From: Umbelopsis ramanniana AG
Taxonomy: Eukaryota; Mucoromycota; Umbelopsidomycetes; Umbelopsidales; Umbelopsidaceae
Reading direction: 5' to 3'
Length of the DNA: 64,000 nucleotides
NCBI RefSeq assembly: GCF_025399195.1
Contig: NW_026252088.1
Coordinates: 682,001-746,000, forward strand
Positions 1-64,000 of the stretch are shown here, piece after piece. Numbering within the stretch: the stretch's first letter is position 1; every line of letters starts with the position of its first letter. The position numbers were made by a program, and so were the translations under genes. The notes below the pieces were generated by a model, which made no database searches, was not told the DNA's origin, and saw nothing but the letters and a program-made list of their open reading frames with translations.

Positions 1-1325
1 CAAGCGAGCAAAATTGTGGATAAGGCGAAAGACCGTTCAAACGACCGAAAATCCAGGCACCCAAACCGTGCCCTGAGCGTAAAGTCATCTTCGGCCGCAT
101 CGACTTCTGAACAACCCCCACTACCCAGTAAAAGAAATTTTGCAGATACCACTTTTCAAGCAGTACCGCCCAATCTGAAACCGAGTCGAAGTCAAAAAAC
201 GAATAAAAAAGGTGTAGTAATCGACCAGGAAGACTTCAAAGAGATAGATCGATCGCAACGCCAGGTTAGTAATCTGCAAGCTTATTTTGTACATACCCGT
301 AATACGGAACGTGGGGACAGTCAGTTCCACACGGACCAACTACGACGAACAAGTTCAGAGAGAAAAAAGCATCTGCACCCTTGCATATTCACCATTGTAA
401 TTTCCAATAGCATTATGTTTTGAAAAGCATACGAAAGACGAATCACTGGGTACCTTACACTCGTGACGGAGTTATTCTCGACATTGGCACTGGACATGGC
501 GATTGGGCCTACGAAGTGGCGTCAACTTATCCTAAATCTCAAATCATTGGCCTGGATCTCAACCCTCCTCATGCGCCTGTCACCATTCAAAACAACTTAA
601 AGTTCAAGCACGTCGATATAACTCAGCGTTGGGACATTGAAGATAACTCTGTCGACTTGTTAGTATTTCAATCTGAATGTCGGCCCGGTATCCCGAGTGC
701 TAATGGTCGATATTTTTCCTGACGTTAATTTCATTTCATAGCGTGTTCCAACGTGATATGAATAGGGTGTTACTGAAATCAGATTGGGACCATATTTTAC
801 GTGAAATGTATCGAGTTACGCAACCAGGTGGCGTCTTAGAAATTTTAGAATCAGGTAAGTAAATTGGTTGTACCACTTGATATAAAAATGGAAGACGTGG
901 ACAAATCAAGACCCCCTAGAGTAATTGATCGTTTCACAACAGACTTATTCCATCACAATTCTGGGCCAGTACAGGCGCATGCTGACGAGTTTTACAAAGC
1001 TCAGTGCGAGCATATTGGAAGGGACTGCACCTTGGCCGATCATTTGGCGGCTGACCTTACCAACATTGGGTTTATCAATGTGCAACAGAAATCGCTGGAT
1101 ATCCCGGTAGGGGAATGGCCTAGTGACCCCAATCTAAAACAAATTGGGTTCAATAACCTTGAGCTACAAAGATCGAAACTGCGATCGCTGCGATCCGCTT
1201 ATGTGGAAGGGATGGGATTATCAGCAGACGATTACGACGCCGCTAGCAAACTGATCTTATCAGAGTACGAGGAGTACCAGGGTTATACCAAGTGGGTATG
1301 CTGGACCGCTCAGAAGCCTTCATAA
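1..1325 (+). CDS. SAM-dependent methyltransferase, 5' partial
   Basis: Class I (Rossmann-fold) methyltransferase of unknown substrate. The reading frame is open from base 1, so the start codon lies left of the window. Exons read by eye are 1-264, 411-658, 742-854 and 895-1325; together they stay in frame (1056 nt including the stop). The SAM-binding motif I, VILDIGTGHGDWAYEVA, lies in exon 2, followed by the acidic motif GLDLN. Joining exons 2 and 3 gives VDFVFQRDMNRV and then YRVTQPGGVLEILES, the usual post-motif region of the large fungal family of orphan methyltransferases. The N-terminal 80 residues are basic and Ser-rich and look disordered. The last intron (855-894) is only about 40 nt. 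The substrate could be protein, lipid or small molecule; nothing nearby decides it. Confidence 0.85.
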
Positions 1326-2210
1326 ACGACGAAGTCTCTCATTGCTCTATGTACAGAACAGTACGTTGTTAGCAACCCCATTTTTAAATTTTATCCATAG
1401 AATCTAGAATGCCTGCCGTTAAACCCCCTCCCTCCCCCACCATAATTATTTAACCCCTTTGTTTCCTTTGACGTTTCATATTAACTTGTAATTAGCAAGC
1501 AAAAGAATATATCAAATTTAATAACCCATATCATAAAAAGTTCAAAAATGTACTGTTGAGGATACGAATAATGTGGTATAGAGGTTGGATACTGTAATTA
1601 CAAATGAAAAAATCATCAGATAGGATATAATGGCAAAACGACATGAGGAAAGAAAAACTTGAGTGATTAAGGAAAAAAAAGATAATGGTGAAAAATAAAA
1701 AAAAAATAAAAAGGTTTAAAGGGTATTAATGAGAAGGTATAGTGAGCGACATATTGTTATAAAAAGCAAAAAGTACTGCGGTGCAATGCCGCAGACCCGG
1801 AAGGGATGTTATCCGGTCTATAAAGGTATAGGTGCAATTTTTTTGTTGGAGTTTTTTCTTTTTGTTTGGGTAGCGTATGAGGGTCTATGGTTGCGAGATA
1901 TATCCGGTATATCTTGCGGTTCCTTACGGCAGAACGGCGCCACGGGTGAGCTGATCTAAGTCATATCTTTCAGAAAAAACTTTCAAGTCGTGCACAGCAC
2001 CAACTTCAAAGATTCAACTGAAAGAAAAACGTCGTCTATGTGGCTGTTGTCCATGTTTGCCGTAGTTCTATTGTGTGAGATGTATGCGAGATTCGCATAC
2101 AGTTTTTTATGTTGTGATTTTTTTTTGGTTGTTTTGAATTTTTCCATTAGAGAATCTTAATTGTTTGAGTAGTTGGGTTTTTTGTTTTCGATGAACTTTT
2201 AGCTTGGAGT
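1326..2210. other. Convergent intergenic region with a hairpin cluster
   Basis: This A/T-rich spacer separates the 3' ends of the methyltransferase and the Ste20-like kinase. It has long A and T runs and no convincing coding potential. It contains several perfect or near-perfect stem-loops: 1776-1781 with 1789-1794, 1793-1800 with 1813-1819 (one bulged base), 1896-1902 with 1908-1914, and 2081-2089 with 2093-2101. The last one is followed directly by six T residues (2103-2108). A structured RNA or shared 3'-end signals are both possible. Confidence 0.5.
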
Positions 2211-3888
2211 TTAAGGCAACACCTGGTACAAGAAGTTGGTGAACTGATCAGGAGTTGAGGTTCTCAACAGGTTGCTTTGGATATGAGCGTCGATTTCCTA
2301 CAGGAGAAGCACATGGGTTAATTATCAATGGGCAAAATGTCAAAGACAATGGATGGTGAATACATACCAGAATGACATCACGAGCAGAAGGTCTGGTGCG
2401 AGGATCTTCATCCAACAACCAAGCGACAAGGCCACGCATGTACATGCTTGGATAGCTGTAGGTGAAGGTTGGGCTGGGTTCTGTCAAGACAGTTTCAAAC
2501 AGCTCGTATTCATCCTTGATGCGATAATGGGGAGGGACTCTGTCCATCATCTCAATGATGGTAATACCGAGCGACCACATATCAATGGTTTCATCGTAGT
2601 ATTGCTCACGAATGACTTCTGGAGCCATCCACTTTGCAGTGCCAAGACGATCGCAATTACGACGGTTAGACCGAGTTGCAAGGCCAAAATCAGCTAAAAA
2701 TGCAAAGTGAGATGATTTAGTATCAATGGGCGTTAAAATGCAGTGGTGTTGTACAAGTCTAATTACCTAGCTTAACTTCACCATTCCAGCCAATAAGAAG
2801 GTTTTCACACTTAATATCGCGGTGAATGTAACCTTTGCTGTGCAGGTAATACAGTGCTTTCAAAGTCTCGCCGGCAATGTAGACAGTGAAATCCTCAGGA
2901 ATACCACGTTGGCAAAGGACAGCGAAGACCGAGCACTTCATGAGATCCATAGTCATCCAAACATCGTCACGCCAGACAAAGGCCTCTCGTAGACGGATGA
3001 GGTTAGCATGCCCAGAGGACATGATACGAAGCTCTCTTAGGATGGCAGCACGATATTCCTTGTCGGGGTCCAATCGGCATCGCTTGATAGCCACTCTCAA
3101 GCTCCGCTTTTGACAGTGAGTAGCCTTCAGAACTGAGCCATTGACTCCAGTACCAATCTCAGAAAAATTGGTATACATGGCCTTGGGATTGGTCACAGTG
3201 GGTACTCGAACCTTGGGAAGAGACTTGCGAATGGCACGCTGGAATTCATTCTCAGAACGAACAAGAGGTGGTAAGGCGGGAATGTCTGCATGTGGATTAG
3301 GGGGCAGCCAGGGACGTCGAGATATGCATTTTGCCGCATTGGGTTCACGTAGGGTGAGGGTGGTTTCTGACGCAGTAGGAAGTTCCGGTCGCAGAAATGC
3401 TTTGCCCAGAATATCAGGAATTTCGCAGACGCCAGGGGCTCTCCAAATTTCCTACATAGCATAGCTTGGGCGTTAGTATGAAATTTTTTAGACTGGGAAT
3501 TTTTCACTCTAAGTGATATTTGGCTTACCTTGCCACGGCTATTTAGTGACATTTGAGATGCTACGGTTCGAATGGTTTTGGTTGAAGAATAGCAACTGTA
3601 TTGACTGGATCGTCGAAGCTGTCCGGTAGACCGACGCTTTGACATGGCCGATGCTCTGTTCAAGGCATCTTGTGAAGAGCACACTTCTGGAAACGATTTC
3701 GATTGCTTCAAGGTATTGACAACTGAATGTTTCAGCAGTTCCTAACAAAAGTGCCAGAAAAGCGTTAGCTAAATGATTTTCGTAGCATAATGTCAAAAAG
3801 CGGAATGAATTGGTCAACGCACTCTTTCTTCTCGATCGAATTGATAGCGGTATCGCTGAGTGTTTGCTAGCGCGGTGACACTCTGCAT
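2211..3888 (-). CDS. Ste20/PAK-like serine/threonine protein kinase
   Basis: Protein kinase of the Ste20/PAK group, 458 residues from five exons (3823-3888, 3529-3741, 2767-3451, 2368-2693, 2211-2297; 1377 nt, in frame). All key catalytic elements are present: the glycine loop GTGVNGSV, the VAIK lysine, the helix-C glutamate in ILRELRIM, HRDIKCENLL, ADFGLA (formed across the intron near 2700-2766), LGTAKWMAPE, and DMWSLGITIIEM. The N-terminal 180 residues are basic and Ser-rich. I saw no CRIB/GTPase-binding motif there, which argues against a canonical PAK. Signalling in polarity, stress or mating pathways is usual for the family, but no pathway can be assigned here. The start is the first ATG that gives a spliced in-frame N-terminus. 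Confidence 0.88.
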
Positions 3889-4393
3889 CGTATTATTGAG
3901 GGATGACAAGTAAAATAAATCGGCAAAGGAAGAAGAGAAGAGAAATAAAAAATGTAAGAGCAGGGTCTGATTGATATAAATTTTTTGTGCTCTGCTGTGA
4001 TAATAAATTCACCTCACCAAATTTCACGAGCTGCTTTACCAAAATAAAAAAATGACTGGAATTACATGCCCACCAGCGCGTGCACAATGAACTTTGAAGG
4101 CAAGTGGTAATTAACCTCTACCACTTCGCAACCAATCAAACACTTTCTTTTATGATTATACAGTCATATCCAAATATATATACCTTTCCTCCATTCTCCC
4201 GGCATTAACTTTTGCTAAATGCCTCGATCTTCTGAGTCGAAAATCAACACGTGTAATAGCGCGTGGCTTCGAGTATCACTTTCGGCTTTAACAAAAAAGG
4301 ATAACAGGAAGTGGGGTGTGTCGTTATGGAATGAAATGACTCGCTTTGTCATTGCATTTCCAAAACCAACCTCTTTATTACATTTTCAACCAT
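3889..4393. promoter_or_regulatory. Upstream region of the Ste20-like kinase
   Basis: Spacer between the kinase start and the 3' end of the SNAPC3-like gene, both on the minus strand. It carries a CCAAT box at 4132-4136 (about 245 bp upstream of the kinase ATG), the site class bound by HAP/NF-Y complexes. No reading frame here looks genuine. Confidence 0.4.
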
Positions 4394-6702
4394 TTACAGT
4401 GCGTAGGTGCGAACTTCGTGGTCCCACAGTTTTTTCCCTTGTTTGTCATAGTGAAATGGCACATAACATCGACTGCAAAAGAAACACGGCGAATATCCGC
4501 TCACGACATCGTTCAAAGTGACAAACCTGTAGCATTCGGACCGGGGTTTGTTTAGTTAACGTGGCAAATTTCGTTCCGATATTAAAAATTTAGTCGCAAA
4601 GTAGCACTTACTCGGCGGGCCAGTACTGGCACATGTGGCATTTGCTTCTAGCCATTCTACATTGGTAAGTTAAAAGAGGATACGCTGCGGCATCTATTTC
4701 GTCTCGTTGCCCATGTAACCTATTTTGACAAGGTAGTATGAATGACTTTGAGTTCAGGGCATTCCTGGGGAGGAGGTCGCACGACCGACCATGCAATTCC
4801 ACATTGGATATTTTTAGTCACCTACCATATGTCTTTAAAAACGAGAATGTGTTTGCAAACATCTTGATGACAGAACAAGTAAGGATAATTCAACTGTATC
4901 TCCAAATCTTGAAACTTGACCGATTGCATATTTTGCTTGGAAATACCCGCCAAGTGTCGCTGCTTGTATCGTTCATTCTCATTAATCCACTTGATAATAT
5001 CGCTGCGCACAAAAACTAATTACTACCCAGATGGCTATTATTACTTTTTGCGCGGGGATTAATTGTACTTACTCACAAGGATCATCAACACGATTTTTGA
5101 CTTCAGGATGACGAGTATCGGAATAGAAGCATTTGTTGATGAAGAAGTAGCTTGGATATTGTCTTTTTTTAGCCCTTTGCCGCACTACCTCCGTCATGGT
5201 CAATCCGGTATCTCTTGGTTCATTCTGCAGACCTGCTGCACGAGCTTGGCGTACCTGACTGGCCTGGCTCGCTTGACTGGGTGAATCCATCCATATGTCA
5301 GAACCACACGTTATGGCATCTCGTAGCGTGGCAAGTGTTTGTGATCCTAGCACGTTGAATTCTTGTAGCTTGCGAGATGGGCGCTTTTCTTGGTATATGG
5401 CCACAGAGAGAACTATTTCATTATCTCTCACTTTGACAAGCTTTTTGCTCACTTTGGTCTGGGAAGCACAACAATATCCAGTCAATTACTTGGGTCCTTA
5501 CCCGGCTTTGCAGCTCATGTTTGTCTCTATAAATATCGTTACTTACCGATAGCGCCCCGCCCTCATCCGCAAGCAGAAAATTTGGTTGTAGTGCTTGTGA
5601 TCCACTCACACTTAATCTGTTGGAAGGGCTAGATGCACATGATTTCGGTTTGCATGAGTCAATTGAAAATCATCATCCCCCACAACATAGTATGAGTTTC
5701 CACTTACTTCAAAGTCGTCAGTACGCTGGTGTCCAGTAGATTTGCCATTTCCAGATACCGTGTTTCTAGTGTCGTTTTGGCAATACGAGGGTCGTCTGGT
5801 GGAGCTTCCAGACTATTGCCTTCTGCCTCTCCGTCCGATTGATCACCTTCATTTACTTCCTCCTGCTCAATTTCAGATTCATCCTCACTAGTAGTGCGGT
5901 CATCATCTTGATTCGGAGTGTCGGCTGGAGCCACATATGTAATGGGTCTGGAAGAGGTCGGTGGTAAAGCCAATGGGGTTGCCGATGCACTTGGGGATTC
6001 TATTTCTACATTCAAAGGAGTGACGCTTTCAGAATCAAGTTCACTTAATGGATATGGGGAGTTTTCAAGTATGTTGCTAGGCATGTCGGCATCGTTTACA
6101 CTTGCAGATTCATTGCTGTGATTATCACTTTCATTGGACTGTAGCCTGGCTTTTTTTGCGTTGAATAGGATAGCCGGCATCCTATTGCTGGCGAGGTATT
6201 GTCGTTTTTTCGGCACATGCGGATCTTGAATGTCTTTGACTTCATCTTCTTCGTCTAGCAATCTTCCAGGCATAACATCCTTTGCTTGCGATTTTCGTAT
6301 GCTTTTCTTCTTTGTATCTGTTTCTGGATTGACATCTATACTTGTTTCCTCTTTAGCGTCGTCTTTGACGGACGCGGACCTTGATTTCTTTTTATCGCGT
6401 GGAGGTGGACCTTGGCTCTCATGATAGACTCGTAAGAGTGAAAACAGAGTTGGATCGCAGAAAAACTCTGAAGAGGGTTTGAGATCGTCGGGTATTCTGT
6501 CCGCTTACGCTGTCAGTTCTATGCATGTCGGTGGTTGCAAGCTGTATGAATCTACTTACTTAGTTTTCCCTTTTGAAGTGGCTGATCTTGACCGCTGCAG
6601 TTGGAGCCGATCAAAGGTAGCCTTCCTCAAATCGATAAGTTCGTTACGCATTTCTTCAACATTAATAAGTTTGGAGCCTCCCTCATAGTTTTTGACCTCC
6701 AT
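4394..6702 (-). CDS. snRNA-activating protein complex subunit 3 (SNAPC3) homologue
   Basis: Likely subunit of the complex that binds proximal sequence elements of snRNA promoters. The conserved C-terminal half is assembled from several exons: PSYFFINKCFYSDTRHP, then VKFQDLEIQLNYPYLFCHQ and CKHILVFKDIW, then a Cys-rich end with CHMCQYWPAE joined across an intron to FVTLNDV, PCFFCSRCYVPFHYDKQGKK and a short tail ending YAL. The Cys/His spacing matches the zinc-binding end of SNAPC3. The N-terminal half is long, acidic and low-complexity (rich in S, E, D) with one Lys-rich patch. The start ATG (6700-6702) begins MEVKNYEGG and is spliced to the rest at an AA|A codon. Family assignment is strong; exact edges of the middle exons are less certain. 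Confidence 0.85.
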
Positions 6703-6811
6703 TTCAATCGATCATTGGAGTCCAACTCGGTTTGAATTCTTATCACGTTGCGAAATTTTTGAAAGTCGAAAACCCGTCAGGTCCGCAGTCTCTTGCACCT
6801 TTCTGTCAAAA

Positions 6812-7688
6812 ATGTCTATTTTAACAGAAAAGAAACAGCTAACTCTTATATTTGTGTTGGATGAATCAAATAAAAAGGTAGAAAAACGATTTTAATATAG
6901 TTATGAGAAACGGATCTTCATGGACGCTCAAATATGTTGTATAGATTTTACTCGGGATGAAAAAAAGAGGTTTCGGGCATGGCAAATTCAACGGTAAGTA
7001 ACCTTTGCATATTTTCCATGGTACCTGAGAATCACATCACTTATCCCGATTATGATTTACACCAGGATTTGGAGGCAAGGTAGAGGAAGGTGAAACCATT
7101 CTTCAAGGAGCACATCGTGAGCTCGAGGAAGAGGCGTTTGTAACCACACCAGAGCTGCATCGGGTCGGCCTGCTATTGTTTACGTTCGAAAACGATCCAA
7201 AAGCACTCGAAGTTCATGTCTTTTTAACAAAAACGTATAACGGGGAGCCAAAGGAGTACGTACCTTTCGTTTCATCATGAAATAAGTTACTAAGCTGATA
7301 CTCATCCCTCATGTCTCCAGATCAGAGGAAATGAGGCCCGAATGGTTCTCCTATGATGCAATTCCATTTGACACAATGTGGGCCGACGACAAATATTGGT
7401 TACCAATTCTGCTCCAAGGCAAGCGTTTTGTAGGAAGGTTTGACTTAAAACAGGTATGTTTACTTTTGACAGTTGAAGAAATGACAATGAACACTTTTTA
7501 TTTAACAGCTGACATTCGATGAAACAGGATCAAAGTACTATTATCAAAGAGGAGCTGAAGGCGATCGATACAGAGTTGCCTTCCGAATGGGAATTATAGA
7601 CCATTGGCCATCATCATTCTATAGAACTCAGCTGCAATTATTGTCAAATAATGGTGCTTTCACTTCTCGTGGATTTTGGGACGATTAG
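6812..7688 (+). CDS. MTH1/NUDT1-type Nudix hydrolase (8-oxo-dGTPase)
   Basis: Sanitises oxidised purine nucleotides so they are not built into DNA. Exons 6812-6877, 6945-6993, 7066-7255, 7321-7453 and 7509-7688 sum to 618 nt (205 residues). The Nudix box is complete: [20 protein letters not shown] (G-x5-E-x7-REUxEE-x2-G type). The flanking [21 protein letters not shown] and [18 protein letters not shown] are hallmarks of NUDT1 and include the residues that read 8-oxo-purines. The protein is about 50 residues longer than human NUDT1 because of a C-terminal extension after LTFDETG that does not look like Nudix sequence. Its TAG stop overlaps the stop codon of the convergent URC4 gene. Confidence 0.93.
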
Positions 7689-9301
7689 AAAATAGTTCCA
7701 TCGCTCTGTCACGTAAAATGGATAAATTGGCTTTAGAATTTGTAGAAACAGAATAAGATTGTATACATCGTATAAATTACCTCTATCAAGATTGGCGGGT
7801 CACTAGACGGTCTCTTTTCCGCAGCTATAACGCGTCCAGCCTTCATTGCAACATTAGTATGGATAGTCAGATAGATAGTGCACGTAGTAACTTATGGAAT
7901 GACTTACACTCCATGTGCCACCTTCTAGAACCTGAGCCAATGTCAACGTCTGCTTGTCCAATTTATAAATTTTTCGAAGTTCATCGGCAATCAAATCAAG
8001 GTAGATCACCGTCAGTGCTCTCCACTCAACTATGGCCGGATCGCCCCCCTCAAACATCGGTAAATGTGTTCCACCAACAGTAACCCCCTTTTCTCTGCAG
8101 CGAGTAATTCCACGGTCGTACGTATCAGGCTTCAAAGTCAACAGGCCGAGATCGACAAGTAATCCGCCTGAATATAGAATAATCGTTAAAGCTGCATGAA
8201 GTTGCGACTCTTTCAAACCGACATCCACTTACCATTCCTGTACTCTGGTAAACCAGTCAAATACTCTTTCCCGTCAAAAGTGGCACCTAAGCCATGCTCA
8301 ATAGCTTCCAGCAAAGAATACGTTAGCCATTGCGAAAGCTTGTGGAAAGGAACCCAGTGGTCAGTAGAATCTGGGGGTGCAGAAGCGGACTTGATAGCAT
8401 CACATGGCCAAACATCGCCAAGCTGGACGCCGTTGAGTTTAAGTCTTGCAGGCCACATCTCTCCGAGAGACATGATACCGCTCCACAACACAGGGACTTG
8501 AACAATAGGATGGCCGCTGTCGCGGCCCTTGGTTGTGTCATGATTCAAAAGATAGTCAATAAGGTTTCCTGGTCGAGCAGCCACCGCACTGGATGACGAT
8601 GGGAAAAACACCGTCTGCTCTGATATCGCCTTTCCTAAACGATTCAGTAGACCTGCTCTACCAGTGATGCCAACCATGGGATTTTCTTTGCTGACTTGAA
8701 AACCGCTGGAAACGTCTTCCGTCTTTAGTTCTTGCAATCTGTCAACTTTGAAATGGGTTCAGTATTCATACACGTCTCTGCTCGGCCAAACAAGGTTTTC
8801 TGGCGGTCACTTACCATCAACACGATGCGGGTATCTGGAAGGGTCATTGGAGAACAAACCGGATTTGAACATATTGTATGAGGCGACTCCTAACCCTTCA
8901 GATCTTCTGTAAACATCGCCAGTATCTTGGTCTTTATAACTCCATTTCATACCAGCTCCAGCGTCTAGAAGGACTGCAACTAGGAATAGATCTACCAGAC
9001 GACGCGAGCGTTCTTCCGTATCCACGTTCTCCTTTTCCCATTGCTCGATCAAAGCTTGAACGCGACGATGGCCACCAGCATCAAAGTGTCTCCATCTGGA
9101 ATGAGGTGGTATCTTATCGAAGGAGGGATAATTCTTTGCTATGACATCCTTTACGTAATCGACGACAATAGGGAGCTTATCCTCATGGATATCAAAGTGG
9201 TGCAAGTCATTCTTGTGACCCTTACTATATACGAGCTTGCATCTCTCGCGTATAGAAGGAAGAGATCGAAGGTAGTCTTCTGGGCTTTGAGATACCGTCA
9301 T
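7685..9301 (-). CDS. URC4-like uracil catabolism protein (DUF1688)
   Basis: Member of the URC4/DUF1688 family, needed in yeasts for the reductive-independent (URC) breakdown of uracil as a nitrogen source; its enzymatic step is not settled. Family signatures seen in order: YLRSLPSIRERC, HSRWRHFDAGGHRR, DLFLVAVLLDAGAGMKW, RRSEGLGVASYNMF, FQVSKENPMVGITGRAGLL, LNGVQLGDVWPC, LLVDLGLL and the C-terminal EGGTWSAGR with the tail ILIESDGTIF formed by the last splice. Exon 1 is 8815-9301 and exon 2 begins at 8730. The frame is open upstream of 9301, but that ATG gives the expected family N-terminus. It is divergent from the V-ATPase proteolipid gene (186 bp between ATGs). Confidence 0.9.
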
Positions 9302-9486
9302 GAAAGGATAGAGAATTGGTTGAAACGTGAGAGAATTTCCTGCGTGATAAGGGGTGCAGGCCCATTGATATAAGAATGGGGGCCGGTCGAACAGATAACG
9401 TGACTTCCGGATTTTCTGTCCAGGCTGGTTTTGGCCCGTCCGCTGTAAATTGCTAACAGCACGCTTGTTTGAAAGCTGCACGCAAC
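9302..9486. promoter_or_regulatory. Short divergent promoter, URC4 / V-ATPase proteolipid
   Basis: Only 185 bp separate the two start codons, so both promoters must lie in this interval or within transcribed leaders. The URC4 reading frame stays open through much of it, which probably reflects a translatable leader by chance rather than coding sequence. Confidence 0.5.
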
Positions 9487-10448
9487 ATGGATCCAACAGT
9501 ATATTGCCCAACATGGGCTCCCTTCTTTGGCTTTGCTGGCGTCTTTGCAGCAGTAAGTTTTAGACGCATACATATTCAATGGAATGAACATGTCAAACTG
9601 AAACTAACCATTCCAATCACCTTTACTATTGATTCAATTGCAGATGGCATTCAGCTGTAAGTAGCAATCTTTGTTACCTTCGTCACACGTAGTAAACACG
9701 ACACATATTACTCGTTGAAGAACTCGTAAAGGACTCCTTTGATACGAATGAATCACTTTGCATCACAAGGGACACACTGATTTTCAACATGCAAATCCAA
9801 CTGACATGGACTTTTTAAAATTCTTTTTCAGCTTTAGGAGCAGCATACGGTACGGCAAGATCAGGTATTGGCATTGCAGGTATTGGACCGTTCCGTCCTG
9901 AGCTTGTCATGAAGGTAGGAATACCCCATTTGATTCGGTCACATCGTAGCCGCTGCAGTTATATTGACGTGTCTCAATGTCCCAGTCTCTTATACCCGTC
10001 GTCATGAGTGGTATTATCGCAGTATATGGACTTGTGGTTGCTGTGTTAATAATAGGACAAAGTAAGATTACTTGTCTTTGTACAATTTGCTCTGCTCAAA
10101 TGGTTTTTAACATTCGTCTCCAGTGTCACCCACCAGCGGCTACTCTTTGTACACGTAAGTTGTAGTACCCTGTCATAACTTCCAAACGATACCGTTTTAC
10201 TCACCTTTTCAATTTCCCTCAGTGGCTTCGTTTCCCTGGCTGCTGGCGTATCTGTCGGTATGGGAGGTCTAGCTGCAGGATACGCGGTCGGCGTGGTTGG
10301 CGACTATTGTGTTCGCGCATATGCAAGAGAAAACCGCATTTTCGTCATCATGGTTTTGATCCTTATTTTCGCTGAAGTCCTCGGTTTGTACGGACTCATT
10401 GTTGCACTTATATTGAACACAAAATCAGATAACACTATCTGTGAATAG
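9487..10448 (+). CDS. V-type ATPase 16 kDa proteolipid subunit (c/c', VMA11-like)
   Basis: Membrane rotor subunit of the vacuolar proton pump, with four predicted transmembrane helices. Six exons (five short introns) give [76 protein letters not shown] and [21 protein letters not shown]. The last block carries the glutamate that binds the transported proton. The motif SGIGIAGIG followed by RPELVMK resembles yeast Vma11 (c') more than Vma3 (c, which has SGVGI then C-rich sequence), so c' is my preferred reading. It is possible that this single gene covers both roles. Confidence 0.93.
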
Positions 10449-11011
10449 TTTAGAGATTCAGTAACTGCCAGTTTAAAAGATTGAAAAAGAAAAAAATTAT
10501 CCCAAGGTTTTCAGTGCAATTGATGTAACCAGTCAGTACATGGCATTATTTGAGCATAAGGTTAACGTGCTATCCATTTATTTCTGATGACGGTGCGGGC
10601 GAGTATAGCGTGCACATGGCAAGCGGATGGTTATTTGTGATATGCAAAGGCAGCTCGTCCGCTCTTCTGAGTACCGTTTCAGATTGCATTTGCATGACCG
10701 AACTGTTGGATATATGGGGCCATGTAGCAGTATATGATGATGACAATGGAGTGAATGGTCTTCCCTCTGGACCCTTAGTTAGCGTTAAATAGGCTCTTCA
10801 TACAAGCTTAACGCAACAATGACGGCATTTCAAATGTGCTTGGCCCTTGGCGCAAATAATCAAGTCAAACCTCAACCAAATAAAGGATAACACTGGATCA
10901 TAATGTCCCTCGCCTATTACTTTCTTTCTTTTATTGTCTTCCTGTGCTTTTTTCGCCTATATTCACTTTTCCGCAAACGAGCCAGACTTAACGCTTTACT
11001 GAAACCACACA
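10449..11011. other. Intergenic region without a recognisable gene
   Basis: Holds the 3' flank of the V-ATPase gene and the promoter of the next gene. A pyrimidine-rich stretch (about 10910-10975) just before the next ATG fits a fungal transcription start region. An 80-codon frame at 10550-10792 has no features of a gene. Confidence 0.4.
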
Positions 11012-11628
11012 ATGAGCAGCTCCGATAACATCCAAGCTTTGAGCACCCAATTCCAATCCCTGCGAAACGTGCAAGGCCATTACATGGGTGGAGATTTCAA
11101 CGAGCAGGTTGATGCTCCCAACGGTGCCAAGCACAACGCCATGAAGGTAATATACCGGTGTCTGTTGTATTTATGTGCACACTTGATGCTCACGCGTTCT
11201 ACTCGGTACGTTTATTAGGCGCTTGGCGAACGTTTTGGAGCCCCCGCAACACCAGCAACGGAAGTTCTTTCGCATCTTGGCAAGCCCGATGAACTAACAC
11301 CCACCCTTCCACACGAGCTTACTTCGCAACATGTTGCAACTATGCCTGGTAAGAGTCTTTTTTCGAATGTTTTCCGAATATCTTGACGATTTTATTGACT
11401 CTGCATTTCTAGGACCTGCCGTACCCGGATCGGAATCAGCTGAAGCTCTCCAAAAGCCATATTATCTTGTATACTATTGGCGCTCCAAGCACGACTACCT
11501 GTGGTTCAAGGTAAGGAATTGGTGGCATAATTCAGATAGTCTTTGTAATATAGCTAATGTCTCGTTGACAGGTCGATCCAGTCAAGGAAACCGTCATCAA
11601 CTCTGACTGGTATCAGGCATTGGACTAA
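11012..11628 (+). CDS. Conserved-looking small protein, function unknown
   Basis: Four exons with clean splice sites; the first two boundaries are 11012-11146 and the acceptor at 11218/11219. They give a protein of about 140 residues beginning MSSSDNIQALSTQFQSLRNV and ending INSDWYQALD. There is no signal peptide or membrane segment. Features are a Pro-rich middle and an aromatic patch, KPYYLVYYWRSKHDYLWFKV, near the C-terminus. The consistent frame across three introns makes it a real gene. I do not recognise the family. Confidence 0.75.
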
Positions 11629-12183
11629 AATCTGTGTAAAATATCTGTCAGATAGTTGTGGTTAGATTTATTGATCGCAATAAAGAAATGTTTATATTGT
11701 ATTGCGTCGATATGTGAGAAGTGGTTCAACGTTGTGTCATAGTCACTGGAGGTCGTGAAGTACATTAAACTGGTATTAAAATGGTAAACGAGTAATAAAG
11801 GATAAGCACATTCGAACTCTTGGGGTAGAGGTGTACTCTGCTCATCACAAGCAATTTCGCACCAGATGGATTGGTTATAACATATATACATTACATGCTA
11901 CATAGCAGGTTAAAAAGGCGCTATAGCGTTCTCTATGGTAGTCATATACAATGAATTTACAGCTCTAATCGAGAATAGTCCGCACTGGTGGGAGGTAGTT
12001 GTGGTGCTTCTTTCTCAACGTTAACCTCTTATTCGCTGACGCTATTTGAATGACTGGCCTGCCTATGTACAGTCGAAAAGTATGAGGAAATCAACATCAG
12101 CAACAATATAGCTAGGGTATATTTGTCTAGCGACATGATTCATCAATGTCAGAGCAACAAATGTAGCTTTCAGCACAGGAAAA
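11629..12183. other. Convergent intergenic region, nothing recognised
   Basis: A/T-rich 3' flanks of the unknown small protein gene and the GPATCH11 gene. No coding frame, RNA gene or repeat is apparent. Confidence 0.4.
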
Positions 12184-13334
12184 CTAATGATCGTCTTCAG
12201 CTGGACCAGGGCAATTCTTCAAATCCTCTTCATCAGCATACTTTGCACCACACCAAAAGCAATAGTAGTAATTGGTACGCAGATAGGAAACTAGGTCGCT
12301 TAGTTGTTCGGTAAGCTGTTCAGAGACGGACAATGAACTTGGCAGTTAGTATGTAGTAAAGGCGTACATGGGTAGAATAAGTGTACATACGGATCGTGCT
12401 TGGATCTCAGAAAGCTCTTCTTTCTCATCATCCGTCAATTTCCGAAGTTGTTGCACATGGTCATTTTCTGTTGTTGCTATGGGTTCTGCCTCGGCTTTTC
12501 CGGCCAGGGTATCATCGGCAGATTTACTAATATCTTCTGCGACTGGTGACCCTGCAAGCTCTGCCTCACCGATATCCTCAGGATCTACTTCCGGTATATT
12601 GGAAGGGTTCAGTAACCATAGAATATTAAACTGTTCTCAAAGAAATTGTAAGTTGTCAGCAGTATCCTTCATGACTATCACAACGATGACAATGCTACGT
12701 ACATCCATTTCCTAAATTGAATAATCGTTAGGGTCCGGGAAGCCAACTGCTGATTTGTATTCCTATTTTAAGACTTACCTTGTCTCTATCTAGCTTCTCG
12801 ATGATCCTTGCAGCAGCTATTATCCATCTCTGAAGCTGACCTTCACGTTTACGTGCGGCAATTTGTTCTCGATATTGATCAGGATCAATCTTCGGTTTTT
12901 TTGCCAGTTCTCGTTCTAGTTCTTCTTCTCGTAACCGCTTTTCTTGTGCATCATGCCCAATTCCTCCTCTTCCAGACTTGAGCTCTACTTCAATAGGTTT
13001 GGTGATCCCTGACTCTTTGCCCAACGTCATGCCTTGCCTGTTTAGAGCAGTTTAACATATGTATTCAATGGCGAAAACTAGAGGATAGTGGCACCTACTT
13101 GAAACCCATTTTCATTAGCATTTTCATACCCTTGTTCTTATCGTCTAGTTCTTTCTTCAAGCCTTCTTGTCGCGCCTCTTCCTCCAAAACTCTTCGAGGT
13201 TTTATATATGCTTTCTTTTCTTGTTCTCGAAGAGCTTTTTTTCGTTTTTCCACGTAAGAAAGTTCTTTCTGATCTTCAGGTTCCTCTAAAAACTTGAGAC
13301 TCATATAGTCTTCTTCGTCATTGTCTGAAGCCAT
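12184..13334 (-). CDS. G-patch domain protein, GPATCH11 homologue
   Basis: RNA-associated protein of the GPATCH11 (CCDC75) family. The order is an acidic N-terminus (MASDNDEEDYMSLKFLE), a highly charged Lys/Glu helix, a G-patch core spanning the first intron (KMLMKMGFKQGMTLGKESGI), an Arg/Glu/Lys-rich region, an acidic spacer, and a C-terminal DUF4187 module: YLRTNYYYCFWCGAKYADEE followed by CPGPAEDDH and stop. The YYYCFWCG-x-KY and CPG-x3-DDH signature is diagnostic. G-patch proteins usually bind and activate DEAH-box helicases in splicing. The gene is divergent from TIM23 with about 207 bp between start codons. Confidence 0.9.
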
Positions 13335-13541
13335 GTCAATTTAAAACAAAAAGTTCGAGTTGGAACACTCGGTGGTGGGCCAGTTTTGTCGCCCAGTAGC
13401 AGAAGCAGTACGATCACATGACCATAATGCAGTCATGTGACCATTATTTCGGCAGCGCTAGCTGGGGAAGCCCTTGGAAACTTTTTTTTTGTTTTATTTA
13501 CCAAGGCCTTTTATTTTTTCCACTCAGCTTCTTGTAACATA
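13335..13541. promoter_or_regulatory. Divergent promoter with paired E-box repeats (GPATCH11 / TIM23)
   Basis: This short bidirectional spacer contains two copies of a 15-bp element 19 bp apart: TCACATGACCATAAT at 13414-13428 and TCATGTGACCATTAT at 13433-13447. Each holds a CACATG/CATGTG E-box core plus a shared ACCAT-AT tail. A pyrimidine/T-rich run lies just before the TIM23 ATG. Confidence 0.5.
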
Positions 13542-14288
13542 ATGTCGTGGTTCGGTGGTTCCAGCAGCAATTCCAACACTTCAGAAAACCTTAACGATGC
13601 CTACTCTACAGGTGGAGCTCTCGACACTGGAATCTCTTCATATGAGTCCGTGGACAACAGCTACGAAAAGGTTCCCGACTTTATGACGCAAGCTACATTC
13701 AGCTCTAGCAGGCTTCAACCCATGGCTGCTCAAGGAGGTATTGACTTTTTGCAGCTCGAGGAATCAGCTGGTGGAAGTGGCTCTGCTGGTGGTCCAGCCT
13801 TGACTCCATCCCGAGGCTGGACGGACGACCTTTGCTACGGCACGGGTACTACCTACCTTGCCGGTCTTACTCTTGGTGGTGCTGTTGGTCTTGCTGAAGG
13901 TGTCAAAAAGGGGGCTGGTTCACCCAACATGAAGATTCGCCTTAACACTACTTTGAACAGCATTACTAGACGCGGACCAGGTCTTGGTAACTCTGTTGGT
14001 GTCATTGGTAAGTGAAGGGAGTGGTTGTATTCGGTGAGGTAGGCGAAATTGGTCAACACTAACATGCGATTTTTTTATTGCACTTTAGCTATGATCTATA
14101 ACGGTACAAATGCCATGATCGGCGCTGCCCGTGGTGAACATGATATTTTCAACAGCATCACTGCTGGTGCTATCTCCGGTGCTATCTTCAAGAGTACCGC
14201 TGGCGTTAAGCCCATGGGTATGGCTGCTGGTGCTTGTGCAGCTCTTGCTGGCATTTGGTCACTTGGTAAAGAATATATCCTTGCCTAA
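13542..14288 (+). CDS. Mitochondrial inner membrane translocase subunit TIM23
   Basis: Channel-forming subunit of the TIM23 presequence translocase. Two exons, 13542-14007 and 14089-14288, give 221 residues. The N-terminal 100 residues are Ser/Gly-rich and soluble (the intermembrane-space receptor part). They are followed by the Tim17/22/23 membrane domain: YGTGTTYLAGLTLGGAVGLAEG, then FNSITAGAISGAIFKSTAG and MAAGACAALAGI. The GxxxG-type glycine pattern and the PMGMAAG segment are typical. Length matches fungal Tim23. The start chosen is the ATG giving MSWFGGSSSN; an upstream in-frame ATG would add an improbable leader. Confidence 0.93.
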
Positions 14289-15254
14289 AACTCAGGTGGA
14301 TAACAACCAATTTGTAAACTACTTGAAGGTGTTCCCCCATATCATTTTTCTTTTATTCTACTCTTCACTGCAAATATGTACATTGTTTTCTCTTTTTGCA
14401 TCGTATTGTAACCCGCAGGGTATCCTCTGTAGCGATCAAAACACATTAGAAATCTCACAACTACTAGACTAGCTTATTGTCACTAAAAATTTCACAACGG
14501 GCAGTATTCCTCTTCGCCACTCCCGATTGTACGCGATATCGTAAATAGAAATGAAAGCGAGTACTCAACATTTGGCCCTTGCCCTTGTCATTATCTTGCG
14601 TGGGACTGCATTTGAAATTCTGGTTACGTGGGAATGCTTTTGCAAGCGGATACACCTTAGCACCTAGAAAAACAGCGGTTATTTTTTATTATCATTTTGT
14701 TGATGTAGTTTGGCTATTGCGTCAATCAGACAAAGCTTGCATAACTGGAGAAGATCAGAACCATAGCTTTAATGCTCTTGTGTATCTCAATTAAAAAGAC
14801 ATTCATGATACTGTAGTAAACATAACACAAAGTCCAAAGGTAAAGCCAATGGCCATATAAAACAATGGACAATGGACAATGGCGCAGGTAAAGGATATTT
14901 GTTTGGGTAGGATATTTTATAAAAGCATTCAACCATCATTATAGGATAATGGGACAGTAGGCAACAAAATCAAAGATAGACTGAATGCAAAGAGATTTTG
15001 ACTGGAATTTATCCTTGTATTTGAGCGATTTAAATGAAAGAGACTCTAATTCTTCAATATGCTTCACCGGCAGCTCGCAATATATATTGCGTACCATGCC
15101 TGACTTCCTTAGTTGTAAGTATACTGTAAATTGCAAACGTCGAATGGTTAAATTCCTATGGTACTGTAGATTCGATACAGCTTTACGCTCACTATTCTTA
15201 AAAAAATAATAGAATTTATGTACTCTCTTGGAATTACACATCAAAAACCTTTTA
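14289..15254. other. Intergenic region left of the ankyrin-HET gene, with a flanking repeat copy
   Basis: A/T-rich, without coding frames. It contains the left copy of the direct repeat (14751-14860) that recurs at 21514-21623, and a small tandem ACAATGG array around 14862-14881. Confidence 0.5.
14751..14860. repeat. Left copy of imperfect direct repeat flanking the ankyrin-HET gene
   Basis: About 110 bp, roughly three-quarters identical by eye to 21514-21623 in the same orientation. Shared blocks are GATCAGAACCAT, CTTTAAT, the AGTA-ACATAAC-CAAA block and a terminal GTAAA-CCA-TG. The right copy lies directly downstream of the zpr1 stop, so this copy probably derives from zpr1 3' flanking DNA. 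Confidence 0.6.
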
Positions 15255-18200
15255 CTACATTATCATTCGTTGTCTGCTGCCATGGGGAAGGAACGGTGCA
15301 CTTGCAATCGCCTTTGCTCTAACGCCATAAGGCTTATCACGTAACCAGATCCTAACCAGATTTTCATCATCCTTGGAAAATAACCTTGTAAATTCTTTTT
15401 CTTCTATCTGACAGCACTCCAGTCGATGGCAACATTCGATGTGCCGCCCTGCACCACCCGTCTGGGAATCTTTGCTATATGTCTCCACTAGCATGATGGA
15501 CCTGATATAGTGTACAATAGCCAACTTCAATGGTACCGAGCTTCGGTTTTCTTGAGCTTCTGCCATCTCTATCAGCTTTTCTACTCCTATGGATCGACCT
15601 TTAGCAAAACTTAAATCCTTCCAGCCTTTCAACGTTTTCAGTACAGAGCTTGCATCAGATCCTTCGACAAGTTGAACATCAAAACAAATACCGAAATGGC
15701 TGACCATAATGGGTGCTGAAGCTTCTGTGGGCTTTGCAATCATAATTCTGGCTTGACCAATAGCGGGTAAGTAATTCCGAAACATCATTGAAGTCGACTG
15801 GAAGCTTAGGAATGACACATCGCCTTTCTTGGTAGCTAGCTCATGAAATAATCTTTCACGAGAGCTAAGTCCCTCACCATACCCTAATGTCAAGTGAATG
15901 GAAAATACTCCTGCTAAAGCATAGGCCATGTCTTCACCGTATGTTGTCTTTCGAACATCCATTCTTGCTATGATTTCGACAGCATTTCCTGGTCGATAGC
16001 ATAAGTGAAGGTCGAGAGTACAAAGTTTATGACGTTGTTCATTGGCCAATTCTTGTATGGTAGCAAGGTTCCCTTCCTTGGAGATTCCGCATAGAACACC
16101 AGCTGCAGCTCCCTCTTGAAGGCACCAACCTCTATCGCACCATTCCTCCAGCGAAGTACCCGAGTCCAGTACAACAGCAGCACTACTAGCATACCACTTG
16201 TACATGGAACGAATAGCTCTGTCAAGCTCTGATAAATTCGACTTGTCGATGCAAATTGTATCCATCCATACATAGAGTGTATGCTTCTGCAAGGCTTTCT
16301 TGATACGGCGTAATTTTGCTGATAGATCACTAATTTTCTGACCACCTGATTGCTTTCCGTCCATCACATTTTGATACGTTGTTTCATTTTCAGACCATTG
16401 ATGAGTGACGAAGATAACCTTGGAGGCCACAATATTGTCTACCAGCATGTCTTGGTTCAGATCCCATACTCTGGTCACGATTTCCGGTTGCCGAATGCGC
16501 CAGATATCTATTCCTACAGCTTTTGCAGCAGCGACTGGCGATAGGGGAAGGTGAGTGCTATGTGCATCACAAGGACATCGGCGTCGATTACGAATCTGCC
16601 AGTCATCGTTCTCGTTTCTGGGTTCGCTTGGTGATGCACTTTGAATAGGATCCAATTCTTCACCAAGAACGGCCGTGACCAATTTTTCAACAAGTTTATC
16701 ACCGCCAGCAATACTAAGAATACTGAGGCCTGCTATCAAAATGGCATGTAAATCGGTTGCGATCTTTTGCTCATACTCTCCAAGGACATCTGAAAAAACA
16801 TCTTCATCAAGACGAGTTGACGATCTGCGGCATACGATTATAGCATCAATGAAACGAATATATGGATGGGTGCCTTTATGCCATGTTGGAACGGACCAAG
16901 AGGTATTTTTTGAAGGGATCTGAACAATCAATCGACCTTGTTCTCGAATGACACCTGTCATCTTGTCAAAGTGAGACGCCCACTCTGGAGGTTTTTTGTT
17001 GGAGCATCCTTCTATCTTCAACATAAAGAAATGATTGGATGTGAATAATCTGGCATCAAAGCAGGTGAGCAACGACTGGACTATTTCTATAGCACGGTCG
17101 CTGATAGACATTGTTCGTAACAGCGTCAATGACTGTAGTAATGAAAATTTTCCTGCTAAATCATCCTGCCCATCCTGTTCATCTATATTTGGCAAGCTAT
17201 CCAGCTGAAGGAACTTCCAAGGTGGAAATCCATAACCATATTTGTGTTTGATTTGCAGTAGCATTTCCTCATCACAATGGTTGTCTTTTTGAGATAGTTT
17301 GCATAATTTTTCTGAGTATTGGAGGAACTGCTTATGACATACTTCTTTGGTACGGCAAATCTTACCTTCGTGATTTCTATTTGAATTGCCTTTACATTCC
17401 TCAAAAACATCGCTGGATAAATCAATTCCTCCTCTATAGTCATCTGCCAATGAGGATGATACATTTAACTTTGTCTTTATCTCGCTTGATAACCGATTAG
17501 AGGATTCGATTAATGTTTCTCGCAGTTCTGGAAACTTGCTAACCATTGTTTGACGTATATTATCATCAATATCAACACTAGCTTCAATCAGCAACTTCAT
17601 GATTGCGGCCATCCGGCTATTGTAATAGTAACCGCTTTTACCATTGATTTCTTCAATAATAGTATGTGATGGACCTGAATCATCGTGCAAAAAGTCGACG
17701 GGAGCATCATGTTTCAGCAAAAGTCTGACCACATCAGGATTGAAACTCAACACTGCATAATACAATGGGGTAAGGTTTAGATGGTTTTCGGAATTGACGA
17801 TTGCACCGTGCTCAATCAACATAGCACATTCTTCTGTGAGGCCCCAGGACGCTGCCACATGTAATGCTGTTTGACCGCTGCTGTCTTTGGCATTTACATC
17901 AGCATTGCGCTTCACCAATAATGATACCAAATCAGTTTTCTTCTCGTAAATTGAAATATGTAGAGCTGTTCTTCCGTCTTGAAGTGTCTTTGCGTTAATG
18001 TCGATATTACTCTCAATCAAGAGATTTGCTAGTTCAAAAAAGTCTTTTTCTACTGCAATGTGTAACGCTGTTTCACCTGCACGATTCTTGGCATTAACGT
18101 CGAGTCCACGTTCAAGTAGTATAGCCACTCCTTTACAAACTCCACTTCTAGCCATGTAGTGAAGAACGGTTTCCTCATTATTGTCGGTCAAGTGCATATT

Positions 18201-21113
18201 GCAGCCACAATTTAACAGTATGAGCACTGCTTCAATTTGGCCCTTCGATGCATGATAATGTAGCACGGTGATATTTACCCTTTCTTTGCTTCTGGCATCT
18301 ATGCGAGCTCCACGATGAATTAACATAGAGATCGATTCCGGATGAGCGCCAGCTAAGAAGATTGATGATAGCCAGTCATCATCGCACGACTCAATATCCG
18401 CATCCATGTCCAAAAGACGTGATATCAGATTAGTGTTTCCTTGTAGTGAAGCTCTTTGCAATGCTGCATTCAGGTGGTATGCTCTTTCTTCGGTCTTTTC
18501 TATTTTATCTAATGCTCTTTCAACCAGCTTGACTTGTCCAGCATTTGTAGCAAGGTATAGCACTGACAGGTCATCATCATCTGCCGTTCCATCCGTCGCG
18601 CCCAAAGAAACTAGTCGATATACCATATCGATATGCCCTTGCAGAATAGCGCATTGAATCGGGGTGTTGCCATCTTTGTTTTTAGCACCGATATACGCAC
18701 CATTCTCGAGCAAGACAGTCAAAGCGTGGAAACAGTTGAATGATGCGGCAAGATGGAGTGCAGTATCACCATGAGCTGTTGTAGCTTCAATCATGACATC
18801 TCTTTTTAATAGAAATTCTAGAACAGCCAGATTGTCATCTTTAGCCGACCAATGCAAAGCCGTAAGAGAGTTGTTGTCAGCAGCTTCTATGTTGGCACCT
18901 TTGCTGATCAATAGAGAAAGAACTTGTAGATGTGAGCATTTTGCAGCAATTAGGAAAGGAGTCTGGCCATCGCTATCCACTGCTTCAACATTAGCACCAT
19001 GGTCTAAGAGAAGATGAATCATTCCTATATCGCCAATTTCTGATAGCTGAGCTAGAAGGGTTTTACCTCCTTCAGATCTTTCATCTACATTTGCATGTCT
19101 GCTAAGGAGCTGAGACACTATTTCGTTATATCCGTTTACTGCAGCTTTGTAAAGTGTGTTTCTTGAGCGGCCATCTTTTTCATCAAAAGCAGCATCGTGA
19201 TCGAGGAGTAATTTTACTACTTCCATGTGTCCATTTTCAGTAGCGTAGAGGAGTGCAGTTTCCGAATTTTCAGTTTTGGCATCAATCATGGCCCCATGTT
19301 TGAGCAGCAGCTGTACTGCTTCTTTATGTCCATGCTCAGCAGCTTGAATAAGTGCAGTACCCAAAAATGGCACTTCGACATCAACAATGGCCCCATGTTT
19401 GAGCAGCAGCTGTATAACTTCCTTGTGCCCGTTCTCAGCAGCCTGAATAAGTGCAGTACCCAAAGAAGGCACTTTGGCATCCAAAATGGCCCCACATTTG
19501 AGCAGCAGCTGTACAACTTGTTTGTGTCCGTTCTTAGCAGCCTGAATGAGTGCAGTTCCCAAATATATGTTCTTGACATCAACAATGGCACCATGCTCGA
19601 GCAGCAGCTGTACAACTTCTTTGTGTCCGTTCTTAGCAGCCTGAGTGAGTGCAGTACCCGAAAATGGCACATCATCATCCATGAGTGGAGATTCCGTAAA
19701 TGGCACTTCGACATCAGCAATGGCACCACGTTCGAGCAGCAGCTGTACAACTTCTTTGTGTCCGTTCTTAGCAGCCTGAATGAGTGCAGTTCCCAAATTT
19801 ATATTATTGACATCAACAATAGCACCATGATCGAGCAGCAGCTGTACAACTTCTTTGTGTCCATTTAGAGCAGCCTGTGTGAGTGCAGTACCGAACAATG
19901 GTATCTCTTCATCAAAACTGACTTGAGTAATCGTAAACGTGACTTCGACATCAACAATGGCACCATGTTTGAGCAGCAGCTGTACAACTTCAATGTGCCC
20001 GTTTCCAGCAGCATAATGCAGTGCATTTTCCGAATAGAAATTTTCAGCATTGATATTGGCATCATGTTCAAGTAGCAGGCGTATCACTTCTTTGTGCCCC
20101 TTCGCAGCAGCGCGGTGGAGCGCAGATTCCGAATATTGAGATTTGCTATCAGCAATGGCACCATATTCGAACAGAATTCGTATTACATCTTCGTGTCCAT
20201 TGAAAGCAGCCAGTTGGAGAGCGTTTTCCGAAAATTGATTTTCGGCGTCAACAATGGCACCATGTTCGAGCAGCAGCTGCACTACTTCTCTATGTCCATT
20301 TTCAGCAGCGCGATGGAGTGCAGTTTCCGAAAAGGACCTTTCGGCACCAACAACGAAATTTCTCTCAATCAGCAGCTGTACCAATTCTTTATGTCCATTT
20401 AGAGCAGCTCGGTAGAGGACAGTATCCGAACCCCAATAATGATGCATTGAACTAACCATGGCACTATGTTTAGACAGATGTACTACTATTATGTTTCTTT
20501 TCTTAGAAAATTGGTACAGTATATTTTTCAGATCTTGAGTTTTGGCATCAACAATGGCTCCATGTTCGAGCAGTAGTCGCACTACTTTTTCGTGTCCATT
20601 GGAAGCAGACCGGTGGAGTGCAGTTTCCGAAGTTTCATTTTTGGCATCAGCAAAGGCACCATATTCAAGCAGAAGCTGTACTACTTCTTTGTGACCATCG
20701 CTCGCAGCCAGATGAAGTGGAGTATCCAGTAGTTCATCTTCTGCATCGACAGCCGCTTTATGCTCGAGTAGCAGCTGTACTACTTCAGTGTGTCCATTGC
20801 CTGCAGCCAGGTGAAGTGGAGTACGTAGCATGTCACCATTTGCATCGACAGCCGCGTCCTGCAGAAGCAGGCGTTTTACTTCTTCACAATCTCCATCGCC
20901 TGCAGCCAGGTGAAGTGGCGAAACCTTCTGTTCATCTTCCGGACCATCGTTGTCATCATATTTCAACATAGACATGGCCCCATGTAAGTCCCCATCACTT
21001 TCTGTATTGAACTGTGGAAACCGCACATCTTTGTCCTGTAGTTCATCTTTTTTCAGGTCGAGATCAAAAGGCGTTTCGTCCATTGGCAAAATACGAAATG
21101 GAAAGAAAGGCAA
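15255..21113 (-). CDS. Giant ankyrin-repeat protein with C-terminal HET domain
   Basis: Single uninterrupted 1952-codon frame in a region where nearly every gene has introns. Residues 1-62 are an acidic leader. Residues about 63-1190 are some 30 ankyrin repeats of the GHKEVVQLLLEHGAIVDA type, several nearly identical and one (about 192-224) degenerate. Residues about 1190-1555 are a region I do not recognise. Residues about 1560-1770 match the HET domain: VIFVTHQWSE, YVWMDTICIDKSNLSELDRA, SMYKWYASSAAVV, DRGWCLQEGAAAG, then YGEDMAYALAGVF and LGYGEG, the order seen in fungal incompatibility proteins. A C-terminal tail of about 180 residues follows. No signal peptide or membrane segment is evident. 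HET domains trigger cell death in non-self recognition in ascomycetes; that role here is inference. A second ATG at codon 11 (MDETPFDL) is an alternative start. Confidence 0.9.
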   Translation of the reverse strand: MPFFPFRILPMDETPFDLDLKKDELQDKDVRFPQFNTESDGDLHGAMSMLKYDDNDGPEDEQKVSPLHLAAGDGDCEEVKRLLLQDAAVDANGDMLRTPLHLAAGNGHTEVVQLLLEHKAAVDAEDELLDTPLHLAASDGHKEVVQLLLEYGAFADAKNETSETALHRSASNGHEKVVRLLLEHGAIVDAKTQDLKNILYQFSKKRNIIVVHLSKHSAMVSSMHHYWGSDTVLYRAALNGHKELVQLLIERNFVVGAERSFSETALHRAAENGHREVVQLLLEHGAIVDAENQFSENALQLAAFNGHEDVIRILFEYGAIADSKSQYSESALHRAAAKGHKEVIRLLLEHDANINAENFYSENALHYAAGNGHIEVVQLLLKHGAIVDVEVTFTITQVSFDEEIPLFGTALTQAALNGHKEVVQLLLDHGAIVDVNNINLGTALIQAAKNGHKEVVQLLLERGAIADVEVPFTESPLMDDDVPFSGTALTQAAKNGHKEVVQLLLEHGAIVDVKNIYLGTALIQAAKNGHKQVVQLLLKCGAILDAKVPSLGTALIQAAENGHKEVIQLLLKHGAIVDVEVPFLGTALIQAAEHGHKEAVQLLLKHGAMIDAKTENSETALLYATENGHMEVVKLLLDHDAAFDEKDGRSRNTLYKAAVNGYNEIVSQLLSRHANVDERSEGGKTLLAQLSEIGDIGMIHLLLDHGANVEAVDSDGQTPFLIAAKCSHLQVLSLLISKGANIEAADNNSLTALHWSAKDDNLAVLEFLLKRDVMIEATTAHGDTALHLAASFNCFHALTVLLENGAYIGAKNKDGNTPIQCAILQGHIDMVYRLVSLGATDGTADDDDLSVLYLATNAGQVKLVERALDKIEKTEERAYHLNAALQRASLQGNTNLISRLLDMDADIESCDDDWLSSIFLAGAHPESISMLIHRGARIDARSKERVNITVLHYHASKGQIEAVLILLNCGCNMHLTDNNEETVLHYMARSGVCKGVAILLERGLDVNAKNRAGETALHIAVEKDFFELANLLIESNIDINAKTLQDGRTALHISIYEKKTDLVSLLVKRNADVNAKDSSGQTALHVAASWGLTEECAMLIEHGAIVNSENHLNLTPLYYAVLSFNPDVVRLLLKHDAPVDFLHDDSGPSHTIIEEINGKSGYYYNSRMAAIMKLLIEASVDIDDNIRQTMVSKFPELRETLIESSNRLSSEIKTKLNVSSSLADDYRGGIDLSSDVFEECKGNSNRNHEGKICRTKEVCHKQFLQYSEKLCKLSQKDNHCDEEMLLQIKHKYGYGFPPWKFLQLDSLPNIDEQDGQDDLAGKFSLLQSLTLLRTMSISDRAIEIVQSLLTCFDARLFTSNHFFMLKIEGCSNKKPPEWASHFDKMTGVIREQGRLIVQIPSKNTSWSVPTWHKGTHPYIRFIDAIIVCRRSSTRLDEDVFSDVLGEYEQKIATDLHAILIAGLSILSIAGGDKLVEKLVTAVLGEELDPIQSASPSEPRNENDDWQIRNRRRCPCDAHSTHLPLSPVAAAKAVGIDIWRIRQPEIVTRVWDLNQDMLVDNIVASKVIFVTHQWSENETTYQNVMDGKQSGGQKISDLSAKLRRIKKALQKHTLYVWMDTICIDKSNLSELDRAIRSMYKWYASSAAVVLDSGTSLEEWCDRGWCLQEGAAAGVLCGISKEGNLATIQELANEQRHKLCTLDLHLCYRPGNAVEIIARMDVRKTTYGEDMAYALAGVFSIHLTLGYGEGLSSRERLFHELATKKGDVSFLSFQSTSMMFRNYLPAIGQARIMIAKPTEASAPIMVSHFGICFDVQLVEGSDASSVLKTLKGWKDLSFAKGRSIGVEKLIEMAEAQENRSSVPLKLAIVHYIRSIMLVETYSKDSQTGGAGRHIECCHRLECCQIEEKEFTRLFSKDDENLVRIWLRDKPYGVRAKAIASAPFLPHGSRQRMIM
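19497..19967 (-). repeat. Higher-order tandem duplication inside the ankyrin array
   Basis: Two adjacent units of 237 bp (19731-19967) and 234 bp (19497-19730). Each encodes two ankyrin repeats plus the same kind of insertion: DVEVTFTITQVSFDEE in one and DVEVPFTESPLMDDD in the other. Neighbouring repeats between about 19300 and 19900 share long identical stretches at DNA level around the AGCAGCAGCTGTACAACTTC core, which indicates recent expansion or gene conversion. Confidence 0.75.
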
Positions 21114-21461
21114 GGTCTTGTTGCCTGAGGGCTTAGCCGTTAGCTATAAAGATTTTTGTGCAACAAAAATAGAGTCATTTGACTGTATCACCATCATAAC
21201 TTTGCGAACTAAAGTGAAAAAGGAGGAAAACGGCCTGCAACCTTCGATTACTTATATCTCAAGAAGGATCTGAATCGTCAGTAGTTACGGTCGTAAGTTA
21301 TTCAAATGCTATTCAGGTTAGAACATGGACGATTGCTTGTTGATGCTATCTCTAACGCAACACTCATGGGAGTCCTAATAACATGTTCCACCCTTTTTTA
21401 CTCTACATAACCTCTCCAAAGTTGGGCCCAGAAGTCATACAAATCCTACTACTCTGATACA

Positions 21462-21511
21462 TTCTCCAGCTTCATGTCGTTCAAATCCAATGGTTCAATG
21501 GCTTCGAGATG
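21462..21511 (-). pseudogene. Duplicated fragment of the zpr1 3' coding end
   Basis: Read on the minus strand this segment encodes [14 protein letters not shown] and a stop. It copies the [15 protein letters not shown] tail of the real ZPR1 at about 21690-21750, with a 20-nt identical core. It is far too short to be a gene and lies about 150 bp beyond the real zpr1 stop. Confidence 0.65.
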
Positions 21512-21513
21512 TG

Positions 21514-21623
21514 AGGATCAGAACCATTTCTTTAATCGTCTATTGCATATTCATTAAAATCCTCTTCGCAATACTATAGTACACATAACGCAAAACCCGA
21601 TGGTGTAAACCACTGATTATATT
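21514..21623. repeat. Right copy of imperfect direct repeat flanking the ankyrin-HET gene
   Basis: Partner of 14751-14860 in the same orientation, located 34 bp beyond the zpr1 stop codon and probably part of the zpr1 3' flank. Similarity was read by eye. Confidence 0.6.
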
Positions 21624-21656
21624 CTACTCTACTCTACCATACTCTACATCACCGCA

Positions 21657-23354
21657 TTACTGGCTTGCTTCCTCCATTGGGTGATCATCCTCATCCTTTT
21701 TCTCATAGTTCTCCAGCTTCATGTCGTTCAGACCCAATGATTCGTTGGTTTCGAAATCACGTTCGTAAGTCTCAGTCATCATTTCCGGATCGTCATCGGG
21801 AGCGTAGAGGTTCTAAAGGTACGCTGTTAATACACCATCATCGCTACTTTTCCTTTCGACCATTGATAACTTACTTGGAGATAGGAGTTGGACAAAGGAT
21901 CGTTCAAGATCAAAGTACAAGGCAGGTGTTCGCCATCGGCAACTTGCTGCAGCTTGTCGAGGAAAGTCTTCCATCGTGTGCGGCTTTCTTCTGATGCAGA
22001 GTCACCCTGCAAGAATGGAGCTCTTTGATCCAGCTCCTCGTGGACTTGACGAAGCAATCCTTCAACAGTTGTGAATCGGCCACCAAGGGTACCAGGAGTC
22101 AACTCGAGATTAATCTCAGGAATGCTCAAACCACAGGTTTCGGACTAGAAAATAGAAACGGTAACCATAAGGAACTAGCTCGGTGCAGGTAACCGCTATT
22201 TGACAGCTAAAATTTACAAACCTTCAATATATCACGGGAAAGATCATCCGCATCAGTCATGTTAAGAGTGATACGCTTGCCCAAGGGAGAAATAGCACCT
22301 CCAGCCTTGACCTCATTGCTCTTGTATCCACAGTGTTGGCAGTTAGTAGCCATGATAATGACTTCCTTGAAGTGAGGAATGTCAAGGACGTGCATGTTGG
22401 TTTCACTGGGACGGCTACAGTGAGAGCAGTTGGAGGGGAATGACATAACCTCTGGAACTTCATCATCATCATTCTCCTCAGTAGGGTTATCAAGGTCTTC
22501 CTGAGCACGAAGTCCTAACTGGACGTCTTGCTCGGGAGTTCTCTGGTACCAGCGAACTTCGAGCTTGGGGTCTTGGGCAGGAAGGCAAAGGTTTTCAATG
22601 TATGAGTTGCCGGAAGGATCATCAATACGGACGGTGAAATGCTCGCTTCCATCCTTGTAGGCCTCCAATTTGTTAATGACAGCTTGGATCTGGTTGTAGA
22701 GGTTCTCGTCGACATGCTTGCGAACAGCTTGACTTTCATCCAAATCTTCAATAGCATTGGAGAGAATACCCTCGACGGTAGTCAAAAGTCCTCGCTTGCT
22801 GCTAGATGGGATTTCCAAATCCAATTCCAAGAATTTGACCGAGGCATAGTCAGACTTGACAAGTTGACGGTTCAAGTCCTGATTTGATGCAGATGAGTAA
22901 ATTTGCCCAAAACCCAAATATCACATACATTCATTCAACTCACCTCCTTGTTATCGATCTTACAAGTGACAGTGTGGCCCTTTTCAGCGATGGTACCAGC
23001 ACTTTGGAGTTCATTGTTGCGGAAACCGCAGTGAGGGCACTCAAAGGCCATGACAATGACTTCCCTAATATGATGGTAAAACCTTGTCAGTTACGGCTTG
23101 TTTTGACTGTACCATTTCTGAATGTATACTTACTTGAAGTGAGGAATCTTGGTCAACAAAAGTCTAGTGGTGCCCTAAAATCGTAAAGACAATGGGTTAG
23201 TCATGAAGGAGCCGGGCATAAAGCAGATCTAATCTCAGCTAAAAGGTGATCAACTTACATTTTCATGACATTGCATGCACAAGCTTTCGATTTCGGAGGG
23301 GCGAGAGCTGTCACCGATATCAACAAAGATAGGCTCGTTGGCTGAATCAGACAT
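21657..23354 (-). CDS. ZPR1: Zinc finger protein ZPR1
   Basis: Conserved eukaryotic protein that binds and helps fold translation factor eEF1A and shuttles between cytoplasm and nucleus. Two ZPR1 modules are visible. The first has [20 protein letters not shown] and [10 protein letters not shown]; the second has [20 protein letters not shown] and [17 protein letters not shown]. Each zinc finger is followed by an A/B domain ([12 protein letters not shown] and [12 protein letters not shown]). Both fingers keep the C-x2-C...C-x2-C pattern. The start [15 protein letters not shown] and the acidic C-terminus ending MEEASQ fit family length. Several short introns interrupt it. The 3' end has been partly duplicated downstream. 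Confidence 0.95.
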
Positions 23355-23751
23355 GGCGTGTAGAAATACGAATTGGAAAAAAGTTCAAGCAGACGTTCGC
23401 CAGCCAAAATATAAAAAAAAAAGAGCAGTCTTTCGCTGAGTAACTTATAGCACGCCGGCGTTTGAATGCTTCTTTGTTGCCTGAACATTCTGGCAAACAC
23501 CTTGACACCTTGATTCGACTCCGATGCCTCCCTCCATCACCGCTTGTTCATATTAATGATGTTGCCAAGGGAAACACGTACTAGAGGCAGAAAGCACCGT
23601 GAAAGCAACATAGGATATATCAAGAAAATATTTACTGTTGTCTTTAGCATTGATGAAAAAATATGATGTAGCTCTTTTTTTTGCGCATTTGACATTTGCT
23701 TTCTTTGTTTTTTTTGTTTAATAGGAAAAGAGAAAAAAAATGCTAGAAAGT
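23355..23751. promoter_or_regulatory. Upstream region of zpr1 / 3' flank of the carotenoid oxygenase gene
   Basis: Contains A/T runs and no coding frame of note. It holds the zpr1 promoter and the terminator region of the carotenoid oxygenase homologue; no specific site stands out. Confidence 0.35.
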
Positions 23752-26263
23752 TCATTTAAGAGCTTTGATATGTGATCGTGCGAAACTCAATGGGACTAGA
23801 TGTGGAAGGTCTGCACGGCATATTGCTTGCATGGTGTTGGCGTCTAGGATCAACAAGAAGCTTGTGGCTCGTTGAGCGTCAAGCACAACACTGACTAGAA
23901 TACCATCATCTTCATCCACAAGATCCTCCGGACCTCTTGCCGGGCGTGGAATGAAACTAGCCTCGCTAGGATAGCAGTATGGCTGAGACCAGGTGCCGAC
24001 AATTTCCTTGGTGTTGAGATTCTACAAAGACAGAATGAATTAATAAATGCAATCATGGTGTAACGAGAGGTTGAACACGGAGGATACATACTGCTTTCAC
24101 AATGCAGTTCCACATCTTGCCTTCAGTGTTGGAATCCCCAGTGGGTGCAACGCTAAGACCCCATACAAAGTTATATACATGACCTTTAACGGAGACATTC
24201 ACTTGGGGAAGTTCGAGCGGGACAGGTAGAACAATCTCTTCTGCAGCTTTGGGAATGGCAGCTGCCCATCCGGAACTATGACTATCGCTCTCAATATCGG
24301 CTTCTTTGGGTGTGCTGACTCTACCCTTGATGAACGACCAAACGGAAGATGCGCGGTCACTAATGGTGGAACCAGCAGAAGAAACAGAGTTGTTGGCGAA
24401 AAATGAGATACTCTCTTCTTGAATATTTGCCAAGTAGAAACGACGAATTTCATGTTTGGCCAAATGAGTTGGGTTCATCGACTTGGGATCACGAAGGTTA
24501 GCTGTGGTCAATTGATGTGCAATGGTGTCATCAGAATAGCAGACAATGTCAAGGTGAATGCCGCCATTATCGTCTTCGAACGCATTGACATGATGGAACC
24601 TGGAACATGCACAGTGCGGTTTAGCAAACATATGGGGACGGGGTGAGCATGCATATAGAAGGGTTTTATCACTTACGCAAAGCAAGCATCAGCACGATAG
24701 GTTGCAACATGTTGCTGGCCCTCACGAGAAACGACATAGAACAGAGTAGGTTCAGCATTGTGGAAAGTGAAGGAATCCAAAATGCTTTCGTTCCATGCGA
24801 ATTTTACGCCAGCCATCTGTGCGGTGAAAGGGAAGACGGCCTATTGAGATTCATAAAGGTGGGATAAGCAAACATGTCATTTACAAGTCCTATTATTCAC
24901 TTCGATAGCTTACCAAGATGATGTAATGTGGAGTGATTGCAAACGAGTGGACATAGGAAGTGCTTGCAACCACACTAGCAATTAAAGTGCCTTTAGGGTC
25001 TCTATCTGAGAGTGAGAAGAAGTGGTACCGCGTAGATTGGTAGCCTACTTCCATAGTGTAGTTGATCCATTCTCCAGTAACAGCGTCGAATTGGGCATTA
25101 GGTGATGCACTGTAACCTCTGAAGGCAGGGTTAATTTCATTCCAGCACAGGACACGAGTAGGTTTTAGGTCGAAGGGGTCCAATTCTTGCAACTAGGGTT
25201 TTAAAAACCAAACAATGTGTCAGAGGGTACGCAACAGCCCAAGTTAGTTGACCTCAACTCTACTTACATGATTGGCATGGTTTTGTGCAAACAACTTTCC
25301 TTCTACACCAGGTATATAGGTGGATATACTAGCCGCGCAAGGCTCACAATCCGGTTTTGAAGCTTTGGTAGCAGATTTGAGAAATTTGACTAGAATCGTT
25401 TGATTTGAATCCGTTTTGAACAAGCCGGCGGGATGTGGTGGCGCATAACCATGACGATCTCTAATCTTCTCAACTAATCGCTTGCTGGTGAGTCGACTAC
25501 GATAGGTGATAGTGTTGGTGCTGCCGTTGAAATCGAATCGGTTGACCAATGGAAGACTAGTTGTGACCGAATAAGTTATTCACTCAAATTTTCCACACGG
25601 TGACATATCAAACCTACCTGTCGAACCAGTGACCAAAGGTAAATGTAGAGGTGGCACTCTCAAGATGTCCATCAACTTCGATCTTACGAGTGAACTTGAT
25701 GTCGTATGTGCCAGGACCAATAGTAAAATGTTCTCTTTGAAGCCATCCAGGGAGTTCACCGGAAACGGACAGTTCGGTGGCGTCAGGGTGATCTTTAGCG
25801 TTGACGAAGCCCTATGGTCATATGTCAGCAGTGTCAAAGTGTCAAATACTGCGTTGTATTTTGAGGAAATGCTTACCTCGGCATGGGTTGGGTCAGTAAT
25901 GGTTCGTGGTTGTTCTTCAGCTTTCTGCTCGTAAGGGCTAGGGTCAGCCAAACTAATGCTAGGCAATTCTTCAGAGTATAGGACATCGTCTGCTTCGTCA
26001 CCCCAGGGCTGCTCATCGTAAGCCGACATATCGGCATAGTCTATTTCAGCTTCGTGAGTAGGTGCAATAGATTCAATAGTAATTTCTTCGTTTGCAGCGT
26101 CATTGCCTAACAGATTAGTTTGCGATTCGGTGAAATTGGGGGATGGGTCGGTAGGCATCTTATCGTTTTCAGCGGAATCAATATCGTCGAGTACAGAAGA
26201 CGTCAAAGGATCATGAATATCAGCTTCTTGAGCAGATTCTACACCGGGCTGATTTGCAGACAT
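23752..26263 (-). CDS. Carotenoid cleavage oxygenase family protein, probably with altered iron site
   Basis: Homologue of carotenoid oxygenases (RPE65/CCD family), which in Mucorales cleave beta-carotene on the way to trisporoid sex hormones. An acidic N-terminal extension of about 125 residues precedes the domain. Family sequence follows: GWLQREHFTIGPGTYDIKF, GKLFAQNHANHLQELDPFDL, CWNEINPAFRGYSAS, VHSFAITPHYIIL, CFAFHHVNAFEDDN, and the tail ADLPHLVPLSFARSHIKALK. The second (VHSF) and third (FHHVNAFED) iron histidines are present. At the first ligand position the sequence reads SPNAQFD, where family members usually have a His before the Asp-x-TGE, and the terminal FHG/FAHG-type motif reads FARS. 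Two of four iron ligands therefore appear lost. The 5' leader carries (GAGT)4 at 26267-26282. Confidence 0.82.
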
Positions 26264-26422
26264 GGCGAGTGAGTGAGTGAGTGGCAAGACGCGGCGGCGG
26301 ATTGAAGGGTGAAAGGGGTGGGGGCCCAGCTGGCTATAAATTTTCAATCTTGCCAAAATTGCCGAACTTCCATCATCATCATACACTTTGACCCACGTGT
26401 ATTCTTTATTGCTATCTCAAAC

Positions 26423-27264
26423 TTATTCTCTATGAATCAGCACAAAGAGTCCTAACACTCCTAACATCACATATTTGAGTTGTGGGTAGTCGTTCATTAA
26501 TATCGTCACCATTCCAACATATGGCATGAAGCTAAAAGAAAGCAAAAAGTTCACTCAGTTCCAGTTAAACCACTACTCGCATGTCCCTTCTCCCTATGCT
26601 TACCCTCGAACTCTTCCAACCACATGTTCTTTGTTAATCCACATTTGTCGAGCGTTGTATAATCCACGATCATCTACGTTGTTATTGTCTCCTTTGGTCA
26701 GCAAAAATTGTTTGCCCGTCTTTGCTCTGAATGTGCGGGAACCAAAAATAACATTAGCGAAGCCAAGCCCAACCGAATGCAAGAAAAATGAGCAGTCTTA
26801 CTCGTCGTGAAGCTTGATGACTCGATGTACGATTGGAATATCTCGATGTGGAATTTGGAAAACACATATATCGCCAACTTGGACAGGTTGGCTAGCTGGG
26901 TTGGCAAGAAGTAAAAGGTCGCCACGGTGGAAAGCTGGTTCCATACTTCCACTGTGTTCAAATGCGCATGGATATCGGTTATTCTGTCCAATCAAGGGCA
27001 ACGGAGAAGGATTGATAGCCAAATAACAACAACTAACCTCAACACTACAACAATGGGGCTTTCGCTATTTGTGGCCAAGGCGAGACCTTTCCAGATCATC
27101 AGTGCCGATGTAAGGACCATTAGTATATTGAGCACCTGAAGCGCGACCTACAAGAACGCAGTAAGGGGAAAAGCGGTTAATACTGGAAACGTCGCCCATA
27201 TCGTCCATTACTATCTTGTAGACGGCACCTGTCTCTTGTTTAGTCGTCGTAGCTCTTCAAACAT
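26423..27264 (-). CDS. SEC11: Signal peptidase complex catalytic subunit SEC11
   Basis: ER membrane serine protease that removes signal peptides. The first exon gives [12 protein letters not shown], spliced to [20 protein letters not shown] (the membrane anchor), then [11 protein letters not shown] further splice completes the catalytic [14 protein letters not shown]. Next come VGDICVFQI and [13 protein letters not shown] (second catalytic block), [14 protein letters not shown] with the conserved Asp residues, [21 protein letters not shown] and a C-terminal membrane segment ending FVLIHRE. All catalytic motifs (S, H, D) are present. The start at 27262-27264 was chosen because it reproduces the usual SEC11 N-terminus. 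Only 160 bp separate its stop from the carotenoid oxygenase ATG. Confidence 0.93.
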
Positions 27265-27697
27265 GGTGCTTTGATTGGGGTATTTGGATCGAACAGAGAT
27301 GCAAGATTGTTAACAACTTGCCGACTGACACGTACTGAAATTCGTCCACGTCGGCGTTCCAAAAGAATTCATCCCAAGGGCTCAGTTTACTACCATTCTC
27401 ACTTGATATCACAGCTGCTTTTTGCGTAGTTGAATACTTTTATATAATTACATGGTATAGATTCAATGTAAACTACAAAGACAATGAACCGACCCAGTCT
27501 GTAAGATGTGTCTACGTACAAGGAGAAAGTCTAGGTGCGAATGGTACAATATGGGGCGGGTGAAAAAAAAGGTGAGGAATGAAAAAAAAATGGGCAAAAG
27601 GAAAATAACTTTTTGTTGAAAAAAGCGTCGTGTGGATTTTAGGGAAAACTGCACATCGCGCCTCTACTTAGCACATTGCTAGAGCAATGCGTGTACT
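27265..27697. other. SEC11 promoter / SHMT 3' flank
   Basis: Noncoding, with A-rich runs at 27566-27600. No RNA gene or repeat was recognised. Confidence 0.35.
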
Positions 27698-29167
27698 TTA
27701 GTACTGAACGGTAGCCTTGATCTTGGTGGGATCAAAACCAGGCATGGGGAAGCTGCGAGCGAAAGCAAGGACTTCCTTCTTAAGCTGAGCAATGTCTTCG
27801 TTACCGTCGAGAGCAGCAACGAAATCCTTCATCATCTTGGATCCAGCCTTCTCTTGGACAGCAATAGCGATCTGGACAGTGCGGTGAAGGAACTCAGCAA
27901 CCTTGACAAAGTCCTCTTCCTTGAAAGAACGGGAAGTCAAAGCGGAGGAACCGAGACGGACACCACCGGGAGTGACAGCAGACTTGTCACCAGCAATGGA
28001 GTTCTTGTTGATGGTGATGTGAGCCATGTCGCAGATGCGTTCGACCTTGGAACCAGTGAGCTTCTGGGGCTTAAGATCCCAGAGAACCAAATGATTGTCA
28101 GTACCGTCAGTAGCGAGCTTGTAGCCGTGGCTCTTGAGGGTTTCAGCCAAAGCGCTGGAGTTAGCACGGACTTGCTTAGCATATTGCTTGAATTCAGGGG
28201 AAGCAGCTTGCTTCAAGGCAACAGCAATGGCAGCAATGGTGTTGTTGTGGGGTCCACCCTGGCAAGAGGGGAAGACAGCTTGGTTGACACGGTTCTCAAG
28301 ATCATCACCCTTATCGCGACGGAAGAAGATCAAACCAGCACGGGGACCACGGAGAGTCTTGTGGGTGGTGGTGGTAACAACATCGCAGAAGTCGAAAGGA
28401 GAAGCAGCCTCAGAGGTAGCAACGAGACCAGAGATGTGAGCCATATCGCACATGACATAAGCACCGTGTTGGTCAGCGATCTTGCGGAAACGAGCATAGT
28501 CCCATTCACGGGGGTAGGCGGAACCACCGCAAATCAAAAGCTTGGGGCGGAAGAGAGCAGCGTTCTCCTCAAGACGGTTGTAGTCAATATAACCGGTGGT
28601 TTGGTCAACCTGGTAAGGCATGGAGGCGAAGTAGATGGAAGAAGATGAGATCTTCTTCTTGTTGGTTTGGTAACCGTGGGTCAAATGGCCACCGGAGGGC
28701 AAGTCCAAACCCATAAGACGGTCCTGGGGTTGGATGAGAGCAGTCAAGGCAGCAAAGTTGGCAGTGCTTCCAGAGTAGGGCTGGACGTTGACACCCCATT
28801 GTTCAGGGTTCAAGCCAAAGGCAGCCAAGGCACGCTTGCGGCAAAGGTTCTCGAGCTCATCAATGTGCTCGTTACCTCCGTAGTAGCGGGCACCGGGAAG
28901 ACCTTCAGAGTACTTGTTGGTCAAAGCAGTACCATTGGCCTCAATGGTAGCTTGAGAAGTGAAGTTCTGAAAGGAAATTCAACTTAGTTATATTATTCAG
29001 CTGACGGGTTGGGGTTCGTCCCTTTAGCTTACCTCAGAAGCAATCAACTCAAGACCGGACCATTGTCTGTACTTTTCATTTTCAACAATATCAAAGACTT
29101 CCTTGTCTTCTTGCTCAAGAGGAGTGTGAAGAACAGTGTTCCAGGGATCAATGGGATGGACAGACAT
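27698..29167 (-). CDS. Serine hydroxymethyltransferase, cytosolic type
   Basis: PLP enzyme interconverting serine and glycine while charging tetrahydrofolate with a one-carbon unit. One intron (near 28972-29030) splits exon 1 ([10 protein letters not shown] ... LELIASE) from a large exon 2 ([12 protein letters not shown] ... ATVQY). Visible motifs are [45 protein letters not shown], the PLP-lysine block [16 protein letters not shown], and [13 protein letters not shown]. There is no mitochondrial presequence, so the cytosolic isoform is likely. Codon use is strongly biased (few rare codons), as expected for a highly expressed gene. Confidence 0.96.
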
Positions 29168-29492
29168 GTCTGTTGGTTTTAAAAAGCGATAAAGCTGGGG
29201 TAGAAGTGGGAGGTGAAGAAGTGCTTTGTTGACCTCGAGTTGAAAAATTTATATTCAGCGGTGTTGACCAGATCTCAAATTTTGAAAAAAGGTGTGTCAC
29301 AGCTAACCAATCACATTCTAGAAATTGAAAACGATAATCTGACACTTTCGACAAGTGCTTTAAAAAAAAAAAATTTTTTTTTTAGGGCTTTCAAAGGGTA
29401 AATTGATCTGCCAAGCTAATCGATTGTATTCAATAATAAAAAAACAATCAATGAAAGCTACAATGTGCTGTATGGATGGGATATAAGGTGTG
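29168..29492 (-). promoter_or_regulatory. SHMT promoter with TATA and CCAAT elements
   Basis: On the minus strand a TATAAATT box occupies 29246-29253, about 80 bp upstream of the SHMT ATG. A CCAAT sequence lies at 29307-29311 about 140 bp upstream. A mixed A/T homopolymer run lies near 29361-29382. Confidence 0.55.
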
Positions 29493-32026
29493 CTAGTGAA
29501 CGCTAATTTGTGGTCGATGAGTTGCTACCTTCTCGATAGCTTCAATGGCATCGGACACTTTCTTGTGTGTATGATCACGACCAACAAACTCCAATAGACC
29601 AGACCGAATAAATAGCTCGAGAGCATTGTCTCTTAGCTTAACAAAATAAACCTCTACTCCACGACTACGGTAGGAAGCAACGATCTCATATAGAATTTGA
29701 ACAGCACTGGCATCAATTTCAGGCATATTGCTGACGTCGAAAATGATGAACGATCTGTCCCGAAGGCGAGGGTTTTCAGATGGATGAATAGACATATCTC
29801 CAAACACCTCCAATCGTCGTAGTCTGTCCTTCAATTGCCCTGCATGATACGGAAAGTGAGTCGGCTAATCAATCGATGATCAAATGCGTCCATATCCTCC
29901 TTACCGGTGTTCGCAAAAAAGAGCGGTTCTTCAATGCGGACAATCAGGACATCTTCGACATGTTCAATAAAGTCAGGTCCGTCCTTAATTGGCCGAAACT
30001 TGTTATGGGTTCCCTTGACTCGGCCCTAGCGAAAAGAAAAAAACCAGTTAGGCAGTCATCCCGATTTACACCGAGATCTAAACACACACTTACCATGATA
30101 GTGATGCGCGGGTAGCTGGTTTCCTTGACAGTAAGCAGCAACGACAAGGAGACCGCTAGAAGAGTGCCGAATTCCAATGAGATAACAACAGTGGCGAGGA
30201 AAGTAAGACAAAACAAAGTGATATCTCGCCATGCTCCGATCTTGAACATGAAGTGGATATCCTCTGGAGCTTCAAACAGGATATAGAGGACGGCAATGAA
30301 AATGACTGAACTCAACACTGCCTTTGGCAAATAGTATAAATAAGGAAGCAGGAACAAGATGGCCAGCAAGGCAATGATACCAGTGATCAAACCCGCCATT
30401 TGAGTGCGTGCACCTGCTCTATCATTGATTTTGCTTCGAGCAACCTAGAGAAAAAAAGGTGGTGCCATGGAACGGATATAGCGGATATTAACGTCTGTTC
30501 TGAGAATGAATGCTCAAGATACGAAACTTGTTCTTACCGATCCAAATGCGGGGATTCCCTGGAAGAGACCGCCCATAATGTTGGCAGCGCCTATGAAACA
30601 AGACATGGGCTTGTTTAACAACGAGAGAGACTACGTATTTCATATACGTGAATAGAAACTTACCCATTGCGACTAATTCTCGGTTAGCGCTAACAGTGTA
30701 GTTGTGTTTGCTAGAGTAAGTTTTGGAGATAACAATGGATTCGACAAAACCAATCATAGAGATCAAGCCGGCGGTCAGAGCAATGTCTTTGAAATGCTTG
30801 CGATGCGGGATCTCGGGAATAGATGGTAATGGTATACCACCACCTTTGATGTCACCAAGCACTTGAAGACCCTCGAGATCCCAGCGAAAGATACCAGTAA
30901 GAATAATGGATGCCACGACAACCAAAAGAACTTCAGGAAGCAATTGCAACCAGCGAGCAGAAGGGAATTTAGCCTTGATGACTCTGGCTCCAAACAAGAC
31001 GATACATGCTATAGCGGATGTAGCCGCAGTCAGAACATGCAATTGTGTAATGTTCTCAGCCAAGAATATAAGTCGATCAATGGTGGAGGATGCTTCGGAT
31101 ATGCCCCATTCTTCACTAAGCTGAACCAATCCCAATAAAGTAATACTTTGTTGCACCATGACGACGATGGCAACAGCAGTGATGAAACCGCGAAGCAAGG
31201 CTCGACTCATCAAACTGTCCAAGAAACCGAGGCGGAAGATGCCGAGCAAAAATGTGAAGATTCCGACAAAGAGCGTCAACAAGCAGGAAAGCGCCAAGGC
31301 ACTTTTCAGCGGATCTTCATCATCTTCCATATGTTGTTGCTGTGCAATGGCCGAACCCACCAACATAGATAGTGATGCCTCCGGACCCATAGATAATTGT
31401 CTGTAAGCGAGGGCATGAGATATTGGATCAGAGGTTTGCCTGGCTTTGCTAGAGACCAACTTACCGAGACATACCAAATAGGGCATAGGTGATAGCGGGA
31501 AACGCAATGGCATAAAGTCCGTGGACGGCCTCTAATTTACACAATGCAGTAGCGTATGAAAGAGCTTGTGGAATCATCAAGCAAGATAAAGTTAGGCCGG
31601 CTAGTAAATCGCCTGTAAACAGGTGGAAGCTGTAAGAGGGCATCCACTGCAGGGCAGGAAAGTAATATTTTGTTCTTGTTCTGAACGTTGTCCAAAAATC
31701 TTTCGGAGCCTCGTCTCTTGGCCGGATGGACGGAACTAGAAGGGGACAGGGAGTGAGTGGACGTGTGGTGAGGGATGGTTATACAACATGCATACTTACG
31801 TGGTGACGCCGTAGCGTATCTCGGGTATAAATCTTCTCCAAGCAGGTGAGACGTTTCGTGAATACGAGCTTCTACAACGCTCTCGTCGTCGCTGTCTTCG
31901 ATATCTATTGTCGGTGTACCTGGAGGATTGTGGAGTGTTAAACTTTTAAGGCTCAATAGGTCAAGGCGAAGAATGCTATAAGAATTATCTGATTTGCTTA
32001 CTACTATGTGTTCTAGATTCGGACAT
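29493..32026 (-). CDS. SulP-family sulfate/anion transporter with STAS domain
   Basis: Multi-pass plasma- or vacuolar-membrane anion transporter. The N-terminus (MSESRTHSS joined across an intron to TPTIDIEDSDDE) is acidic and cytosolic. The SLC26 signature follows: LAGLTLSCLMIPQALSYATA, LEAVHGLYAIAFPAITYALF, and MGPEASLSMLVGSAI. Next come about ten hydrophobic helices, IMGGLFQGIPAFGSVARSKI, and a C-terminal STAS domain with FIIFDVSNMPEIDASAVQIL. The order and lengths fit vacuolar/plasma-membrane SulP proteins of fungi. The substrate (sulfate, molybdate or another anion) cannot be told from the sequence. Confidence 0.92.
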
Positions 32027-32270
32027 GTTTAGTAATGCGAATAAATCCCGCTTGTAATGAAGGAGGATGCCAATGATGCACGTTGTTTGCTCTAAAGGTT
32101 TTTAATTTTTCGTTTTTTAAGCGGCGTTTACTTTTTTCCACCTTCTTTGGGAGAATAATGTCTCATTTGTTGAACAAACTTCCCTCGAGATATTTAAATT
32201 TATAAATTTAAGACAACACAGCAAAACGCTGCATTCAATGAAACTGACTATCTTACATGACTAAACGAGA

Positions 32271-32305
32271 CTACACTATGCTATGCTACACTATGCTATG
32301 CTACA
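32271..32305. repeat. Short tandem repeat, 15-bp unit
   Basis: Two exact copies of CTACACTATGCTATG followed by a partial third, in the 3' flank between the small His-rich gene and the SulP gene. Confidence 0.8.
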
Positions 32306-32351
32306 ATAAGCTATCTACCTATGTCGATATTATATGCTGGATCAGCTTGGC

Positions 32352-32606
32352 CTAGTCGCTGATCTTCTCGCCAATCTTCTTAAGCATACGAGGGCTCCAC
32401 CATGAAGGAATGCCTTGGATGAGAAGTTCCTCGCTCACTTCCTTCACAATCTTCTTTCCCTTTTTGTGGTGACGGTGTTTATGTTCATGTTCATGCTCAT
32501 GTTTGTGTGACGGAGGAACGTTGACTGGTGGCTGATGTCCAGCAAAGAAATTGAAGATGTAAGTGGGTTGACCGCACGAACAATGAGAAGCTGCTGGAGT
32601 ACCCAT
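32352..32606 (-). CDS. Small His-rich protein, function unknown
   Basis: Single-exon, 84 codons. The N-terminus has a CSCG motif (SHCSCGQPTYIFNFFAG). The centre is a charged run with alternating His (SHKHEHEHEHKHRHHKKGKK), and the end is an amphipathic segment, GIPSWWSPRMLKKIGEKISD. A TATAAATA box lies 53 bp upstream on the same strand (32659-32666), which supports real transcription. The His-rich run could bind Zn, Ni or Cu; this is inference from composition only. I recognise no family. Confidence 0.6.
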   Translation of the reverse strand: MGTPAASHCSCGQPTYIFNFFAGHQPPVNVPPSHKHEHEHEHKHRHHKKGKKIVKEVSEELLIQGIPSWWSPRMLKKIGEKISD

Positions 32607-33454
32607 TATTTGAATGATCTACGTAAACAAGCACCTTTTGGTCGAATGGTAAGATAGGTATTTATATGCTTTCAACTTGACTTGGCAGACGATCAAGGTG
32701 TGATCACTTATGGTAGCCACAAGGTCAGTGGCAAACCTCACGTCTTGCAGCAGCAAACCAAAAAATTTGAGATATTCACTCCGCAGCCTGCGCTCCAACC
32801 CCCCCCCCAAAAAAAAAGCAGTAATTTTGAATATCTGAATATTTCAATAAGATCTACTCTAAACAAACCCTATAGACTTTTCATAAACTATGTTTAAGAT
32901 CAAATTTGAATGGTTCAGCTCTCAAATTGTTGTATATGTCATAGTAGAACAGCCTGCATGACCAGAGCTGATTTCAAATTATCCATTACCATTTCTAGAA
33001 GGTGGCATACCGAGGGAGTTGCTGGCAAAAAGTAGAAAGTGAATGAAGCGATTTAAAGGAATAGCGTCATACTCCCAAATTAAGTAGAAGCTTCCGTGTT
33101 GGAAAAGTGTCTTCCATGGACAGATCTTGTGCGACCGTTTTCAAGTGGTAGGTCAAGCTACGGCTGTCCATACCTCAATTTCCTTTCACGGTAAACTGGC
33201 CGACGGGCCATGACTCCGTTGGGCAGCTTCTTAGATGCTATGGAGAGGGTTTTGAAGGTTATTAAGATGTGACATGATGGATGTGGGATGGTTTAGTATG
33301 GCCTTCTATGTGTATATTAGCATTGAGAGTGCATGGGATAGAAAAATGTTGCAGTCCACTCTGGAGGTGACGAAGGGCTTTTGAATCTCCGCACGCACTG
33401 CCCTTGTTGTTGCCTCCGTCTCTTCACGCCATTCCTTTCTTTCTTCAGTCTTTA
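32607..33454. promoter_or_regulatory. Divergent spacer, His-rich gene / F-box WD40 gene
   Basis: Carries the TATAAATA box (32659-32666, minus) of the small gene and a C-run/A-run homopolymer junction at about 32800-32817. No coding frame is convincing. The F-box gene leader just before 33455 is C/T-rich. Confidence 0.45.
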
Positions 33455-35237
33455 ATGTCAACGTTCATGGATCTTTGCACACCAGAGGACATTTCTCCTC
33501 CAGCAACGCCACCAAATACCTACTTTGCTCGTCCAGCGCAACGTCTCCGCTCTTCGTACATTGACCCTTCCTTTGGTGATAATCCAACCCAGTTGGCCAC
33601 CGTGCTTGATGACCAGCAATTGGACTACATTCGAAAAGTCAAGACCATCTTTCAGCAGTTGACACCTGAACAAAAGCAATTTTTTCTTTATGAAATCATC
33701 AACTGCTGTGATAGTCAACAACTGACATTTGTCAGTGACATTATTGCTCCCAAACTCAAGATTGACTTCCTCAAGGAGCTCCCAATAGAAATATCCCTAC
33801 ATATTCTCTCCTTCATAGACGATCCCAGGACCCTAGGAAGAGCCGCTAGTGTTTCTACCTTCTGGAATTCCTTACTGAAAGACGAAACTACCTGGAAAAC
33901 ACTTTGTCTTAAACATCAATATCGCCGTAGAAACTCCTCGATCAGTGGGGTTGCACTTTTGGGTCCACCTGTTCGCCGGCTAAACTTCTCGTACAGAGAA
34001 TACTTCAAACGAAAATACAATATAGAAGCAGCCTGGGCTCAAGGTGGTAAAGTCAAGACTTGTTTTGATAGTCTGGACTCCGGCTTAGTCACCAGTTTGC
34101 AATTTGATGACGAGGTGATCGTTGTTGGCTGCGATAACCACAAGATCGAGGTATTCAATACCACCACTGGAAAGAACATCAGTACATTAGAAGGCCATGA
34201 AGGTGGTGTTTGGGCACTACAATTTAAAGGCGGTGAAAAGCATGATCCTGAGCGCTTGTTAGTGTCAGGTGGCTGTGACAGGTAGGAAACATCATTTTCT
34301 GTTTTCCCACTATTTGATTTGTCCATCAAAAACAAACAAAAAAAAATAATTAACTGGACCTCAATTTGTTTTTTATAGGGACGTACGTGTATGGGACCTC
34401 AACAAAGGCACTCTAAAGCATGTATTACGCGGCCATACTTCCACTGTTCGCTGCCTCAAAATGCGTGACAAACGGATTGCTGTCACCGGCTCTCGAGATA
34501 CCACTTTAAGAGTCTGGGATTTACAACGAGGAACCATGCGCCATGTCCTCCTTGGCCATCAAGCCAGCGTTCGATGCCTGGATGTTCATGAAAACTTGGT
34601 CGTATCTGGATCATACGATAGCACTGCACGAGTTTGGGATATCAATACTGGTCGGTGTCTACATGTCCTTACCGGCCACTACTCCCAAATTTATGCCATT
34701 GCATTTGACGGATCAAGAGTCATCACTGGTTCACTGGATTCAAATATCCGAGTATGGAGTGCGGAGACTGGCCAATGCCTAGCTACCTTACATGGACATA
34801 CATCTCTGGTCGGACAACTTCAACTGAGTGGCTCTACACTCGTTAGTGGTGGTTCGGATGGTTGTCTAAGAGTCTGGGATTTGGATAACTACGAATGCGT
34901 TCACCAAATATCAGCTCATGACAACTCGGTTACCTGCCTACAATTTGACGATAAGCGAATGATGAGTGGTGGTAACGATGGTCGAGTGAAACTTTGGGAT
35001 GTTAAAACCGGCCGACTGATTCGATACTTTACCCAACCGGCAAAAACCATTTGGAAATTACAATTTACAGATACACGGGCTGTGGTTGTCATGCAGCGAC
35101 GAAGAAATAGTAACCCAGAAGAAGGTCGCACCGCCATGGAGATACACGATTTCGATATCGGTGATGTTCCCGAACTCAACCCAAGTATTAACTGCATAGA
35201 AACCGATGAGGATGCCATCATGCAAAGTTCCTCATAA
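33455..35237 (+). CDS. F-box/WD40 protein, Cdc4/FBXW7 type
   Basis: Substrate receptor of an SCF ubiquitin ligase. Two exons join at GGCDR|DVRVWDL. The order is a flexible N-terminus, an F-box (DFLKELPIEISLHILSFID, then TLGRAASVSTFWN), a linker with LCLKHQYRRR, and eight WD40 blades, including GSRDTTLRVWDLQRG, VSGSYDSTARVWDINTG, ITGSLDSNIRVWS and SGGNDGRVKLWDVKTG. This architecture and the blade sequences match Cdc4/FBXW7/Pop1, which bind phosphodegrons of cyclins and transcription factors. The ATG at 33455 is the first in frame. The arginines that bind phosphate in FBXW7 are likely among the R-VWD positions but were not individually aligned. Confidence 0.93.
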
Positions 35238-35725
35238 TATGTTACATGAACCTATTGACACTTCACATACTGATAATTGATATCATTCACCAATGTAAAT
35301 TTTTTCCTCTCTCTCTTTTCCATACTTTGGGTCCATCCACACTGGAGTCAGTCTGGCTACTTTTCTATCTCTTTTATCTTTCTCTTACCAGTGGTTGGTT
35401 TCAACATTTTCAGACCATCTATTTTCATTCTTACTATTTCCTTTCTCCTCCTCAACCCATTGTATGAACGTGTCCATGTTCCATAGCGTAGGCCACCTGT
35501 CGTCGGGTTTGTAGACAAAATACATCTACTTGTACATGATACTACAATTCACATTGTTATGACTTTTTGCATGGCTTGGCTCGGTGCGAGCGAAATCAAC
35601 TCCAAAACACAAAAGGGATCTCCGGATAATTTCAAGCAAAAAAAAACGAAAGAATATATTTGTTTAGGGGTTGCATCAGTCTATGTGCGTGGTTGAGTTG
35701 CATTATTAGAACAAATCGTCGACCA
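35238..35725. other. Convergent intergenic region, nothing recognised
   Basis: T/C-rich 3' flank of the F-box gene, and an A-rich run near 35640 before the 3' end of the NDUFA1-like gene. No supported feature. Confidence 0.35.
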
Positions 35726-36283
35726 CTAATGGTTTCTTGGTTTCTCCAAATTCCAAACACTAGAAGAATGCAAGTCATGTTAAGAAAAGGACAAGGTTGC
35801 AGCCAAATGGTCGAAAGTACTTACCTGTTGATGGAGAATTCAGGTGGTGCAACGGGATTTACCTAGAAGGGAGAATGTTAGATGGAAGCTGCTAATAAGA
35901 TCAAGAGGCTGAATAGCACACATACAGATTGTCCACGGATGGATCCAGTGAGACGTCTATCGCGCTCCATCATTTGGGATTCCCAGTAATCGAGGCCGTA
36001 TCTTGCAGGCTATCACAGAAAAAAGTGAAAATGGTCAGCGGAATGGTCAGAACGGCATTCATCAGTGGCCATTAAGGCGATTATACAGTTCAAGGATGCG
36101 AACCTTCTTGTCGTTGGTGTAATATTTGACAGCACTGAGACCAGAACCAGTCAAGGTGAAGAAGGTTGCAATGACAGCAAATGGTATAACAGCTTCAATT
36201 GGAACAGGCTGGAAGTGTGGAAAATCAGTTAGAGACGCATGGTGTTAAGCTGGAATAGGTCATGGAGGTCGTTCGCTCACCAT
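35726..36283 (-). CDS. Complex I subunit NDUFA1 (9.5 kDa, MWFE type)
   Basis: Accessory membrane subunit of mitochondrial NADH:ubiquinone oxidoreductase. About 87 residues are assembled from five exons. The start codon ATG (36281-36283) is immediately followed by an intron (36209-36280). The second exon gives PVPIEAVIPFAVIATFFTLT and GSGLSAVKYYTNDKK, then PARYGLDYWESQMMERDRRL and TGSIRGQS, VNPVAPPEFSINS and VWNLEKPRNH. The single N-terminal membrane helix and the DxWxxQMMERDRRLTGSxRGQ motif are diagnostic of fungal NDUFA1 proteins. Because of the tiny first exon it is easy to miss. Confidence 0.88.
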
Positions 36284-36820
36284 TTGATGTTGACTGAGGT
36301 AGTGAATGGCAATGTTGCTGTTCTGTACACAGTTTACCTTGAGCTCGAATGCCGACGTCATCAAAATTTTGGGATTTCGAGCCATCGTTCGCCCGCCCGC
36401 CCTGCCAAAAATCAACCCCAGATCACTCGGTGGTCTAGAGGCAAAACACGGCAGCTACAGAGGGTGTGAAATGAGGTAATTCGTCGTTTGTATACATCCT
36501 ATTCATAAATTCAATCCTAGCGCACATGAAAAGCCTTGTTAAGCGCAAATCTGTTCAGACCTGTCAGTTACAATCTCATGATATGCTGGGTACAACGGTA
36601 GAAACATAGTGTGTGGCCATCAAATCAACTTATTTAGTTTTATTCTCTCGGTTCTCCTTTATTTTGCAAGCAATTCAACTTATTTGAGTTGATACTGCTT
36701 AAGAGGTTTGGCAAATGTCACTCAGTGGCGCACTGCCATTCTGTTCATCATATTTGCAAGTCACATTTTTTTCCAAACTTCGAATCGACATTCATTAAGG
36801 AACTGTCTTTTGCCAAAGCA
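36284..36820. promoter_or_regulatory. Divergent promoter, NDUFA1-like gene / DUS3
   Basis: Spacer between two start codons on opposite strands. Its left part also holds leader sequence of the NDUFA1-like gene. No defined binding site stands out. Confidence 0.4.
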
Positions 36821-39731
36821 ATGTCTGAACCAGTAGCTGTCTCTATTACACTAGAGGAATCTACACGAGGAAAAGGTCTGGCACCTATTAAACAAGAGTA
36901 GGTTTGAGTTATTGACAAATACCCCCGTCGGAAGGTCATGAGCTAACCGTCCACCGATAGATTCCGCAAAACCAAATGGTTTGAAGACAACGAAGTAGAA
37001 GATATCAACACCGCAGCGTTTGGAGACGATGAGGTTGAAGGCCAAAAGTTTGAAAACGGTGATGTAAGTTGACGTGACATGATTTGACGGCGATATGGAT
37101 GCACCGTACTCATAAAAGGGAAGCAGTCCAATGCAGGCGGTAATCGTAAAGCCCGCGGGCAGAACAAGAAGCGAAAGAGGACACATGTTACAGATGACAT
37201 CAAGGTAAGTAGCAGGTCAATTGTATATAGATCAGAATGACATTATGGAACTGATTCGATAATGTCGGTAGCTCTGCCCTTATATTGCCGCTGGCGATAA
37301 CGACAAATGCAACTGGGGAGACAAGTATGTGGCAATTCGGTCATTTGAAATTTACGCTGGAACAGTGTGAATAACCTTTTGTATATTAGGTGCAAATTTA
37401 CTCATAACATTGAAGAGTACCTGAAGTTGAAGCCTGCTGATTTGGGCGAAAGATGCGTCAACTTCGAGGTCTACGGAAGGTAACTAATCTCAGCTTCATC
37501 ATTTCGAAACACTCACCAAATGATTTTCTAACAATTTCAATGTATTACAGATGTAGAGCTGGATATGCTTGCCGTTACTTGCAAGCGCATTTCAAAGATG
37601 GAAAGCTCGTTGTTGATGAAGAGGTATGTGCATACAGCTGGGCAACATCCAATGACACGTTTTGTACTGACATGGGCTCGGCTTTTCTTAGCGCGAAAGA
37701 AATGCACCTGTTACTGTCAAGAATGGTATTACGCCCGAAACGATGGCAGCTTTGCGGAAACATACGGTATGGCTGAAAGTGAATATTTTATTAATGAGAA
37801 CCTCTGCGTCTAACCACCGCATGTAGTTCAACTTTGAAAAATCAGAAGCGTTTTTAAAGGAGATTCAAGCTGAAATCGATGCTGAAATTGCTATGAAGGA
37901 GGAAAACACGCAGAGGAGACTAGCCTCCATGTTGGCTGAGCCTGCTAGTGCCACAACAGATAGTCCCGCCAGCACCATTGTCGAGGCACCATCTACACCA
38001 ATTTCGGACAAGTTGAAGAAAGTAGCAGAGGTGGAGCAGGTTTCGACGGACATCGAAACAACGCCCTCGGGAATAGTCACCTCCGTAGAGACTTCCCAGC
38101 AAACAGAAGTCGTTTCGGAAACCAGTATAAGTCCAGCCAAAGAAGAGCAACCAGTTGGACCTATCTTCGATATAAATGACAAGAAGGTACGAAGGGTTCA
38201 TTTGTGAGTTGACTAATCTGACGATTATACTCACCATTATGTATAGAAATTAAACTTCAAAGACAAGACCTACCTTGCTCCCCTCACCACCGTAAGTCAG
38301 CTTTATGCCTCATGCACCATTTATAAGAATCAGCGCTAACACCCATCTTCACATAAAAGGTCGGTAACTTGCCTTTCCGTAGAATCTGTAAAGAATTTGG
38401 CGTGGATATCACATGTGGTGAGATGGCTATGGCTACCAACCTACTCCAGGGCCAGAAGACTGAATGGGCTTTGACCAAGCGCCATGCATCAGAGGACTTG
38501 TTTGGTATCCAGGTTTGTAATCACATAAGTCACCTAATATTTATCCTACACTACATTACTGACTTTTGTGCATTCAGATTGCAGGATACAAAACAGAACA
38601 GCTCGTCAAGGCTTGCCAAGTCATAAATGAAACTGTGGATGTCGACTTTGTTGACCTCAACATGGGCTGCCCTATCGATATGCTTTTCAACAAGGTACAT
38701 TTCAATGGTGTTTACAACGTACAAGTGGATGATGTATTGATTGTCCTCGTTTTAGGGTGGCGGTTCAGCATTGTTGGACTCACACGGAAAGATGCTCAAG
38801 ATGCTTCGTGGAATGCAGCACGTTCTCGACCCTCCTGTCACCGTTAAGTTCAGAACTGGTGTGAAGGACAATCACCCTACAGCTCATAAGCTGGTACCTA
38901 AATTGGAAAGTGTGGTGAGTAGCTTACCAGGTGCAAAATTCACCATATGCGCACATAACTAAAATTTGCTCATTATCAGGGCATCGGAATGGGCACTGTA
39001 AGTAGGATAATAATTGCAATACGCTTCTAGATGCCAGCATCTGCTACTTAAACCTTTGTGTATGCTCATCATCATGTTTTGCCATTATTTAGCTCCATGG
39101 CCGTTCGCGCCAACAGCGGTACACTCGGCTCGCTGACTGGGATTATATTAAAGGAATCAAGAGGTTGACAAACGATATGGCCTTGTTCGGTAACGGTGAC
39201 GTTCTCAGCTGGGAACAGTACTATCAGCAGAAGGAGGAATCCGGAGTAGACGGAATCATGATTGGACGAGGAGCATTGATTAAACCATGGATCTTTGAAG
39301 AAATCAAAACCCGAAGACACTGGGATATTTCATCTTCAGAGCGATTCGATATGTTGAAGAAGTTCTGTGATTATGGCCTCGAGCATTGGGGTACTGACAC
39401 CATGGGCATCAATTCTACCCGTCGTTTCTTATGTGAATGGCAAAGCTTCTTGTATCGATACATCCCTGTCGGTCTTCTCGAGGTCCTTCCTCAGCAGATG
39501 AATGAGCGTCCACCACCTTATTATGGCCGCGACGAACTCGAGACACTCATGGCTAGTCCCAGAGCCTCTGACTGGATTAAAATAACGTAAGATTACGAAC
39601 TTTTAGTTGTTCTTTATGAATGAAATGAAGCAAACTAATTTGTCATACTTCACAGTGATCGTATTTTGGGTCCTGCCCCAGAAGACTTCAAATTCATACC
39701 AAAGCACAAGGCCAACTCGTTTGAAGGTTAA
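36821..39731 (+). CDS. DUS3: tRNA-dihydrouridine synthase 3 (DUS3)
   Basis: FMN enzyme that reduces uridine 47 of tRNAs. The N-terminus has two CCCH zinc fingers ([22 protein letters not shown] and [20 protein letters not shown]-type, each starting within a separate exon), then a Ser/Thr-rich linker. The TIM-barrel domain follows: [58 protein letters not shown] with the catalytic Cys, [46 protein letters not shown] and [15 protein letters not shown]. The tail [15 protein letters not shown] ends with [10 protein letters not shown]. About a dozen exons include an 18-nt microexon (38980-38997) encoding GIGMGT. Length and order match eukaryotic Dus3. Confidence 0.94.
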
Positions 39732-40011
39732 AAACGCACCCATATTCATTTGTATGTTGTACCTGTTATGGTTTTTTTTTAGTATTAGCAAGAGTATACA
39801 ATTAAAGAAAAAGGCTGTATTTACGGAGAAGTAAATGGAAGTGGAGACCGCTTTTGAGACCTTAGCTTGCTAAACCATACCTAGAGGAACGACATTGGTC
39901 TGGAACCGTGCATCCCAAAATAATTGACCACTGCATATTAAATAACTATTTTATTCAATACAACAGAAGAAAAGACAAAGGAATACTTTTTTGGTAACAG
40001 CTTGGCAAGGT

Positions 40012-42147
40012 TTACGAGCTTTCACAACAGAACTCGATGTCAACAATCTCTTTAGGAGCAGTGGCAGTTAAGACCCAAGGGTCCTCTTTCCCGATGCAAA
40101 CATTATCTTCGATGCGAATTCCAATTCCCTGGTATTCTTTTGGAAAACGATCATCATATGGTACATAAAGGCCAGGTTCGATGGTAATGACCATTCCTTT
40201 CCTCAGTCGTCGAGATCTGTCCAAGTCATGACAGTCATGTACATCCAATCCTAGATAATGACCGACGTGATGTGGGTACAAAATACGCTCCACGTCCTAT
40301 GCAAATGGTCAGTGAGCAAATCGCTACTAAAAGTGCATGTACATTAATTTGTGTTCGTCACATACCCCAGTCTTGACGTGAAAGTTGATCTTGTCTAACT
40401 CTTGCTTCATTAATCGTACCGATACGTCGTGAATGCCATGGAGTGACATATTGTGAGATTCCGTACAAAGTTTTATGCAGGCTTTGTTGACGTTCAAGAC
40501 GGCTTGGTATAGCTTTCTCTGTGGATCTGAGAATTTCCCGTTGACAGGCCATGTTCGTGTGATATCACTTGCGTATCCATTGTATTCTCCACCACAATCA
40601 ACCAAAACCAAATCACCATTCCTGAATCGTAAGCAGTTGTCAGACGAGCCAAAGACCAAAGGCAAAACTCCAACCACACGGTATATGCGACATAACTTAC
40701 CTTAACTTCATGTCATTTCTTACATAATGCATAGATAGTGCATTGGGACCTCCAGCAACTACTGGTACATAAGCTAACATACTCGATCCTCTCATTCGAC
40801 ATTCAAAGTCCAGCTTTGCCCATAACTGCCCTTCGGTGATACCAGGCTTTGTAAATTTCATAGCCTACAGGATTTGGTTTAGTATACCATGTTCAGTACT
40901 GTTACGGTGACAACGGAGAGAATGACTCAAATCACCTCAATGAAAGCCTTGCTGCTAATTTCTCCCGATTGTCTCATAACTTTAGCTTCCGCTTCACTCT
41001 TGACGTTTCTGAATTCTTGCACAAGTGGGCTTAATTGCTTCACTGGTTTGGATGTCTTTCCTATTGAAACGGAACGAGAAGAACTCGGTTAATAACCATT
41101 GCATTGCCCAGATAATACTTCCACTCCACGTTATAATCTATTCTTCCACAGGTCGCCAGCTCACATATACCAAAATCTTTACCGTAGCTCTCAAAGCTCC
41201 GTAACACCTTGGTCAGTAGCCCAGCGACCCCACCCTCTTGCCAATTAGACCAATCTGTCGCCGTACCATATGATATTAATTTTTTTGCAGGTTCAGAGGA
41301 CGACAAGATAGATCCTGATGACATGTTTGTATCCACATATATACATTTGGCATTATTGATGGCTTCCCTCAAGCGAGTTGGAAATTGCATGGAGTTGAAT
41401 GCCTGAAAGTTGAGGTGTTAGTGTGATCTGAAAGTCAGTCGTCAAGTATACCTATCATATGCAAACCTCATCCGCTCCAAATTTTTCAATGATCCCATCC
41501 AATCCTGTTCTTGGACCGTCCCAAAGTTCGACGCTTGGATTTTTGGGCAAACCAAACATGGTCATTTTGTACCCTTTAGGCGAGGAGTCCTTTTCTAGAA
41601 GCATAAAGTCAAAATGTTAATTACGGGCGGCGTACATATTGTCTTCGATATATCCCCTTTTAAAGCTCAATCGTACCGAGGATGGCAGCAGCATCTGGTT
41701 CGTTAAAACCTGTTAGATACCAAAAGTCGGTATTCTGGTGGAATGGGTAGAATACATTGTTGGACATATATCGAGTTCGATACCCTAACGAAACAACCAG
41801 ACTTCCTTCATGCAGAGAATTCATAAGCGCCGTTCGTCTCAATTCATACTCAAGAGCAGATACCCCGGGAGTGACTAAGGTCGATGGTTATCAGCTGAAT
41901 CTGATTGCTTAGTTGCTAATGATTTAAGTGACTTACGTTCATTTTTCTCGAGAGCATATGGATGAGTTTCGAAAACAGGCTGCCCGTAGCTTCTCAAATG
42001 AGTTTCAGGTATCAAAGAAGCATTCGCACTGGTAGCGAGAGCTCGGGTGATACGAGGGCTAGTGACCTGGTGGTGGTTATTGATAACACAGGCTTGCAGG
42101 AAAGTTGCAGTTCTCCTTCCTTTGAAAGTACAAAGCGTAAGTGACAT
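40012..42147 (-). CDS. Mitochondrial Xaa-Pro-type aminopeptidase, ICP55/XPNPEP3 family
   Basis: Intermediate-cleaving peptidase that trims one residue from imported mitochondrial proteins after processing by MPP. The N-terminus is a basic, Ser/Thr-rich presequence (MSLTLCTFKGRRTATFLQ). Then comes the aminopeptidase-P N domain (ELRRTALMNSL, FYPFHQNTDFWYLTGFNEP). The pita-bread domain has all metal ligands: LVLVDCGGEYNGYASDITRT (two Asp), HHVGHYLGLDVHD (His), TIEPGLYVP (Glu) and GIRIEDNV (Glu). Several introns interrupt it; one at about 41055-41180 was placed by frame (DFG|KTSKPVKQ). The length of roughly 480 residues fits the family. Confidence 0.93.
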
Positions 42148-44066
42148 TTTGAATCGTGATAGTTTGCATTGTCTAAATTCAAGGGATCATACTTGTGGTT
42201 GCAAGTAGTGTAGCCTGGCAAACTGATTTCAACATTTGCTTGAATGGAAGTCAGTTCACTGGGCCTATGAAAAACAAGTCCTGGTCAATGACAAGCCCTA
42301 AGGACTGAATTTTCGGATTTGTCCGAGTCACATGTTCGGCGGCCACGGTAAATTTAACGTAGGCCCATTTTTATTCAACGATGAACTGTTGAATAAAGTC
42401 CCTTTTTTCACTTTATAAACTACCTCCAGAAGTTTATGGAGTCGCTATGTTGATAAGTTAATACACTTTATTGCGTAATGATTTATCAAAACGAAAAAAC
42501 GCGTCTAACTTGCTACCGATATATTCTGTAATACTTGTTATTAGGAAGAAAAATCTGACAGTACGGAATATTACGCTACTATATTATAGAATTCATAATG
42601 CAAATATTTTCTACATTTGAAAATTCAATGCAAACCGATCTTGCCGTGAAAGACAAGGCGAATTCAAGGTGGATGCTCAAACAATATCTTATCCTAAAAT
42701 AGTATTTCTACGGTTGAAAGCTTTAAACTGTGAACTTTGTAACATCCTTCAGAACAATTTTCCAGCTCAATGATTCCTAAATTTTGAACAAAAAGGCTGC
42801 TGCTTATGTGGAAATGATCGCACCAACTATCATATCAAGCGCATAACAGAGCTGCTGCCAACTACAGATCGACGCGCATTCGCGCGCGAGCTTTAAAGGA
42901 GACAAGAGCAGTATTGGCGACAACGCCTGTGGATGAGATTAGCTCACGGCCATTGGTCGTCTAAAGCTATCTTCACTGATTTATATAGGCCAGACGTTGG
43001 CCTATGCACCATCTATTGTCCTGCATATGATCACGTGCCGTAATGCATACTCCGTACGTCCACTTCTGGAATCTTCACTTGTTGATTCAGCCACGAACCT
43101 ATAAATATCGTGATACCGCGTCATGCACATAGCATCATCCTAGTAGCTGTTAGACAGCTAGCATTCAATATCCATACCGTACCTTCTGAATGAATAAATG
43201 AAAGCGAAAGGCTTACTCTCAAATTCGTTTTCCGGGGCCAGTATTACCCTATTCCCTGAGTAAGCCACTTGTCCCATGCAACCTCGGACCTTACAGTATG
43301 TATTCTCGTGCAATTGTTTTTTTGCGGAAGTCTATTGACCGAGCCCCCTCAGTCCATGACGAAATCTATAGATTGTCTCACCCACCTCTTTCCTTTGTAC
43401 CAGACTGCGAATTTTGCTCAAAGACGATGAAGGGTATCCTTCGTTCGGTTGAAATAATTTAGAGTTCTTTCGAAAGACCGTAACACAATTTATGTATTCA
43501 CTCCTCGTGCAATGGCTGGGGCGTTTCGTCCAACATAGCGGCTATGCAATTATTCAGAAACCGCTTTTGAAACTGATGTTTATTGACCTTATGAATAATT
43601 GATAACAAGCCATTGTAACATGGCATTCTCAGAAGTTGCTTTGTTTTTGGATTTAAATTGTTAACTTCCTTTTTTTTTTGAATAAAACTACGGTTGTATG
43701 TATTGAGATTGAGATGCTGTCACCTATAGTTGGCGAAGCTCCAACGTACCTTGTTCTGAGTACGAAAATCGGCGAGAAGCCTAATGCATGTCGTAAACCG
43801 GGGCTGCCGTTACATACACGGACGGGAACACCAAATACACTCCAAGGTGATAGCAAAAATGATCTTATCGAATGTTAGTGAATAGGGGTAAGGAACACCA
43901 TTGATTACGGTAGTCTGTTCAAATTCTGTCAAAATTGATGATGTCGGACACCCCTCCTATGTTTATCAATGTGATGACCAAGCGCCACCGGCGTCGTGTA
44001 GCGCACCGAAATAACCTAAAAGGCTACAGAGGATAATTACTCTTCTTCCACAAGCCCAATTATAAC
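42148..44066. other. 1.9-kb gene desert with possible LTR-like remnant
   Basis: The longest noncoding stretch of the window. It has a CG-alternating patch (42871-42890), a TATAAATA (43100-43107) followed about 90 bp later by AATAAA (43193-43198), and a short CTGTAA...TTACAG inverted pair bounding 42526-43296. These are the signals of an LTR, but no target-site duplication matches. Two overlapping 66-67-codon frames at about 43653-43878 on opposite strands have no recognisable family. Confidence 0.35.
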
Positions 44067-45035
44067 ATGAAGCATAATCTGACTGTGGTTGCCGCTATAT
44101 GCATATTCATCGTGGTAGCCTTGTTTAGCTTCAATGGCCTTCCTGATAACGAGGTCGACGACGACAGTCACAGCCAGCTTCTAGACTATAAGCTGATAAC
44201 GTCGAACAAAAGCGTGTCTGCTCCCAATGCCGACATGATGGCCATGATCGACAACAATATTCTAGACAGCAAGAACAACGTCTTGCTCACGGCCGTTGCC
44301 AATTCTGGCATGGCGAACTACACGCTGAATTGGATTGAGTCGCTCAAGCGCTGTGATATTGACAAATTCATGGTATTTGCTATTGATAGCGAGCTAGTTG
44401 AAACATTATCCGCGGCCGGCTATGAAAACAACGTAATAGCAATCCCAGATGACTGGTTCCACACTCCCGTCAGCAACAGCTTGATCAGCTGGGGCAATAT
44501 GCATGATTATCTCCCAGTGACTGCCTCTAAATCGTTGGTGGTCGAGCATCTCCTCTATCTGAATATTACGGTATGGTTTTCTGACGTGGATATTGTCTTC
44601 CTGTCGCCCAACATCTACGAGTACCTGCTGCACAAGTTCCGGATACGACCTGCAACCGACGCGCTCTTCCAACAACGAGGCATAAAAGATAACAATGACA
44701 TCAACTCAGGGTTTTTCATCATGAAGCCCACTGACCTTATGAAACACATCATCTCCACATCCATTTCTGTGCAAGATGAAGACAATGCCAAATACAAGAA
44801 GAGCAAACTTACCCAGCAGCGAGCAATCAATCGCGTCATTCAATCGCTGAATATCGATTTCTATACGTCTCCGCTGGTGTTGTTAGAAATGGAGCTGTTC
44901 CCCGTCGGCAATGTGTATTATGATATGAACATCCCAATGAAGTACGGTTTTAATCCATTGATGGTGCATGGAAACTTTAGAGACGGCGCAGAAAAAGAAG
45001 TTGCTCTTCGAAAGGCCGGCCTATGGTATATCTGA
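44067..45035 (+). CDS. Type II membrane nucleotide-diphospho-sugar glycosyltransferase
   Basis: Probable Golgi glycosyltransferase of the Nucleotid_trans (PF03407-like) family, 322 residues, intronless. The N-terminus has a short cytosolic tail and one signal anchor (LTVVAAICIFIVVALFSF), then a stem. The catalytic domain contains VLLTAVANSGMANYTLNWIE, FMVFAIDSELVETL, the metal-binding DxD block TVWFSDVDIVFLSPN, and NDINSGFFIMKP (the conserved NSGFF motif). The C-terminal MVHGNFRDGAEKE closes the domain. The sugar donor and acceptor are unknown. Its lack of introns and its position beside the long gene desert are unlike most neighbours. Confidence 0.85.
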   Translation: MKHNLTVVAAICIFIVVALFSFNGLPDNEVDDDSHSQLLDYKLITSNKSVSAPNADMMAMIDNNILDSKNNVLLTAVANSGMANYTLNWIESLKRCDIDKFMVFAIDSELVETLSAAGYENNVIAIPDDWFHTPVSNSLISWGNMHDYLPVTASKSLVVEHLLYLNITVWFSDVDIVFLSPNIYEYLLHKFRIRPATDALFQQRGIKDNNDINSGFFIMKPTDLMKHIISTSISVQDEDNAKYKKSKLTQQRAINRVIQSLNIDFYTSPLVLLEMELFPVGNVYYDMNIPMKYGFNPLMVHGNFRDGAEKEVALRKAGLWYI

Positions 45036-45458
45036 TCAACGCCGTATCCCCCAATGAACTTGCCAAACACAGCATTAGATGTCACCATAGTAATCATATA
45101 TCATTTCGTAAAACCTATAAAAATCAACTTATCAATAGAATACTTGTCGTGATGGCCGCTATGAACCCTGTATCGCTCCTGCTTTTTTAAAAATCATTAT
45201 TTTTGCCCACGTTGCAGATACATGGCGAGGGGAGAAACCTTTAGATTTTTGGTTCCCAAAACACTCTTTACTTCCGTACTTCTCTTCATTATTACATTCA
45301 CAAAGTGAAAGCGCTTCATTGAACATCATTGGCCGGAGTTTACGTCTTTGCTGACCCAAAAACAGCTGCCTAGCAGTTTTTTCACGTGCGTCATTCGCTG
45401 CGCTTTAAATTCGCGCTGACCGTTGGCAAAACACCTTTCATCTTATTGACTATACAAA
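45036..45458. promoter_or_regulatory. Upstream region of the acyl-CoA-binding protein gene
   Basis: Noncoding spacer between two plus-strand genes. No site is distinctive. Confidence 0.35.
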
Positions 45459-45851
45459 ATGCCCTCTGCCGTACGTTCGTGTTTTCAATCCCGTTTGATC
45501 CCTACCATTGCTTTACTTATTCGTTTTTATATTATAGCAATTCCAAACCGCTGCCGACGAAGTTCAGCAATTGAAGAACAAGCCCTCCAGCGATGACCTC
45601 CTCAAGCTTTACGGTCTCTTCAAGCAGGCTACCGTTGGTGACTGCAACACCAGTAAGTTTTCTGTAGGATCCTAACTGTATAGTGCTTTTTACTGATCTG
45701 TTGTCATCAAATAGGCAAGCCCGGTGTCTTTGACCTCAAGGGCAAGTACAAGTGGGAGGCCTGGAACGCCTTGGCTGGCAAGTCCCAGGATGAAGCCGAG
45801 AAGGAGTACATTGCGTTCGTCGAGGAGCTCAAGGCTAAGGATGCCCAATAA
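45459..45851 (+). CDS. ACB1: Acyl-CoA-binding protein
   Basis: Small cytosolic carrier of long-chain acyl-CoA esters, about 87 residues from three exons. The first coding exon has only 12 nt (MPSA). Then [60 protein letters not shown] and [18 protein letters not shown] follow. The acyl-CoA-binding signature ([12 protein letters not shown], then KYKWEAW) is complete, with the usual ligand-contacting Tyr and Lys. Codon bias suggests strong expression. Confidence 0.96.
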
Positions 45852-46363
45852 ATACCAACCCATGAAATGTAATAAATTTTGATGGTCTAATTGTTAGCAC
45901 CTACTACAAGTTATTGGGGCGTTCAAACCTTTTGGGACCGTGGGCAATTTGCGTATATCGCCACTTGCGTTGATTGGTAGAGCGAATCATTTGCTTCTGT
46001 GAGTTTGTCTCCTGTTGGGGAAGTCCCATGGGTCAATTATACCGGATCACCCCCAACCTATTTGAGTTATACGAAGCCAGCTAGCTGTAGTGATAGAACC
46101 GCGTGCCACATTATTGCAAAGCGTGCGATAAGTCAAGGCCTTTATACCATGGTCAATACATACCTTTCCGTAAACTATAGCATTTCAACAGCTGAACAGT
46201 GGTTGATAGGTAGTAGCAATGACCTTAAGGTACTAGAAGCTTCAGCAGCTGTTTCAGCAGCTGTTTCATTTTTGCTTGGCTTGGCCGGCCGGTCGTGGCT
46301 TGAAAAATTGACCCAAATTTCACCTAAAGGGTTCAGGTCACGAACACCGAAGCTCTTAGCACA
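45852..46363. promoter_or_regulatory. Upstream region of the VPS9-domain gene
   Basis: Includes a tandem 12-bp repeat, AGCAGCTGTTTC twice, at about 46246-46269. A reading frame that crosses the VPS9-gene start in another frame is not supported. Confidence 0.35.
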
Positions 46364-49232
46364 ATGGATCAACCACACTCGAGTGAAAAAGCTTTAGGAT
46401 TAGCAACTGACGATCCGAAAACGCTGCAAACTGACCTTTTGGCTGTTGAATTTGAAGAAAAAGTCGCCATCGACGACCCAGAGAAATATGATTCAGGCAC
46501 ATTAGATCCGACAGCAGCAGCAGCATCATCTGATGAATTGGTATCTATTGATAACGACTCAGAAGACGGGTATGTTCACAATATTAGCATTCAAAGATTA
46601 GAGGAAAGTAATATGGCTATATCTCATGCGTATCGTCTCAATCTTCAGGGATATGCCTGAACCACCATCCAATATCACAGAATCACCTAAGCAAGAGGCG
46701 CAAATCAATATGCTCAGCACACCCATCGGTTCACCGCCCTTTAATCTACCACGTACACCAGACGACGACGCCATCAAAAACGATCAGGAATTTGAGCACA
46801 TTATAACCCAGTTTGATGAAACAGCTCACAAAGACGGCACTCATGCTCAAAACGCGGAAAACTTGCCGAGCCGACGACGCTCATCGGCTGACGCACCTCA
46901 GCACCGCCGGCCTAGCGCTCGATCTGAAGAAATAAGTACAGACATACCATTTGACTTCAATAGGTTCTTAGAGCAAATGAAGAGGCGAGGAGCAATACCT
47001 ATTACCAAATACTTTAAAAGGTAAGGCAAACTGTGATATATGGGGCATAATGGCCAAACTCCATGCGGCACTCAAATTCTCACTCATTTTGTTTAGCTTC
47101 TTGCAAGCATTTGATCGTCGGCCTTGGACTGTCAATGAGCAAATAAAAATCATTCAAGACTTCCTTGATGTAAGTGCTGGCACCATTATCCCTAATACCT
47201 TCAAATAACAGCCTCTCAACAATGTGCTTTCAACAGTTCATTCATGGAAAGATGCAGGAGTGTGATGTCTGGAAGGATGCAAGCGATCAGGAATTTGAAA
47301 ATGCAAAGGAAGGCATGGAGAAACTGGTTATGAACAGACTCTTCCACCTGTAAGACATTCGGCTTGTTTTGGGTTTCAGCTCGCTATGGTAGGGCTCATA
47401 CTAAACTTGGACGTTTTAGCACATTTTCACCAAACACGACTGATGACAAGGAACGAGATGAGATATTGTACCATAAGATTCGAATATTTTCGTGGATCAC
47501 AGAAGAGCATCTCGATATACCTGTTACTCAGCACAATGAGTCGTTTTTAACATTTGCAGAATCTGGTAAGATAGATATGGACGGTAACATTGGGCTATGC
47601 GAAGGTTTACAAAGACTCATCGTCCTCATGCCTTTGACAGAGCTTTTGAAAATTAACAATTACAAGGCGCCAAGGGACAAACTTATTTGCATATTGAACT
47701 GCTGCAAAGTGATCTTCGGTAGGTGATATGATTGATTCTGGAATACCATAGAATAGTACTCATTAGTGTTTACGCATTCCCTTGTCTAGGTCTCATCAAG
47801 CATGTGGAAGGCGACGCTGGCGCTGACAAGTTCCTGCCAATCCTGATATATGTTGTATTAAAATCAAATCCTCCAAAACTAGTATCTAATGTACAGTAAG
47901 TAATAAGCACTGTCCATGGCCAACTTGCTTAAAGTGTATTACTCTAATCACATTTCTTAGATATATCAATCGATTCCGCAATCCAGATCAACTTCAATCA
48001 GAGGGCGGCTACTATCTCACAAATTTAATGGGCGCTATTGCGTTTATAGAGTCTTTGGAAGCAAAGTCACTGTCAATCACTCAAGAAGAATTTGACAGGT
48101 AAGGGCATTGTAGAGGCATGCATCGTCGATGTTATATGTCGTCTAATTTTTAACGACCTAAAATCATTTCGTAGCAATATCGAGAGCACCATGAAAGAAT
48201 TGGAAAAGGAGAGGCCATTAGAGGCGGTGAAGGAGAAAGTCAATTACGATAATGCTATACATCCTTCTCAGTCACCACGACCAGGATCGTCACAATCGCA
48301 ACAACCACTGATCGACCCAGTCAAAGCTGCTGCTCTGTTAGAGAAGGGAAGTTCGTTTGCTCAAAAGACCATGCAAAAGCCACTCAACTTCATGGGCAAG
48401 ATACTTCAGAACTTGAATGACTCCAGTCGTCCATCCACCCCGGATTCAGATGATGAATATCAAGGCTATCAAAGAAACACTGGGTACGATGAAAATCAAC
48501 GAAGGCAGCAGTCACCACCAGCACAGTATAATTCAGCCAGTGGATGGCCGTCAGAAAACCATGCTACATGGAGTCAACACGTCGAGCCCACCCGAGATAT
48601 ACAAGATTACAATCAATATCGAGAATATCTCTATCAACAGCAACAACAACAACAACAACAACAACAGCAACAACAACATTATCAGCAACAACAGCAATAC
48701 CAACAGCCGCAGGAGCACTATCGCCGCCAAGTATACCAGCAACAGCAACAACCCCCCTCCGCAGCACAATGGCAACAATATCCTGGTGCAGCCGGGCAAT
48801 GGTCAACACCACCACATGCTAATCCCAACCCGACAAACACTTCTCCACCACAGCCGCGACAAACCATCAGCCCCCAAGAGTTCCAGGATAATCTGGCTAC
48901 ACTGACAGCTATATTCCCAAATGTTGAACAAGATGTCATTTTTATGATATTGCAAGCCAACGATGGCCAGTTATCTCAGACCATTGATATGTAAGTGCAT
49001 TTTAAAGCGGCAACTGTTTGTATCGAGATCCGATAATGGTTGATTGGTTCTAATGCTCTTTGAGAAAAGTTTGTTGGATATCTCAGATCAAAGCGTACCG
49101 GAGCCTACTGAAGACATACCTACCCCAAGGGAGGACGCAGCTACTGAAGAGCTTTTAATAGAACATGACGATGCACCACCCCCAGTGCCTGCAAAGGAGA
49201 ACAAGGCAGAAGAAGACCTTATTGAATTCTAG
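46364..49232 (+). CDS. VPS9: VPS9-domain Rab5 GEF with CUE domain and polyglutamine tract
   Basis: Guanine-nucleotide exchange factor for Rab5/Vps21 on endosomes. The N-terminus is acidic and disordered. A helical-bundle/VPS9 region follows: [113 protein letters not shown] and [11 protein letters not shown], all canonical. A long Pro/Gln-rich linker with a polyQ tract (about 48634-48725) leads to a C-terminal CUE ubiquitin-binding domain ([20 protein letters not shown], with LTAIFPNV and TIDMLL). An intron at 47566-47640 is 75 nt and has no in-frame stop. Confidence 0.93.
48634..48725 (+). repeat. CAA/CAG polyglutamine-coding repeat
   Basis: Mostly CAA with scattered CAG codons, encoding a run of glutamines broken by His and Tyr in the linker of the VPS9-domain protein. 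All alternate frames of this stretch are artefacts. Confidence 0.9.
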
Positions 49233-49365
49233 AAAGTTAGCTAGCTTATCAGTGTGGAGTGTGAACCCCCCATTTCGGCGTTTAAAATCCACCAAAAACG
49301 TCCATATCCCCGTTGTATCGTTTTGACGTTCAAAGATAAATCCAAAATTGTCTTCTCATTTCTAA

Positions 49366-51174
49366 ATGTCTTACGACGACCCTGTCTCTCCTAGAGATAT
49401 TCCTCGGCGAAGGCCATCCTTTGCCAGCAACTTAGCGCATAGTGTAGAATCCTGGAGCTCATCCTATGCTAGATCGCTTCATTACTTGAGGTATGCGTCG
49501 GCAGTAAAAAAAACTTTTGTTCCCTTCCTAGCACTGAACTGCTATGTATTGTTTCTTTTGCCCATAGTGAAAACCTAACCGGAGTCCATGACATTGACGC
49601 CGATGAAGAGATACAAAACGTGGTGTTTGGAACGAACAATGCATCCCCTTCTGTCCTCCCCAGACAACTTCCTCCCAATATCAATACCTCATACTCCACA
49701 TTGAATGATGATCAAATTGACGAACATACATCCTTGTTACGGCGGAACCCCTCGGTGCATTCTGCCATATCGACTAGTTCGGCTTGGTCTTCGACTACGG
49801 TCGATACCCAATTGAAAAGCACCGTTGCCCAGACACTCACCAATGCCATCAACATCCTCATTGGTATTGCGCTCCTGTCATTTCCACTGGCACTTAGAAA
49901 TGCTGGTTGGCTATTCGGAGCTTTGCTACTAGCTTTCACCTGTCTTTTAACCAACTACACCGCAAAGATCATTGCTCGCTGTTTGGACTACCCTAAAGCC
50001 TCCTTCGTCCTAAAGACATACGGTAAGTACTAGCTAACCATCCTGCCAAACAACGGTTTCTAATATGTTGTCCCCTCGTACAGCTGATATGGCAGGTGCA
50101 GCATATGGTACACGAGGTCGAATATTTATATCCACCATGTTCATGTTAGAGCTTATAGCTGCCTCGGTGGCACTGATTGTTTTGTTTGCTGACAGTTTAC
50201 ATGTGTTGTTTCCCGACATTGGTACCGTCACGTTCAAAATCTTGGCTTTCTTCACTCTGACTCCAACCACGTATCTCGCTATTCGTCACCTGTCCTACAC
50301 AAGCTTTGTAGGTATTTTGAGCTCCTTCACTCTAGTTCTTGTCATATGCTATGATGGAGCCTCCAAATCGGAGCGTCCAGGTAGCTTGTTGGACCCTATG
50401 CCAACCAATTTGCTACCGGTGAACTGGATGACTTTGCCTTTGGCATTCGGGCAAATGGCAGCAGGATTCGCCGGTCACGCAACCTTTCCTTCCGTCTATC
50501 GTGATATGGCCGAACCCGAACATTTCCCTCGAGTCGTCAACTATACCTATCTTGCAACTAGCTTAATCTACGCCTTCATGGCAGCGGCAGGATATCTGAT
50601 GTTCGGAAATGACGTTAAAGTCATTATGGAAAACATGATGGCTACACCGGGGTATAACCAGCTACTAAACAAGCTTGCTGTTTGGCTCATTGTCATCAAT
50701 CCTTTTACAAAATACGCTCTGACCTTGAGCGGCGTCAATTTCACCATAGAACTCTCTATCTTCAGACATCCGGCCTTTTCATCCCTCACAAAGAGCAAGT
50801 TCGCTATGCATCTCGTCCAATTTGTATCTCGCCTTCTCGTCAGTTCTGTGGTGATTATAATAGCCATCTTGTTCCCTGCATTTGATCGTGTTATCGTAAG
50901 CCTCGTTCTTGTTTGAAATTTGGTTTGGCTCCTCCCCCTTACTCTGCCAATTTTATTGACCCTGAACACTTCCATGTAGAGTCTTTTAGGATCTTGCTTC
51001 TCGTATTCCATTGCTGCCATATTTCCTCTAGCATGTCATCTCAAGATGTACGGAGGCAGCATGTCCACGAAAGCTAAAGTTTTGGATTGGTCTTTGTTGG
51101 TGTTGTGTTCTTTATTGGCTTTGACTGGAACCGTATGGAGTTTTTTGCCAGATGATTGGATTCATAGTAATTAA
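49366..51174 (+). CDS. Vacuolar amino-acid transporter, AVT1-like (AAAP family)
   Basis: Multi-pass transporter moving amino acids across the vacuolar membrane. A long Ser-rich cytosolic N-terminus (MSYDDPVSPRDIPRRRPSF, then EHTSLLRRNPS with a dileucine-type signal) precedes about eleven helices. Visible blocks are QTLTNAINILIGIALLSFPL, GWLFGALLLAFTCLLTNYTA, GAAYGTRGRIFISTMFMLEL, MTLPLAFGQMAAGFAGHATF, YRDMAEPEHFPRVVNYTYLA, AAAGYLMFGND and, after the last intron, SLLGSCFSYSIAAIFPLACH. The N-terminal GIALLSFPLAL is the usual substrate-site helix. Four or more exons. Confidence 0.93.
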
Positions 51175-51435
51175 TAATGTATATTCTCCTCCATTATTTG
51201 CATAGCAGCACGTTTTATATATCATACTCAATTGTGTTCTCTCATCGTCCATCACCTTTTTTTTTTTTTTTTTTTCATTATTCTGCTGCTTGCCAATAAA
51301 GCTGGTTGATCGGGATTTGCATTGCGTGACTGCATGACGTCGCCCATTTCTAGTCTGATGTGACCTGTGCCTGCCTTTACTCAGCTTTCCCTTATTGCTA
51401 TCACCTTTGATAATGGCAAGTCTATCTCTAGCTGA
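51175..51435. promoter_or_regulatory. Upstream region of UFD1 with a T19 run
   Basis: Contains a 19-T homopolymer at 51257-51275 and AVT-gene 3' flank. The 5' end of the UFD1 gene is hard to place here. Confidence 0.4.
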
Positions 51436-53156
51436 ATGAGAAGAAGAATCGTTGATATGGTTGCTCATGCATGTCGTTTGTATTTCTCTAGTTTGGTGGC
51501 TACGAAGACGACGATCCATTCCAACAAGCTATTGGCGGTTTCTCAATGGGCGGGTTCATGAATCCTAATCGAGGGTTCTCTGAAATGTACCGCTGCTACT
51601 CCATTGCTATGATGCAATCAGGAAGCGATCGTGATAACGTCAGTTATGGTGGAAAGAGTAAGTGATGACAGTACGGTTGATTGCCTACAAAAACGAACCT
51701 TCTTAGCATTGCGTACAGTCACTGACCAGCTTCTCCAGTCATATTACCTCAATCAGCCCTTGAAAAACTATGTAAGGAAGAAACAATTGGAATGATTGGA
51801 AATCTTGGGCAGTGTATTTATATTATGCGCCTCTTTTAGCTCGACTTAATATCTCCTACCCAATGTTGTTCAAGTTGATCAATGGCGAAAGAAACGCTCA
51901 TACACATGCTGGTGTTCTAGAGTTCATTGCGGAAGAAGGAAGAGTGTATCTCCCTCACTGGGTCAGTTCAGTTGCTAGAATGGCTCTATCAGGTTGGCCA
52001 ATTCACTTTCTAACCGTTTCTTGCATTGCTCTCCCAGATGATGAATGCTTTGCAAGTGGAACAAGGCGATATCATTGAGATAAAGAACACATCTCTGCCA
52101 TTAGGAACATTTGTTCGTATCCAGCCTCAGTCGGTGGACTTTTTGGACATCAGCGATCCCAAAGCAGTGTAAGTGCTGAGCAGCATGTGCCAACACCTGT
52201 GGTGCTAATTGTTGATATTAATTAAAAATGTACCGCCTAGGCTTGAGAACTCGTTCCGAAACTTTGCCACGCTTACTCAAGGAGACATCATTCAAATCAC
52301 CTACAACAGTAAGGTCTACGAGATAAAGGTGTTAGAGATTAAACCGAATTATGACGACCATGGGGGTATTTCCATCATGGAAACTGACTTGGAGGTAATT
52401 AGCCCATTGTCATCATGTTGGCGTACGTCGATATATATGGCTAATGTTCGTTATTTTAGGTTGATTTCGCACCACCTGTCGGTTATGTGGAACCCAGTCA
52501 AATGCCTCAATCTATTCCAATGGTAATTTTGGGACGTTTTCTCGAAAATTTTCATAGGTGTTCGCTTTTCTCACTTCGAATTCCTTCTTTTTTATGGCGA
52601 CTTCCTTATAGGGAAGCAAAATGATCATTGATGACCCTAAAAGTACGAAACCGGCAAATGCACCGTTTCAAGGCTCAGGACAAACGCTAAAGAGCCGAAC
52701 GAGAGAGTACGTAATGTAATGTATTCCGTGCGTATATTTTTGATCAGCCACTAACGTGTAGATCCACTAGCCTGTTGAAGGATTCACCAAACAGCTCGAC
52801 GACCTCATTATCAGACGCTGTGGCAGAATCGGCCGCCATTACGCATGATGATGATGCAGTACCAGCGCCTCTCAATTTACCTTTTGGACAGCTATACTTT
52901 GGTTACCCTATCATACCGCTGAAATCGGCCGAAGAAAAAGAGAGCGGGCCCGCCAAAACTTTCGGAGGTTCTGGACAAACTTTGAGGGCTGCACGAAAGG
53001 GACAATCACGACAGAGTTCGGGCACAGCTTCACCTGCTTCACAAGCAGATGGAAAAGATAAAGGTGAGTCGGCATTACGTGTCATTTACCCAAGCCAGAT
53101 TGATAGGCTAACCGTATCATTCATTGGTATTGCCCACAGGACGGTCAGCTCGATGA
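51436..53156 (+). CDS. UFD1: Ubiquitin fusion degradation protein UFD1
   Basis: Partner of NPL4 and Cdc48/p97 in ER-associated degradation. The body starts with an exon at 51492 ([20 protein letters not shown]). Then come [97 protein letters not shown] and [16 protein letters not shown], the full double-psi barrel UT3 domain. Two Cdc48-binding SHP-like motifs follow, FQGSGQTL and FGGSGQTL. The first coding exon is uncertain: ATG at 51436 (MRRRI plus a 41-nt intron) or ATG at 51455 directly before the intron both fit. At the 3' end, splicing a GTGAGT intron at about 53065 gives GRSAR and a stop at 53156; without it the frame runs to 53208. Confidence 0.9.
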
Positions 53157-54211
53157 AGGCAGATAGTTTATATAACAAAGATGATAATACCACGGGTGAA
53201 AAGATGTAGAACAATCGCTTCCCTAGATCCTACAGCATTCTGAATAATAATAAAAAAAAACTTCAAAAAAGACAAATGCACTGAGTCTACTGCAAAGAAG
53301 TGATACTGCATCACACACCTTTTTTTGGTGGGTGACCCATCATTGCACACAATTTGTGTGTTTATAAACCCAAGCCTTTCAAACAAATTTGTCGTCGGCG
53401 TGTGTGGCACAGAGCAGAGCTTTGAGAGAGATAAACAAAAAGTTGAGCGATGTGTTACGAATGCCACCAGAATATCCGCGCTTTTTTCGTGACGAAACAA
53501 AACAGCTAACCCCTCAAAGTCTGCAGGATGATATTAAAAGGAAAATGACCCGCCCATTTTACATGTTTCTAGGTTTTTTTTTTTTGCTTTGCTGTGTAAT
53601 AGAGCTCAAGAGTATGGCCTGGCTCGTTATCCGTTTCTACGTCACTGGAATCTCGCTGCATCCGTCTACTTATAATATCCTTATTTTTGTTAAACAGGGG
53701 CGGCTTGATAGTTGGGTGCGCGCCAAATAGGGGGTGGATATAGTTTCGGGAGGCCATTTTTGGTGCTATGCTTTGAATAGAACCGATTGTCAAACTTTTC
53801 TCTTTTCTATTTATCCCAAACTTCATTGAGATGATATCTTCTGTTACAATATGTGCGATTCAAAATGACCGGTTGGGAAGAAGACACCAACGAGCAGTCA
53901 CAAGGGTTATACACAGGGTTGAAGCAATCCAAGTAGTAGAAAGACGAAGATCCACATGACGGAAAAGGTTCTCCAGGATAGAAAAAAAATCGCGCGCGTG
54001 TTTCTACTGCTAGAATTGTCTACTACCGGTTCTGAGACTCCAATGCCTGACCCCAGCCAAAAAAAATAACATATAAACAAGAATATCTTTTGAGTTTCCA
54101 AATCATTCATCTTTGCCCGTTATTTTACTCTCTTTTGCTTTCAAAAAGCTTTGACCCTTTACTTTCATTTTTTTTTTCTTCTGATAACTCCACACTCTTT
54201 ATTTCCCCCAC
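53157..54211. promoter_or_regulatory. Long promoter/leader region of the DP gene with E2F-type site
   Basis: Contains GCGCGCCAAA at 53718-53727, the reverse complement of TTTGGCGCGC (a perfect E2F/DP consensus), about 485 bp upstream of the DP ATG. The last 120 bp before the ATG are C/T-rich. A frame at 53389-53730 lacks an upstream ATG and was not accepted. Confidence 0.5.
53718..53727 (-). promoter_or_regulatory. Candidate E2F/DP binding site
   Basis: TTTGGCGCGC on the minus strand fits TTTSSCGC exactly. It lies upstream of the gene for the E2F partner DP, so autoregulation is possible. A single short match can occur by chance. Confidence 0.45.
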
Positions 54212-55814
54212 ATGTCCTCTCCTTTGGCCTTATCCGATCACCCGTCCCACTATTTTGACAACCACCGTCATCATCAATACCATCAAGCTAACAGCCATGG
54301 TACACACTATGCATCTTCTCCTTTGCCGTCTCCTCCTCTTTCTACTACACATCGTATACTTCCAAACATCGGCGATCGTGGAAGATTTTTATTCCCATTC
54401 ATATCATCTAAGCAAGTTCAAGAATCAAGCATCGATCGAGACGACTATGAAGGAGGTTATAGCAGTGATTTGGAATTGAAGCCTATTACCAACCATTTCA
54501 AAGCTCAAACTCAAATGTTGCCGCCTATTCAGCAGATTGTTACGCCCTCCAATAGTCCGTCACCACAACCAATCACAAGTCAAGTTGCTGGCCTCAAGCC
54601 TTCTCCCGAGTATATGGACATTTATGCATCCAGTTCAGAAAGTTCCACGAGTGCTCCCAGTAGCCGTAAAGGCTCCATCGCTTCACTTCTCAATACGGAC
54701 GACCACAACAAGCATGTTGAACAACCAATATCGGAGCTTTTAGACAATAACATCGTTATTCAAATGTATGAACCTGAGAAACACCGTCAGCACCAAGCCC
54801 ATTTTCATCATCAAAAAAATGAGTATCCACCTGCTGCTGTATTGGCACCAAGAGGTCGACCGCCTCATAGCATTTCAGGCAATAGAAAAAGGCGGTTGCA
54901 CAGTGAATGCGTAGTTCATGAAAGCGACACTAAGGAGTTGTCAGGGGAGCGTGATCGTAAACGTTACAGATCAGCACCCAGTAGCCAATCATATGGACAT
55001 CCGGTGTCATTGGACACTACTGTGGCTCCACCCATTATCCAACAACAACGAGCGGTTGGACTACGACATTTCAGTCAACAAGTATGCAAGAAAGTTCGCG
55101 AAAAGCAAGTAACAACCTACAATGCTGTTGCTAACGAACTGGCTTCCGATATCCAAAGCTATTATACTGAGGGACAGTATGACCAAAAGAACATTCGTCG
55201 TCGTGTCTATGATGCTCTCAACGTTTTGATGGCAATGGATATCATTGCAAAAGACCGTAAAGAGATTCGATGGCTCGGAATCTCTGGACTTCAAAAGCCA
55301 ACAGCAAATGATTTCGAAGGCGCGGAATCGAGTAAAGTTCAAGAGGAAAAAATGCTGCTTGAGGTGAGTAGCCAACATTTGTAGCTTGATGCATGCATGC
55401 ATTCTCTTAAGACCAAACAAACTCACTCTACCCTTGTTACAGCAAAGGATTAAAACCCTACAGCAATCTGTCAAGGATACGAAGCAGAAGTTAGTTTACA
55501 AAATCAAAAAATATGCTCAGTTTCGTAACCTTATCAATCGAAATGTGGCAGATCCTGCTCACAGTGGAAAACAGCTGCCATTGCCTTTGGTTGCCTTTAC
55601 TTGCAAGAACAGCACTAACCACCCTGTCCAAGTCCACGACTCTACCGATTCTATCACCGTGACTGGAAATCTTGTTGTCAACGAACGACTTGACGACACA
55701 GCTGTCATGGATCAATTGGGCTTGAATCAAGTTACCCGTCGTCAACATCTCAACTGGTTTCCTTCCAATTGGCATCCCTTCTGCTCAGGCTTGATCCGCA
55801 ATGACTCTCACTAG
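54212..55814 (+). CDS. Transcription factor DP (E2F dimerisation partner)
   Basis: DNA-binding partner of E2F in cell-cycle control. Two exons join at KMLLE|QQRIKTL. The first 280 residues are His/Ser/Pro-rich and disordered and include a basic nuclear-localisation-like stretch, [10 protein letters not shown]. Next is the DP winged-helix: [54 protein letters not shown] and [15 protein letters not shown], carrying the [11 protein letters not shown] signature that distinguishes DP from E2F. The second exon starts the coiled-coil dimerisation helix, followed by the marked-box region ([29 protein letters not shown]). The long N-terminal extension exceeds that of animal DPs. Confidence 0.92.
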
Positions 55815-56467
55815 CATGCCTGCCTTTGAATGAATAACCTACCACCAATTTTGTCGTCTTCACCGTACTTAACATTTAGCACATATTTCCTCCTCGTCCC
55901 TGTACATGATCAAACTACGACTCCTGTCCCCTTCCATTTACCATCGTCAAAGCTGTACCCGTACCATCACCTTTCATTTTTCATCAACACACACACACAC
56001 ACACACACACCTGTTTTCCTGCTTTCATTTAAGTCGTCCGTTTCTGTCATTTCTATTGTTTTCTTTCCATTTGTCATGCTTCTTGTTTTATACCACTTGC
56101 AAGTTTATATTCAGCGCACAGGATGCAACTATGTTTTTCGGACAAAATAAAGTCGATAACACCCCGCGCAAATTTATTCCATAGAGAGATGTGTTTAGTG
56201 CTCGGAAACACTTGCCCGCCAACTTTTTTTTTGACACGATGGCACTTCCGCACCCCCATGATCAGCAACATTTACCGGAGGGAAGACACAAACAAACAAT
56301 ATTTACACGTCAACCAATCCGAAATGTTCCCATGTCCGGCCACCCCCATGGATATCTGTATACATTTTTTTTATACTTTATTTTTTAAAGCAAATGTGGT
56401 AAGGAAAAGTACGATGGTGGTAAGGCAAATAAGGATCAAATAAGGTGTCTTGGTCGATCCATGTCAA
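55815..56467. other. Convergent intergenic region with dinucleotide repeat
   Basis: 3' flanks of the DP and PFKFB genes. It contains an (AC)12 microsatellite at 55987-56011 and T-rich runs. No gene was recognised. Confidence 0.45.
55987..56011. repeat. (AC)n microsatellite
   Basis: About twelve uninterrupted AC units in the DP 3' flank. Confidence 0.95.
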
Positions 56468-58557
<2,090 letters not shown>

Positions 58558-59743
58558 TGCTGATTACTGAAGGAGCGCGAGAGAAGGAAGTGACCGGGTT
58601 TGATATTGAATGACTGAAGCAAATTCTGTTACGACACTTTCTTCGCGGAGTTGCTGGCTGCCATCCAATTAGAAATTAGTTGCCTGCTTCAAAATCGATG
58701 TGGGGAGAAAGAACGCTGCTGAGGAGATCAGTCCGAAGTGACTTGTTTGCGGAAATACGGCGTAAACCCTTGCAGAAGTACCTGGTTTGCGGCTAATCAT
58801 CGCTACGAAGAGTTATATGCGATGGAAGTTTCAAGAGGGCATACGCCATTTTGTTGTTAAGTGCCTTGTCAAACCAGACGGTCATGGCCTTCTCGCAGAG
58901 AACTGACGGCCGATACTTCGGCTCATCTCTTATTCAGCTGAATACCCCAGTACGCCTCATAGTGTTGCAGAATAAGGGACTAATAACGCAAACACCATGA
59001 AGTGTCTCGCAAATCATTGGCCTGAGGTTCTGTGAACCTAATATCGCAATGCTACCGTAAACCCACACATCAGAAATGGCTGCTAACTTCCAGGACCATT
59101 ATTTTGACACATCGCTGCCCACTGAACTGTAAGTTGCGCTGTTTTACGATACTCTTAGGAAGATCAAAAGATTCATATCTAACGCTCATTGGGTTAGTAG
59201 CATATTGAAGAGCGACTATTAAAGTTTGCGATACTTGTAGATCGTTCAACAACGAACAACGATCAATACGGTGCAGGTAAATGAGCCTTTAATACACGTG
59301 GAGCACCTATCATTCCTCACATGCATATATGCTAAACGTCGAAACATATTTACGTTATTGGGAACCTCTCCTGTAAAGCTTACGTTTATTTTTTCATTAT
59401 TCTTTATTCTTTAGCTCTCCTAACAGTTGAGGTCACTATCCCGCCACGGTGGCGCAATGTACCCGCTACATAAGAGCCCACTTAATGCAAACCATCAAAT
59501 TTGAAGGCACGGGGTTACTAGTTATTGAAGCGCTGCTATGCAAAAGATGGATGTAGAATAATGCATGATACAATAATTTAAGGAAAGAGGTGTGTGATTT
59601 TACGCTGGCAGACATACATCGGGTGTGCTTGCGCTTACTTTTTCAGGTTCTCTCAGAGTGTCGTTGATGTGCATGCGAAATCAGCTGATAGCTCGCTAAG
59701 CAAGGATTTGTTTTGAGACGCAAAGTTTGGTTGGTGGATCACA
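58558..59743. promoter_or_regulatory. Long divergent promoter, PFKFB / PDK-like kinase
   Basis: 1.19 kb between the start codons of two regulators of carbon flux. No coding frame is convincing. The frame at 59070-59252 on the minus strand is short and unsupported. No binding site was identified with confidence. Confidence 0.4.

Positions 59744-64000: not shown

What the first reader, a model, noticed from the sequence alone, without database searches (positions are those of the whole stretch)
15255..21113. Intronless ankyrin-HET giant protein: candidate non-self recognition gene outside Dikarya
The sequence shows one 1952-codon frame: about 30 ankyrin repeats, an unknown middle region, then a HET-type domain (FVTHQWSE, WMDTICIDK, RGWCLQE, YGEDMAYALAGVF, GYGEG in the proper order). 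Established: HET domains act in heterokaryon incompatibility in filamentous ascomycetes, where the HET part is normally N-terminal to a NACHT or repeat region. Here the order is reversed and the sensor is a huge ankyrin array. Inference: a sensor-effector protein for allorecognition or defence in a Mucoromycota-type fungus. Lack of introns suggests retrogene origin or transfer.
Basis: partly seen in the sequence, partly recalled or inferred. Interest (0 to 1): 0.8.

Follow-up and report, generated by a model that had tools for sequence, protein, structure and literature searches.

The report
Ankyrin-HET receptor family in Umbelopsis
A soil fungus from a lineage thought to lack the usual immune-type receptors carries a family of giant proteins that join a long ankyrin-repeat recognition arm to a fungal HET (TIR-like) cell-death domain, and they are candidates for its missing internal immune sensors.

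Summary
It has 33 ankyrin-repeat matches, a conserved middle region and a genuine HET domain (Pfam HET over cut-off; hhalign to a basidiomycete HET protein, probability 99.8). The genome is very probably Umbelopsis ramanniana AG. The gene is one of 17 full-length loci of one family there; ankyrin repeats lie upstream of HET in 16 of 17, the last being hidden by Ns.

Corrected: "intronless" is doubtful. Fifteen of 15 readable paralogs split the ankyrin and HET frames, and this gene keeps a splice donor there with a 54-nt in-frame candidate intron. Retrogene or transfer is unsupported. HET genes in Mucorales were reported in 2014 (PMC4133162). There is no allorecognition evidence.

Best reading: a NOD-less intracellular sensor-effector whose array binds an unknown cue and whose TIR-like HET domain acts. 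HET is under strong constraint (dN/dS 0.16); the array less so (0.38-0.60). No NACHT or NB-ARC match passes its cut-off. Function is inferred, not shown.

The parts
15255..21083 (-). Ank-HET gene, ATG at 21083, stop TAG at 15255-15257; 1942 aa if read through, 1924 aa if the candidate intron is removed
17565..20921 (-). ankyrin array, 33 repeat matches (residues 55-1173); presumed sensor
19266..19895 (-). most homogeneous block of the array (6 repeats, residues 397-606, DNA identity of pairs up to 90%); overlaps a 234-bp higher-order tandem repeat at 19468-20111
17312..17365 (-). candidate 54-nt in-frame intron GTAAGA...CTCAG at the place where the paralogs have their intron; not shown by any transcript
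   Evidence: the U. vinacea protein P0003 lacks the residues of this stretch
16431..17246 (-). conserved middle region N-terminal to HET (from HKYGYG); no Pfam match; model pLDDT under 50 only at residues 24-40 and 203-216 of the piece
16155..16403 (-). HET domain core, Pfam PF06985 match
16005..16430 (-). stretch of the model that aligns weakly with TIR and nucleoside-deoxyribosyltransferase folds (residues 273-414 of the piece)
16113..16130 (-). GWCLQE: invariant Glu (E378 of the piece) in a predicted helix; candidate catalytic Glu by analogy with TIR
   Evidence: literature PMC9153377 (passages)
15258..16004 (-). C-terminal part: rest of HET (TTYGEDMAYALAGVF, GYGEG) and a conserved C-terminal region ending RLECCQIEEKEFTRLF...IWLRDKP

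Best explanation
It is a NOD-less intracellular sensor-effector protein, one copy of an expanded Umbelopsis Ank-HET family. The N-terminal ankyrin array binds a cue (parasite or antagonist molecule, or a guarded host protein). Binding releases or clusters the C-terminal HET domain, a TIR-like module, which then triggers local cell death, probably through NAD or nucleotide chemistry. Shown: architecture, HET membership, family expansion with broken copies, constraint on HET, an array that differs in length and sequence between relatives, no NACHT or NB-ARC match over the cut-off. Inferred: ligand binding, clustering, enzymatic step, cell death, defence role.
Confidence: 0.55

Rival explanations
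1. Allorecognition (het) gene proper: different strains carry incompatible alleles and the protein kills fused cells.
For: HET domains occur in known incompatibility proteins (PMC10197012, PMC12881547, passages); repeat number differs between relatives and close partners are few in the compared set.
Against: PMC4133162 says Mucorales do not form heterokaryons by somatic fusion; my search for hyphal fusion in Umbelopsis gave two papers, neither opened for this. Only a small part of HET genes act in incompatibility (5 of 125 in P. anserina, PMC10197012, passage). No population data here.
Confidence: 0.12
2. Housekeeping or stress-signalling scaffold: the array gathers partners in stress or development and HET is a structural module, with copy variation by drift.
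For: HET genes in Lichtheimia changed expression under iron depletion and hypoxia (PMC4133162, passages). All measured dN/dS values are below 1.
Against: Family expansion, neighbouring copies, broken copies and few close partners (highest identity printed for any of 16 AG members 88.6%) fit a birth-and-death defence family better.
Confidence: 0.2
3. Retrogene or horizontally acquired gene, as suggested by the missing introns.
For: The frame is open through the whole gene.
Against: Donor GTAAGA and an in-frame 54-nt candidate intron lie at the paralogs' intron position. The gene nests in an Umbelopsis tree. Mortierella is the nearest named outside relative in the list.
Confidence: 0.03

Closest known systems
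HET-domain proteins (PF06985) of Dikarya, e.g. Coniophora P0127
   Same: Core motifs; hhalign 99.8%
   Different: The Dikarya rows of A4 read RGWTLQE, the Umbelopsis Ank-HET rows RGWCLQE; here HET is C-terminal behind ankyrins
HNWD NLRs of Podospora (HET-E/D/R: HET-NACHT-WD40)
   Same: Repeat sensor plus HET effector in one protein (PMC12881547, PMC10197012, passages)
   Different: No NACHT/NB-ARC in this protein; order reversed; ankyrin instead of WD40; repeats less alike
Lichtheimia corymbifera HET expansion (52 PF06985 genes)
   Same: Expanded, partly tandem HET family in Mucoromycotina (PMC4133162, passages)
   Different: The word ankyrin does not occur in the main text of that paper; relation to the Umbelopsis family not tested
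Mortierella alpina HET protein KVV02_007559 (P0101) and metagenome relatives P0083, P0084
   Same: Nearest named outside relative of the HET module in the list, and two unnamed ones
   Different: HET is the only precomputed Pfam domain (544-607 aa); P0083 and P0084 have Thr, not Cys, in RGWxLQE
TIR domains (SPARTA TIR, AbTir 7uxu, RPPT-TIR 7xoz, ThsB)
   Different: No PDB chain matched by sequence; activity unknown

Membership tests
HET domain (PF06985) | profile score over curated cut-off | tested here: met
   24.9 and 28.4 bits against 22.5
HET domain (PF06985) | conserved blocks shared with Dikarya HET proteins | tested here: met
   29 positions invariant in 17 of 17 chosen rows, among them D329, C332, E340, S347, W351, Y352, RGW, LQE, R432, T435, E438, D439, YGE; H282 and W284 in 16 of 17
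TIR superfamily | TIR fold | tested here: inconclusive
TIR superfamily | catalytic Glu in helix alpha-C | tested here: inconclusive
   E378 in 59 of 59 rows, in predicted helix 373-381; equivalence to the TIR Glu taken from PMC9153377 and PMC4986451 (passages), not superposed here
TIR superfamily | NADase activity | not testable with these tools
   needs biochemistry
NLR (STAND) receptor | central NACHT or NB-ARC domain | tested here: not met
   no such Pfam match at E<=1 in the protein
High-internal-conservation repeat arrays (Dyrka et al. 2014) | over 85% identity over at least 100 aa | tested here: not met
   best pair 28 of 33; no repeat with a partner at 85% or more in any of the 22 proteins scanned
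het (incompatibility) gene | allelic differences cause death of fused cells | not testable with these tools
   no strain panel or crosses
Retrogene | introns of the parent family absent | tested here: inconclusive
   frame open, but donor and in-frame candidate intron present at the family position; no transcript

The most novel reading that the evidence does not exclude
Ank-HET proteins are the functional stand-in for NLRs in an NLR-poor fungal lineage: a repertoire of one-piece, NOD-less receptors in which an expanding ankyrin array drives a TIR-like HET enzyme. The Cys in RGWCLQE, typical of the Umbelopsis-type family and three residues before the invariant Glu, could give the enzyme a nucleotide-cyclising activity like that tied to a Cys next to the catalytic Glu in plant TIRs.
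Probability: 0.25. Interest if true: 0.85.

Novelty: new variant of a known kind. Interest (0 to 1): 0.58.

Why it matters
Early-diverging fungi are described as nearly without NLRs (PMC9119436; PMC4986451 found none in microsporidia, chytrids and Mucorales; both read in passages), so how they sense invaders inside the cell is open. A multigene family with a repeat sensor fused to the fungal death domain gives concrete, testable candidates. A natural pair in U. vinacea (P0002 and P0003, consecutive locus tags, 31 and 21 repeat matches) allows direct tests of what the array does. It also offers HET domains free of a NOD, useful for asking whether HET has TIR-like enzyme activity.

Tried and rejected
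Retrogene or transfer origin: set aside because of the family intron and the Umbelopsis tree. High-internal-conservation array: criterion not met; two other arrays of the genome reach pairs of 0.88 (L030) and 0.85 (L031) but do not hold it along the array. Positive selection among repeats: overall pN/pS 0.66; in the six-repeat block pN exceeds pS at repeat positions 1, 15, 17, 23, 26, 27, 29 and 31-33, but counts are small and no test was made. Subtelomeric placement by TTAGGG: the pattern is absent from the assembly, so no test. PDB by sequence: none with A1 at E<=1 or A4 at E<=10. First structure model (14 rows, pLDDT 67) gave only weak PDB matches; the 59-row model replaced it, and Foldseek gave nothing at E<=0.001 with that one either. 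Absence of a fold family in the VIA list is not counted as evidence. Rfam: no match in the window. Paper searches for an earlier report: Umbelopsis + ankyrin + HET: 0 papers; Umbelopsis + heterokaryon incompatibility: 3 papers, of which only PMC5604411 was opened, passages; the U. nana genome paper PMC13042297 has 'heterokaryon' and 'ankyrin' 0 times in its main text. Nothing on Umbelopsis Ank-HET in what I saw. Most papers of subscription journals are not in the library.

Rows dropped before counts: L014 (N run), L019 (one stop) and L025 (long extension) were left out of A1; A2 took 45 of the 67 proteins (the other 22, mostly short or with ankyrins, were left out); A4 took 17 rows of my choice; P0023 was left out of the repeat scan; L019 was left out of the tree, whose 57 rows are a selection.

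Full report
WHAT IS THERE. The frame is real but lies on the minus strand: stop-to-stop 15255-21143, first ATG at 21083, stop at 15255-15257, 1942 aa. Read in frame 1 of the plus strand, the stretch is closed by many stops. Pfam finds ankyrin families (Ank_2, E 4e-188) and HET, PF06985, over its cut-off (24.9 bits whole, 28.4 bits for the C-terminal piece, cut-off 22.5). A repeat profile built here marks 33 ankyrin matches at residues 55-1173; two score below zero. Nearby genes include ZPR1 upstream, SHMT and a DUF1688 gene.

WHOSE GENOME. The own genome has 22.84 Mb in 123 contigs. Proteins named Umbelopsis ramanniana AG are listed with contig lengths 128807, 407571 and 425284, which equal the lengths of contigs C64, C14 and C11 of the own genome. 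The window is therefore very probably U. ramanniana AG (Mucoromycota). This is an inference from contig lengths.

A FAMILY. Searching the genome with the last 491 residues gives 17 full-length loci, this one included, and four fragments or decayed pieces. Five of the full-length loci lie on contig C11, three on C52, two on C64, and one each on seven others. Ankyrin repeats lie upstream of the HET exon in 16 of 17 loci; the seventeenth (L014) has an N run there. In L030 one Ank-HET gene is followed directly by the next. One of the 17 (L019) holds a stop. The Pfam HET search of the genome (18 matches) adds one HET frame outside the family, on C4 (L033, 840 aa, HET motifs of another type). Among public proteins, 20 of the 22 hits are named Umbelopsis (8 U. 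vinacea, 9 U. ramanniana, 2 Umbelopsis sp. AD052, 1 U. nana). They carry 12 to 38 repeats that end at least 430 residues before the C-terminus; PF06985 is precomputed for 16 of the 20. The other two hits are a metagenome protein without an array (P0020) and a Fusarium protein (P0023). So 'ankyrin first, HET last' is the rule of this family.

INTRON. In the 15 other full-length loci without an N run at the junction, the HET-bearing frame is 670-745 aa (once 1515) and does not run into the ankyrin frame. At the 13 junctions of paralogs printed, I read by eye a GT donor in 12 and GC in one (L024) near the end of the ankyrin frame. The window gene has GTAAGA at the same place. Taking GTAAGA...CTCAG (window 17312-17365) gives exactly 54 nt, and the frame stays open without it (1924 aa). 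The U. vinacea protein P0003 lacks the residues of this stretch. A normal in-frame intron is thus at least as likely as intron loss, and 'retrogene or transfer' loses its ground. No transcript was available.

IS IT HET? Yes. All 14 members of alignment A1 match PF06985. A profile of eight members finds Mortierella alpina KVV02_007559 (E 1e-92) and then many Dikarya HET proteins (named ones from E 4.5e-35 on; 182 hits, 120 listed; only the 7997 candidates sharing most words were scored). hhalign of the 59-row family against the Coniophora HET protein P0127 gives 99.8% probability, E 6e-28. In the 17 rows that I chose for A4 (3 family members, Mortierella, 3 metagenome relatives, 10 named Dikarya), 29 positions are invariant, among them D329, C332, E340, S347, W351, Y352, RGW, LQE, R432, T435, E438, D439 and YGE; H282 and W284 hold in 16 of 17 (numbering of the 663-residue piece). 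In 57 of 59 rows of A2 the motif reads W-C-L; the two others, P0083 and P0084, have Thr, as do 14 of 17 rows of A4. 59 of 59 rows of A2 have E378.

EVOLUTION. Against its U. vinacea relatives P0002 and P0003 (consecutive locus tags INT44_006066 and _006065), HET is 88-89% identical, the middle 81-84%, the C-terminal part 79-82% and the ankyrin segments 63-77%; P0003 has a gap of 389 residues in the array up to residue 606, P0002 one of 46. Repeat matches are 33 here, 31 and 21. Against the nearest paralogue in the genome, dN/dS (Nei-Gojobori) is 0.16 in HET, 0.35 in the middle, 0.38 in the C-terminal part, 0.27 over exon 2, and 0.38-0.60 in the ankyrin segments. For L024 against L025 it is 0.22 in exon 2 and 0.31 in the sampled ankyrin part, but there the ankyrin part is the more alike in residues (85% against 80%). 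Nothing exceeds 1. Within the array, the block at residues 397-606 is most alike (DNA identity of pairs up to 90%) and overlaps a 234-bp higher-order repeat. Variable codons there are mainly repeat positions 29-33 and 1, plus 6, 10, 22-23 and 27, in part the hairpin tip that PMC4986451 (passages) describes as binding surface in fungal ANK NLRs. The published high-conservation criterion (over 85% over 100 aa) is narrowly missed: best pair 28 of 33. In the tree of 57 chosen rows the window gene groups with P0002 and P0003 (100/99); for the 16 AG members in it the highest identity printed to any compared protein is 88.6%. The other assembly named U. ramanniana may be a cryptic sibling species (PMC9506118, abstract), and I have no housekeeping baseline, so fast turnover is suggested, not measured.

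NLR CONTEXT. NACHT: one match in the genome, 23.5 bits, below the cut-off of 26.7 and with a stop inside. NB-ARC: none. The search is exon by exon, so a gene split through the domain could be missed. Literature: no NLR hits in microsporidia, chytrids and Mucorales (PMC4986451, passages); [quoted passage not shown]

HOW IT PROBABLY WORKS. The array senses, the HET domain acts, and the middle region may hold HET inactive; binding clusters HET and kills or walls off the compartment. Shown: architecture, membership, constraint on HET, array change. Inferred: ligand, clustering, chemistry, death, defence. Allorecognition is possible but less likely: PMC4133162 (passages) notes that Mucorales do not form heterokaryons by somatic fusion, and most HET genes are not incompatibility genes (PMC10197012, passages).

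NOVELTY. HET in Mucoromycotina is known since Lichtheimia (52 genes, PMC4133162) and Apophysomyces (PMC5604411, passages). I found no report of the Umbelopsis Ank-HET family. The NOD-less, reversed, expanded form in an NLR-poor lineage makes it a new variant of a known kind.

Noticed in passing
L033:233-2755 (C4:60500-65500): A HET frame of 840 aa outside the Ank-HET family, with VALSHVWS, WIDSAC and RAWTLQE in its sequence.
   Followed up: partly
L025 (C52:90359-91777, open frame 1515 aa) and P0020 (1407 aa): HET is followed by a long C-terminal extension with no Pfam match above cut-off.
   Followed up: partly
L014:2953-4422 and L031:1-3578: N runs lie in or next to the ankyrin arrays of two paralogs, either assembly gaps in repeats or withheld sequence.
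   Followed up: no
L019; L026-L029: A copy with one stop and four fragments or decayed pieces of the family.
   Followed up: partly
P0040, P0061, P0072, P0078 (U. ramanniana AG proteins): These public AG proteins of the family are listed without ankyrin domains (353-620 aa), so public gene models may cut the ankyrin exon off.
   Followed up: no
P0017 (U. vinacea, 1924 aa): Listed with an extra PF03069 domain besides ankyrins; may be a gene-model fusion.
   Followed up: no
P0101, P0083, P0084, P0096-P0109: Related HET proteins listed without ankyrin domains, one named Mortierella alpina, the others without an organism name.
   Followed up: partly
P0023 (Fusarium pseudocircinatum, 1595 aa): A protein named alpha-glucosidase 2 that also lists a HET domain.
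   Followed up: no
whole assembly: No exact TTAGGG x3 telomere repeat in the assembly.
   Followed up: no
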